From: Lepisosteus oculatus
Lineage: Eukaryota > Chordata > Actinopteri > Semionotiformes > Lepisosteidae
DNA length: 64,000 nt
Assembly: GCF_040954835.1 (NCBI RefSeq)
Contig: NC_090704.1
Location: 41,916,979 to 41,980,978 of the forward strand
Reading direction: 5' to 3'
Positions 1-64,000 of the stretch are shown here, piece by piece; the first letter of the stretch is position 1, and each line of letters begins with the position of its first letter. The notes under the pieces are model-generated. The model worked only from the letters and a program-made list of their open reading frames with translations. It was not told where the DNA came from and did no database searches. Made by a program: the position numbers and the translations under genes.

Positions 1-52
1 ATGAAAGGAAGGGGGATAAAAGGCGCGTTGTAACCCTCTCCTAACTTTGCAG

Positions 53-3000
53 GTGTGGCAGTGCCTGTTGGGGAAGCCCACCGTCATGAGCCGCCCATCC
101 CTCATGACGAGGTGCTTGTGGATGAGAGGAAAGACAAGGAGGAACTGGAGAAGAACGAGCCTGCCCAGGAGGCCGGTCAGGGTGTGGCGCAGGGGCGTGC
201 AGAGGAGGAAGAAGAGCAGAAAGGAGCACCGGAAAGAGAGGCGGCCCAGGGCCTTGAGAGCCACAAGAAGGAAGACCATGCAAAGGCAGGGGAGCGCGCC
301 CAGGGGAACGCGGTTGAGCCACAGCAGGAAGGGAAGGACATCAAGGACGGACAGGAAGGACAACGGATGAAGCCAGCTTATAAGGACCTGGAGGGTGCTG
401 CCCAGCAACAGCAGGCTCCTGAAAAAGAGGTGCACCCTGGAAATGCAGGGGAGAACATGGCAGTGAACCCCAAAGAAGCAGACAAGGCCCCCAAGAAATC
501 AGTAGGAAAAGGTGATTTAAAAAAAAAATCAGTTTCTTCTCTCCACCATTTTTCAAAGGCTGCTATACGCAGCCGAACGTTATAGGGCTTTCAGTGATTC
601 AAAGACTAAGCAAAAGTACCAATTGTCTACTTACAGGTGGCCAGCCGCACGGGGGGCCTGAACCAGAGGATCATGGGCAGGGAGAGGACAGAGCTGAGAG
701 GAACTTGGAGGTAAAGGAAATGGGACCAGAGGACAAAGTAGATGGTGAGTGTAACCTTTCTGGAGCTGCTGATACATTTGAAAAATTGATATTTCTTACA
801 TACACTTTCTTTTCTGTACCAGAAAGGTGATCAGTGTTTCTACTTTTAAATACTTTCAAGAAGATACCATACCTCAATGACCGATGTCTTCCTAAATATA
901 TATTTTTTCCATACAGAAAGTAAAAAATAGTTCAAACCAAACATTTTGTTTTAGGCTAGTTGTACTTAAAAAGGTAGTTCTAATCTAAAAATAATTTGAA
1001 AAGTCCTTTAAGGTACTGTGAGTTTGTGGCTGACTGCGTTATTGGGTGTGCTTATGCAGTCACTTAAGTGGAGACGATGTCTAGTCTGAAGGTTGAGGAG
1101 AAGCACAGCATGAAGTGTGTAGCTGTACAGTAGGTCCAGGTAGATGAAGATGCATTTAGAGAGAGTAAATGAGCTGTGAAAGCAGGTTCTCCTTCCTCCA
1201 GTAGAAGTGACCTTCAAGGAGCTGACGAGACGTGATATTTTCTGATGCCAGTAGCTTGAGCTAGGCCTAAACAAGCATTGTCTTCGTGTAGCTTTTTTTT
1301 CTAGCTGAAACATTTGTCACCCATGTGAAATAGGACAAAAAGACAGCTCGATTGCTGGCACACCTCTGACCTGTTTTCACGGGCTTGTGTTACATCGGGG
1401 ACTGCTCTTCTGTAACTCGTTCCACCACAACCTCTTGAACAATTGAGCTGCAATTCAGTTGTTTTTTGTATCACATGGTATGGCTACAACATTGGATTTT
1501 GCAAGATTTTCAAAAGTTGTCTTCTCAGAACAGTAAATAGTACAGCTGTGAAACTTGAGTGTGAGTGAGCATGTAACCTGTTTTGGAGTGGTAACTGAAC
1601 TGAAGCCGTTAGTGGGCTGCAGCACTTCAGTGTAGCGTGGCTGCGCTGTGTTCGTATGGCTCCTGCCTGTTGCCCCATTCTCAGAATTTGGCTGGATCGG
1701 AAGCGCAGGGGAGAAAAGAGCTATACTTTCTTTGCTCCAGAGAACCCCATCACTAACTGGGAGCCTTATTTTTGCTCTCATCTGGAAATCCGATTTGAAA
1801 TGGCATCTCGCTAAACGGGCTTTCCTAAGATGATTTTTGTGTCATTCAGCCAGTTTGTTGCGTGAAGACTTCATTTCTGTTAGAAGGCCCCTTCAGGGCA
1901 TTCTTTGGCAACTGTTCACACATTATACTTTTTTATTTCCTGAGATTGAGATTTATTGAGTGCTTTTTCCTATTTCAATAATAGCCCTATGTAATTTAGA
2001 CTTGGTTTTTAGTTTGGATTCTGGACTGGGGTGTCTTCTGTGATTAAATTTGCTTGTTCTCCCAGCATTTGTGTGGGTATTTCCAAAAGCATGCTGGGCT
2101 AATTTGTGTCTCAGAGTTGTCTCTGTGTTCTTGTATGGGTGTGTATGGACAAGTATTCAACTCAAGAAGCAGTCTTATCTTTTGTCCCGTGCTTCTAGGA
2201 TAGGTTCTTGGATGCCACACCCTTACCAGGCTGAATATGAGTATACAGATTATGTAGTGTTTGTGCCTTATATTAGGAGCAAGGCATTTAGGCCTTTCAG
2301 TCAGCCTTGGGATGCACTGGTTGGGCTATCCATTTCACAATATTGAATTTACTCATTTCCTTACAGGAAGGAGGAGGCAATACGTTTGGGGTAAATCGTG
2401 CGTTGCGTGTAGTGTAAATGCTGTTGTTTCTGATTGAGTTGTTAGGGATTTTCATAGCTTACTCTTTTATAATGGTTTAGGTGTTGTTAAAAATACATTT
2501 TGTGACCATTTATAAAATGTTGGAAGTCCATTGCATTGTTGCCTAGTATTTAATGTTCTATAGAAGGCCATTTGAGGGAGAGTCGTCAGTCTATAAAATG
2601 AATTGATCGTCTTTTTGTTACAGAATGTACCAAAGTCAGACATAGATAATTTCACTCTTTAGTCTTGTGCAAGGTCTAGAGTAGTTATTGCAGACTGTCC
2701 TCTAATCCTTGTCTTTTCTCCTGCTGTCAATGGATCTCTGTTGCAGAAATTAAAAAGCTGGTAGCAGGTATGGATTTCTCTTCACCTTTCTCCCGTTGGT
2801 CCCTTCCATTAAAGAAAGCATTGCTGTTCGCTGGCAGCGTTCTCACATTCGTTAACTGGTAGCATCTTCGTGCAGCTAGACAGGTCAAAGTGTCATTTGG
2901 GTTTAGCGGTAGCAGAGATTTGATCCTTCTCTGCAGGCTGTTAGTATAATTTGTGTGACCATTTCGCAGCACTTCGACCTCTTGCTCTCTGTCTTGTTCT

Positions 3001-6000
3001 CATGTAAGGCACTGAACTGTTCCTGTCTCCTCATGCTCTTTCCCTGCAATTGAGAGCATTTCACAGACCTATGTCCTTATCCCCAGCGTCATTAACACCC
3101 CCCTCACAGCTCCATATCCATCTTTTCTCCATGATGGTAGACTCTGGTGCTCATGCCCGGTCCCCTCTCTCCCCCCTCTCCCCCGCAGAGGTGCAGCAGG
3201 AGGGGAAGCTGGACCAAGCCAAGCTGCTGGAGGTGCTGAAGGAGCAGCAGGAGCAGCAGAAGAGGCTGTTGGACCAGCATGAGAAGCTCTTGGCTGTCAT
3301 CCAGGAGCAGCACAAGGAGATTCACCAGCAGAAACAGGACGGAGAGGAGGAAAGGCCCCCAGGTAACACACTGCCTGCAGGGCACTCGCAGACACCCAAG
3401 CAGAGAGAGCGCATAGTGCTTGCGATTCCTTAAGAGCTCCCCCAGCACGTTCCAGGCAGTGCACTTTCTAAGTGATTAAAAGAGAGCACTTTGCCTTCCT
3501 GATATTTCCTCTTTTTATAAATGAATTCCTTGCATTTATCCCAAAGGTTCTCAAAGTGTTCTACATGAATACCCACCACTGAAGTGCAGCCCCCACCTGG
3601 GTAGTCATTACACACCAGCAACCCCTCTACACAGCACTACAGCTGGAGAAGTGGGGAAATTTGCTTCTCCAATTGACTACTAGTCCAGTGTGGAATTTAG
3701 CCAGGACATCAGGATTTCCATCCCCTACTTTTTTGGAAAGTGACCAAGTAGTAGGGAGACAGGTTTAGGAAGTGAAGTTCTGGCTTTACCTATTAGCAGA
3801 TAAATGACATGTGAGGTATAAAGAATAACTGGAAGCTTAGGTTAGTATGTCAGCGCCCTCTGTCATGGAGGGTGTTAAACTGAATTGCAGTGTTGGGGTT
3901 GAGACTGTGGCCAGTTTTTCCTTTTGCTAAGGTTCTGACAGGTAAGCGAAGTGCAACAGTGCTTTCTGTGCATTTTTTCACGTGTGGCCCTGGAGGTCTG
4001 CTGAGTCCTGCTCCTGATGGCAAGCTGCCTGCTCGCTCACGGGCCCACTGTGCAGGGAGGTGCTCCTGCACACTTTCACTCCCAGGCACCCCCCCTGTCC
4101 CCGGCTCCGGGGGTTCCTGGAACCTGCTCCGCCACGCGGAAGTATGGCTGACCTGCAAAATCATGCATTTAGGATTTTGTTCCCTTATGACCTAAGTGGC
4201 AGTCAGACATTACTGACTTCCTCATTAACAGAATTCAGGAAATTATTTTTTGGGTGTTTATTCTCTTTGAGAAGTGTTAAGAATAATTACACAGTTATTC
4301 CTTGTGTTACTTTGCAACATCCTGCCAAAACATGCTAATCATCTGGGTTTTCAGAAGTGATGTAAATGAACTTTCCTTTCAACAGAACAGCGATTAAGTT
4401 TCATTTACTCACATACTTTTATAACTGACTACAGCGCTTTATTTTCTAAAGCAGCTATTTCTCATTACACAATTTTTAAGCTACTGGGCACATGCCTATG
4501 TCTTTAATTTAATTTACTGTATTTAATTAGAAATGCCTGAGCCATAATGAATTGCAGTTCTTGTTTATTGTCATTATGTTTAGATGGAGGATGAAATATA
4601 CCCTCTGGCATTCATGGTTTTTTTAATGAGGTTAAAATGGCTCTTCACCACAGAGACACCCCACACTCCATGTTTGTATAAATGTGTTTTATATATCCCG
4701 TTGAGTAATAATGTAGCAATGTTTGAAGAGCTAAATATGAATAGTTTTCTATAGTTATTTTTAATTTTTCTGTTGCAGTATGAGGTGCCATGTATACTGT
4801 GCTCTTTAGCTAGCAATGAAAAACTGCAATCTCGTGACACTACTGAAATAACTTTGTTGGTTCAGGTGGCTGAAATATCATGTTGGTTTAGTAACAGTGA
4901 ATTGTTATTGTGCAGAACTGTGGAAAAAATACCTTTAGAAATTCTAAACATTTAGAATCGTATGTAGGAGTTTACTACTGTGGCAGTAAACTGTATAACC
5001 TGCTCTGTCTCTCCAGAGGAGCACCCAGAGGCCCAGGCACCACCAGGAGAGCAGCTGGCTGAGAAGCCCGAACCCGAGGGTCAAAACCCTCAGGGCCTGG
5101 CAGTAGATGGCCCAGTGGGGGCAGGAAGGGGCGCAGCGCTGGACACTGACCAGCGAGAAGGGGGTGCTGACAACAGGGAGCACGCGGGTGGCGGGGCGTC
5201 CCACCACAAGCCGGCCCAAGAGGATGCCCCTCATCACCCAGGACGGAACGCGGAGGAGGTGGACCACAGCGGCCCTAAAGATGGGACGAACAAGGAAGAG
5301 CGGCGCAAGGAGGTGCCGCCGGATGCCGCAGCCAAGCCGCTGAAACCAAACTGGGGGCAGGAGAACCAGCCTGTGAAGGCTCACCAGCAGCAGCCAAGGG
5401 AGGGAGAAGCTGGGCACCGATTTGATGAGGCAAAGCCCGACGTGAAGGTTGGGGTGGCGGTGGGTGTGCAGAAAGAAGTTGGAGCCAGAGGAGTACCCCT
5501 GGGTCAGAAGAAGCCCCCAGCTGTAGAGCAGGCTCAGCCCAAGCCCCACCATGAACAGCTGGCCGGAGAAGGAGAGAAGCAGCAAGAGAAGAGAGCAGAG
5601 CAGGCAGAGGTGGCAGTGAAACGCAGAGAGGCCGATGAAGGGGACAAGGAGATGGAGAAGGAGGAAGACAAGGAAGGAGAGATGCAGCGTGCCAGAGATG
5701 CCCAACAGGCCGTAGAGGAGGTGAAGGCCAGAGCAGCAGCCGAGCAGGAATCTCTGAAGAAGGGTGGAAGGGACCTAAAGCAAGACACACTGCAGAGGCC
5801 AGAGGTACGGCAGCCGCCTGCAGAGGAAGAGGAAGAAGGGGCAGCGGCAATGGAGGAAGAGCAGCCGCTCGGCAAAGACAAGATCTTGGAGCAGAAGCAG
5901 CCACGGGACACGGAGCCCAAGGGGAATCCGCCGAGAGACCCGGGGGGAATGGATCTCAAGAGGAGGAGGCGGGAGCTTGGGGGGGGTGGGGGCGGGGTCC

Positions 6001-6131
6001 CGGGGCTGGAGCCCCTGCTGGAGCTGGGGGGGTCGGACCTGCATGCCGCTCTCGAGGGCCAGCTGCTCGGGGGGTCGCTGGTTCACACCCGCCAGATCAA
6101 ACAGGAGCCCCAGTCCGAACAGGAGAAATAA
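53..6131 (+). CDS. SLC38A10: SLC38A10, C-terminal exons (partial gene)
   Basis: This is the 3' part of a putative sodium-coupled neutral amino acid transporter of the SLC38 family. The membrane-spanning half lies off the left edge, so only the long hydrophilic cytoplasmic tail is present. Coding exons, all joining in phase 1, are 53-511, 637-744, possibly 2747-2767 (21 nt), 3189-3362 and 5017-6131, with the stop TAA at 6129-6131. The junctions are consensus, for example TTTGCAG at the first acceptor, GTGAGT after 744 and CTCCAG before 5017. Recognition rests on the conserved coiled-coil exon 3189-3362 ([17 protein letters not shown]) and the C-terminal end (DLKRRRREL, then [10 protein letters not shown]), both of which resemble mammalian SLC38A10. 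The rest of the tail is rich in E, K, Q and P and is probably disordered. The gene converges on NDUFAF8. I am sure of the family; intron 745-3188 could hide another small exon. Confidence 0.9.
745..2746 (+). other. SLC38A10 intron
   Basis: Non-coding stretch between the coding exons ending at 744 and the candidate microexon at 2747. It contains only short unsupported open frames. I see no clear repeat or RNA gene in it. Confidence 0.6.
3363..5016 (+). other. SLC38A10 last intron
   Basis: Non-coding stretch between the coiled-coil exon and the final coding exon. Around 4490-4580 there is an AT-rich tract with several TAATT/ATTA homeobox-type cores, which may be a small regulatory element. Nothing else stands out. 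Confidence 0.6.
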
Positions 6132-7650
6132 TACATTCAGCGCCCATCCCAGAACCAAGCCCCTGCCTCCCTCCTCACCCCCCCTGCGCACGACGTGGAG
6201 GCGGCTCTGCCCATTCAGAACCCATGACTTGAAGGACCGAGAGCCCAAGCTTTTCATCGCCCTGAAGCTCCAAGGGCTTGAGCTTGAGCTGCAGCTGGCT
6301 GTGTTCTGCTTTTCTTTTGTATTGGCTGCTGCCTTCTTAACATCTGAAGCATATGTCCACAGCCAAAATGTTGTACGAAGATCAAGGCAAGCTTTGAACA
6401 TTAGAGTGTTCAGCATGGTTTGCTGTGGGAGGATGCATTGACAAATTGAAACCGTTTTAGACCTTGCAGCTGGCTAAACCCAGACAGAAGAGACAGGAAC
6501 TCCCATCCCATCCCTCCCTTATTTTTGTTCACAGTATGGATTATTTGAACGTACAGCAGTAAGACATTCCACGTCGCAGACAAGTCCGCAGTTTGGGATG
6601 ACAGGGGTGTTCTGGTTAAATGGCGGGGTTCCATGACACAACAGGAACGTTTCCCTAGCAAAACAAAGCACAGCCCAATCTTAAAGGTTAAAAACTGTTA
6701 AAAATATCAAGACTTGTACACTGAACACATTGCAGTGGAATCTCGGTTGTTACCTCGATGTCTGTCTCCAGTTTCTATGCCACTGTGATGACGGCTGTCA
6801 GATGACAGAAGACTGCCACCAAGCTCTTGTATGAAGCCTTTTGCTACAGTTAAAAATTTACTTTCTAGACCATTTTCCCCAAAATACAGTAAAAACTTTC
6901 TGCAAATTTGGGGAGAAAATTTCAGCAAATGCTACATTTACTACCAGATTTATTTTCCTTGGAGAAAAAGTGAGGACGTCTTGGGAATGTGCTAATGTGG
7001 AGCACAGTGGGTGTGGCTTTTTGTTTTTCTTTTGTAAAACCATAAATGTTGCAAACCATTAACTATGAACCTTCTCCAAGTTGAGAGACTAAAATAACAT
7101 TCCAAATGGCTTTGTGACATTTTTTTTCCTCCCACTTACAAAGCATGTTTCAAGCTGCTTGTCAGTGCTGGGTCTGTAAAATCCGTCCTGTTCCAAGCAA
7201 ATCTTACAAAACCTCAGTGGAGCTGACTCGAATCCACTGCCATCAGCAGCAATGGACTGTTTTCATAAAATACCTTTTAACCTGAGAAAACCAGGCATTG
7301 ACTCATGTCTAAATTATCTGGAGTTCTTTGAAGTCAGCAGGCGTCTTGTGTCCATTAGTCAGAAAAGGTGCTAATGACAGTTCAGTGAAAGTGAATTGCC
7401 AACAGTGTTCTCTGCAAGAGCCCTTATTGTAAAGTCACCAAGACATTCAGTCTTTCTCCCCTGGTACCGGTCAGTCAGAGCCCCGCTTGGGGAAACAACC
7501 TGTCTCGGTACCACACCTTCAGTAGGCAGGATTACTGGGCATCTTATTTTTCCAAAAAAGCTGTCAACCTTAGAAACAATATGTTCCGTCCTGGATTAAC
7601 TGTGAATGCAAGGAAATGTGTACAAAATAAACGATAAAACCAAAGTGGCC
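6132..7650 (+). other. SLC38A10: SLC38A10 3' untranslated region with polyadenylation signal
   Basis: No coding sequence follows the SLC38A10 stop. The first canonical AATAAA on this strand is at 7626-7631, giving a 3'UTR of about 1.5 kb. Further AATAAA hexamers at 10544-10549 and 10745-10750 could serve a longer form. Extent is inferred from the hexamer only. Confidence 0.5.
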
Positions 7651-10600
7651 ATATATTAATTGGAGGTTCCTCAGCCACACTAGAACAATCCATATTGTCA
7701 AATCAGCCTGAAAGGGCTTTTAAAATCTCTTCATCTCCAAAGGCCTTTCTTGAAATGTGTGGGTATGTATGTTTGAGCATGGCTTTTAATAGAGAAGTAG
7801 AATATACGTAGAGGATAGGATCATCCATATGAAATCTGTAACTTTACATTCCATTTTCTTTTACCGTGACCAATACAAAGACAAAAAAGTAGATATGCAT
7901 GGCAATGTACTTATCAGTTAACCTAAGTGAATCAAGTTTTTATTGTTCCAGTTTAATTTGGATGTCTTGTTGTTTATCCAAGGGGGGAAGCGGAGTCGGT
8001 TGTACTTGATTATACTGGTTCCTTTAGAACAAGGGTCTCCAACCCTGGTCCTGGAGACCACCAGTCCCCAACCAGGTCTTAGAGTTCACCCAGAATTGCC
8101 CGTTTTTAAAGACTGGCTCAAGATGTAAGTTATGAATCAAATCAATCAAACACGTAATATGCTCAAATAAAGGAAATCTGGTCTGGTAAATTTCCAATTT
8201 AAACAAATTGCTTGTCAATTCCTCACAAAGGAATTATTTTGAGTCTTTAGAAACTTATGATTTGTTGGTTATCTATTAAATCTGCTGCACTGTCTCTGCA
8301 GGAGTGGAGATAAAGATGCCTGTATTACAGGCTAAAAACTGCTTGTTTGGGAATAGAAGTTTGTTTAACCTTGGAGCTGATTGTTGATGCTCTTAATGTC
8401 CACTTCATGCCTCTTTTTCCATAGGCTTGACATCATCTTGGAATGTGTTTGTGCATTTGCATTTGTTTTGATGGAAATGTATGTATTGTAGTCCCATTCA
8501 GTGCAATCTTAATGAAAATCCCAAAACCCATTCAAACATATGCATTTGTGTAAGGTATTCTGCTTGCATCTAGATTGAAGTTTTGTCAATGAACATTTGA
8601 AGAAGGTACAGTTTGCTGACTGTGAAGTATACTTTTTTTTTCTCCTCTGAAGGATTGGTCTGATTTTGAGTTGGTGACAAAAACAGTCAAGTTCATATTG
8701 CTTTTGTGCAAAAGTAAGTAGGTGTGTGTTAGCTCCTGAATTTGCTGCCTAAATACACCAGTTTTTCTTTCCCCATTTCTGATCTGGGTTTGAAAAAACA
8801 GCACAGAAACTGTTCTACTCTCTCTGTAACCAGACAGTTTTTGCTGTTTTTCACAGGCCTTGTATGAGCAGACATTTCGTGCTGGCACGAAGATGAGACC
8901 TGATATCGTGCAGCTCGTCAACGTACACTGTTCACACTCTTCCATAACATTCCAGACCCTCGTCCTGAATGTTGTTGATCTTTAGTGCCTTATTGTCGTT
9001 ATAATGTACTGCAGAATTGTGTTTCATGTAGTGTATGTCGTGTTCCATCCATGTTTGAAGAGTTATAAATGAACCTGTCACGGGTGTACTTACTGTTTTG
9101 TGCCTCTGTCACAAAACAGCAGTAAATGTGTCTACCAGCAATTTGGTATCCAGGCTTGAAATACAATATGCAGAATGTTGTTTGGTGTTGTATGGCTAGA
9201 ACTTTAAAGCTAAGTGTTGAAGTTAGCATTTTTTCAGGGATCTTTCTGAACTGCTTTTTGTTCCAAAAAACTAGCAGATCAGTACCTTTTCTAGTTTTTC
9301 CATCTGTAAAATCAGTCATGTGGTTGTCTCATTTTGAAAAATTCTGGGATTGTGCTGTGACACTGCTTAACTCCAAGCCAAACTCTTCCAACTGTTTATT
9401 GGTGCAGAAAACAAAATAGTTGCTCTACTTGCACAGATTTATATTTTTTTAATCTGAATAGTGCATCACAAGGACAGTACTAAATTATTAAGTTATTAAG
9501 TTGCCTAAGGTTCAAGTATATCAAGGCAATCCTTTAATATACATAAAACTATTTACAAGGACTCTGCCTGCTTTGGAGAAGATGAGATTCCTGTGGACCA
9601 TCAACTGTCTTGAGATGCGATTTCACATCTAAACTACCAATGAAAGACGAGACTAGAAGTAATTGGATTTCAAGTGTTCAGCATTGTTCCTAATGCATAC
9701 CAAAGTCACAGTAAACTAAATATAACAGTGGCAAATATTTTATTTGTATTTTGTGAACATAAGTATTCATGACCACTTTGGTGTTGATATGACAGCTGAC
9801 ATGCTCCTCCACACCGTGTTAATTAGAGCCACTTGTCTTTTGGCACAGTGCAAGCACCACGGTGCCTTACAGGAGAGAGAAAGAGCTAGTGCCGATGGGA
9901 GGAGCGGCCTGTCCCAAGAGCTACATTTCTACCAGTTGTGTGCTGGGGACTCCCAGTCACAGATGGCAGTAACATTTTTTACAGTATGTAATAATGTAAG
10001 GGGTATAACTTATGTGTTTGCTTTAACTTTTACCTAGATGAAACTCAAGCTCACTACCTCTGTACCCATGTTGACTTGCTAAGTGCTCCAATATCTTGTA
10101 TAAAATACTGTCAATCTTGTATTTCTGAGACCACAGTGCATTATGTTTTCATGTAAAAGGCTTAGGTTGGTACATATGAAATTCCCTGCTCTCAAACCCA
10201 CTGATTTGGGTTTTTGACTGTCACCCTCCAGGCACCATGCAAAATAGAAAATAAGTGCAAAAATAGGCAAAAGCAGTCCTTTCTTGTAACACATGCAATA
10301 GAGATTACTTTGTGAAGCTTGCAAATGCTTTTTTGATAAGTAGCTGGGGTGAAAAATTAATAAAAAGGTTTGCATGCTAAATTGATAAAACCAACTGCGC
10401 AAGAAGTTACAGTAAAACTCAATTTTTAAATGTTGGAAGATTTGATGTACTGTTTGTACTGAATTTCTAAACCAATTCATTGATTGTCATAAGGCTTCTT
10501 TTTTTTTTGCAAAAAAGTCTTTCAAAAAACTGATTTCATGTACAATAAATATTTTGAAAATCACTTTCAATATGGTCTCTCTTGGATGTCCTGAAGTTTT

Positions 10601-11610
10601 TTCCACTTTGTTACAAAATCAGGTTATCAATTAAATTACAATACATGTTGATTTAAAGTTCAGTATTTCAACAGGACCACATTACAACCTTGTCTGAGGC
10701 AAGTTTATTTAAAATCACATGAACCAAACCAGCAGTACATGTTTTAATAAACACCCTCAATGGCTCTGCAGCTGTATAGACAGTTTTTTAAGAAAACCTA
10801 TGGCCTGTAGAGAGAAGTTAATTTGGTCTGGACCATAATTCTATATCATGTCTATCATGTCCAGTAGTTGCACTGGTGTTTGTACGATTTGAACATTTCA
10901 CAGAACACCAAAAGATACCCTTTGTTACTATGTGCAATTTGTATAAGTAAGGTTTTGGAAAAGAAAACATGACTTTTGTAATAAGAACTTTGGGCTGAAA
11001 ACCCAGACTTGTAAGAGAAAACCAAGATACTGCCAAGGTGCAGCATTTCAAAAGCAAACCTTTTGGTCTCGCAGAAACTTCCTGCATTAACAACCTGCTT
11101 CTAATTGCCAACCTGCTTGAGTAGCACAGTGAAGCTGAATCATTAGTGGCAGGTTTTACTGCCTTTTGGCTATTTACATCTTGCTAATGAGGAGTGCTCA
11201 TGTTTTAAATGCAGGATACAGGGACCTCATAATGAGGACACAGGTACAGCCATGTGTGATCTATTAATGTGCTTAAATTCTTTAATTTTAGTGGCAGGAC
11301 AGGGTCATCTTTTACACTAATGAACTTAACTTTCATCTCTTATTTCACAAGCAGTTTGTATCTCATTTTGCATTCTTCTCTAGAATTTCTGTCACCAAAT
11401 CATTCTTACATACTGGATAGCATTACAGACATTACCCATTTGTCAAATTGTTTTTACAAAATCTCCTCCAACAACCAGATGATACATTTTACTACAATTC
11501 CTATATGTCCTGCTTCTGCAGGTATGTCAATAAAATTAACAGTATAAAAGTTACAGCATCCTTAATTTAAGGATTTTAAATTCATAAACCCAAACCTAGC
11601 TTTACTCAAC
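7651..11610. other. Intergenic or long 3'UTR region between SLC38A10 and NDUFAF8
   Basis: About 4 kb of AT-rich sequence without a supportable exon on either strand. It may include an extended SLC38A10 3'UTR ending near the AATAAA at 10544-10549. Near 8030-8110 lies a motif of the form 'ccaaccctggtcctggaga', which looks like a fragment of a common fish interspersed repeat. Confidence 0.5.
8028..8130 (+). repeat. Interspersed repeat fragment (unclassified)
   Basis: The core tctccaaccctggtcctg recurs in altered form at about 33806-33825 (tctcagtcctggtcctg), where it is followed by a longer AT-rich stretch. Two loosely matching copies suggest an old dispersed repeat. The family is not recognised and the borders are approximate. 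Confidence 0.3.
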
Positions 11611-11616
11611 TTTATT
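11611..11616 (-). terminator. Candidate NDUFAF8 polyadenylation signal
   Basis: TTTATT on the plus strand, which reads AATAAA on the NDUFAF8 strand, about 245 nt downstream of the stop codon. No closer canonical hexamer was seen. Confidence 0.45.
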
Positions 11617-11858
11617 CACATGCTGCAGTTCAATGTAAAATAAGTAGCTTATGAAAAACATTTATCTTGCTTGTACAAGTAACTGATGATGTTCAGGGTA
11701 TTTCTGTCAGTGGTATAATCTAGGCTGTTTGGCACTGTGTGATGAACCCTGATGTCTAATGTGTTTCACTTGAGGATGGAGACCAATTTGGCTTTGCTTC
11801 AGTTGAAGAAAACAAGTTCTTCCTCCATGTCTTCACACGTAACAGTGGGAGGACTGTC

Positions 11859-13281
11859 CTATTTTACATTTCTCTTGGCCTGCAAGGAAAGGAGAGAGAG
11901 GCAGAATTAAAATTTATGGAGATTTATTCACACAACCTATAAATTACAATGTTGCCAAAGCAGGAACCATTGCCAAATCATGCACAAGCTTTTACACCAA
12001 TAACTATTTGAGGAGGCTTTCTCCGTTCCTCTGGCTATGACCAGTTTCCACTCCCTTCCTGCAGTAAAACTGACAACTGCTGATACGACACTATAAAGAC
12101 AAGAATCTGGGACATCCTGGTGGACATCTTTCCTCTGCAACAGACTTTCCTTCAGCTGTTCCTCACCTGTATGGGAGGAATTGTCTGGGAGCACAACTGG
12201 AAATCTATAGGTTGTTACAAAAGTATACTTCTCAGCCCCTGCTGTAGCTGGAAAAAATATACACCTCGCAGTTTAAGCAACTAATAAGCATCATTAATAA
12301 CAGGCAGTTGTAACTACCATGAGCTCTCCCACATCAGGAAGGACGCCTGTATACCCAACTGCCTTACTAGCACGAAGGCAGACCAGGCTGTAAGTGACCT
12401 GGTCATAGTTCCAGCTTTCTTTGTTACTCCTTGTAGCTCAGTTCGAAGATGCTCTAAGGGCAACTAAGCACAGGGGTGCTTTTCCCCAAAATAAATGCAC
12501 TGTGGACAAAAGGACCCTTACTTTTGCCTTACTGTTAGAAAACATTGTGTGTGAGCATTCACTGCAGACTAGCGATAAAAGCTTGTGTCAAGGGATGTGA
12601 TGAAGCCCATTAAGACCAGCTGTGAGTCTGTATTAATTTGTGGTGGAGCAGTGGCTCTGTGGCGAAGGATCTGCACCTGTGGAAGTTTTCCAGTCCAAAG
12701 GCAGAGGAATCCCACTCCGTTGGGCCCCTGAGCAAGGCCCTTAACCCCAACTGTTCCAGGGGCGCCGTATAAATGGCTGACCCTGCGATCTGACCCCAGG
12801 CTTCCCTCCCCCTGTCTGTGTGTCTCATGGAGCGCAAGCTGAGGTATGCAAAAGGACAAATTCCTAATGCAAGAAGTTGTACAGGGCTAATAAAGTGATC
12901 TTGTTTTATCTTCACTGCAGCTCTGGTCGGTAGAGACGGGCAGCGAGTCGGCCGACTTACGACAGCCACACAACACCTCTTCAGCGCTTCAAACTCCCTC
13001 CCGCACTGACCCTTCCTCAGGTCCTGCTTGCCAAGCGTCGCGGAAGACACACATCTCCCATAAGCGGCTGCCTGCAAGGATACAAAACACATTCTATTTT
13101 TTTTTTGCGAATAATTCGACATTTACGCTTGGTTTTCCCAAGTCACCGAATCTCCAGAATAGTCCCCAATGGTCTCTACAGATCGAGAACAACCACTAAC
13201 CTCCGAGGAACACTGAGCCAGCAGTTCCGGGAACCGTCTCATCCTGTCCCGGCTGCGAGTCCAAACGTTTTTTGCCGACAT
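11859..13281 (-). CDS. NDUFAF8: NDUFAF8, mitochondrial complex I assembly factor 8
   Basis: Small twin-CX9C mitochondrial protein that works with NDUFAF5 in complex I assembly (known for the human orthologue). Three coding exons on the minus strand were joined: 13201-13281 (ATG at 13279-13281, 27 codons), 12961-13071 (37 codons) and 11859-11879 (six codons plus TAG). All junctions are phase 0. The donors are GAG|GTTAGT and GTC|GTAAGT, and the acceptors are CCTTGCAG and TTGCAG. The 70-residue product starts MSAKNVW and contains RRFPELLAQC, AAAYGRCV and REFEALKRC, matching the human protein (about 74 aa). Both CX9C pairs are intact: C-SSEAAAYGR-C and C-GREFEALKR-C. The gene is head-to-head with TEPSIN, as in human. 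Intron 2 carries a tRNA-derived SINE. An AATAAA on this strand at 11611-11616 would give a 3'UTR of about 250 nt. Confidence 0.9.
12625..12918 (+). mobile_element. tRNA-derived SINE in NDUFAF8 intron 2
   Basis: The element shares long stretches with the reverse complement of 30925-31197. These include ggcccctgagcaaggccctt, ataaatggctgaccctg, and the tail ending aataaagtgatctt. The better-preserved copy at 31.1 kb shows a tRNA-like A box (gtggctaagga) and B box (ggttcaaatcc). Here the B box is damaged. It lies in the sense opposite to NDUFAF8. Confidence 0.65.
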
Positions 13282-13777
13282 GCTAACTGGGATATAATTG
13301 ACCGGAGCTGGAGTAACACTGAAGGGTTAATATCTAAACCCTTAAAGGAAAGACCAGGCTGTTATGTTATGTAATTTTCTAAATAAGTAATATAAATATT
13401 TTACAAGATCATTTTAATTACACACTTGACAGCTGTACAAAATAACGTCTTTTAAAATATCTGTTATGTCCTACATTCTCTCTGTTCTCTGAACGCAGCC
13501 ATCTTGCTTACCCTTGACCTCAATACCCTGAGTTTGTTCCAATTGACCAATGATGTCTGCTTGAGGTTTTTGGTTGGTGGAAATTCATGTCAATCAAATT
13601 AGCACCCGGAAGTTCTTAGCCGTCTCTTCATTGGAAGGAACACGCAGCCAAGTCTAAGAAGGAACCAATAAGAGCAAAGGAGGTGTCGGTCTTCACGTTG
13701 CGGTTGGCTACAGCCCGACACTGGCCCCGCCTCTCACTGTTATGGAGGATCAGCTGGGACTTTGACAGTGCGGAATC
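13282..13777. promoter_or_regulatory. Shared head-to-head promoter of NDUFAF8 and TEPSIN
   Basis: Only 496 bp separate the two start codons. The interval holds CCAAT boxes (13547-13551, 13665-13669 and inverted ATTGG at 13630-13634), a GC box (ccccgcc at 13725-13731) and a YY1-like AAGATGGCTGC on the minus strand at 13495-13505. There is no convincing TATA box. This is the usual layout of a bidirectional housekeeping promoter. Transcription start sites are not known. Confidence 0.65.
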
Positions 13778-16700
13778 ATGGCAACCTTTATGGAGAGACT
13801 CGCTTTCCTTCCGAAAGTAGGTACAGTCACTGAAACGTAGTGTTTTTAAGATAAAATTATTTATCCGACCATGATTCTTTTACGATTAGAAAGTATACTT
13901 TGTCATTCTAACTCCGGGTTCGAAAGAAAACATAGCCGCACCTGGCAGGATGCGCTGTCGACGCAGGGGTAGACTGCAATTTTGTGTGCTTTTTACTTCT
14001 CCGAATTGAAACTACAGTTTAAGATCGGGAGTTGTTCCAGCTTCCAAGTAAATAACTCCTTCTAGTCGTAACCGACTTAAATTAGTACGTCAAAGGCTTT
14101 AACAGGTGTCTATCAGTATGCTTGGAGGATTCATATATTCCACTTGTTAATGACCGAAGATACTTTATGTTTGAAGCAGGGCTCGGCACCGAGAGCTGGC
14201 GAGGTGGTGCTCGCACCGCGTTTAAATATTTTAATCTGTGTATATGATTGCTATATATAATCTAAGCAAAACTTGAGTGATTAAATAGAACTATGGCATC
14301 ATGGAAACGTTTTCTTTATTAACGATGGCTAAGTGTTGCCGTTTCCGCTAAAATCCTAAGAACTAGGCGAGTGGCTGTATTTGTGCCGATGTATATGTTT
14401 AAAAGGTATCTTTTAATTCCGGGGGGTTACTTAGAAGGCAATCAATGAGGTGATTCAACTGCAGGACTGTGTAGGTAAAGTTGGTTACCTTTGCTGAAAG
14501 AATAAAGACATTTTTCATTTTGAGTATTTTTGCGAGTGTCAGTACCTCTAGATTAAATCCTGGACTGCAGTCGTAAATTCCAAGTGGAAAGATTTTCAAT
14601 CATCTTCAATTTTTCCTCCCTTAGGTGCCCACGCTGATGAAAGCCACTGCAGATGACGAAACTCCATGTCCTGGCTATCTTTTTGAGGAGATTGGAAGTA
14701 TCCTTTGTCCACTGCCTCCGTAATCTTTAAGAACTCTTGACACATAGTCATCAATAACGTACGCCAGTAACATTAATGAGACTCAGTGAAAAGAGCAGTC
14801 AATCATGTCACTTTTAAAAAAATGTTATTAAATGTGAAAAATTACTGTAAAATACTCTATATGCCATCAATAAGTGCCTTTTAAAAAAAATCAGTATTTG
14901 TGTTGTAGTCATCACGTCACCAGTTATGTCTAACAAATAACTCATGAAAGATTTAGTATTATTTTCTTGTGATGCACAACTAACCTTTTACTTCTCTGAA
15001 AACCCACAGAAGGAACCTCCACTATGTTACCACATAGAACTGTATTGTAGTCCTTGGCAGGAGGTGCTCAGTGTGAACTAAGTGAACCAGTCAACGGGAG
15101 AGTTGTATCTTTTAACTTGAATGGAACCCCAGATTTTTCCCGTGAGTCTGTGGGCTGCAGCCAGTGTCTGCTGGAGTACCTGCTGGAACGGCTGCAGGTG
15201 GACTCCTGTCATGTTAAACTCAAGGTGAGAGGGGCAGCGGAGGGTCAGGGCTGCTCCCGTGCTCTGATGTCATGAAAGCAGGGCACCTGTCAACCGATGT
15301 GTTGCCTCTTCTATTCTTTTATCCGACTTATGTAGGCCAAGCACCAGATAGCCTTAGGTTACAACAATTTACAATTAGTTGTTTTCCTGACAGTGCTTAA
15401 GGGGACTTTAAGAACATAGAAGAACACAGAGGAATGTTCTTCCTCTGTGGTCCAGTTTTTAAAGCCTCGCATTGTGACTTGGAGAAGGACACGAGTGTGC
15501 TGGATGCAGGGTTGTTGCTGTGGCTGTCGAATGTGGCAGCTCGGAGAGCTCTGGAGCGCTCAAGAATGGTTACAGAAACGAAAGGCGAGAAACACAAATG
15601 CAAGAGAAGTGGCAAGAGCCACATAGCAGGATACTGCAGGGCTCTGTGTTGACATCCTTCTCCTCTGCCAGGTCCTCAAGATCCTTCTTCACCTCTGCAG
15701 CAGTGCCTCACCTCACCTTGTCACAGAGCTCCGCCGGAACATCACCTTTGTCCAGGAAGCCACTGGTAAGCCTCAGCCTGTCTGATGTTCAGCAGAACCC
15801 CTCATACCTATGCAAATTATCTGGAGTCTGGAGGGTAATCTGCTTTCACTGCAGCCCTCTATGAGCTTGCCAACTAAGATCATACTGTCCTTTATTATCA
15901 AATTATGAGATTTTGTATACAGGGATATGACAGTACACCAGAAGTCTTAAACCAAACCCTGGAGGGCCTAGTGTCTTCTTATTTTTGTTTCAGTCTGGCC
16001 AGTCACTTAGACGACATCATTGTTAATATCATTGTACCTGTGATACACCTCAGAACCTGGTTGGCGGTATTACAATTATGCAGTGAATTACTAATTATAT
16101 GAACTACAGTGTGCAGTGAGTGGGACAAACAGCAGAAGATGCATGACTGGCAGCTGATTTTGAGAGCCCTGCTGCAGCCTGTATTTGTTGCTCTCTGCGC
16201 TGTGTGTACTGCCGGCTCAGTGTTGTGTGTCTGTCAGTTTTCAGCGGTCCTCCAGATCCCATCCATGGCAATGTTTTTTACCAGAGGGTGCGGATGGCAG
16301 CGCAGGTGAGTGCTTGCGTGTGTGTCCTCCTCCGCTATTGAAGATGTTTCAGCTGCAGCATTAAACAGAGTTTATTTATGAGCTAAAGGATTGTCCTGGT
16401 GGCATCACATTCAAAATAAACCGCACAACAGGAGCAGAAGCACTTAAAGCAGTTTCATAGCATCCACATCTAGTGCCATTTTGATCTTCTGATTCTCTCA
16501 CACAGTTAATCTGTCTTGCTGTGTCTTACCCCGTCTGTCCATTTTCAGGAGTTGGCCAGTGTCTTGTTCGCTGATACAGTCTCTCCCCAACCCACCTTAT
16601 CCCCCTGCAAAGCTGCTATGCCTAGTTTGGGTGAGTAGATGTCTGCATGTAGGTTTCTGCAGTATTCCGGCATATATGTCTGCCACTTACCTTAAAACCT

Positions 16701-19700
16701 GCAACACAGCTTTTCAGTGGGACAGAATTCAATCCTAAATAAGAGTTTGATTCAGATGATCTTACTGCTGAAAAGAGGAACGAAAAACGCCTTAGGAAGG
16801 AGAAAAAAAAACTCTAGGTGTCCAAGGTCAACTGGCTGCCCAACCCCTCTGGGCAAACTAATATTATACAATTAAAAAATGAATAAAGGGAAAAAATGAA
16901 TAAAGGGTCACATGTTCCAATGTGATCTGCATGCAGAGTTAGCAGAGTAAACAAGTAGTATTTGTTGGAAAAACTGTCTCTAAATCGAGAGCAATATTTC
17001 TATTGGATTGAAAGACATGTATTCGCAAGGCTGCTTCTTTACAATGTAATAAGGCCACATCACATCATTGGGAGTTTTGCTGCCTTGTTTTGAATCTCAG
17101 AACATGGCGCTGGACATACCTGGAAATGTAGTCTATTTTGGGATGTAATTGGAGGTTTTACAAATTAATGTGTACATTTTACTTTTATTGTGGTTTAAAA
17201 CGCACTCATCAGTGCAGATTCTTTCTAACCCTGAAATAGAAAAAGAGTGTTGCAGTTCCCCTTTAATAAAAATGCTCTGCTGATGTGGGAGTTAGTACGT
17301 AAAACAAGCTTTTATTACATAGAATGTTGAGTGTCCACCTGGGTTGTAATATAATAGCTTCTTTCCTTTTCAGGAATGGGCTCAGACTCGGGGCTGAGGT
17401 CTGGGGTGCAGGGCTTCGGATACAGTCCTGGAAGGCATGGCTCCAGTAAGTGTGCCCGGGGTTGTCGGCCCGTCTCCTTGCAGCCATATCACCCTGCAGC
17501 TCACAGCGGGCAGCCCACTGAAGCTCAGCAGGTGTGAGCCTGGTCAGTACATGGATGGGAGACCTCCTGGGAAAAACTTAAGGTTTCAGCTGGAAGAGCT
17601 GTTAGCGGGGCCAGCAGGGGGTCTGTGTGGGTCCTGATGCCCCAGTATTGTGACAGGGACACTATATTGTAAAAAGGTGCCGTCCTTCCGATGAGATGTA
17701 AAACCGAGGTCCTGACTCTCTGTGATCATGAAAAATCCCAGGGCGTTTCTTGAAAAGAGAAGTGGTGTTACCCCGGCATCCTGGCCAAATTTCCCATTGG
17801 CCTTTACCAATCATGGCCTCCTAATAATCCCCATCTCTGAATTGGCTTCATTACTCTGTTCTCCTCCCCACCGATATCTGATGTGTGGTGAGCGTTCTGG
17901 CGCACTATGGCTGCTGTCGCATCATCCAGGTGGGGCTGCACACTGGTGGTGGAGGTGATCCCCATTACCTGTAAAGCGCTTTGAGTGGAGTTTCCAGAAA
18001 AGCGCTATATAAGTGTAAGGAATTATTCAATTATTATGTGAGTGTGCCAGAGTACCTGTGTGCCCTTGGCAGGTGGAACTCTGCTGGACAGGATACAGAA
18101 GGCAGCGGAGGTGGTGGTCAGCGCCGTCCTGCCACCAACAGAACACAATGGCATCCGTCTCCATGAGAACAACTACCAGCCAGTGGTGGCGCCCTCTGCA
18201 GTAGTGGAGGTGGCAGTGCCAGCATGTCCCTGCAGTGTGTCTGTCCGTGGGGTTAGAGGTGAGGGGGCAGCCAGCCTGTCAGAATCTGTTTCCTGTTATT
18301 GGAAAGCAAAAAGTAAACTGAGGCAAAGCCATTTGCTTTACAAAAACAGCTGTTCAGGGACTGTCACTAAAGGACTTAGCTGTACAACAATACGACTTTG
18401 TAAACTAGCCCAAAGCCAGTGGTTTCATTCTTAATATAAATATCTAAAAATATTCTGACATCTTATTTGGAATATATGATTAGTATTTTTATGCTTTATG
18501 GTAATAAAGGGGATGTGTTTCAATTCAGAAAAGTAATAACCCTGGTGTGATGAGGCTGTTAAAAATCCAGTAACACTAACACACTATTACATTAACAACC
18601 AAGGTGCAAAATATTGAATGTGAATGTCTTATTTAAAGTATGTGTCTTGCAGGCAGACCATAATGAAAGTTGAAAATACAAACAAAGTCAAGCATATTTC
18701 TCTCACTAAATTGCTTCCTCTATAGAACCACTACATATGGATTCTAATCATAGTAGCCATATCACTCCATCTTCACTGGGGCACTTTAAGGGAGGGAATT
18801 AACTTGTAAATTCAACATTCTGCTTTGCTGAAATTAAAATTGGTGCCCAATTCCCGTGCACAGTAAATGTGTATCAGCTGTTCACTATAAAACCAGACCC
18901 ACAATGGCACTTGCAGACAAATCAGCAGCAATTTCCAGCTGCTCACATGGTCTGATCATTGGAAGGATTAGTGAATGGCTGATCACTACTACAGGATTAT
19001 TTGCTGCGCACTGCCATTAATAATAATTTTTGTATTTTGTATTGAGTTTGCAAATTATTTTTTCCAGTTTAAGGACAGTTCTAAAATTCAACTCCTTGTC
19101 AAAACGTGCCCTAGGAACCCAAAGGGTCACCCTAGCTATAATAAGATGGAACAGGTCTCTGGTATATCTTCTGAGCATGCTCAAACGATATTCTTACAGA
19201 CGATGGGATATGAATGCCAGATGATTGCTTTTATGAACTATTAGCCCCCTCTCCTTCTGCATATCAGCACAGCGGTGTCCGGGCCAGCCTGGCGGGGGCT
19301 GGGAGGAGAGCGACAGTGGGCACAGTTCCCAGAATTCCTCTCAGGAGAAAGGAGATCCCAGCAGAGCCTCTCAGGGCAGCAGCAGCAGCAAGTCTGGGAC
19401 TGATAGCCAATCAGGAGCCAGCAGGGAGAGCGGGGATCTGTCAGAACGGTATCTCTCATTGCAGTCAGACGCATGCCTTCAGATTGCCTTTGGGTGCATT
19501 CGGCACATCAGAAATTCAGATTTATTTTTGCACATGAAGGTTTGTAAGATCTGGAATATAGAACAGAGGCTCTATAAGACATGTAAGAGATACAATCTCT
19601 TTATTTTATAGACGTTAAAGCACACGCATCTCATGATAGTATTGACTTATCACTGACCTGGGCTTAAGTAGCTTAGTGTATATTTAGTGCATATTTTTTT

Positions 19701-21742
19701 AGAATCTGTTGAAAATTGATTTAGAATGCTTCGTAACCTTGTGTTGCCATTCGCTGGTGAGATCAGAACAGTGTTAAAGTGGATGATCTGTTGTCATGGC
19801 TGAGGCTGTTACGACACTGTGATGGGTGTCTTTTCAGGGTGGAGGTGATGCATTTGGGAGACTGTGCCCAGGAAATGATCCTTATCAACAGATTGACTGA
19901 GGGGTCAAAGGTCTTCCTATCCAGAGAGGAAACACAGCACTTTCTTAAAGAGTATGGTCCTCGCTGCGCACTCTCAATTTTGTTGTGTCTCTGGCTTTTG
20001 TTGTTTTGCTTTTGGTTACTACTGTTCCCGTGTTTGGTAATCCTGCTGCAGGTGTGCCACGCTGAACTGTGAAGCGGTGGTGGAGCTGCTCTGTGGAAAG
20101 CTGCAGGGCTGTACACAGACTGTCCAAATGGTACGTTGTTGTTTCTGGCCCATGACTTTCCTGCTCATTAGTTTCAGGTGTCCTCAAGACACCCGTAATT
20201 TGTCGCAGTGCACAAGCTCTATGCACTAGTTAAAGCTGCACAGATCATTAAGTGTCCAGACATTGTTCTGGTCAGTCTTCGTCTCCTATGCTATGTGTTC
20301 CCAGTCCTCATCCCAGTCTAAAAAAAAAACATAGTTAGAATTGTAAAGCTTCTACCAGAGGTTTCTACTTTGGTGCAACACTGAATAATAATAACATACC
20401 CAGCCATGTTGTTGAAGCCAATACCCTGACTTCAGTTGAGCTGGAAGAGATCTCTGGATCAGTAAGCTACAAACGTCTTAAAGACTTCCTCTCATTTGTA
20501 AAAGCTCTTTTTATTTCAAATATATGTGATGAAACTTGTGACTTTGAAGAACTGTGAAAGGCTGTATGTATATGAAAAACTTGAAGGGTGTAAAGAGGGG
20601 TGCAGTATGTCTGCCAACTGCCATTGGCCTATTTGCTTCACTCCAGGCCAGTTACAAAAGCTAGTAGTACGTGAACGTACAAATTGAATCACTTCGAAGG
20701 ATAAATGAGAATTTTTTGTTGTTGTGAATCTATCTTTTTCTGTGTCCTTCCAGAGGGCTCTGTGTGCAGTGGCGTGTCTGATGTCATCTGACCTACTTTC
20801 ACTGGACCATGTATTTGGGGTTACCCAGAAGCACTTGGTGCAGCTGAGCAATGGACCACCAGGGGCTGTGGCCAATAAGGCCACCAAGGTGAGCACTGGT
20901 TGGGCTAAGGGGTAAAGAAGCAGATCTTAAATCTCCCCTGTAACCCATAGCTTCAGATTTTCTAAGAGTTCCTGTATTTGAAGAGTACCACAAGTGACTG
21001 CTCTTCTGTGCACTTGCAGCTCCTCAGGCAGTTTGAGGCGCTGATGCATGGCCAGCAGGGGGCATCAAGGTGTGACGGCAGTGACTTCCCAGCAGTCACA
21101 GGCCCTGCACCCCTGCAGGACTCCTCCAAACTAATGGACACCCTATTTTTGCCAACATCACGTGGGGAGACCAACATAGAAAGGGCACCAGGGAGTCAAG
21201 ATGTCACCCTCCAAGGTGAAATATCACCCCCCAGATACCAAAACAGCATCTCCTCAGTTTCTGACTCGGAATGGGATAGCCGTTGCACGCAGACAGAGGT
21301 ACAACGATGTGGATCAGAACTTTTCCAACCCACTGTCAATATTGCCAAGGATGTTCTACCAGGTAGAGACCCAGAGCATTACCAAGACGGCCACTTGGGT
21401 GCATGTGCCTCTTCAGACAGCGGTGTGTCTGGGCAGGGAACGCCGGCAGGGGACAGTGTTTCTGAGCCTGCATCAGCTGTGGTGGAGGATCTTGATGATC
21501 TTCCCTCCAATAAGCTGTCTCTTTTTTCAGGCATGGAGCTTGTAAGAGGCAAGCCTTCATGCTTCCCCGACTCTTCCAGGACAGAAGCCACTCCTCCTGC
21601 TCTGTGCATAGTGCAGGATACCGACGCTCACAGGGCTGCAGAGCCTACGGCCTGCTTCACGGACAATACCATCACAGCCTCGCCGCCATCCGACTCCGAG
21701 CGCAGCCAGCACCTCTCGGCTTTCTCCTTTCTCAATGTGTAA
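13778..21742 (+). CDS. TEPSIN: TEPSIN, AP-4 complex accessory protein
   Basis: Adaptor of AP-4 coated vesicles at the trans-Golgi, with an ENTH-like domain followed by a VHS/ENTH-like domain. Thirteen coding exons join in phase: 13778-13816, 14625-14697, 15133-15224, 15672-15765, 16238-16305, 16549-16630, 17374-17445, 18073-18258, 19268-19448, 19838-19951, 20052-20130, 20754-20888 and 21020-21742. The product is about 645 aa against about 525 in human. Diagnostic stretches are CPGYLFEEI and SQCLLEYLL (ENTH), GPPDPIHGN, VQGFGYSPGRHG, a Ser-rich linker, VFLSREETQHFLKE, LNCEAVVELL and ANKATKLLRQFEA (second domain). Both AP-4 binding motifs are present near the C-terminus: LFSGMELV (21521-21544) and SAFSFLN (21716-21736). 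The last exon is longer than the human equivalent. Intron 7 contains a full 5S-derived SINE. Confidence 0.95.
17462..18032 (+). mobile_element. Full-length 5S rRNA-derived SINE in TEPSIN intron 7
   Basis: The head resembles 5S rRNA: gccatatcaccctg near 17482, then agctcagcaggtgtgagcct and atggatgggagacctcctgg, which cover the internal 5S promoter region. A unique body follows, then a tail with gtaaagcgctttgagtggag and gcgctatataagtgtaag ending in ATT-rich repeats. This is the SINE3-type architecture known from zebrafish (5S head, LINE-like tail). It starts about 15 nt after the exon 7 donor. Confidence 0.75.
20385..20480 (+). repeat. Interspersed repeat, family R (copy 1)
   Basis: Contains acccagccatgttgttgaag followed by a stretch ending gagctggaagagatctc. 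Related copies in the same orientation are at 41020-41185, 53330-53640 and 55195-55260. The family is not recognised. It may be the 3' part of an old retroelement. Confidence 0.5.
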
Positions 21743-24700
21743 AGACCAGGCCTGATGTCTACAGAGCAGAAGTAATCATGACAATAATAAGAACAGTGAT
21801 TATTCATCCAGAGGGGGCTGCACATTGATGGTAGTGAAAGGGAGTCTATTACCTGTAAAGGGCTTTGAGCGCTATATAAGTGTAAGCAATTATTATTATT
21901 ATACATGATTATAGAAATGCAGTGTAGGTTTTTGGATATGCCTATGAGAGGAGCAAGCATTCGTCATGTGGGATTGGACCTAGACTAGTCAGTGAGAGAT
22001 TCCTATTCATCATGTGTTGCTAAAATGAACAGGAAATGAATTAGAGTGGGTCACCAATGCTTGGCTTTTTTCAGCTGATGGGTACTACTAAAGAAAGCCA
22101 GGACTTCAGTATTAACTGTCCTAAATCATTAACCTTAATACGTGCCAGCTAAGAGCAGTTGATAAGAATACCACAAATCTGCACTTGTTGGAGGAAGCCT
22201 CCAAAGCCTTTAACATGCAAAACACTTTCAGTCAAGTACTCACCGACTTGGTTGCCTTTCTATTTCAACTGCTATTTTTAAAGGGGAATAAAAATAATAT
22301 GCCCCTTTTATTTTATTTTCCTGTATTATGCATTCTGTGTGTAGTGACGCCCTCTTTGCTTTTGTTACTTTACAAAGTTATTTATGATCCAAGATCCAGT
22401 TGGCTAAAATAAGTTGCACCATGTGAGTGTCATGAGAAGCCTTTCCCTCATGAGTGAATAGTGAAATATTGACAGTGCTATTTTCTTACTACTCATTTCT
22501 GATTTTTTTGCAGATCTATAAAAAAAAACATTTTTTACTGTAGTCAGAACATGTTATATTAAGAAAAGTTTAACAGTTCTGTGAGGATCGGTTAACTTGA
22601 GTTTCAGCTAATGAAAACCAATTTAAAAAATTGGTCAGAAAAGCCTCTACTGTGTTTTACGATATACCGTATATAGCGGTTTATAGTACTGAACCTATTA
22701 ATCATGAATGAGGGAATTTTTATGTACTGCAATTCAGGGCTGTGTAGACTGGTTTCTGCATCCCGATAAGTGCCTTTGCTGCAAGGCAGAACATCATTTT
22801 ACTTCCAATAGAACTGCTGCAGCAGCAAAGGATTCTTGTTCTAACACCTTATGTCACAGATGTTTTTTTTTTACATCTGCACACATAACATCCCATCTGA
22901 AAGGTGGTGCTATTCATGCAAATATGGTTTACCAATGCATGCACACTGAAAAAAGCATGGTATCTCTCCGTACCACAGACTTGCAGGACTCTTTTTTTGC
23001 AACCTTGAGGCTAGTGGTTTAGATCCAACGTATTAGGAAGTTATCAACTCAAGCATGTGCAATGCAGCGATGAACACTGAAAGCATCGCAGTAAACCAGC
23101 TAATGCACAATGTCTGCTTAGCCTGTTCTGAATGCTACATGATAATGATGTGCCCCATTTTTTATTCTACTATAGACACAAAAACAGTGGAATCATCTGG
23201 ATCACCAGAACGGCTTCTCTACTGCATTCTCTGTAACACTGCTGTGTAAAAGTGATCACATCACATACAATGAACTGAGCAGAGGTTTCTTTGTGCCGAG
23301 TGTGAAGGTCTATGGTTATTTAACGTTTGCTCCTCCTGGATCACAGGAATACCTTGGGCTGTAATGCAAAACTGTGAAATTAAATTGCTAAAGCCATCAA
23401 ATGCAGAACGGTTAGCAAGTGTGAAACTGGCTTACTGTGTACCCCAGCATGGTGTGCATGACCAGCTCTGAACATCACACAACTGCTATGCATGTTTCTA
23501 CACACAGATCCCTGTGACATCTACGGCAAAGTTTAACCAAAAAGCGGGGATGTTCTCACCAACAAAGTTAAATGAAAAAGTTCTGATATCTTCACCAACT
23601 ATAGATTGCATGCTCAAAGGCTAGCAGAGGACATTGTGCCCAACACACAAGCCCACTCAAATGGCACTTGAAATGGTTTGGGCTACAAGACTCAGCCTGC
23701 ACTCTGAATAGTTTCAAATTGTAATTAAATATACACCGACCTACACCAACCATCTATTAAAAATGAAAAAAATAACGAACTCTTGCTTTGTGTACTACCT
23801 ACAAGAAAAGCAAGACAAGATTAAAAATGAAACAACTGTTTATTTCAAATGTAAGAGATGGGTTAAAAAAAACTATCCAGAACTCAAATGTAGGCTAAAA
23901 GTTATTGTACATTTCTAAATACAAAACATTATAATCAAATGTTTTTCCATCTTCGCCATACAAAAAACAAAATTTGTGGGTAATATTTAATGGGAACAGT
24001 TCAAAAGGTAGCTGGCTGCCTCCTGTCACACTGCACATAAAATGGGAGCCAGGAAAGATGTTAATATTAAAGGGACAAGTGACTCAGTGGTCAGCCAGGT
24101 GGGGACTGAGCTCAATGAAGCCCCTGAAGTGTCCAACTCATTTGTTCACTCACCAGCTCTTCCAACCCATCATCCTTTCACAATGGCTATGGAGGAAGTC
24201 CCTGGGATATTTACCCACCTTCCTCCTCCAATACCTTGCAGGTTTTCCCCTCAAACACCAGGTCAAAAGGTTATATGTAAAACCTTTCTCCCCGGGAATG
24301 TGGAAAACAGGACAGGATAGCTAGTGGGCTCTGTAATGGCGGCACACACGGAGACAAGAGGGTGTTTTTAAACTCGCCCCTTGGCTACACAGTACATCAT
24401 TACAGACTGAATGAACTCAGCCAAGTGCTAACCTGACTACTGCAGGGTTAAAAACAAGAACCTTTCTTGAGTGGTTTGATTTATAAAACTCTCTCTCCGA
24501 TGCAGGCAAGTAGGTTTCTGCCAGGCAAAGGATTCATGGTCATTTAACCATTTAAGTAAACCTGCTACTTGTGGTTCATTGGCAAACTGAGAAACCCAAC
24601 AAAGTATTGCAGTAACATAAGCGATGGTCACTACAAATTAATTTGCTTTAACCAGATACTATATTTCCTACCTAAATTCTGCTACACAAGAACTTAAACT

Positions 24701-24983
24701 GCTAAATTATTTTCTGTCACCCAAGCCCACTTTGTACTACTAAAACTGGAGACCATAGTTAGACAAATATTAAATTAGGTGCACAACTCTTGTCAGGTCA
24801 GCTTAATATGTGTGCCCTTGAAGAGGGTGCTGATGGGCTTGTCTTGCTGGGGGGAGAGGGGGGTCACTTACAGGACTTTGGTTTAACTTTAAAATCTCTT
24901 CAGAATGAGTCTGTCGAAGAAGGTGCTCTATATCTTAAATGGAAGTCACACAATGCGTCATGAATTTTGAATCAATATCTTAA
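21743..24983. other. Convergent spacer between TEPSIN and FAM104A
   Basis: No coding exon is supported here. It should hold the TEPSIN 3'UTR (AATAAA at 22287-22292) and possibly a long FAM104A 3'UTR, because TTTATT (AATAAA on the minus strand) occurs at 24984-24989 and again at 23839-23844. The remaining open frames are short and have no recognisable content. Confidence 0.5.
21803..21903 (+). mobile_element. 5S-type SINE tail fragment, TEPSIN 3'UTR
   Basis: Only the 3' end of the SINE remains: gggggctgcacattgatggt, ttacctgtaaagggctttga and gctatataagtgtaagcaat, then ATT repeats. It begins about 60 nt after the TEPSIN stop, so it probably lies in the 3'UTR. Confidence 0.7.
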
Positions 24984-25979
24984 TTTATTGCTTCAGATGA
25001 TTTATATTCTCCACCCTACGTTAAAGTGCAAACAATGGAGAGAAAATGTGAAATGGCGCTATAAGCAGATTTTTCACAGAGTCAGGGGTCCACATTTCTG
25101 CTAGTTTTTACATGGCAAAGAACACGAGTCTCACGTACTGCTTTCAATTCAGTGATTAAACCAATCCTATAGAATTATGTGAACAGCTCAGTACTCATTC
25201 TCTTTCACCAATACAACATAAATATTGTTAAAACAAAGTCACCAATAAGTGCCATCAAACCCCTTTAACTCACCGAGAGGGCCTGGCTTTAATGCAAATC
25301 AAAATGTAGCTTCTAAGTACACTAATACAAAGGACCAACTTGAGACATCCTTCGAAACACACTCCCTGACTCAAATCTCTTCTGCGTTATGAAAAAGACT
25401 CTTTTAGTTTGCAAATTCCAAGCAACTGTACAAGAAACATGAAAATAACCTCTTCCTACTGTGACCCAAAAGCCAAACAGCTGGTAATAACAGAGGACAG
25501 ATGTCCAGAACCAGATGATTTGAATATGCCACTCAAACCTGGCAAGATACTTCACAGGCCCAGGGTCAGCTTCTCTTCTTTTCACTGCCTTTCTCCGTTC
25601 CTCCTATCAGTTTACTCACAACAGGAAAAATAAAGCTTAAATCAAAATATCCACTAAGCTAGGCTTTGTAAACAGCATGTAAACCAGCTTGGCCAACACA
25701 GAAGGAGGAAACATGTTTAATCATCAATGCAACCAATGCTATAGTTTTTGGAATATCCTCCATATCAAGAGATGGGCTACACAATGACAACCTGCCCATG
25801 GATGAGAGAAGAAAATAAATGTGTTGAAACATGATAAAGCAAGGTCCTTAACAAAAGGACAGGATCTTGTGCAAAGGCTGAATGCTCCATGTCCAGCGCC
25901 CCCTCCCTGGTGGCCAGGGGAGAAGCGTGAAGTCGCACGGTCTCCCCTCTCGGGAGGGGGTGGGCGCGGAGGGCGGCAG

Positions 25980-28656
25980 TCACGTGGCCCCCGGCTGCCC
26001 GCGGCTCTGCAGGCTGTGGAAGTGGGCCTCGCGGAGGATGCGGTTGATGCGCTGGTAGGAGCACTGGCTCAGGGACGCGGACTCCTCGGTGAGCTGCGCC
26101 GCGCTGGGGGGGCTGCAGGCGCCAGGGTGGTACCCTCCTGCCTCCGCAGACTGGCTGCTGCTCCCCGCCGCTCGCTCCGGGCTGCTGATGGCGCTGCAGT
26201 CACTGCTGGAGGACTGCGGAAAGAGGTGAACTGCTTATCCACCGGGCCAGCAGCGCTTACTGATCTCAGGCCTGCCTTTCCTTCGCCCTTGCCGACGCCG
26301 AGCAGAAAACCCAGCTGCTGGTGTCTCGCTGTCATTGTTTCACTGTCGGGTGTCATTTACAATGGTTTTTCAGGACTGCCACTTACTTAGATGTGCACTG
26401 GTGTACAGCCCTGGAACTGACTGCACCCAACAAGAGTTTAACCAAGATTAGGGAGAAATGAACACAGAAATCTAGACACTAGACATCTTACATGTGATCT
26501 CATACCATCTTCCACTTGCTCTCCACTTTCTGCCCCTGCTCTCTTTCAAGTCACTCCAATACTCAGACATACCTTATGACAGTGTGCTGCACATCTTTAC
26601 AGGGGAAGCTGCACTTCAGAGCACAACAGCAGAGTCAGTTCAGGCTTAACTTAATAGCTCTTGGAGATCCTGCTTGAGATAGTAGCTGCCATGTATGTGG
26701 ATTTACAATCAGTGGAATCTGGTACCCGAGTACCAAATAACATGTTGGGCCTGTGCAAGCAGCAGGAACAGTTTGAGGAGGAAATGACACGCAATTCCAC
26801 AATGTTCTGTATCTGTATCAAGTATCTGCAGCCCTAACCCACCCCCTGCTTTTCCTCCACAGCACTTAATCTGAGGATCTTTTCAACCAGGGAGCACGTT
26901 GTCCCATGCCCCTCAAATCAACCACGCACTGCCTGCCACAGAGAGGGTCTGCTCAGGTGTAAGGGGAGCAGGTGTCCTCTCCTCTTACCTCCGAGTCCCA
27001 GGCATCACGACCCAGCTCAGGGAACAGGGGGTGGCCCGTGCCCCCCCTCTTGGCCTGGGGTAAAAGCTGGCTGTCATCATGCTCACAGCTCCGCCGCCGT
27101 TTCCTGTGGGGAACATGGCCATTTCAGAGAAGCACCGCGGTTGTCGCCAGTCTGTCACACTTACTGATTACTGGCCTAGAGCACATACCACCAACCGACC
27201 CCCCCCTCCCCCAGCTCAGTTTTGTAAAACAATTTGGGCCAGTTCTACCAAAATTATGGGTGGCAGTCGAGCCCTCAACCATCATCTTGATCATCTCGAT
27301 CTGTCAGTTTACCTTCTTTGTTTCCTTCTACATAGCAGAAGGCATAAAAATCAGAATGACACTGCAGTTTGGGCAACTGTTTTGCAAGTCATGCAAACAG
27401 AATTTCTCAGTGACCAAGCATATGGGAGAGTTACCAACCACTTTCTTCACATAGGTTCACTTGGGAACATCAAAATGTGCACTCTGCTATGTTGCCATGC
27501 TATTCCTTCTTTCAGACCCCTCCACTAAAAATAGAAAACTTATTACATTTTAAAGAAACTAATTTCAAAAGAGGAACCCATATTTAATTCTTTAGCCAGA
27601 GAAGTCAACTGAGAATAAATTTTGTTTCACCTTCTTGGCCAAGAGCCTTATACTGCTGCAGCATAGAAAACAAGACAACGAAGAAAAGAACCAATTTATA
27701 ATGTAAATAAGGCATGACCACATTAAGTGCAAGTACAAAGCCTGAATGATTTTAACATACAACTCAAAATACCTCATACAAAATGCCAGAATACCAGAAT
27801 CTAATTGGCCAGATTTACTCTGAAAATTGATCCAGTCATTAGCTGTGGCAAACAGATGACTCGTGCCTAAAAACAGCACTTGCTCTTGGAAGGTTCAGTA
27901 TGATACAATTATAACTGGGGTCAGAGATAACTGTGCAAGTAGTTACAGTATATGGATAGGAAGGACTGTTCTAAAAATGAACAAGCCATTTTCCAAGGCA
28001 TTTGTCTAGAGGCACAGAAAGCCAATCAAAGAGTAAAGATTACAATGGAAGCTCAATATTCTCCTCAAGCAATCATTCTACTTGTTAATTTTAAGAATGT
28101 AAAGATCTCAGGCATCAACGTAAAGTCTGGGCAGTAACAACATAACCAGTCCGTAAATAACCAATTATATACCTCGTTAATACTATCCTACTACCCTGCA
28201 ATTGAAACTATTTACATTAAAGCAAAAGCAGAGAATTCTGTAAGATACAAGTGGCTCATATAGCACCGTAAATGCATAAAATACATTTATGTACTTAGAT
28301 TAACTATAATATTATTAATACACTCATCTATACTCAACATCCAGTATTCTCATACGAAGTATTTAGCTGAATCACAGTTTACACTCCACGACCTGTTTCA
28401 TTCTAAGCAATTGAAAGTGCTGAAAATAATCTGGCGCACGTAGTTCAGTGAAACTCCTGTAACAACTGAACAACGATCTGCCTGCCTCCACGTAAACCGA
28501 GCACCTCATTTAAAACTATTCTGTTGTAAAAGCTATATCGCGCACATTAAATGAACAAAGTACCGGTAACATCTCGAAGTGGGATTTCTTCCAGTAATGA
28601 CCCAAAACAGAAATCTACAGTAAAACAAACTCCACTCACCTGTTTTCCGACAACAT
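25980..28656 (-). CDS. FAM104A: FAM104A / VCF1, p97 (VCP) nuclear cofactor
   Basis: Small nuclear protein. Human FAM104 proteins bind p97/VCP through a C-terminal helix and promote its nuclear import. Three exons on the minus strand: 28640-28656 (ATG at 28654-28656, 17 nt), 26989-27103 and 25980-26213 (stop at 25980-25982). Together they give 121 aa with all phases agreeing. The protein starts MLSENRKRRRS, a basic nuclear-localisation-like cluster created across the first splice junction. It continues through LLPQAKRGG and GRDAWDSE, then a Ser/Ala-rich segment. It ends with the signature helix INRILREAHFHSLQSRG. Acceptors CCCCACAG and TCCGCAG and donors CAG|GTGAGT and GAG|GTAAGA are strong. 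It is head-to-head with C17orf80, as in human 17q25.1. FAM104B is the only other candidate, and position favours FAM104A. Confidence 0.9.
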
Positions 28657-30126
28657 CTAAAACACCACGGGACCAAGAGCTACTGTGAAAACACTTCCTC
28701 TTCGCGTCGCCTCTCTCTCTCTCAAGACCAGGGCTTGTCGGGGGACTTTATTTTTGGTTGGACTCTTTCGCCTTCTTAATTCGGTAAACGGACATAACTC
28801 ACAAATATTCTCAGCCCTCCCAACTACATGCAAATACAACAACGGTCTATCTTCGGAACTGCAACCTGCTTGCGGCAATGCCCGAAGTCTTGAACGACGA
28901 GTATTCAAGCACTGTGTCTGTATATTAAGTAACACAGTGCATCGGCCGAGAGGTTAAATCTAGTTTTACAGGCCCACTTATGCACGAACCACGGCTGTTT
29001 GGTTTCTCTTTCTGGAGAGGGAAACAAGAAGCAATTTTCTGTTAAAAGACAGTGGCATGAAGACTGAACGGAAGAACCCCCCCTCGTATTACAAGCCAGC
29101 CAGCCTGAGTTGTTTAAGTCTTAACTACGGGCTACAGCAAGTCCTCTAAACTCACGTCGTACATTTCTTAGATGGTAAAAATCTTAAAGATCAATACTAA
29201 GAAAAAAAATCCCTCCGTCTCAGGTCTATCTACCCCCCTACAAACACAACGACGATTCCTCACAGTCTCTACCCCTGTCGCCCCCGGCTTCAATCTAATT
29301 CTCCCCCACCCGGCGCTATCTCATCGATTCTTTTAACATAAAATCAAGATTAAGCTACGTCAAAACATTCTTTTAGCTTAGACACTTCATATCGTTAACG
29401 TAAATGATCTGCTTATCGTGAGAATCGCACCGGTTCCACCACCCAGCTCTCCCTCTCCAGCCTCAGTAGGTAGAGCTCCCCAGCTGTTTACATGACATTG
29501 CGCCTGCGCAATAAAGCCGGGCAGGTCACTGCAAACCGCTCAGGCAGGAAAAGGCCACCTATATCCTGGATCGCAAATGTCGGTAGGGCTCCCCCCAAAA
29601 CGTCGTCAGCAACGACATAAATGTGTTTACTTTAAGCTTCAAAACAGAATTGGTATTACTCTTGGTTCAATACTGTGGCGCAGTATAATTCATTTTCCGA
29701 AATACAGGCATTTGCGTAAGCTACCTATATTAAGGGCCTTTGCTTGCTACTTGTGTTTTTTTTTGTCAGATACTTTTGTACAGTACGTATAAGGATGAAA
29801 CATACTAAGCGCCTAACAGAGTTTAAATATTGCGTGGCTATTTATTGACTATTATTTATTTAGCGACCGAAAGCTACAATGATTATCGTGGTACTGTTTG
29901 GTAACATTTCTGAGAAAGTATCAAATTATAAAACGTAATTTTTCCGTTAATAAGTAACGCACAAAATATTTAACATCAAGTCTCACCGCAGTTTCATGCT
30001 CTCGGAGTACAAACAGCTGGAAATTCAGGCGACGTCAACCACTCCACCAACGGCCTATGCGCGATATTTTCTAAGCGTCTCTTCTGATTGGCTAGGTCAC
30101 GAAGCCCGACGACGATTTAAGGAGAC
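28657..30126. promoter_or_regulatory. Shared promoter region of FAM104A and C17orf80
   Basis: 1.47 kb between the two start codons, with no coding sequence. It contains an NRF1-like palindrome TGCGCCTGCGCA at 29499-29510 and an inverted CCAAT box (ATTGGCT) at 30087-30093, about 35 nt before the C17orf80 ATG. No TATA box stands out. The large distance suggests untranslated sequence or a 5' exon for one of the genes inside it. Confidence 0.55.
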
Positions 30127-33100
30127 ATGAGCTCGGGTGAGTTTTTTTTTAATCTTGAGTAACTTGGCGTTAACTTGTTACGCTACGTTGACATCACAGC
30201 TGGTTTTGAATTTTCCAAACCAATCAACGTTCTATCACAATGCGTGTACCCCTTATTCCAAACATTGACGCCCCCTGTATGAAAGTTTGTCTGGTGTGGG
30301 TGTCTCTGTCTCCGCTAGTTTTTGTTCCAGCTGACCTGTTAACGGATCTGCTTCTTGTTTAGACTTTTGTTTTTCTGTTTCTGCAATTGGTACGCCCTTA
30401 ACTCCATTAATACCGCTTCTCCATAGCTCTCTTTGTCCCGGCTATTATTTTACATCCTCAAATACACCTGTATAAAAGCGGAATTTGTCTGTCTCTGATG
30501 TGCAAATAGAACTACCTGGAGCACACTCAGCACAGGCTGGGGTTTTGCACTCTGCTACTGTTTGTGTAGAAAGCAAGAGGAATTTTCCAAGCTCTCAGTC
30601 AATCAGAGTGTGGCTTGATATGTACTAGTTCAGGTGGGCAGCTGCGTCAGCATGCATAGGCTGCAAAGGAACAAGTGATAGGTTTATTCCATGCTGAAAA
30701 GAGAAGAAAGAAAACAACATTTTGGCCGTGTGGCCTTCTTCAGGTGCTCACCGAAACGTTGTGTTTTCTGTCTTCTTTTTTCAGCATGGAATAAACCTAT
30801 CACTTGTTCCTTTGATATGTACTATATGTTTACTGTATGGCCAATGCCATTTGTAATCGTTCTGCCAGTTCACTTTGTGTTCAGTGATTTGCTGTGATCT
30901 CACCTGATCTGGATTAATGTAAGAGATAAGATCACTTTATTGGCCATATGCAATTTCATGTTTTAGGAATTTGTCTTTTCGCATTCCCCAACTTGCTCTC
31001 CATGAGACACACAGACGGGGAGAGAAGCTTGGGGTCAGAGTGCAGGGTCAGCCATTTATACGATGCCCCTGGAGCAGTTGGTTAAGGGCCTTGCTCAGGG
31101 GCCCAATGGAGTAGGATTCCTGTGCCAGCCGTAGGATTTGAACCAGCAACCTTCCTGCCACAGCTGCAGATCCTTAGCCACAGAGCCCCCACACAAGTAC
31201 CACACAGATCTGTCATATTGTAATTCAGCACTCCACTTGCCAGGTAAAACATTGAAATAGAGATAAATAAGTCTACGTAAAGGTAGTACAGCCTCTTTCT
31301 GTGGTCTTTATTTTAATGTGCAGTTGACCTGGATTTACTTGCTTGTGAAACAATGAAGTAAAAGAATGAGACAGAAAAGTAAAACATGGACATGTCTTTA
31401 AAAATGGTTTTGAAAGTTTTTTTTTTCTTCATCAGACAATAGATCTGGTTTAGGTTCTCTTGGGATGGAGGAGTGTCCGTTTTGTGGCAGGCCTTTCAAG
31501 AGGCTAAAATCACACCTTCCTCATTGCAAAATGGCTCCTGTCACCAGTGGAACGAAAAGCCACAAAGCATTATTATTCCTCAAGACCAGTGCACCTCCGG
31601 AGAAACAGACTACAGCAGCCAAGACAAAGAAGAAGAAGGTCACCATGGATACAGAGACTTCAAAAAAAGGCCCTACAAATAAAAATGACATATCTCAAGA
31701 CGTGGGTGAAAACAAAGTGGATCTGCAGTGGAAGAGATCCAGTGTTGAGCACCAGGCTGTGAAGAAGCAGGTTTTGTCCCCTTCAAAAAACAGAGTAAAG
31801 AAAAGTATTTCTGTCTCTCACCATCAGCCCAGACCTGCAGAGCCAGGAAGCAGTTCAGTTTCCATTCAGAAGGATTCTGGCACGTGTAGTGTAGGAGTCC
31901 CCGAGGCACAGAGGCAGGGTACTCCCAAAGCCAACTGCCCCAGGACAAAGCAGGACCACAGCTTGTCTTTGAAATCTCCCATCGATACTCCTGCGTGGCA
32001 GGAGACATCTCAAGGCCAGTGTACGGCATCTGTCAGTGCAAGCAAGAGTGGGACAGAAGCGACGCCGAGTGATGGAAGAAATTACAGGAAAACGGATGTT
32101 TGGGAGCACATCCAATACAGCTTGGTGAGCGAGAAAGGTTCAGTTGCATGTTACCAAAGCAATATGAGAACAAAGGGATATAGTGGCGCATCGGGCGGTG
32201 TGGAAGAAAACCACCACTTGACCAAGATAATGGAGAATTTCAGCGTCAAGACCTATAAACTTGCATGCATCAATGGAGCCAGTGAAAGAGCTCTCACAGA
32301 CGGGAATCGTGGCAGTAGAGTAGCGAGCGCATCATGGCTAGATGGGCCAAAGCCTGCAGGCTGCACCGCTGGCAGAGCTGCACGCGAGAGTGGAGATCTC
32401 CGGGGAGCCCCTCGGCCTGCGCCTCGTGCTCCAGGGGCCGTGGCCATGAAGCCCGTCACCGTCGCGGCTCCTGACCGGCCCGCCGCACCGAGAGGCCTGG
32501 AGTGGTTCGCAGAGCTGGGCCCGGGGTATCGGGCCATCGGGTTCTCCATGCTCCCTCTGCAGCCCCTCCCTGGGCTCGCGAACAACAGGACAGGCCAGCG
32601 CCCAGGGCCAGTGGGAACAGGTACAGAACTATCGACATGGCTGAGATGAGTAATCTCTGCATGAGTACTCGTTATCTGGATATTATCCATCCATCAGTAT
32701 TGGATTGGAAGCGTATGGACTCACAGGAACACTTAAAACCATACCAAAAAGAATCTCTGTAAAACATGTGTCAGCACAGCCATCCTGCACTTTGAGATGA
32801 ATTCTCCATGTTAAGTTTTAACCTTACTGAAAAGCTTTAAACCAGAGTATAAAATAAGTTGAAGAGATTGCTTCACCTCTGTTTGCTTTGCAGATGCAGC
32901 CTGATAGAATTAGAATGTCTGATGCAAACAGTCCCATTGTAAAAAGGAGTAGAGAAGAACACTATGTAACTAGAAGTCAATTTGACAGAACCTGGATAAT
33001 GCAAAGTCCTGTGCCTGTGATCTGAAGCCAAAGGGTATTACAAGCCTGAAGGATCAAAACCCAAGCTTAGTGAGGCTAATTGGAAATGGGAAATGTAAAT

Positions 33101-35392
33101 GTTTGCTTGAACTAGGACCGTTATTAAACCCCCAGTTTGTGTCAGCAGGTCTTGCTGCTCTGCTGAGTGGGATAGTGGTTCTGTTCCAGGCTAGGTCAGC
33201 AATGGCCACATCATTGTCCCAGTGGCATTGTTTTGGCTGTGCATGTGGTCCCCAGTCTGGGTCACTGAGGTGGTGGTGGAGCTACAGTGCTCGGATCAGT
33301 GCCTGCTGTGTGCAGCGCAGGGCAGGCTGCTGACGCGCAGTGTTTGTGTGTGTGTGTGTGTGCAGGTCCTCCGACACAGTTTCCCGTAGCTCTGGCGCAG
33401 CGCAGACTGATGGAGGTGCAGCTGGGGGAGCTGCCTGCCTGGCTGGCCATGGGCACAATGACACCCTGGGTGGGGATGGCAGCTCTGCGCCGAGGTCAGC
33501 AGAATCCATTGTTGTCTTACCTGGTCTCAACTCCAGCAGGTTGCAGGTCTTTATCCGTTGAAGAGTGTAGGCTCCCTGTCGAGACCTGCATGGCTGTGGC
33601 TCTCCAGGAGCAGGAGTGATCGGAGAGAGTGCACCAATCCAGCAGGCTCAAGTGAAAGAACAGAGCAGATGTCCGCAGGGAGCAGTGGGCTGATAAGAAA
33701 AAAGGGATGTGAAAAACACTGGGGTCACTCAAGCCTTTTCTACTTGTAGAGTTCCTGCAGCTCCTTTTGAGGTTTTAGTGAAATCTTTAATTAGAGCATA
33801 GCGTCTCAGTCCTGGTCCTGAAAGAGCCCTGTGTTAGCCTGTTTTTTTTGCTCAAGCTGACTCCTAATTACCAAAACTAATTGATCCCTTTAAATGAAAC
33901 ACTTGCTTCAGCAGAGCTTTTTAACCTCATTCTGTACCCTGTCCTTGATTAAAAAAACAAAATGCTCAGCTGCAGGCAAGTTTTTTTCAAGAGATTTAGT
34001 GCGCACAAACCTGTTATTTTAGTTTTGATAATAATAATTGCTTACACTTATATAGCGCGTTTCTGGACACTCCACACAAAGTGCTTTACAGGTAATGGGG
34101 ATCCCCTCCACCACCACCAGTGTGCAGCATCCACCTGGATGTGCTTATTATGTTGCTGCTCCTTTATTTCTGCCTGAGTAGCTCTTAATAAGTGATCAAT
34201 TATCTTACAATGCTTTCTTTCAAAAAGGGAGATCTGTTAACACTGAAAATGGTACCGTGAAAACGCTGATGACAAACCCAATCCATAGTAAAGAGATGTG
34301 AAACTCCTAAATTCAATGTCTTGACAATTGGAGGTCGGTTGTCCTCCAAGATCAAGACCTGAAAACCAGACGACAGGGGAATCAGGACCAGGGCTGGGTC
34401 TGCATCTTGGATTCTTTTGCAAGATTGCATCATAATCGTTTAAAAGTTTAAATGAGGAAGATCCCAGGGGAAAATGGCATTTTCCAGGAAGATCCTGGGA
34501 ATAAAGAAGGCTCCAACAGTGAGATTTGGGAGGATCACCTGCTGAGATTGCGATCTTCTGTGCGCGCATATTTCCAGTGTCACCAATTCAGTGCTTGGCA
34601 TCTCATCCGTCCTTCAGATGAGACGTAAAACCGAGGTCCTGACTCTCTGTGGTCATTAAAAATGCCAGGGTGATTCTCGAAAAGAGTAGGGGTGTAACCC
34701 CGGCGTCCTGGCCAAATTTCCCATTGGCCTTTACCACTCATGGCCTCCTAATAATCCCCATCTCTGAACTGGCTTCATCACTCCGCTCTCCTCCCCACTG
34801 AAAGCTGATGTGTGGTGACCGTTCTGGCGCACAATGGCTGCCGTTGCATCATCCAGGTGGATGCTGCACATTGGTGGTGGTGGAGGGGACCTCCATTACC
34901 TGTAAAGAGCTTTGAGTGGAGTGTCCAGAAAAGCGCTATATAAGTGTAAGCAATTATTATTATTATAATTATTGTGTATTGTTGTTCTTGCAGGCTGGCA
35001 GAGGTACTACAGCAAGTTTATTGATGTGAGGAAAGGTGGAGCTGGGGGCTTGACCATGCTGCTGGCTGCCTACTGTGTCCTTAGCTACAGCTGGAATTAC
35101 CCACACCTCAGTGAGTAGAGCTCCCTTCTGTGAATGGCATCAGCTGCCTCATGTACATCACACACTGACACGTTCATTATTTTCTACTGCTGAAAACTTA
35201 TTACCCAGGGGTCCACCTTCTTTTTTATTGAAGTATTTGAATAGTTCAGCCCAAACCCTAACTGAGATGAAGGCGAGGCATGGTTGGGATTAATTGCTTT
35301 GTTGGCTGAACCCGCCTGGCTGCTGTTGTTTTTTTGGGCCTCCCTGTCATCATGTCATTTCAGAGCAGCAGCGCTGGAGGAAGTATCACTGA
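30127..35392 (+). CDS. C17orf80: C17orf80 orthologue with C-terminal ATP synthase subunit f-like module
   Basis: Five coding exons, all meeting in phase 1: 30127-30136, 31436-32620, 33366-33494, 34994-35110 and 35364-35392, giving 489 aa. The start MSSDNRSG, assembled across intron 1, resembles the human MSDN start. A C2HC zinc-finger-like motif CPFCGRPFKRLKSHLPHC lies at residues 17-34. A long Ser/Lys-rich low-complexity region follows, then GLEWFAELGPGY near residue 357, shared with human C17orf80. Exons 3-5 (about 90 residues) closely match mitochondrial ATP synthase subunit f: RRLMEVQLGELPAWL, then RGWQRYYSKFIDVRKGG, the membrane segment GGLTMLLAAYCVLSYSW and the end RWRKYH. Human C17orf80 has been placed at mitochondrial nucleoids and the inner membrane. 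Translation could also begin at Met14 (31465). An AATAAA at 36327-36332 may end the 3'UTR. Confidence 0.9.
30664..30814 (-). mobile_element. Foldback element with hammerhead-ribozyme-like core (Penelope-like relic)
   Basis: Perfect 37-bp inverted arms (30664-30700 and 30778-30814) continue inward with few mismatches. On the minus strand the centre reads CTGAAGA (30737-30743, fitting the hammerhead CUGANGA box), then a GGCC-4nt-GGCC stem (30724-30735). AAAA follows where GAAA is expected, and the pair of AACG (30757-30760) with TGTT would form a short stem III. Penelope-like elements are known to carry such ribozymes in their terminal repeats. It lies in C17orf80 intron 1. Confidence 0.6.
30915..31197 (-). 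mobile_element. tRNA-derived SINE in C17orf80 intron 1
   Basis: On the minus strand it has a tRNA-like A box (gtggctaagga), a B box (ggttcaaatcc), then the same body and tail as the copy at 12625-12918. These include ggcccctgagcaaggccctt, tggctgaccctg, gtgtgtctcatgg and an aataaagtgatctt end. Confidence 0.7.
33345..33362 (+). repeat. (TG)9 microsatellite at a splice acceptor
   Basis: Nine TG units run directly into the CAG acceptor of C17orf80 exon 3 (exon starts at 33366), so the dinucleotide repeat takes the place of a normal pyrimidine tract. Confidence 0.85.
33800..33960 (+). repeat. Interspersed repeat fragment (unclassified)
   Basis: Begins with tctcagtcctggtcctgaaa, related to the fragment near 8035, and continues through an AT-rich body. 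Lies in C17orf80 intron 3. Family not recognised and borders approximate. Confidence 0.3.
34027..34143 (-). mobile_element. 5S-type SINE 3' fragment, C17orf80 intron 3
   Basis: Reverse-oriented tail of the same SINE family: cttacacttatatagcgcgt, tctggacactccacacaaag and tgctttacaggtaatgggga. The 5S head is missing. Confidence 0.75.
34604..34975 (+). mobile_element. 5S-type SINE (head lost), C17orf80 intron 3
   Basis: Carries body and tail closely matching the copy in TEPSIN intron 7: gtaaaaccgaggtcctgact, tggccaaatttcccattggc and gcgctatataagtgtaagca, ending in ATT repeats. The tail ends about 18 nt before the exon 4 acceptor. Confidence 0.8.
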
Positions 35393-36326
35393 AGACCGGG
35401 ACACTCCGGCAGCCCTGACTGGAGGGACACACTGCACAAGCAGGCATACAGCCTGTCTAACTGCTTCGTGTTCCATGTGAGCACCGGACTCAGACCTGGA
35501 TACTGGACTGGACTGAACTGGACCAGATTCACCTTGTTTTCTAGGTTGAAATAGCTGGCAAAATCAAATACTCCTCAGGCCCCCTCCAGAATCAGGAGTA
35601 CTTCACCTGCTGAGTGCAGTAGCTGGAAGCTTATATACGCTGGATGTCTTTACATTGAGAAGGCCTTACTTTTTTAACATAGGGTAGGCTTGCACTTCCT
35701 TTACCTGTAAGTTATAGTCACTAAGTGTGAGATTTTGCAAGGTCTCCTGTTTTTTGCATGAGCTAGAATTGTGAGAAATTACATTTTTTTAACAAGTGCT
35801 AATCATGTATTTATAATACTGATCTATTTATCTGCTGTAGAGTATATTTATTACAGTCATGCCCCATTGAATGTGGGTCCGTTTATCTGCTCAGGTCTGA
35901 AGTGTGTGCTTCCCATTCTCTGGAAAAAAAGCAAGCGTTATTTTCCAAGTGGTCACCAGAGGGCGGTCTAGTAACTTGCATCACTCGTCTAATTGAAAAG
36001 TATTTTACAAATCTGCTTAAGAGCATTCTGATACACCTAATGTGCTAACACACAAACTTCATTTTATAAAAGCAAAAACAACTTTCAATTAAATGTAACT
36101 ATTTTACATAATGATTTCATAAAATCATATTTGAAGCAATTCCATCTGTCCTCTTTAGGAAGATATACATTGACATTTTGTTAGTAAGTTTCAAGTCACC
36201 TTGTTCAAGATTAAAAAGGTATTGCAAATTGCCCAGAAGACCTTGTATGAGTATTCAAAATCCTCAGAACACTTACAAAGTCAACCTAGCCACCTTCAGA
36301 ATTACAGAGAATGGCATTCTACTGAG

Positions 36327-36332
36327 AATAAA
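36327..36332 (+). terminator. Candidate C17orf80 polyadenylation signal
   Basis: AATAAA about 0.93 kb after the stop codon, the first canonical hexamer seen on this strand downstream of the gene. Confidence 0.4.
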
Positions 36333-39300
36333 GACAACACATTGAACAATCTCAAGGACACAGATGTTTAAACTTCACTCAAGTAATATGAATAGCTAAA
36401 CAGAGACATTGCAAATACAGGACTGCTGTTCAAAAGTAAAACCAAAAGGGTGATCTGTAATGATTCCAAAGTCATCTGTAGCTCTTTTTTGTTTTTATAT
36501 GTACATCCTTTTCCACTTCCCTATAATGTACATATTATGTAGCTGGATAAAAGTATCTTGTAATTTAACTGACTGGCCAGTTCTGATATTAAGGCAGTTT
36601 TTAAAACTAACACTAGAAATTATGCAGACAATGTTACTTGTAGCATTTGCGTGCTCACATTGGCGTGAGAAAGTTGTGATACAATTTGGATTTTACTCAA
36701 ATCCATTAGGGCTATTCAAACTTAACATATAATGAAAGAGTAGCAGCTCCTTAAAGTCCAAATCAGAAGTACAGAAGTAATTATTTTTTTTTGCATCACA
36801 TACCTATAACAGCCCATGTTCAAAATTAATCATCTTCCTATTTCCTTTTAAATTGGGCTCTGCTAAACGATAAGAGTCTATTAAATACTGATAAAATCCA
36901 ATCAGTAATACATAAATAATATCATGGGCTTTGTGAACCAACCCTTCATTATAGTAATTGATTTATATAACATCTTTTATCCAAATTGATCTGAAATGGA
37001 TTCACACATAGTAGGGACCCACTTCATCTCCCCACTGAAGTGCACCCCTCACCTGGGGGGGTGTGTGAGACGCCTGGCCTTCACCTGACAGGTGAACAAG
37101 TTAAGTGAGAAATTGATTCACTGAATTAAGTGGGGACTTCAGGTACAGACCGTGCTCAGATCATTACTGGATTCTGACAAAGTCACTTAGCCTGTTCCAG
37201 CAATCAGGAAGTAAGACACACACCCCCTCGAACCGTAGGAACGGGCTACAGGCATGTGGAGCCCAAGTGAGAGGTTAGACAGAGGAAAAAAAGAGACCCT
37301 CACAAAAAAACAGTCTCTTATCCCACCTCACAGGGCGATGTGGACAGGACTGACACAGAGTTGTAGGGGGACAGTGACCCTTTTGTAGTAATTTGTGCAT
37401 TGTAAAAAAAAAATATTGCTCTTTAAATCTGAATCCATTATTATTACTAGTGGGAGAATGTATCGCCTGTCAGATGAACAGGCAAGACAGCTCAGTACCT
37501 TTCAGGAGAGCAAAGTTAAAAAAAATCTTAAAAACAGGACCTTCTCCGCTTTTCACTGCAAATTGGCAAGACGGTGTTGGAACTGCAGGGCTGAAAAACA
37601 AACGCCGTGTGTATCCATCCTAATGGAGCATGACAGTATTGGGTGCCTTGTCAAAAAGTTAAAGGATGATGTAGCTGCGATGGAAAGCTTTCTCCTCCGC
37701 AGGCCTGGGCGCACATCCAGCTGGGTCAGCAGCAAATGCAATCTGGCAGTGCTGTGAGCTAAGACACCATTAGGAATTAGTCTGCACCACACAAAGTATT
37801 AAAGAGCTCGGTTGCACTGGACAGCTAATACAGAAGCAATGGAACACATTCTGAGAAGTGCTTGAATATATTAAAAAGCTTCGGGTGCAACAGCGTTTCA
37901 ACACGTTTTTTCTTATAGACAGGCTATAACGCACAGACATGCTTTTTTCATTTCCCACTGAGGCCCTCGGCTCGCTAGCGGCTGAGTCATTTACTCGAAG
38001 TTAATTAGGTCCCGTAATTTCATCAAGTGCTTCCTGCTCTTTTCCTGCCTCTGACAGATGGAACAGAACTTTTGTTTTCCTTTTCCTCTACTCACTTTCA
38101 GGGTTACTGGTTGCTGCTAGCCCTGCCTATTTAAGCAGCTTTAAAGAAAGGAAAATGAATCGAAAGATGCTTTTCTTCTATTTTAAAAGAATTCTGTAAG
38201 TTGGCACCCATCTTGGATACAGAGGTCTTACTTGGTCCTGAGCTCTTACATTTAACCCCTCCTGTACCGAGAGGACTGTTAGCACCCCCCATTCTAAACT
38301 ACACCCCAACATTATGCATAATGGCGAACACAAAGTGGAGTTATTGTTCTCGCTATTACAGGAAAATAGCCTTATTACAGGAAAAGGTTACATCCCTGTA
38401 CTGTGTGTGTTCTGCTGCAATATCGGCATATTTTCTCTCTAGACAATATGGGGCAAATTAAACCACCCAGAAGACAGGGTAGGCAGAAAAGGACAATACA
38501 CACAAGGCAGAACAGTGCTCTCTTGATCATGCGGGACCTCTATAATTAATATAATGCTATAATTAACAAATAGCCTTTATAGAGCACATGTACATACTTT
38601 TAATGTATTCCTTAAACATCGGACGATGCCTTGTAAACATACTCCACTGCTATGGAGCGCGTCTGCATGAGCTTGCGCGGAGAAACGCTACTTCAGCAGT
38701 AGTCTTCAGGCGTCATGTTGCACTTCTGCACGATCCCGCAGGGGTCGCTAGTGCACAACCAGCGTGGCAACTGCTTCCCTCTTCCCTCCCCATCACGCCC
38801 CTCAGCACTGGCAGGAACTCGGGAAAGGGCGAGGTCTCGAACTCCAATTAAAATGTTTCGTTCCTCAGAACAAGAAAACCGACGGGTTTTGTGTCGAATC
38901 AACGAACGCTCTGAATTGCCCGCATCCGAGCGGGACAATGTCTAACTCCCCCCCAACAGGTTTACTGAAGTTATCCAAACAGCCGCAAGAGGGCAGTGTC
39001 GCCTACAAAGCAGTAGCCTGCTTCAGAATTCAAAACGAGACTTCAATTAATGAAGTATAATCGATTTAATACCTCACTTTTTATGCATGGCAGTGACAAA
39101 CCACAAAGTGCACGGCTGCAAGTACCCACGCCGATGTTTGAGAAAATAGCCACTTGGTTTTTCGCTATTAACGGCAAGGATTCGAAAACGCGAAGGAGGG
39201 AGTACATTTTACTTCACCGACTGTAATATAGAGTTCAGCCGCCCAGCCCTAAGATCATGCGCTCGCATCACGCAGACTGGGTTTACCACTCACTCGAGCT

Positions 39301-41019
39301 ACCGTGTTGTCAAGGTCAAACAACGAGAAAGGAACAAAAGGGAGGCGCTCGGTTGTCTTCCCACAGCGAGAAACTTTTAATTTCACTAACAGCTTCTGGC
39401 CGGTTCTCCCTCTTTCTGCTTCCAACAGTAATTCATCTTCACGGCGTTCGGGTACCTTTTCATCAACAGCACCGCGCAGCCTAAGTAGAAGACGACACGG
39501 TGACAGCCGGTGTCAATGCTGACGATGTAATTTACACACATTTTACCAGTCACATGTAGACGGTGGGGGGGGTGGTGCCGATAGCGCAGCTGTTTCACCT
39601 CAAGCGCTGTGCATCTGTCCGCCTGCGGATCCGGGCTCTAGAAGCCCCAGCTCCGGGACGTGCGGTCGGGGGGCTCCTTGTTATGCCAGATGAAGAGAGT
39701 CGGCATCTGGCGCGCAGCTGTGGGTCACGCTCCACCGACTCCCATTACAAACCAGGAGAAGTCCCTGCGTCTTCCAGCGGGGCTACAGCCGGAATTCTTA
39801 AGCGAACAAGGCTTGGTTCTTCGAAGTTGAGCAAGGGGCCCAACATGAACAAGACGTTAGGACTCTCAGAGACACTCACACAATAGACTCTCAAAATAGT
39901 GTACAGACAGCACCTAGGTAGTCCTAGGTTTTTTTTGCTGCTTGGTAGTGAATTCTAACACAGGGTGGATATCTTGGGCATCAGATAACTGCCCTAAAAT
40001 GATGAACAAAACGGACCATCAGCAGAGAAGAAAGCCTTTTAACGTTACTGTGCCGATCCCTGCTGTTGCCCGGAACAGTGTCGTTCCAGGCAGGACGGCG
40101 GGGAGTGCCGTTTCAGTCCACGCTCGTTGTCAACAGCTGCTCCTGTTTGCCCAGGAAGGACAATGAGCTGCACCCTGGGCCCAGCCGACACCATTGTGCC
40201 CCGGGCCCTGCCTCGTGAGTGCGCCGCATACGATTTGCATTCATTCGCTCCTTCTGGACAATAGTTCCCTCAATTCCCAGCCGTGCCCTACCTCTTAACC
40301 CGGCCCCCCAGCTCCTGCACGGTCTCAGCCTCCAGCCCGTTCGCTGTCGCCATTATCAGACAAATCCCCACAAGGCCTTGAAATTGCCTGGGAAAAATGT
40401 GAAACATAACGCACAAGAGAAAGATGTGAAGGGCGCATGGCTAGCAAAGAGCGCAGAAAGTTTCAAGCATATTTCAAGAACAAAAATGGTACTAATACCA
40501 GACGACCAGGAGATGTGCTTCTGGGTCACAGCTCTGGCAGTGGGGCTCTGCACACGAGCTGGCGGAGTCGCACAAGGGGGCTTCAGCAGGAACAGAACCT
40601 TCTTGAGACCCCCTCCCTACACCTCTGTTAAAGTCCCACTGCAGTCAACTGCACCTCTTCTTCCACACACCTCCTCATTCCTCCTCGTCACGAAACATCT
40701 CGTCTTACACCACAGACAAATCGTTTCTGAGCCTTTACTGTGCTAGCACAAAGCAGGCATTGTACTGGCCTTCACTGGAAAAACAGGGCAGCTCGTCTTA
40801 CCCCAGCGAGCGTGGCATCCGACTGCCAGGCCAACAGGCTGGACAGAGCGAACCGAGGCATTCACCAGGCTGGAGGAACTGAACCCTGCACAAGGGCACC
40901 TTGATATCGAGTTTTCAAAATCCACACGAGCGTCAACCCAGCAGACTTCAGCAGCACGGAATGAAACGCCAAGCAGAGAACTCGAGCAGAAACTGCGCTG
41001 AACTCCTTTTAAAACTGAT

Positions 41020-41185
41020 AACAGAAGGAGCATCTTCACACAAAGGGTTGTGGGAGTATGGAACTGGAACAAGATACCCAGCTATGGTGTTGAAGCCAAC
41101 ACCAGTTCCTTTGAAGAAATGGCTGGATGAGATCAAAGGTCACCTGAATGAGCTCCACTTGTCAAATGGGATCCTCTTGTCTGTA
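41020..41185 (+). repeat. Interspersed repeat, family R (copy 2)
   Basis: Contains cttcacacaaagggttgtgg, acccagctatggtgttgaag and gaagaaatggctggatgaga. It is the most complete core of the family also seen at 20.4, 53.5 and 55.2 kb. Confidence 0.55.
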
Positions 41186-41567
41186 ACCTTTCTTCCAACA
41201 ATAGACTAAACAGGGAAAAGTAAACATGGAAAATCAGGGAATCCATCACAGCTCTGTTCTTTTCCAAGAGGATGAGATCGTTCTTGGAAAGACAAGGGAG
41301 AGAGAACCTTTTGTCAACATCTATGTAGTATATTGTTAAAGACTTCTCTCTCATTGCACTTTTTTTCTTCTCTTTATGGCACGTTCTTGTTTTTGGTAAC
41401 CCATCTCCTATTGTAATTCCTACTTTATCAATTTTCTCATTAGATGTAAACTGATTACAGAATAACAACTCAATCTAATTGTCTGCTTCCACAGAATCTC
41501 ACCTGCTTGCTCCAGTACTGCTTTAGTTAGACCTTCCCTGGTAGACAAATCAGTCCGCCAACCACGT

Positions 41568-41571
41568 AGTA

Positions 41572-41603
<32 letters not shown>

Positions 41604-41960
41604 TCCTTACATCTCGAGCACTTTTCTTGACTCCCCACTCAAGTTATGGGTGCTCCCCTCCTCCGCCACCAATGTGTAGCACCCACCTGTATGACGCGAC
41701 ACCAGCCACAGTGTGCCAATACGCTCAATCAGGGTGAACACCCCTGCCCTTTACAAGAAAGCCCTGGGGTTTTGAATGAGCAGAGATCCAGGACCTTGGT
41801 TTTAACATCTCATCCAAAGGATGGCCCCTTTTTACAGTGTCTCTGTGACTATACTGGGGCATTAGGACCCACACAGACCGCAGGGTGAGCGCCCCCTGCT
41901 GGCCCCACTAATACCACTTCCAGCAGCAACCTGAGCTTTCCCAGGAGTCTCCCCTCCAGG
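41568..41960 (-). mobile_element. Diverged 5S-type SINE with (TAA)n tail
   Basis: Read on the minus strand it starts ctggaggggagactcctggg (the end of the 5S-like head), passes through ggggccagcagggggcgctc and gtgggtgctacacattggtg, and ends in the ATT/TAA microsatellite at about 41572-41602. It is more diverged than the intronic copies. Confidence 0.65.
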
Positions 41961-44900
41961 TACTGGGAAGACATGCAAAGTTAGAAATGAGAAAAAAACA
42001 CACATTAGAACATTCAGCTATCAAATAATGAATCCAAATGACATGATCTGAAAAACTTATGAACCTTTTGTGGAACAACTATGACTATTGACACCTAGAT
42101 CTAGTTTATTTCAACATCTCAGGAGGCAGTGAGCAGTTACTCCCTAGGAAGACCGGTATAGTCCTAGAAAGAAAGAACAGCACTGTTCATCAAGGAAAGA
42201 TTACCAGGTTTTCTTTTATTGAAAAATATACTTGTTATTTGGAAGGAGAAACAGGAAGTAAATACATATGTATAGTGAGAGAGGAGCAAAGGACTGGGAA
42301 ATGAAAACAATTTCAGCTACTGAAAAATAATTTTAAATGGAACACTTGCAGAAAAATGCATGTTCTTCACAAATATATTTAATTTCTCTTCAATGTCGAT
42401 GCAGAGTGGGTATTCCAATGGGCACCTGTAACGGGCTGTTACAACAGAGGAATTCCTATTCCGCACAGTCACACACAGCGGGACGAGCTCTGAAGCTTCC
42501 TCTGTTGCAGTGCTGTGCCACTCAAGGGCAAGGCAAGGGCCACAGCTAAGTCATCTCTTCTGCATCACTGTTGGCACTTTTAAAAACTGTCCCCTAGACC
42601 GAGGCAAGCTCTACATCTTGATCATTCATTTTCTTTAGCGAAACAAAAACGAGCACTTGTCTGGGAGGTCTACAGTTCTATCTGGTCTCTGCTTTCTTAA
42701 TATCCAGCCACTACCTTCTGTACAGCATGACGGCCTGAAAACAGAAAGAGGTGTAGCTCCATTCGCTCAGTTCAATGTACAGAGATTACAGCCCAGTCTG
42801 TGGCCAATTTCCAAGACTATCAATTTGGCTTTGGAATTCACTCCAGAACTAGGTCTTAGAATCAAAGCATTGTTAAACAGATTTATATCATTAAATGAAG
42901 ATTAGGTAGTTTGTCTCTACACGAATTATAAAACAAAAAAACCCATGGAAAACAGGTCTTCTTTGGCACCTTATGCTATAAAACAATCTCATCCAACAAT
43001 AGGTCAAACATTTATTATGGCATTCCGCAATATTAAAAGTAGCTTACTGCGGTAGCACAAATATGGCAATTTTGTTATTGGGCTTAGCAGTCATAGAAAA
43101 CAAAAGTCCTTTCTGAAAAGGTTTAAATGAACTCTTCAAAACAAAATGTTGACACCTTTCCTTCTCCACCTTCCAGACAACATCAGACACTTACACACAA
43201 TGTCATGCTACTTAATCAGTATCTGGTTTTACTAAAATAGCCAGACGTGGACTTGATCTTAGTGAAACGTGGGTCCAGCTGTCTTGTCTTTCCAATAATT
43301 ATCCCATGAGGTCTAAAAGCACATGACATGACCTGTTTCTTCCATGAGCAAGCAGCCCCTCTCTGTAAATCCTGGCCTTGAAATCATGTAACCTGCACAG
43401 CACTGTTCTGATGGAGATTCTTCCAGCCACAGAGAAGTCTAGTTTGCACCTTCAGGCACCCATCAGAGCAGCAAGGCAGCCCTATGGCCACTTCAGAATC
43501 CTGAATGTCAAACGTGGGCTGTGCAAGTCCTAGGGGACTCTCAAGTCAAACACTGCCTGCACTAGACCCAAGCCTGTATTCTCACAACTGTAGCGTGTAG
43601 CAATCATGTATAAAAAAACCTGCTTTCTGCTTGGAATGTTTTTACAGCAGAGCCACTCTGTTGTTTTAAGTATGGGTACACATACAGCTCTCGGGAGTAT
43701 GAACATTTTTGAGACTGTGTGAAGATGAGGTTAGAGGAATCTACAAGAAGGGGAAGGATAATCAGTCACTGATCCATCCTAAAACACAATGTCTGAATGC
43801 AAACTCTTGGCCTGAAGAGCTCACAAACGCCTCTTTCCAACAGAGAAGGTGGGGCACGTGTTCCGAGTGTACAGCTGTGGGAATTCAAGGCCAGTCTATC
43901 TGTGGAGCCTACACAGCTGGGCAGACATGGGCTCACACAGGGCACTGCTGCCTGCCATAAGGCTCACAGATGATTTCAGCACAATGAAAAAGAAGTCCGT
44001 TTCATTCAATGGTTTGTGGAGGATACTGCAAAGTGTTCTGACCACATCTCTGAACAATTTCTCTGCAATGAAACAGATTTTAAACAAAGCTGACAAATTT
44101 CTTTCTCAGGACAATGACCCAGAAAGCTGCACAGCACATGACTGTTCCTCCTCCAGAGTTAATCTGACCAGATTCCTTCTGTAAACCTCCAGCAAAGATG
44201 CTCAATACCCTGATTTGCAAAGAACGTGTGTAAAGAATTGTAGGACAACTTTGTTCTGAAACAGAGGTGATAAAACCGCACTATTTTGCATGACAATTCC
44301 AGGAAAAGGCCACTTCAGATAAATACAATGTTTGATTTTTTTTTCTGCATTTCCTTACTTTTGCAGCTGAAATATAAAATACACATTAAATGAACATTTC
44401 TAAAGTCTTTACATCTGTAGAAAAGTTAGTGTTTTACATTTCCCAAACTGAAGATGTTTAGGTAAAGAAACAGTATGTTCCATCACAGTTCGCAGAGGGA
44501 GGCCAGGCGTGAGTCCATTGTGAAGGGCCTGCATCATTTAACTATTGCTTTTTTACTTATAGACCAAACTACTGCCTAAAAATCTTTGTCCCCACTGGCC
44601 TCTCCAACCCAAAAGCCAGCTATATGGAAAATGAGGCGAGAGGCAATTGCTTGAGTACCTTTGAGGGAAAAAAATACAACCTAAAAAAATAGCCTCCACT
44701 CCCAGAATGCACTGTGAATTTTAAAGCAGGGTGGGGGTAACTCTCAAAAGACTTCCAGAACAATCCATTTTTTTTTTAGCAATCCCAGGTTTGGGGTGTC
44801 TTTTTATCTCCGTTCGTAGCCAGTGTCTCATGCCCGATACTGAAATGCTCTCTTCCATGGACTGCCATTCCCATAATGCACTGCACACTGGACCTCTCTT

Positions 44901-46190
44901 CCTTTGCACACAGGAAATTGCGCGCCAGCAGCGGAGCTCTACCCTTCCCGTCAGGTGTCTGGAGGAAGCGGGTAGACGATAAAAGAAATAAACCAAAGTT
45001 CGCCCTAGATTAATACTTTTATAGGTCCTATGTTTATAAAAAGGGTACAACAATGAAAATAAAAACAATATTATAAAGAAAACCACCCCATTACTGTATT
45101 AATCTCAAGAGAGATTTTATTATAATAAAATAGCTACCATGAATCACTTAATAAACCTGCATTTTAGAGAGCTGAGAAGGCTTTCTGGCCCTGACTTCCC
45201 ACTGACAACATTCTTCAACTGCGGCTGCCTCCCAGAAACCACAGCCAGGGGATGAATGCACTGTCCCTCCCCTCCCCTTTCCTCTCCCAGCTCTTCCAGA
45301 CTGCAGGAAAACACAGTTCAGTCCATGTAGGCTTGACCCTCAGGCTCATTCCAATCGGCTTCCTTGGGGGGGGCTGGTGTTCTTTAGGCAAAGAGCTAGA
45401 AGATTGCAGTGGCCTTGCCTCGTCTGTGATCCGACTCTGCTGTGACGACTGGAAAGCTTATCATTGCTGCTGATACTCCTACACTGCGGTCGCCCATGTC
45501 GACTTCAATAGCACAGCCTCAGCCATTCTGCTCAATGTTTAGGGGCCCCAATACTGACTGTACTGTTTTAAGAACAGCTGTCAGTATATCCCCTTGTGGT
45601 TAAGCAAAGAAATCCCGCTTCCTGTTTGAAAGCATTTGGCGCCACCTGCATTCGATCACGATAAGGAACCGCCTTTCTTCCGTTGCACTGGATAATGTAA
45701 TCTCTAAATGCAGCGCCGCTCGAAAACTGAACTGCAGCGATAACCTCACATTACTTGATGCCGTTTGTTCACAAAGCGCTGGAGCGGGTAAAGGACAGCG
45801 TGCAGGTAAATGTTTAGAAACGTCATCAGGAGGAGCATGGCCCAGAAAGTGTGAGGGTTCTGGTTCTGACAGCAGTGTGCGAGCAGCAGCAGTGGTGGAA
45901 TAGTGTTCTCTTCTACAGCATACAACTGCACAACGGCACATGGCTGAGTGCGTGTAAAAACTTGGCTGTCATTTCAGAAAAACGAACAGGTTAAAACAGT
46001 CATGACAATGTTTCAAGAATTCAGAGGTCGTTTTCTTAATTCCTGGTCCTTGCTGGACCACTTCAGGATTTCAGCATAATAGTCCACGCAGTCTCCTGCT
46101 GGTTCAGAAGCAAGGGCATCTGCAGAGTGCAGGAACAGTCACAGCGATACAGGACGAGGTTTTATACTGTGATTCCGACTCAAATATTCA

Positions 46191-46196
46191 TTTATT
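46191..46196 (-). terminator. Candidate CDC42EP4 polyadenylation signal
   Basis: TTTATT on the plus strand, AATAAA on the gene strand, 140 nt beyond the stop codon. Later hexamers on the same strand could give longer 3' ends. Confidence 0.35.
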
Positions 46197-46335
46197 TTCC
46201 CTTTTGCTTATGATGGACTGAACTGCAGCTTCCTGTTGACTGGTAGAGCCAAACCCCCCAGCTAGTGCCTTCTCTAAAAGCCCAGGTCCTAGATGCCATT
46301 ATGGATTCGACTGCGATCGTACTTGTCTCTCCTCT

Positions 46336-47328
46336 TTATACTCGAATTTCGTCGTCGTCCTCGTCCATGAAGGAGAAGTCCTTCTCGTCCTCCCCCTGCG
46401 GCGAGCCGGACTGGACGCTCTCCGCGTCCCCCTGCCCTGGGCTCCCCTCCAGGGCCGCCGATCCCGCGCTGGAGACGGACGAGGTGTCCGGGTGCTGGCG
46501 CCGGGGCTGGGGCTCTGGGGTCAGGGGGCCAGCGCGGTGAGCCTGGCTGTCTGACGCCCTGGGGGGTCGGGACTCCACCTCCCCCTGGCCCAGAAGAGGT
46601 GGCGAGCCCCTGCCTTCGCTGCTTCTCCCCTCCTCGAACCCCAGATCGTCCTCCTCCCAGGCGCTTTTATCCATGACGCTCAGGATGTCTCCCAGCATGG
46701 AGGGGCCCAGGTCGATGTGGAAGGACATGACGGACTCGGCGTGTTTCAGCCCCCCCCCAACTCTAGGGGGCGACGACGGGGGGAGGTCCGTCAGCTCGCC
46801 GAAGTTTTTCTCGTCCAGCTCGGGGTCGTAGGGCCTGTTGATGCCGGAGGGGGGGGCGGCGGCGGCGGCACCGTTGGCGGGCTTCTCGGAGTCCGGCGCT
46901 TTCTTCAGGGGGCTGGAGGAGAGGCTCTTGGGGACGCGGCCAGCCCTTCTCTCCCCGTCCTCGTCGTTGAGGTGCGGCAGGGACACCGCGTTCTTCACGA
47001 AGGTGGGGGAGCCCCTGGGCGGCGCCAGAGTGGACTCCCGCTTGTCGGCCCGCGTGACGGACTGGGACCGCCGGCTGTGGCGGAACGTGCGGGAGAAGAG
47101 CCCCGGCTTGGGGCTCGGGGAGTGCGCCGGGCTGTCCCCCTCGCGGGGGGGCTCCCCGGAGCGGGTGCTGAGGAAGGACGTGTCCCCGAAAGCGTCCCCG
47201 CCCCGGCCCACGTGCATGGTGTGGCGGAAGTCCCCCAGGGGGGCGCTGATCATCTCCACCGTGAGGTCGGCCCGGGAGCGGCGCTTGGACTGGGACGAGT
47301 TGGAAACCAGCTGCTTGAGGATCGGCAT
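46336..47328 (-). CDS. CDC42EP4: CDC42EP4, Cdc42 effector protein 4 (BORG4)
   Basis: Effector of the small GTPase Cdc42 that influences septins and actin shape control. It is encoded in one uninterrupted exon of 330 codons plus stop, as in mammals (human about 356 aa). The start MPILKQLVS is followed by SKRRSRADLT, the CRIB Cdc42-binding motif ISAPLGDFRHTMHVG at residues 27-41, and GDAFGDTSFL. Also present are RSQSVTR, PKSLSSSP, the BORG-family block KHAESVMSFHIDLGPSMLGD and the acidic end FSFMDEDDDEIRV. The frame stays open for 95 codons upstream. The start chosen is the one that matches the family, since the upstream part shows no family similarity. The coding exon is GC-rich and CpG-rich. 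The gene points left, towards C17orf80, as expected from the human order. Confidence 0.97.
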   Translation of the reverse strand: MPILKQLVSNSSQSKRRSRADLTVEMISAPLGDFRHTMHVGRGGDAFGDTSFLSTRSGEPPREGDSPAHSPSPKPGLFSRTFRHSRRSQSVTRADKRESTLAPPRGSPTFVKNAVSLPHLNDEDGERRAGRVPKSLSSSPLKKAPDSEKPANGAAAAAPPSGINRPYDPELDEKNFGELTDLPPSSPPRVGGGLKHAESVMSFHIDLGPSMLGDILSVMDKSAWEEDDLGFEEGRSSEGRGSPPLLGQGEVESRPPRASDSQAHRAGPLTPEPQPRRQHPDTSSVSSAGSAALEGSPGQGDAESVQSGSPQGEDEKDFSFMDEDDDEIRV

Positions 47329-47537
47329 TCTGACGCGGCTCCCGAGAAACGAGGGGAGGAGGATTCGGGATGGGAGATTCCCTAGGCAAGTCCGAAATAA
47401 GCTCGAGTCCCTTCTGCTCACTGGAGGCGGGCTATGCGGAGACGTTACGGTACGAGAATTTCCAGATATCTCCAGGTCACAGCCATTGCAGTTCCCCCAC
47501 CATTGGTCTTGACACCCCAAAATCCTCTCGATCAACC
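47329..47537 (-). other. CDC42EP4: CDC42EP4 5' untranslated part of the coding exon
   Basis: A strong acceptor (TTTGTTTTTCAG on the minus strand, AG at 47538-47539) precedes this stretch. It fits the mammalian layout, in which untranslated 5' exons lie far upstream of a single coding exon. The upstream exons were not found. Confidence 0.5.
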
Positions 47538-49439
47538 CTGAAAAACAAAAGCACGAGAAACCGTATGGATGAGACGTACAGCCGACCAAGTCTTCTAGTT
47601 TCAGATCTGACAAGCATGGCAGACAAACTGGTATTCTATCGTTTCATTCTTTAAAAGGAAAGACAGCGGACGGTAAGTATCAATAAAACAGAACTATGTT
47701 TGTGAGCCAACTAACTATAGACAATACAATTCACAGCACAGATTTGCAAAATACTAGTAAATCTTTCAGCATTGCATGAAAATGCAAATTTCAAAAGGTC
47801 TTGATAGCAACAGTAACTGGAATATTAAAAGTAAAGGGAGATAATCCAAGACAGAGGTGGAAGAAACCAACATAAAAAGGATACAATTTCAAAGATGGGC
47901 TGCAACATGTGTGACAACTTTATTATACCTTTCAACTACAATATTGATATCACCAAGAAACTAATTATGTGATGCATCGTCAGCTTGCTCTAGGCAAATG
48001 GCATTAGAGTACCAGGACTCTTGAGCATCTGCAGTCACAGGGAGAGACAGAACAGCCTGCTCTCCATCGGCACCTCAGAGCCACCCCCTCACAATCATTC
48101 TGTTTGTTCAATTCCCTGCCAGATTGCAAGTAAACAATCTTTTCCATGTCAAACATGGTTTCCAGGTGACTACGTTCAAATGGTTGTTAATGCACTGAAT
48201 TCATTAGAACGGAAATAAAAAGAAACCCAGAAGCATGGTAGATCTGCTCAATGCACCTGCAAGAAAAGCAAGTATTTAATAGCAGAACTACAACTAACCA
48301 GGTGTGACCCACGACAATAAAATACACATTGAAGTGGCCTAATAACTGCAACTTAATATCAGTCACAAACCCCAGCATGTGTCTTTCTTAAGACACATTT
48401 AAATGTATGCAGGTAGAACACACCACCAGAGGGCAGTGTTCATGGCCTGCCCCACACAGCGGGGTGCACACAGGACTCTCACAGGGAAAACAGAACAGAA
48501 CCATAAGGTCCAAATCACTGTAAATGGGTAAGAAAAAGAGACAAGTGCAAGACTGGTGCCTAAGCCAAGCCGGAGAATCTGGGAATGCTGATCAGGATAA
48601 AGTGGGGCTGAGAATGGAGGTACTCAACTCTCAACTCACGTTTGCCTTATTCTGCACTGACATCTCCATCATCTGTAGACCTACTGTTGACAAGAGCCCT
48701 GAGGAGCTCTACAGCAGTGCATTGCACTGTCACAGTGATCTGGGCAATGACACCCGGCTGGGCTCTTCCGCCTTATTGAAAGTCTTTATCGCAGCGACGC
48801 TGGCAAGGAGTTACGTCCTTTCAGATTAAAAGCTAAAAGAACGTAGGCTTTCCACACTGCCAGAGATGCTTAAATATCTTGCAGAATGAATTACAGCCAT
48901 GCTGTACTCCATTATATATTAAATAACCCGTCGTCCTTCACACTAACTGCAGAGGTTTGCACTCGAAGCGATTTTTCTGAAAGGCGGGTTCGTCCCACCA
49001 AGCATGTTTTTCAGGACTCTTCTTTCTCTCCTAACCACATGTGTGGAACAACAGGAATTCTCATCAGCGTGCTCCGGATTCCCAAGCAGACCCCAGGGAG
49101 CCCCTGCGCCTTCCATATGATTTCCAGTCCCGACTTCACAAGTTGAAATTGACACGTAAAACCAACCCTCTGAAGACTCAACCTTTCTAACAATCTTCAA
49201 CGGCGCTTCTTGATCTCCTGTTCTGGTTTTTACGTCATAAAGGGATCAGGTTGCTCTCGTCTGGCATTTTTCTCATTTTCTAGCTGCTTCTGATTCTAAA
49301 GGGTCATTTACAGCTTTAGGCGAAGAAACTCAAAATCTGCTTTTACGCCACACACATAAAACTTGTGTTGTTGCTTCCCCTAAAATGAACTTAAGGTTTC
49401 TGAAAGCTTTCTCCTTTCTCTTCAGTACTTGACTAGATT

Positions 49440-49592
49440 ATTAGCTGGTGTGTGGGGAGTGTACTGGTGCACTATGGCTGCCGTCGCATCATCCAGGTGG
49501 GGCTGCACATTGGTGGTGGTGGAGGGGAACATCATTACCTGTAAAGCGCTTTGAGTGGAGTGTCCAGAAAAGTGCTATATAAGTGTAAGAAG

Positions 49593-49622
<30 letters not shown>
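49440..49622 (+). mobile_element. 5S-type SINE 3' fragment
   Basis: Contains ctatggctgccgtcgcatca, gtaaagcgctttgagtggag and gtgctatataagtgtaagaa, ending in about ten ATT units (49593-49620). The 5S head is missing. Confidence 0.8.
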
Positions 49623-49627
<5 letters not shown>

Positions 49628-52600
49628 GCCCTGTTTACAGGCACTTATAAATGCTGACAAACAGAAGTAGCGTCAATCCCAGTACAGCTGCTTGTGTGTC
49701 TTAGTCCACCAGCGCTAACAGCCAGCACTCTTGGCTTGACAGTAATCACGGAGATAAAAAAAAATAGTCTGCACACTACTGCACGTTCACTTGCAGCCCA
49801 TTTCCTCCCCCCCTTGAAACGAATGAGGCAATTTTGAACTGCAGCCCTCAGGGCTCGGCCGAGCGTCTCGCTGATGGGAGTCACCTAAAAAAAAACAAGA
49901 AACTGTGTTTCAAGCCAGCCGAGTCGCTGACAGGGGAGGATGTGTCGTCACCGAAAACCTCAGGTTCCATACGTTGTACGAGTTACCCTCAACGCAGGCT
50001 ACAGGTCAGGCCACGCCGCCCAGGAACCTGAGGAGTGGAGGTTTTGCTCATTTTGAACGCAAAAAAATTGTTGACGAAACTGTGACTAGTCACAGAATGA
50101 TGCATTTCAGGCCCGAGTCAGCAAACTTGTCAAGATCCGACGAGCTGCTGCCAGAGAAGGCTCTGCTTCAGCAGCAGGATGTGGCTCTACCCATGTCTGG
50201 ACCGTCACCAGCCATGCAGCAGCATGCCTGGCGGGATCTCCTCCTCTAGTCTCAGTGCTACACCATGACCTCATGCAAGGCTGCGTAATTATGGTCTGCA
50301 GCATTCAGATTGCTCCTCAAGCTTGTTTCTGAACCACTGGCTGGTGCCAACCTCAGGATCTGGCGCGAGCCTGCAGCCAGAGGGCACTGTCCCATTGCCT
50401 GCCCCCCATTACCATTCCCAAGCCCAAAGCACATGGTGACCTGGGGAAATCAGAAATGGTTTCAAGTCTTTTGCTCTGCTCTGTCATCCATCTCTTGAAA
50501 GCACATCCTAGGGTCCGCTGGCTTTTTGTTCCAACTGCTTTAGCAAACCAAACCTGAAAACGTGACAAGGAATTTGCTAATCGGACCATTCTGACATCAG
50601 TTTTGAATCCTTTCGTGAAATCAAGTGAGTTTCATTTCAAGGAAAATCTTAACCTTGAAGCACACAAACATTCCCCACGTCTACAAGCCCAATTCAATTA
50701 AGGAACCGTCTGCGAAGCTGAACATATGCGAGCATGAAAAACAACAAGATGGGCGGAGTGCTGAAGGACAGCTGGATTCAGTTGTCTTGCCTGTAACAAC
50801 ACTCAACAGTTAACCTCGTTATTGGAAAAACTTTTAACGACCCCTCAAGCCTTTCCAAGTTTCCATTCAGTTTGGAGAATTCGTCCACCCACAGACAAAA
50901 TAATCCCGATGTAAAAATAGAAAACGAATAATGTAAAAAGCCACATCCCGCTGCACTTCGAAAATCAGCATAGTGCTCCTTAAGGTTCCAGTATTTCCAG
51001 CCTGCACAGAGAAACACTAAGCACTGCCTACAACACGAATGGCACTGAAAAGGAAGAGTGCAACAATGCTAAAATGGAATGTTTTTTTAGCAGTGTAGAC
51101 TAGTGTAGGTCTCATGTTAATCAGCTTGTTTTCTAAACAGATGAGAGAAAAACAACTTGCAGCAAGAAGCCAGGACTGTAATTAGCTGGTTGGGTGTTTC
51201 AAGCTACTGTTCTGTCAACACGATGCGCTTGCTGTGCTGGATTCAGCAGTTTCACAGCTTGACAACATGGGATCTGTGCGCTGTGTAGGCAAGAGGCAAT
51301 ACTGTTAGCACTCAGCTTCAGTTTGTGAGGCTCCCGCATGCGTCTGCAAGCGTCGGCTGAGCTCAACAGGCCAGACATTGCTACTTCGAGCCCGAGCCAC
51401 ATGACACGACGGCCCGGACTGTCCTGGTGGGGCCAGGGTTAGTTGGCACTCTTGGCTTTCTGATCACCAGTTTAGCCTCCCATTCAGAGTACCCTTATAG
51501 GCTTGCTTGCAGTGATGCCAACAAGAAGCACAGCAGACTCCCCCTTTGTCCGGCTACAGATGAAGAGAGGCTCTGCTGACAGGGCATTGGTCCAACTCTC
51601 TCCCAGGAACAGGTACAGGAGCAGTTGCCAGACAGCCCAGGCTCGAAACACCTGAGGGGGCTGACATTGAAGAAAAATAATCTGCGATTCCAATGTAAAA
51701 ATAACAATGCCCTTATTGGGATCTGCTACATTAGGGCTTCAATAATCTTTCAATTATTTGAATCGATCCCAGAATCCTCTACTCCAGGGTGCACTTTCTC
51801 CCTGTACAACTCGCACTACAGTTATCACAATTTAAAACAAAAGGGCACCCTCCCTCCTCACCCTCTCAGTTCAGGTTTCCTGCCTCAAGCTTACAAGTCA
51901 TGCTACACCATTACTCATTACGGCCTTTCTCGTTACAATGCCCTTGAAATATGATACACCCGCCCCCCTCCCACCAATGGCAACACCACACTCACCTGCC
52001 AAGGCTCTGCCTGACTCCTGGAGGAAAAACTCCCCGCAGGCGAGAGAGGTGCAGCACAAGTGTGCGGCACAGACGCCACAAGCGCAACAAGACCCGCGGT
52101 TCTTTCCCAGAGCAACACTGACGACAGAGAAGCTTCGCCCAGGGGCAAGAAACAATCAAGCGATTGGACGAAAAGAAAACTTGCTCTTACGGAGGGGGGG
52201 AAAAAAATTAATAGAGAACACATGGAATAGAGAACAGTTTCCATAATCCTTCCACATCCGGAGTTGATTTTCGGCCTGGGACTCTTTGTTCTTCCTGGTC
52301 CTGAGCGATGGGCGTCCCGTCAGCTGCCGCGCTGGTTCAAACGGTTCAGACCTGAGAGCTGCTCCCAGGATGCTCCCGCCTCGCTCACTCTGGCCAGGCC
52401 TGCACTGAGCTGGGAGGATGGGGCCGTTCACCGGAGCGACGCGTACTGCGTGCTCTCCCGCTCTCACAGGAAGCAGCAGTTCGGAGCACATGGCCTGGCA
52501 GCCCCCATGAGCCCCCTCATGGGTACGACTGTCATTCAAAGTGAATGCGCTGCCCATCTTGGTGCACATAGCCATTGGCACCAGCAATGCCAAACTACAT

Positions 52601-53229
52601 CGTACAATCAGGCGCAGAAAAAATAACCCGGACAATTAAGCAAATTCAAGAAGGCAGGAAATGCCACAGACAGAAGATCAATATCTAAGTACCACTGTCG
52701 ATACTTTTCAAGAATGTGTGTGGCTTCTCACTGAAAAGCATTTAGCTGTGCCCCGGCAATGGCCTTTCAAAAACAAACAAACAACGAATCCTAATTTCCC
52801 TAAAAGGGAACTGCATTTCAATTTCCCACTACATTCAGCAACTTTCACTTTCCACCATTCAACAACGATCACACTATCTGAAATCAGGAGCTTCGCAAAA
52901 ACACAACACTGGATTTCTTCACTGAAAAGACTCATGGTGTTCAAACAGGACGTTTTTATGCATGGATGGTAAACCTGACCCAGACCAACAATATTGTTTC
53001 AGGCATGAAGTCTTCATCCGATCCGATTAAGAGGAAGAGTTTGTTTTCCCAATCCTTTTACTTCACCTCAATCTCTTCCTACCTTCCCTTAAGAGAAAAA
53101 GATCTAGTGGAGGAAAGGATCTAGGTCCGGATGTCTTGAATTCGTACGTCTACAGATACTTTGCATTTCAGCCGGAAGATCAAATTATTAAAACAAAAAG
53201 TAAGATATGTTTTCAATACTAAAATGTAA

Positions 53230-53640
53230 AAACATGATGTACAATTTTGATCACCACATCATAGAAAAGATAACTGTTGCTTTGGATGCCTTCCAAAGTA
53301 GAGGAACCAGACACATTCTGGGGGTTAAGGAATGTCCTGAACTGACAGGCTGAAGGAACTGTACATTATTAGTCTTGAAAAGAGAAGCTTATGAGAGGAA
53401 GTACTGGAAAAACCTCAAAATGAATCGACAGTCATCCCAGCAGATTTCTTTAGAATGAACAAACCAGAGGACACAAGCGAAAAGGACGTATAAGTGCACA
53501 GAAAAACTTCTTTGGACAAGAGTCTGGACAGGCCACCCAGCCATGCTGTTGATGCCTATAACCTGACTTCTTTTTATAAGATGTCTGGCTGAGAACCTTG
53601 GGATCAACCTACCAAAGAGGCCAAACGGCCATCTCTCCAC
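53230..53640 (+). repeat. Interspersed repeat, family R (copy 3, longest)
   Basis: A long copy running from a segment with ttttgatcaccacatcatag through tcttgaaaagagaagcttat to acccagccatgctgttgatg. It extends the family about 300 nt upstream of the core found in the other copies. Confidence 0.5.
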
Positions 53641-55194
53641 GTTTAAGCAGAAGTCAAGGCAATGTCAAGTGAACCCTGAGAGGAAGAAGGAGAATTTCCC
53701 CTTCCTGGGGTTCGTGCTCCATGCAGTTGTTCTCATTAACAATCTAATCTTTGCTCTACATCGCTTTTTACATCTCTTAGCAAACTGGTAAAATACTACA
53801 TTGAAAAAGTTATTCCACTCCACTGACAAACCCAGATGAAGATCTTTCTAGCAGACAGGGCTATTGGTTAGACACTGGTTATTCTTTTTAACCTCAATAA
53901 CCTCCTTCTCACAACAGAAACATTTACACCTTTAGTGGTGTAAACCTTTACCTACAGGCCTTTTACTTGAAAGCATGCCCATTTATGTTTACAAAAGGCT
54001 TCACTAAAACTTTACAAGACTATGGTCTGGGTACTACTGCTTTATTACAATCACCTTCACTGCACACGTCTGGACGCCGAGTCACATGCTGTCCTCCGGA
54101 GCGCGTCTCAGGAGAACTGCTGGCCTTGTACTGCGTGCTCACCAATCAACATTTAATTTTCAACTGCTTATGTGAATAACAAGCTCTCATACCTACCTTG
54201 GTTGAAGCTGCTTTTAAAAACCAAAGCTCTGCTTTGCTTCAAAGTGACAGCAATTAAACACTCTTGGCTGAAAGGAGCAAGTCCAGGTATTCAAGTTGCT
54301 GCCATCTTGCATACGAAGAGGTCCAAAATGGTCACAGCTCAGCATCAACACAGCCCGAAGAACAGCTTTCCTTTTAAGTCAAGCAGTGATTCGCTTTCCA
54401 CAAGAGCCCTGGCCTCTGTCGGAATGGCACAAGATGCCTGCCCTCAGCTTTATACACAGAGCACTCCCAACGACACCGCATTGAACTGCCCCTGCTGCAG
54501 GTCACAGCCATTCGCATGCAAATGATCAAGAAAGGAGCTCAGACTAGCCGCCAGCGGAGCCTCGTCTGTCCCGTTAATTAACCCGCGGCAGTCGTCGGCA
54601 GCACCCCCTCACAAATGCATGCCCTGCTTTTGAATGCTAATCCCGTTATGGAGGCAAAGGTAACTATCCCATCAGCAGTTCATCTGAATAAAGTCTGGCC
54701 ACATTACACCCCAAAAGCCATATCTGATGTGATATCATAAAAGATTGAAGCAGCACATCCAAACGACATTTGTCAGGCGATCAGTAAAGACAGACAAAAA
54801 GAACTCGTATATTTCCTAGATAAAGCCCTCCAATCAAATAAATGTAGAACATAAACTGTATAATGCTTTAATCTAACATTCTAAAAAATAAACATGCTCT
54901 CAACATATTTAGAACACTTAATGACTGAGGAAGTGTAAAATCTGTCTGGACCTATAATGTCTTCAGATACACCTTATCTAAGTTTGATGATGCTACCAAA
55001 ATGATACACTCAACCTCACTTTCAATTATAAAAAAAAAGATTTTCATCAGGCTGAAAAGACTACATCAACTGATTTAAGGAGTTGCCAAACCTTGTAATT
55101 GACAGCCCATTCTCTGTCATGATAATGCAAAAACAAATGTTGACCTTTCCCCCCTAATTTAAATGATCACAGTAGCCAGCATTGTATGCAGCAT

Positions 55195-55260
55195 TCATTC
55201 AAGAAACAGCTGGATAAGATCCGTGGACTGATTACCAACAAGGCAGATGGGCCGTATGCC
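55195..55260 (+). repeat. Interspersed repeat, family R (copy 4, fragment)
   Basis: Only the end segment remains: caagaaacagctggataaga, aligning with gaagaaatggctggatgaga of the copy at 41.1 kb. Confidence 0.4.
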
Positions 55261-57954
55261 CACCACTCATTTTTAACCGTTGTTATGAGTAACTGGACAA
55301 CTAACAGTGGGTCAGTACTAGCTGAGGCTGAGCTCTGCAGTCATGTCTAGAGAGGACACTGACAGGGGTTGAGTTGGAAGTCCAGAGGAACTAGGGTGTC
55401 AATTTGTGTTTGAGTTTCACTAAACTGGTGTTTTTTTTACTTTTCCCAAAACCCACCTGTTAAAGGACACCTGCTTTCCACCACACGCACCCCGTTTTAG
55501 TTATGACTTGTCCTGTTTCCTGCACAGCAAGTCCCCACAGCCAGGACCTTATCTGGTGCTTTTCCAACATCTTTAACCATTGCCAGGAAACTGCTGGCGA
55601 TCGTGAGGCCTGCCCCAGTATTGTGAGCGAAACGCATAAGGAAAAACAACAATTCAGTATGGAGACTGGGGGACAATTAAAAAGGGATGATGCCAACTTT
55701 AAAAGCCTGTACTGAAAGGCTCCGAAAACAAGGAAGAGATCAAGAGATGAATGGTAATGACAAGACACTGTCTCCACAAGTCACAGAAAGGGCAGCTGAA
55801 TGCAGTATGTCACCTGTTAGGTCCAACGCCTCTTTAAATTACATACCATATACTTCTAAAATCCGCCCGAGAGCTACCACACCTCCGGAACAGAGCAAAT
55901 CATGCAATCTTTAGTCAAAAGCACACTAATTCAGGGGAAGTTCCAGAAAACAATACAGTCACGCTACTTATCTGCAAGTGCTCTGGGGTACTAGCCATTT
56001 TCAGTGATGAAGGAGTTGAGAAACTATGGTTTGTCAGGACAAACAAAACTTCAAACTCTAGTCAATGTTGTCTAATTGACAAAAAAGACTGTTTCCCAAT
56101 GCCCCATGTTCATTAGGAAACGTTCATGAACATATCCTGATACACATGCGCAGCACAGACTGTGCAGGTAGATTCAGGCCTAGCTGCCACACACAGGCTA
56201 GGTGCTGCAGGATCAAGTCATGCATTCTGGCACCACACCCCTAACATGACCTCTCTCCTCTCGCCTGCAACTGACTGAAGAGAGTTACCTCTCCACTGAA
56301 ACAGACCTAAATACTGCTTATCCTGTTTTCTCCCTCATTTTCAAACCTGTCCCATCGGCCAGCTTCCAAAATTCCTGATCACATCACATCGTGTTTCCCT
56401 TCATGCGGTCTTTGGGTATGACAGCCACAGAGCTAAAATGGTAGACTTCATTTCCAAACACCAATAACTCATTAGAGATCTGGTTTGAGGGTACAGCATC
56501 ATTTATACTGCGACAATCTCTACACATTCAATCTTATTAATGACAGGGATGACGGGTGTATGGCAGATCATGTGGATGTGCATGTCACATTGGCACATAG
56601 GGAAAGTAAAAATGTCTTATGCTGAAAGGGAAAAAGGGAGGGTTATAAATTTCAGCCCTTGTTTTATTCCTCAAGGTTTCATCTGTCAAGGTGACAGACA
56701 ACAGCACAGGCTGGCATGCTGAAATGTCTCTTTCTTGGTACCCCAGCGATGGGGGCCACTGGTTTTCCTTTAGGGGGCTGATTGGTCAGCCTGGAGCCCA
56801 GGCTGGGCAGAGCACGCCTCCCTGACATTTACAGAGCAGAAAGGAAGCTCAGAATGGGCATGACCAGGGTGCAGAGTTGGCAGGGCTCTTCAGGAGAGCT
56901 GTGCTCTTACTGCACTCAACGTATTACCTAAACCTCTTGGAATGTGCCCAGACCTCATTAGTCTGCCGAATGAGAAGAGCAGAGGAAAGCGAGACAGAGG
57001 ACGATTGTGTCCGTCTCCAATTTTTCACTCCAACTGAGTTGTCTTTTATTTTATCTTTATCCTTGTCTGGCTGCTGCTTTTTTTTTATGTGCTGATCGCC
57101 AACGGTTTTATGGGATGGGGCTTTTGTTTTAAAAGTATTTTTCCCCATAAAGGATGGAGCTGGAGGGCTGGGGGTGGGGGGAGGGGGAAAATTGGAAGGG
57201 TCTGCACAGGACAATTAAAAAAAAAAGTGATTCTGAAATTACAAAAAGCTCATTCTGAAGACACAATAAGCAAAATAACTGAAATCAGAGTGCCACTTCA
57301 GAAACCTACTTCAACAATGAAGGAAAAAGAAAAGTTTAGAAAAAGAGCCCCCCCTTTCACTATTACTCGCTTTTCCATACAGACAAACGGGTCATTTCAC
57401 CAGTATGATAAGCGTCTGATAACAGTGCAGCAGAAACTAAGCCTCTGTTCAGCAAACGCAGCAATTACCATCTCGCAGAAAGACGTACACAAGGTCAGCC
57501 TGCCAGAAAGTGGATGGGAAAGGCAAAGCACCATGGGACTGTGGAGGACCGAGAGCAGGAGGTCTGTGGTATTGACACTTTGGGCCATGCTGTCAGGAAG
57601 GGAGGGCGGAGGGTGCTTTCCCTCCAATGGCGACTGCTCTGCGGAAATAAAGCACGCCGCCCCTTCCTGTTCTCTCACAGGCAGGACACCTGTGAGCCAC
57701 AGGCGTCTGAGCCTGCAGGCGCAGCCCTCATGTAAATTCTCCAGGAACCCTCGCGTGCAAATAAAAAACGCACGCTGGTCTCCTCAGGCACTCTCTCAAC
57801 ACGACACTCCAGCCTCCTCCTTTCCAACGGCCCTCTCGCTTGAGGGCATAATTGCACCAACCGGCCTAAACACAGGAAAGAAATGTCTTCTCTCAGCGCA
57901 CAGGTCTCGCCAGGGAACAGTAAAAGTGCTGTGTTAAGAGAAAACCCTCAGCGT

Positions 57955-58340
57955 GGGCTCTGTCCTTAATGATTTAACCCGAGGTGGATATAAAACCGTT
58001 GCTTGTAATAACTTTATTAATCCCACTGGTTTGCCTGCTTGGCATGAAAAGAATGGGTTCCCACAATGACTGTTTGTTTGCTTTTCATACTTTATAAGTG
58101 ATAGCTGGCAGCAAGTGCTTTAAGCAGAAAAGCCTGTTTCAGTGTGGATGGATCTGAGGCAGAGCTCCATCACTACACATGTTTAAAGCGAAGAGCCTTT
58201 CTTAATTGGGACCGCTTCCCTAATCTGCCCCGTGAAGAGCCAGTGAAATTATCGGCAGTAAAAACGTGGCAGTTTTGGTCTCCTGCTGATTTCATTAGCA
58301 CCCCTGCCGAGAATCTTAATGTCTATTCCTATTTCCTGCC
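57955..58340. promoter_or_regulatory. Candidate conserved non-coding (enhancer-like) segment
   Basis: An unrepeated AT-rich stretch with several TTAATT/ATTAG-type homeobox cores and evenly mixed composition, lying 10.6 kb upstream of CDC42EP4. It has the look of developmental enhancer sequence. No alignment was possible, so this is only an inference. Confidence 0.2.
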
Positions 58341-61300
58341 ACAGGACAGAGACATCATCAGCCTGCTCAGGGCAGACGTCTTCATGATCCTTCTGACAGT
58401 GGCCGAACAGAGCCGCAACAGCGGTAGTACGTGGAAGGTGAGAAATTGTGGATCACCAACTGGAGGAAATTTATTTGGGCAAGTAAAGAAACACGGCAGC
58501 TGTCAAATATCCAGTCAACTCAAAATGCAGCGCAGTAGTGAGCAGTGTGTGGTTTCAGTGTGTGGTCACCCCTCCTGTATAACACAGCATAGCAGAGCGC
58601 ACCTCTGACTCATGTCGTGTGGCCAAAAGCTCAATGCACAACACACAGCGACTGTCCACTCAAATAGCTCAAACCTAACGCTTTCCAACCTGACGCAATG
58701 AAAGGCCAACACCACACAGCTTTGCTCGCACAAGAAGCGACAACTGCATTAACCTGCTCAAGACGGACGCTCTTCGCTCTGGAGGGGATTGAGATTCTTC
58801 TGTGACAGTGGCCAAACAGAGCAGAGGACTCGCAGACACAGACCCCACGCGACCTCTGTGGAATAACAGCAGCACGGACCCGTCACAATCTGACTATCGC
58901 AAGCCGATTTCAAACGCGATGTGGGGGAAATACAACAATTCCAACACACTTGAGAGAGGCCAAGCTTTATAATGCGAGCGCATCCAACTAAAAGCGAGAT
59001 CTTAAAGGGCCACACAGTGAGTGAGTCACGTTAAATAGGTATGTTTTTCTGCCTGAGCGGGCCTGTTAAGAGTCTCGGTGCCCAGAGCAGCAGAACAAGT
59101 GGCTCCTTGACATAGAGCACAGGCTTCCCCCGAGTCTGGGAGTCACTGAAGGAAAAGGCTCTGGCTCTTCCGGAAAATGAGGGGGGGTTATCACTACTGC
59201 TCTTGCAAAAGCCTCGTCTCATCAGAGGACAGGACGCCTCGAGGCCCAGGTAAGTCCGCTGACAGGCACAGAATCACCACAGCCCGGCCACTGGGGTCAC
59301 CTGCAGGACAGCGGCTCTTGGGCTCTGGATGAGCACACCCTTGCAAACAAACGAGCAGAACTCCGAGTGCAATACCAAAAAAAACAAATCAGTCTCTCTG
59401 AGTATATTACAGGAGGTAACTGTAATAGCCCAAATGGCATCAATACCAAGCATAGACATCACTTAATAGATTAGATATTAATCAGGATATTAGTTGACTT
59501 GCAGAAGAGTCTTGCTCTAGACACAAAAAAAAAGCAGGACCAAAAATTGAACTATGTTCTCCTTACAAATTTCCCCAAGATTCCCCTGAATCTTCCACAC
59601 TTTATTTCCACTATTTGTATTTGGCCAGTATCCAGGCTCTACTAAAAAGAGCTGATGGAAAGAGTCTATGAGATGAGACAGTTCAGCAGTGCTGAGCTGG
59701 CAGGCTTGTGATCACATGTAGCTGCCCAGGTGGAATAAGAGCTGTTAGGAACAGAGGCAACGAACTATGAAGACTCTCTGGACTGTGAAGGGCCTTGTAG
59801 CACAGACGGGAGGTGCAATTTTTCCTCAAACTGCTGGCCACACAAATTCAAATTCAAGGAATTCTATTGCCTTGAACAACGCATTCGTGCTGCCAGCGCA
59901 GTAGCAGTTAACTGTATTTAGAGACACTTGCATTAAAACATTACTGGACATTTCCATACATTACGGAAAACCTTGCGAGACACTGTCTGCTCCTCAGGCT
60001 GTGATAGGATATCTCTTGCAGATAAGAAGGGCTGTAACACTGAAGAATTCAGCGAGTTAATGGTTAATCACTGTCAAGGGGGCAAATGCTCCTGGAAAAG
60101 AATGACTCCCACAAAGAGCTGGGCCTGACCGAGTGCCACAGCCCAGATGATTGAAACCAGATGGGACGTCTCTGGAGAACTCACATCGTAACTTGTCAAG
60201 GTTGGGAGCCCCATTCAAATCTGCCACATTTTTTCTCACAAGTGAGAACAAGGTCTTTTTTCCAGGGTGGGGAAGTTCTTTTGAAAGGCTAGCTCTGGAG
60301 TCGGCCTGCTTCGGGACATGCGACCCAGACCTCAACAACGCGAGACAACAATGAAACCCAAGAGGTAACATTTTTCCATGCTCACATAACTGGAGAAAGG
60401 TTTTTTAATCTTCTGACAGACTGCCTGAGTGCCGATTTACAAGTCAGGCTTGGAAGGGGCTGAGCGGAGGCACCCTGAAAGCAATGAACTGTACCACATC
60501 TTTGGAACGAACAAATTGCCGTGACAAAATAACAGTGAGAAGAAAGAAGAACACTTTTAAGTGCGTCAGTGTCTTCTGCTCAGCTTTGAAAACATACACA
60601 GAACAGGTCTCACTTCTTTGCACTGCTTATTTATTACTGTGCAGCTGGAAACTAGCAAAGCTGTAATTATCCTTGTGGAATCCCCACACATGTCAGCTCC
60701 TACAGAGGATTTGCCACTCTGCTCCAAGTACTATTCACAACGTGCTCTCCAGCATTTATCAGCAAAGTATCGATGCAGAAGCTGAAAGAAAGCTTTGCTT
60801 TGAAGGAGAAGAGGCTAAGAATCTTACAAGGTTTATCACACCACACTGAAGCCATTTTGGGAGCTGAATATTTTAAACCAAAGGCCACTTCTTTAGCGAG
60901 ATCTCTTAACAAAGCAACGACTGCGATATCTGTGAGCAGGTTTGTTCCTGTTCCTCTGACACGGACAGAAGCCAGCAATTGAAGTCTGAGAACCCTGTGG
61001 ACTCTGAACCACAGACCGGAATGCGTCGTACCAGGGCCTGGTTTCAGCAGGTAAAACAGCTGAGAAAAGACAAAACCAGGCAATGCTGTAATGGAGCCTC
61101 CCCAAACCTGAAACACTGAACACTGCCTGGGGCGAGGGTATTGAAGTGGATCTAGATACAGATCAGTAAGAATGAATCATTTACCCCCTTTAAATCATTT
61201 TAAATACACTCACCCCAAAAGTACACTAAGCAGCTCCTACCTTGTCACAATCCACGTAGGGCAGCCCATCTCCTATTACGAACAGGAGAAGGGGGGCTCA

Positions 61301-61689
61301 ACAGGAATATTATTCCTTGATAAAGAAGGAAATGGCACATACTTGAAGTGTATCTGCTTCCTGGCAGTTCTCCTTTGAATGACACTGGAAAAGAGGCTTG
61401 GCATGCACCTACTTCAAAAGGAGCCATTTCTGTTCCTGAAAACTGTATCCTGCTATTGTTTTTTTTATGTAATAAGATGTGGCGTGGGAATTACCCGCCA
61501 CACCCCTTGGACAATACAGCCGGACAGAAGCCCAATCGGACACAACCTGGATAGGCAACCTACGAAGTCCACGTGTGTTTGCACACCACACTGTTTCACT
61601 GCACGTGAGGAGCCGTGTCCGAGCGGTTTGGCCACAAGAAACATTTCCACCTGAACTCCACTCACAAGTATTTCTTCAGGAAAGCAAAA

Positions 61690-61760
61690 GGCAAGACCTC
61701 CTTCAGGTGCATGACAGCGGAAACATTATTCCTTCTTTCTGCTGTTCAGCATGGAAGTAA
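61690..61760 (-). mobile_element. Degraded second copy of the hammerhead-like Penelope relic
   Basis: Matches the right half of the 30.7-kb foldback with substitutions: ccttcaggtgc, then cggaaacatt, a C/T-rich stretch and gttcagcatggaa. The left arm is not recognisable. Confidence 0.4.
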
Positions 61761-64000
61761 GAAGTAACCTCTCTTTGTTCCTACTGTATGCCTAACTGGG
61801 TGAAGGCCAAGCATGCTGCTCTTAAGAGGAAATAAAAAATTAATCTTTAACAGCTATAATAGGGAAGAATCATTTGGTTAACTGTGAATACAACAGGGGC
61901 TCTCATACATTCAAAACTAAATATTCAAAAAGCAGTTTGATGCTTACAAATAATTACTGCAGAATCCAATGGAAAAATAGCAGAGTAAACTGCAGTAATG
62001 CCAGTCGATTCATGATAAACTACGAAACCTGAGGTAATCAAGCTGTGGTAAGTCAGGATGAGGGTAACACTCTACAGAATTAGCTTCCCTTAATATGATG
62101 TGTTGGTCTAACAGATACAAGCAGTGAACACTCATGCACACAAAATCAGGCACACCTGTTCACCTCAATGAAATCTCTGAAACAGATCTAACAGATACTA
62201 GCAACACCTGCCTTCTGTGGGGCATAACAGACAAAGTACAACACTTAGTGCAGGCAACTGCTTCTCCTGCCTGTGATCTCACAGTCAGGGGTTATACAGC
62301 TGTCAACATAATGGGCAAGTATGGTGATGAACAGTGTAATGGAGTATTGTCTGGAGCACAAAGTATTTTAAATGCCAACTGAGCTCAAGAACTCACATTA
62401 TGAAACACAAGGAAGTGAAATGAAGAATATTACAGAAATAAATGGATTTTCTTACAACCAGGCTCACCATTGACCCAAGGCAGGATATAGCAGAGGTTAA
62501 CTTCATGTTTTTGAATGTCTGTCTCAAATGTTGCGTGCTTCCTGCTTTTGGCATAGAATTAACCTGGAGTTTACAGCCTGCAAGCTGAAGCAGCTCCAAC
62601 TCTCCAACTTAAGACCGGACATGCACCAAATATGCAGCATCAATTCTTGTGCACACAGCTTCAATAGGAAGGGGGGTCAAAGATTACAAGAGCTTTCACT
62701 CTACCCCACAGAGGATTAACACAGCTTAACGTGTGAGCATTTCTTCCTGTACTTCAGTACATGTTTGGCCACCAAACAACCTGACCGGCGCATTCCTGCC
62801 CAGCCTCTATCCCACAAAAATGTATGCTGCTTTGTACACATACACAGCCCTCTCCAGCAATGTACGAGCCTTTGGTCACTCTCTGCAGCAACTAGCAGTC
62901 AAGCCAAATTCCAGAAAAAACAAACAGTTTACATTGGAATTTCCTGGAATGCAGAGGAGGAGGAGCGGACAGCAGCACTGCCTACATACATACATTGCCA
63001 CACACGGATCACAGCAATCATGCAAGCACAGCACGAGGATGTTAAATGTAGAGCTCATGCAGAACTATGCATTTGACGAACACAGAGGGCACTCTTCTGC
63101 AACATGAAACGGACTAGCAATGTGAAAACTGCAAATAGCCAGCCTTTCCAATTGTTTCTCTCTTTATCTTTTCCACATGCACTTTTATTCTGCAAAAGCC
63201 TTCGGTGTTGTTTCTAAGTAGTCTGCTATTTTACCCATCACACCAGCTCACTACACCAAGAAGCATTAGCCATGTAACCAATGAGCATTTTTGCGGTCTT
63301 CTTGCCTTTCTGTATATTTGCACAGCCCCACAGTGGCTGGGGCAGGGGATTAAAGCAACATGAAGCAGCATGCAGTGCAACAGCAACTTTCAATAAGCTA
63401 ATTCTTACTCCTCCTATTCAGTCACATCCCCAATACAAGTCAGAAGTCTTTTTCAGAAGCCATGTTTGAAAATGTCAGTCAGTTATTACAGCAAACAAAG
63501 CAACAAGAAAGGGTGATTCAACAGGCCAGCATACAAAGGGCATGCACAGGGGGTGAGGCCCACCCTGCTCTTTTCCAAGTTGTGCAGATGCTCTAGACAT
63601 CTAATCTCGTTCAGAATCGTGGATAAAAGCAGGCCGCCTGTCCGGGGTCTCAGGTTCTCTTCCCTCCAGCTGCACTTCAGACTGAAGGAAAATCACTTTC
63701 TCCTGGGAGGAAAGCCAATTCCATACAGCACCAGAAACTCTGGCACATTCACAGCAGCCTTGCAAAGACTTTCACAGAAGGAGGACAAGAGGAGAAGACA
63801 ATCTCCTTCGGATGCGCCATAGATCTAGAACGGGTCCTGGCAGCTGCACTCTTTTACTTTAAGAAGCCATGCTGGTTGTAGAGCTGGTCTGCCTAATATC
63901 CGTCTGTATTGAAAATGCACATTGTCAGCACTCTGGCAAGAGCACAGCAAGCCAGGAGAGGAGTCCGTCCAGCTGCTGGCCAAGGTCTGGCCCCAGGCTC

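Follow-up and report, generated by a model that had tools for sequence, protein, structure and literature searches.

A C17orf80-type gene of Lepisosteus oculatus that very probably ends in a module derived from ATP synthase subunit f

The whole stretch of DNA analysed here (hereafter the window; 64,000 nucleotides of Lepisosteus oculatus contig NC_090704.1, forward strand) carries a plus-strand gene which is, with high confidence, the C17orf80 orthologue known from jawed vertebrates, with a tail derived from ATP synthase subunit f. Indeed, exons 33366-35392 of this gene encode a full-length subunit f-like module. C17orf80, a membrane-associated nucleoid interactor that has no settled function in the main text of PMC10445727, clearly illustrates how a subunit of ATP synthase has been turned into the tail of another mitochondrial protein; the relationship with subunit f is detectable here by single-sequence search, and the introns common to the tail and to ATP5MF hint at how the fusion arose. 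The central idea of the original prediction is already published, since the homology, the origin and the anchoring are all found in the main text of PMC10445727. What is added here is the intron match with the ATP5MF gene of the same genome and one more orthologue, a modest addition that brings no new principle.

Reading of the window combined with tests of the splice borders yields a gene of five coding exons, which encodes a protein of 489 aa and ends in TGA. The splice borders were set on GT..AG positions with an open frame in view, and all four introns have GT..AG borders and are in phase 1. The coding exons are the following:

30127..30136, plus strand: coding exon 1, predicted from frame and splice borders, encoding MSS and the first base of codon 4, with donor GTGAGT
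31436..32620, plus strand: coding exon 2, encoding the C2HC zinc finger and the long middle, with the end ..GLEWFAELGPGYRAIGFSML..GPVGTG and a donor at 32621
33366..33494, plus strand: coding exon 3, 129 bases, phase 1-1, in which the subunit f-like module begins; its counterpart is exon 2 of the ATP5MF gene of the same genome (108 bases, phase 1-1)
34994..35110, plus strand: coding exon 4, 117 bases, phase 1-1, encoding WQRYYSKFIDVRKGGAGGLTMLLAAYCVLSYSWNYPHL with the predicted membrane helix; length and borders as in ATP5MF exon 3
35364..35392, plus strand: coding exon 5, 29 bases, encoding (K)QQRWRKYH and the stop; length and phase as in ATP5MF exon 4, which encodes (K)HDRWRKYH

Coding exon 1 (30127-30136) lies within a CpG-rich stretch that separates this gene from a FAM104-type gene on the minus strand. 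The next ATG, at 31465, is an alternative start that gives 476 residues, the form used in one of the Pfam searches. In the 489-aa model, the subunit f-like module corresponds to residues 399-489.

The original prediction held that the last three exons match subunit f almost end to end and proposed a profile search of residues 399-489; both the span and the family were borne out. The Pfam family PF10206 bears the name WRW / mitochondrial F1F0-ATP synthase, subunit f. The isolated 90-residue tail matches this profile with 40.9 bits (E=2.8e-10) over positions 27-101 of 102, above the curated cut-off of 26.5 bits, and the 476-residue form matches it with E=7.7e-9. When the tail was compared with PDB chains by phmmer, eight distinct sequences were found at E<=1, each of them bearing the name of subunit f of ATP synthase, with E-values from 9e-26 to 5.7e-11; the best of these matches (E=9e-26) spans query residues 5-90 of the tail, i.e. 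86 residues, and the five printed alignments are free of gaps. The motifs LGELPAWL and RWRKYH and the stretch GGLTMLLAAYCVLSYSW, all named in the original prediction, are present in the translation. The middle stretch is present too, but reads YYSKFIDVRKGG, with R where K had been given. The most hydrophobic 19-residue Kyte-Doolittle window of the whole 489-aa protein lies inside the module, at residue 456, with a mean of 1.19, a modest value for a transmembrane segment.

The qualification of the tail as "near-intact" holds for its length and less so for its sequence. The control chain 6j54_f scored 72.1 bits against PF10206, compared with 40.9 bits for the tail, and over 84 ungapped columns the tail shares 48 identities with the ATP5MF product of its own genome, 41 with 8h9f_R and 43 with 6j54_f (chains that we take to be human and pig subunit f, respectively). 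Over the same 84 columns, the ATP5MF product of this genome shares 48 identities with 8h9f_R and 46 with 6j54_f, and the latter two share 68 with each other. The tail is therefore approximately as distant from the ATP5MF of its own genome as that ATP5MF is from the two mammalian sequences. Among the 43 columns that are invariant in the three f sequences (own ATP5MF, 8h9f_R and 6j54_f), 31 are retained in the tail and 12 are altered, including R-D-F to G-T-M and G-I to V-G within one segment.

The identity of the gene as C17orf80, already proposed in the original prediction, is supported by the spacing of the zinc finger, the order of the domains and the neighbouring genes. The C2HC zinc finger (CPFCGRPFKRLKSHLPHC, residues 17-34) has the spacing CX2CX9HX3C, which occurs once in the 489-aa protein. 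In profile searches, the first 64 residues gave zf-C2H2_4 with E=0.042, below the curated cut-off, the finger being too short for a significant match, and its best PDB match was SLX4 (E=0.0035). The human finger has the same spacing and is also weak by profile, with E=0.1 (PMC10445727). Like its human counterpart, the protein described here consists of an N-terminal C2HC finger of equal spacing, a long middle and, at the C-terminus, a subunit f-like module that has a single membrane helix, but it counts 489 residues, whereas the human protein counts 609 (PMC10445727). According to Potter et al. (2023, J Cell Sci), C17orf80 orthologues are defined by the combination of a zinc finger and a subunit f-like domain, which is dated to jawed vertebrates, approximately 450 million years ago (PMC10445727). 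On either side of the locus, genes of the FAM104 and CDC42EP-type families are encoded:

25980..26234, minus strand: part of a FAM104-type gene, the head-to-head upstream neighbour (PF15434, E=1.5e-16)
46342..47544, minus strand: coding exon of a CDC42EP4-like gene, the downstream neighbour (PF14957 BORG_CEP, E=8e-21; PF00786 PBD, E=6e-8)

The downstream Cdc42-effector gene is presumably the family member CDC42EP4; in human, too, C17orf80 is flanked by FAM104A and CDC42EP4. Pfam searches of seven neighbouring open frames left four of them without a family at E<=0.1. Further upstream, an open stretch (19761-20069) matches a Tepsin VHS/ENTH-like domain (PF25827, E=5.5e-10) and is probably part of a Tepsin-like gene on the plus strand. 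Two long plus-strand open frames (3008-3430 and 4968-6128) are rich in Q, E and K and have no Pfam family at E<=0.1; in our opinion, they resemble the tail of SLC38A10.

The source genome (1.2 Gb, 813 contigs; the window corresponds to C9:41916979-41980978) was searched with the PF10206 profile, and all six candidates were scored. This search gave one match at E<=1, located on C19 (E=0.0085), and missed the f exons of the window itself; it is therefore too insensitive to claim a single ATP5MF copy. In 14 control genomes, the same search gave one match and none over the cut-off. The ATP5MF gene of this genome was located by tblastn at C19:10866000-10875000. It comprises four coding exons, and all its introns have GT..AG borders and are in phase 1:

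2247-2262, 3287-3394, 4708-4824 and 5443-5471, counted within C19:10866000-10875000 (L002): coding exons 1 to 4 of ATP5MF, obtained by tblastn and assembly

Its product has 89 residues (MADRLVPLSEKRLMDVKLGELPAW..RWRKYH), and the C19 gene is an ordinary ATP5MF. The intron positions and phases of the two genes, a comparison suggested by the original prediction, agree inside the module; at its start, the phase agrees but not the position. Indeed (i) both internal introns are found in the C17orf80 tail and in ATP5MF at the same columns of the ungapped alignment (37 and 76 of 84 columns) and in phase 1, (ii) the two genes agree in the length of the exon that separates these introns, 117 bases, and of the final coding exon, 29 bases, and (iii) where the module begins, both genes have a phase 1 intron, but that of C17orf80 lies seven codons earlier (column -6 versus column 1; exon of 129 versus 108 bases). 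Exon 1 of ATP5MF, 16 bases that encode MADRL, has no counterpart before the C17orf80 module. The matching internal introns and exon lengths speak in favour of the capture of an intron-bearing rather than a processed copy of ATP5MF, since the latter would be free of introns. Most likely, exons 2-4 of ATP5MF were copied as DNA, together with their introns but without exon 1, and the copy was joined behind the zinc-finger exon. The tail resembles ATP5MF by its gap-free alignment over the whole subunit length, by its end ..RKYH and by the two internal introns, but it differs from it by its fusion behind an N-terminal part of 398 residues and by the absence of exon 1, besides its sequence divergence. 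Since the module is preceded by no in-frame ATG between 33266 and 33366, it represents a derived module and not a free-standing subunit f. Human ATP5MF has splice forms that lack 39 residues, i.e. the length of the 117-base exon. The parts consulted of the literature on ATP5MF paralogues, fusions and splice forms, including PMC4415626, provided nothing usable on the structure of the ATP5MF gene.

The derivation of the tail from ATP5MF by fusion in vertebrates, as had been proposed, agrees both with the common introns and with the main text of Potter et al., in which the human C-terminus is homologous to subunit f (HHpred E=2.6e-15) over almost the complete subunit, membrane helix included (PMC10445727). 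That main text nowhere mentions "intron", "synteny" or "gene duplication" and uses "exon" for the knockout only, so that the intron match with ATP5MF is not discussed in it (PMC10445727). According to the same source, human C17orf80 is mitochondrial, with its N-terminus in the matrix and a membrane-associated C-terminus, is anchored in the inner membrane and co-localises partially with nucleoids; its middle part is disordered according to the published predictions, and its membrane helix is likewise only moderately hydrophobic (PMC10445727). The topology is based on C-terminal tags, and a C-terminal biotin-ligase fusion was itself mislocalised (PMC10445727). The original prediction that the tail accounts for the inner-membrane location is upheld there for the human protein, in which this part is involved in anchoring (PMC10445727).

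Most likely, the f-derived segment would act as an inner-membrane anchor, so that the zinc finger and the long middle face the matrix, close to the mtDNA nucleoids. The protein of L. oculatus would be expected to behave like human C17orf80 in its location and topology, and anchoring is probably, though by no means securely, the main function of the module. A second paper reportedly addresses C17orf80 and mtDNA replication. Several results in human cells count against a strong tethering role: mtDNA content and nucleoid morphology were unchanged upon siRNA silencing, the two knockout clones had 20-30% less mtDNA, significantly so in one of them, the OXPHOS complexes were assembled and working in knockouts, and a major tethering role was judged unlikely by Potter et al. 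(PMC10445727). Other points against the preferred reading are the moderate hydrophobicity of the membrane helix, the weak profile matches of the short zinc finger, the seven-codon offset of the introns at the module start and the dependence of the published topology on C-terminal tags.

A bolder reading is that the module has retained the function of a subunit f, docking on ATP5MF or replacing it in some ATP synthases or assembly intermediates and thereby linking nucleoids to the enzyme. The homology over the full length, the conservation of both ends and the 31 of 43 invariant residues retained speak for it, but 12 of these 43 are altered, among them RDF (now GTM) and GI (now VG) within a single segment, an ordinary ATP5MF is available in the genome for this role, and the main text of PMC10445727 gives no experimental support, in human, for an interaction of C17orf80 with ATP synthase. 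We regard a persistent subunit f activity as improbable. It would also be a long shot, to about the same degree, that ATP5MF exons 2-4 were captured with their introns in early jawed vertebrates and that tails as well kept as this one (31/43) still bind the Fo part of ATP synthase or assembly intermediates; were it so, mtDNA nucleoids would be tied to the enzyme that they help to build.

The preferred reading, a C17orf80 protein with a subunit f-derived anchor, supposes a single gene. The original prediction considered the reading phase to be continuous from the zinc-finger exon into the tail exons, and this was found to be correct, all junctions being in phase 1 with an open frame and GT..AG borders. 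Phase, splice sites and the published order of the domains suggest that the zinc finger and the tail would be present in one transcript. It could be argued instead that a zinc-finger protein ends unspliced at 32647, where a stop occurs eight codons beyond the donor of exon 2, and that a separate ATP5MF-like gene occupies 33366-35392. The single ATTAAA, at 33123 in the intron 32621-33365, would suit such an arrangement; a short first exon within this intron is possible, and the intron match with ATP5MF would fit a separate duplicate as well. The first in-frame ATG of the module (33410, MEVQLGELP) could then serve as a start, but it lies within the f homology, so that its use would remove the first aligned residues, and the open frame that leads from the stop at 33266 into the module has no in-frame ATG before 33366. 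The observed/expected CpG ratio was calculated for 15 500-base bins starting at 29000. It is 0.83-1.15 in the three bins that cover 29000-30499, and the remaining 12 range from 0.0 to 0.77; this maximum of 0.77 belongs to the bin at 32000, within the zinc-finger exon, and might be claimed for a second gene, but the ratio is low (0.20-0.48) in the bins 32500 to 34500. Furthermore, the exon phases fit one gene, and orthologues described in the literature, from sharks to human, carry the two ends in this order within one protein (PMC10445727). On balance, the frame, the CpG values and the published domain order favour one gene, and an arrangement in two genes is highly improbable.

A chance or convergent resemblance, for which it could be said that the helix is a single short hydrophobic stretch, is refuted by the best PDB E-value over 86 query residues, by the introns common to the tail and ATP5MF, and by the shuffled-module control, in which none of four shuffles matched PF10206 and a single shuffle had a match, to something unrelated (E=0.23).

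Finally, no Rfam match was obtained at gathering thresholds between 28000 and 37000, no tandem repeats were found between 30000 and 36000, and two pairs of inverted repeats are present in the introns of the gene. In the first intron, inverted arms of 53 bases (30664-30716 and 30762-30814) are 96% complementary and 45 bases apart, and may represent a small mobile element or a fold-back. In the intron that precedes the membrane-helix exon, inverted copies of a 122-base repeat (34020-34141 and 34850-34971) are 92% complementary and 708 bases apart, and may stem from a short interspersed element.
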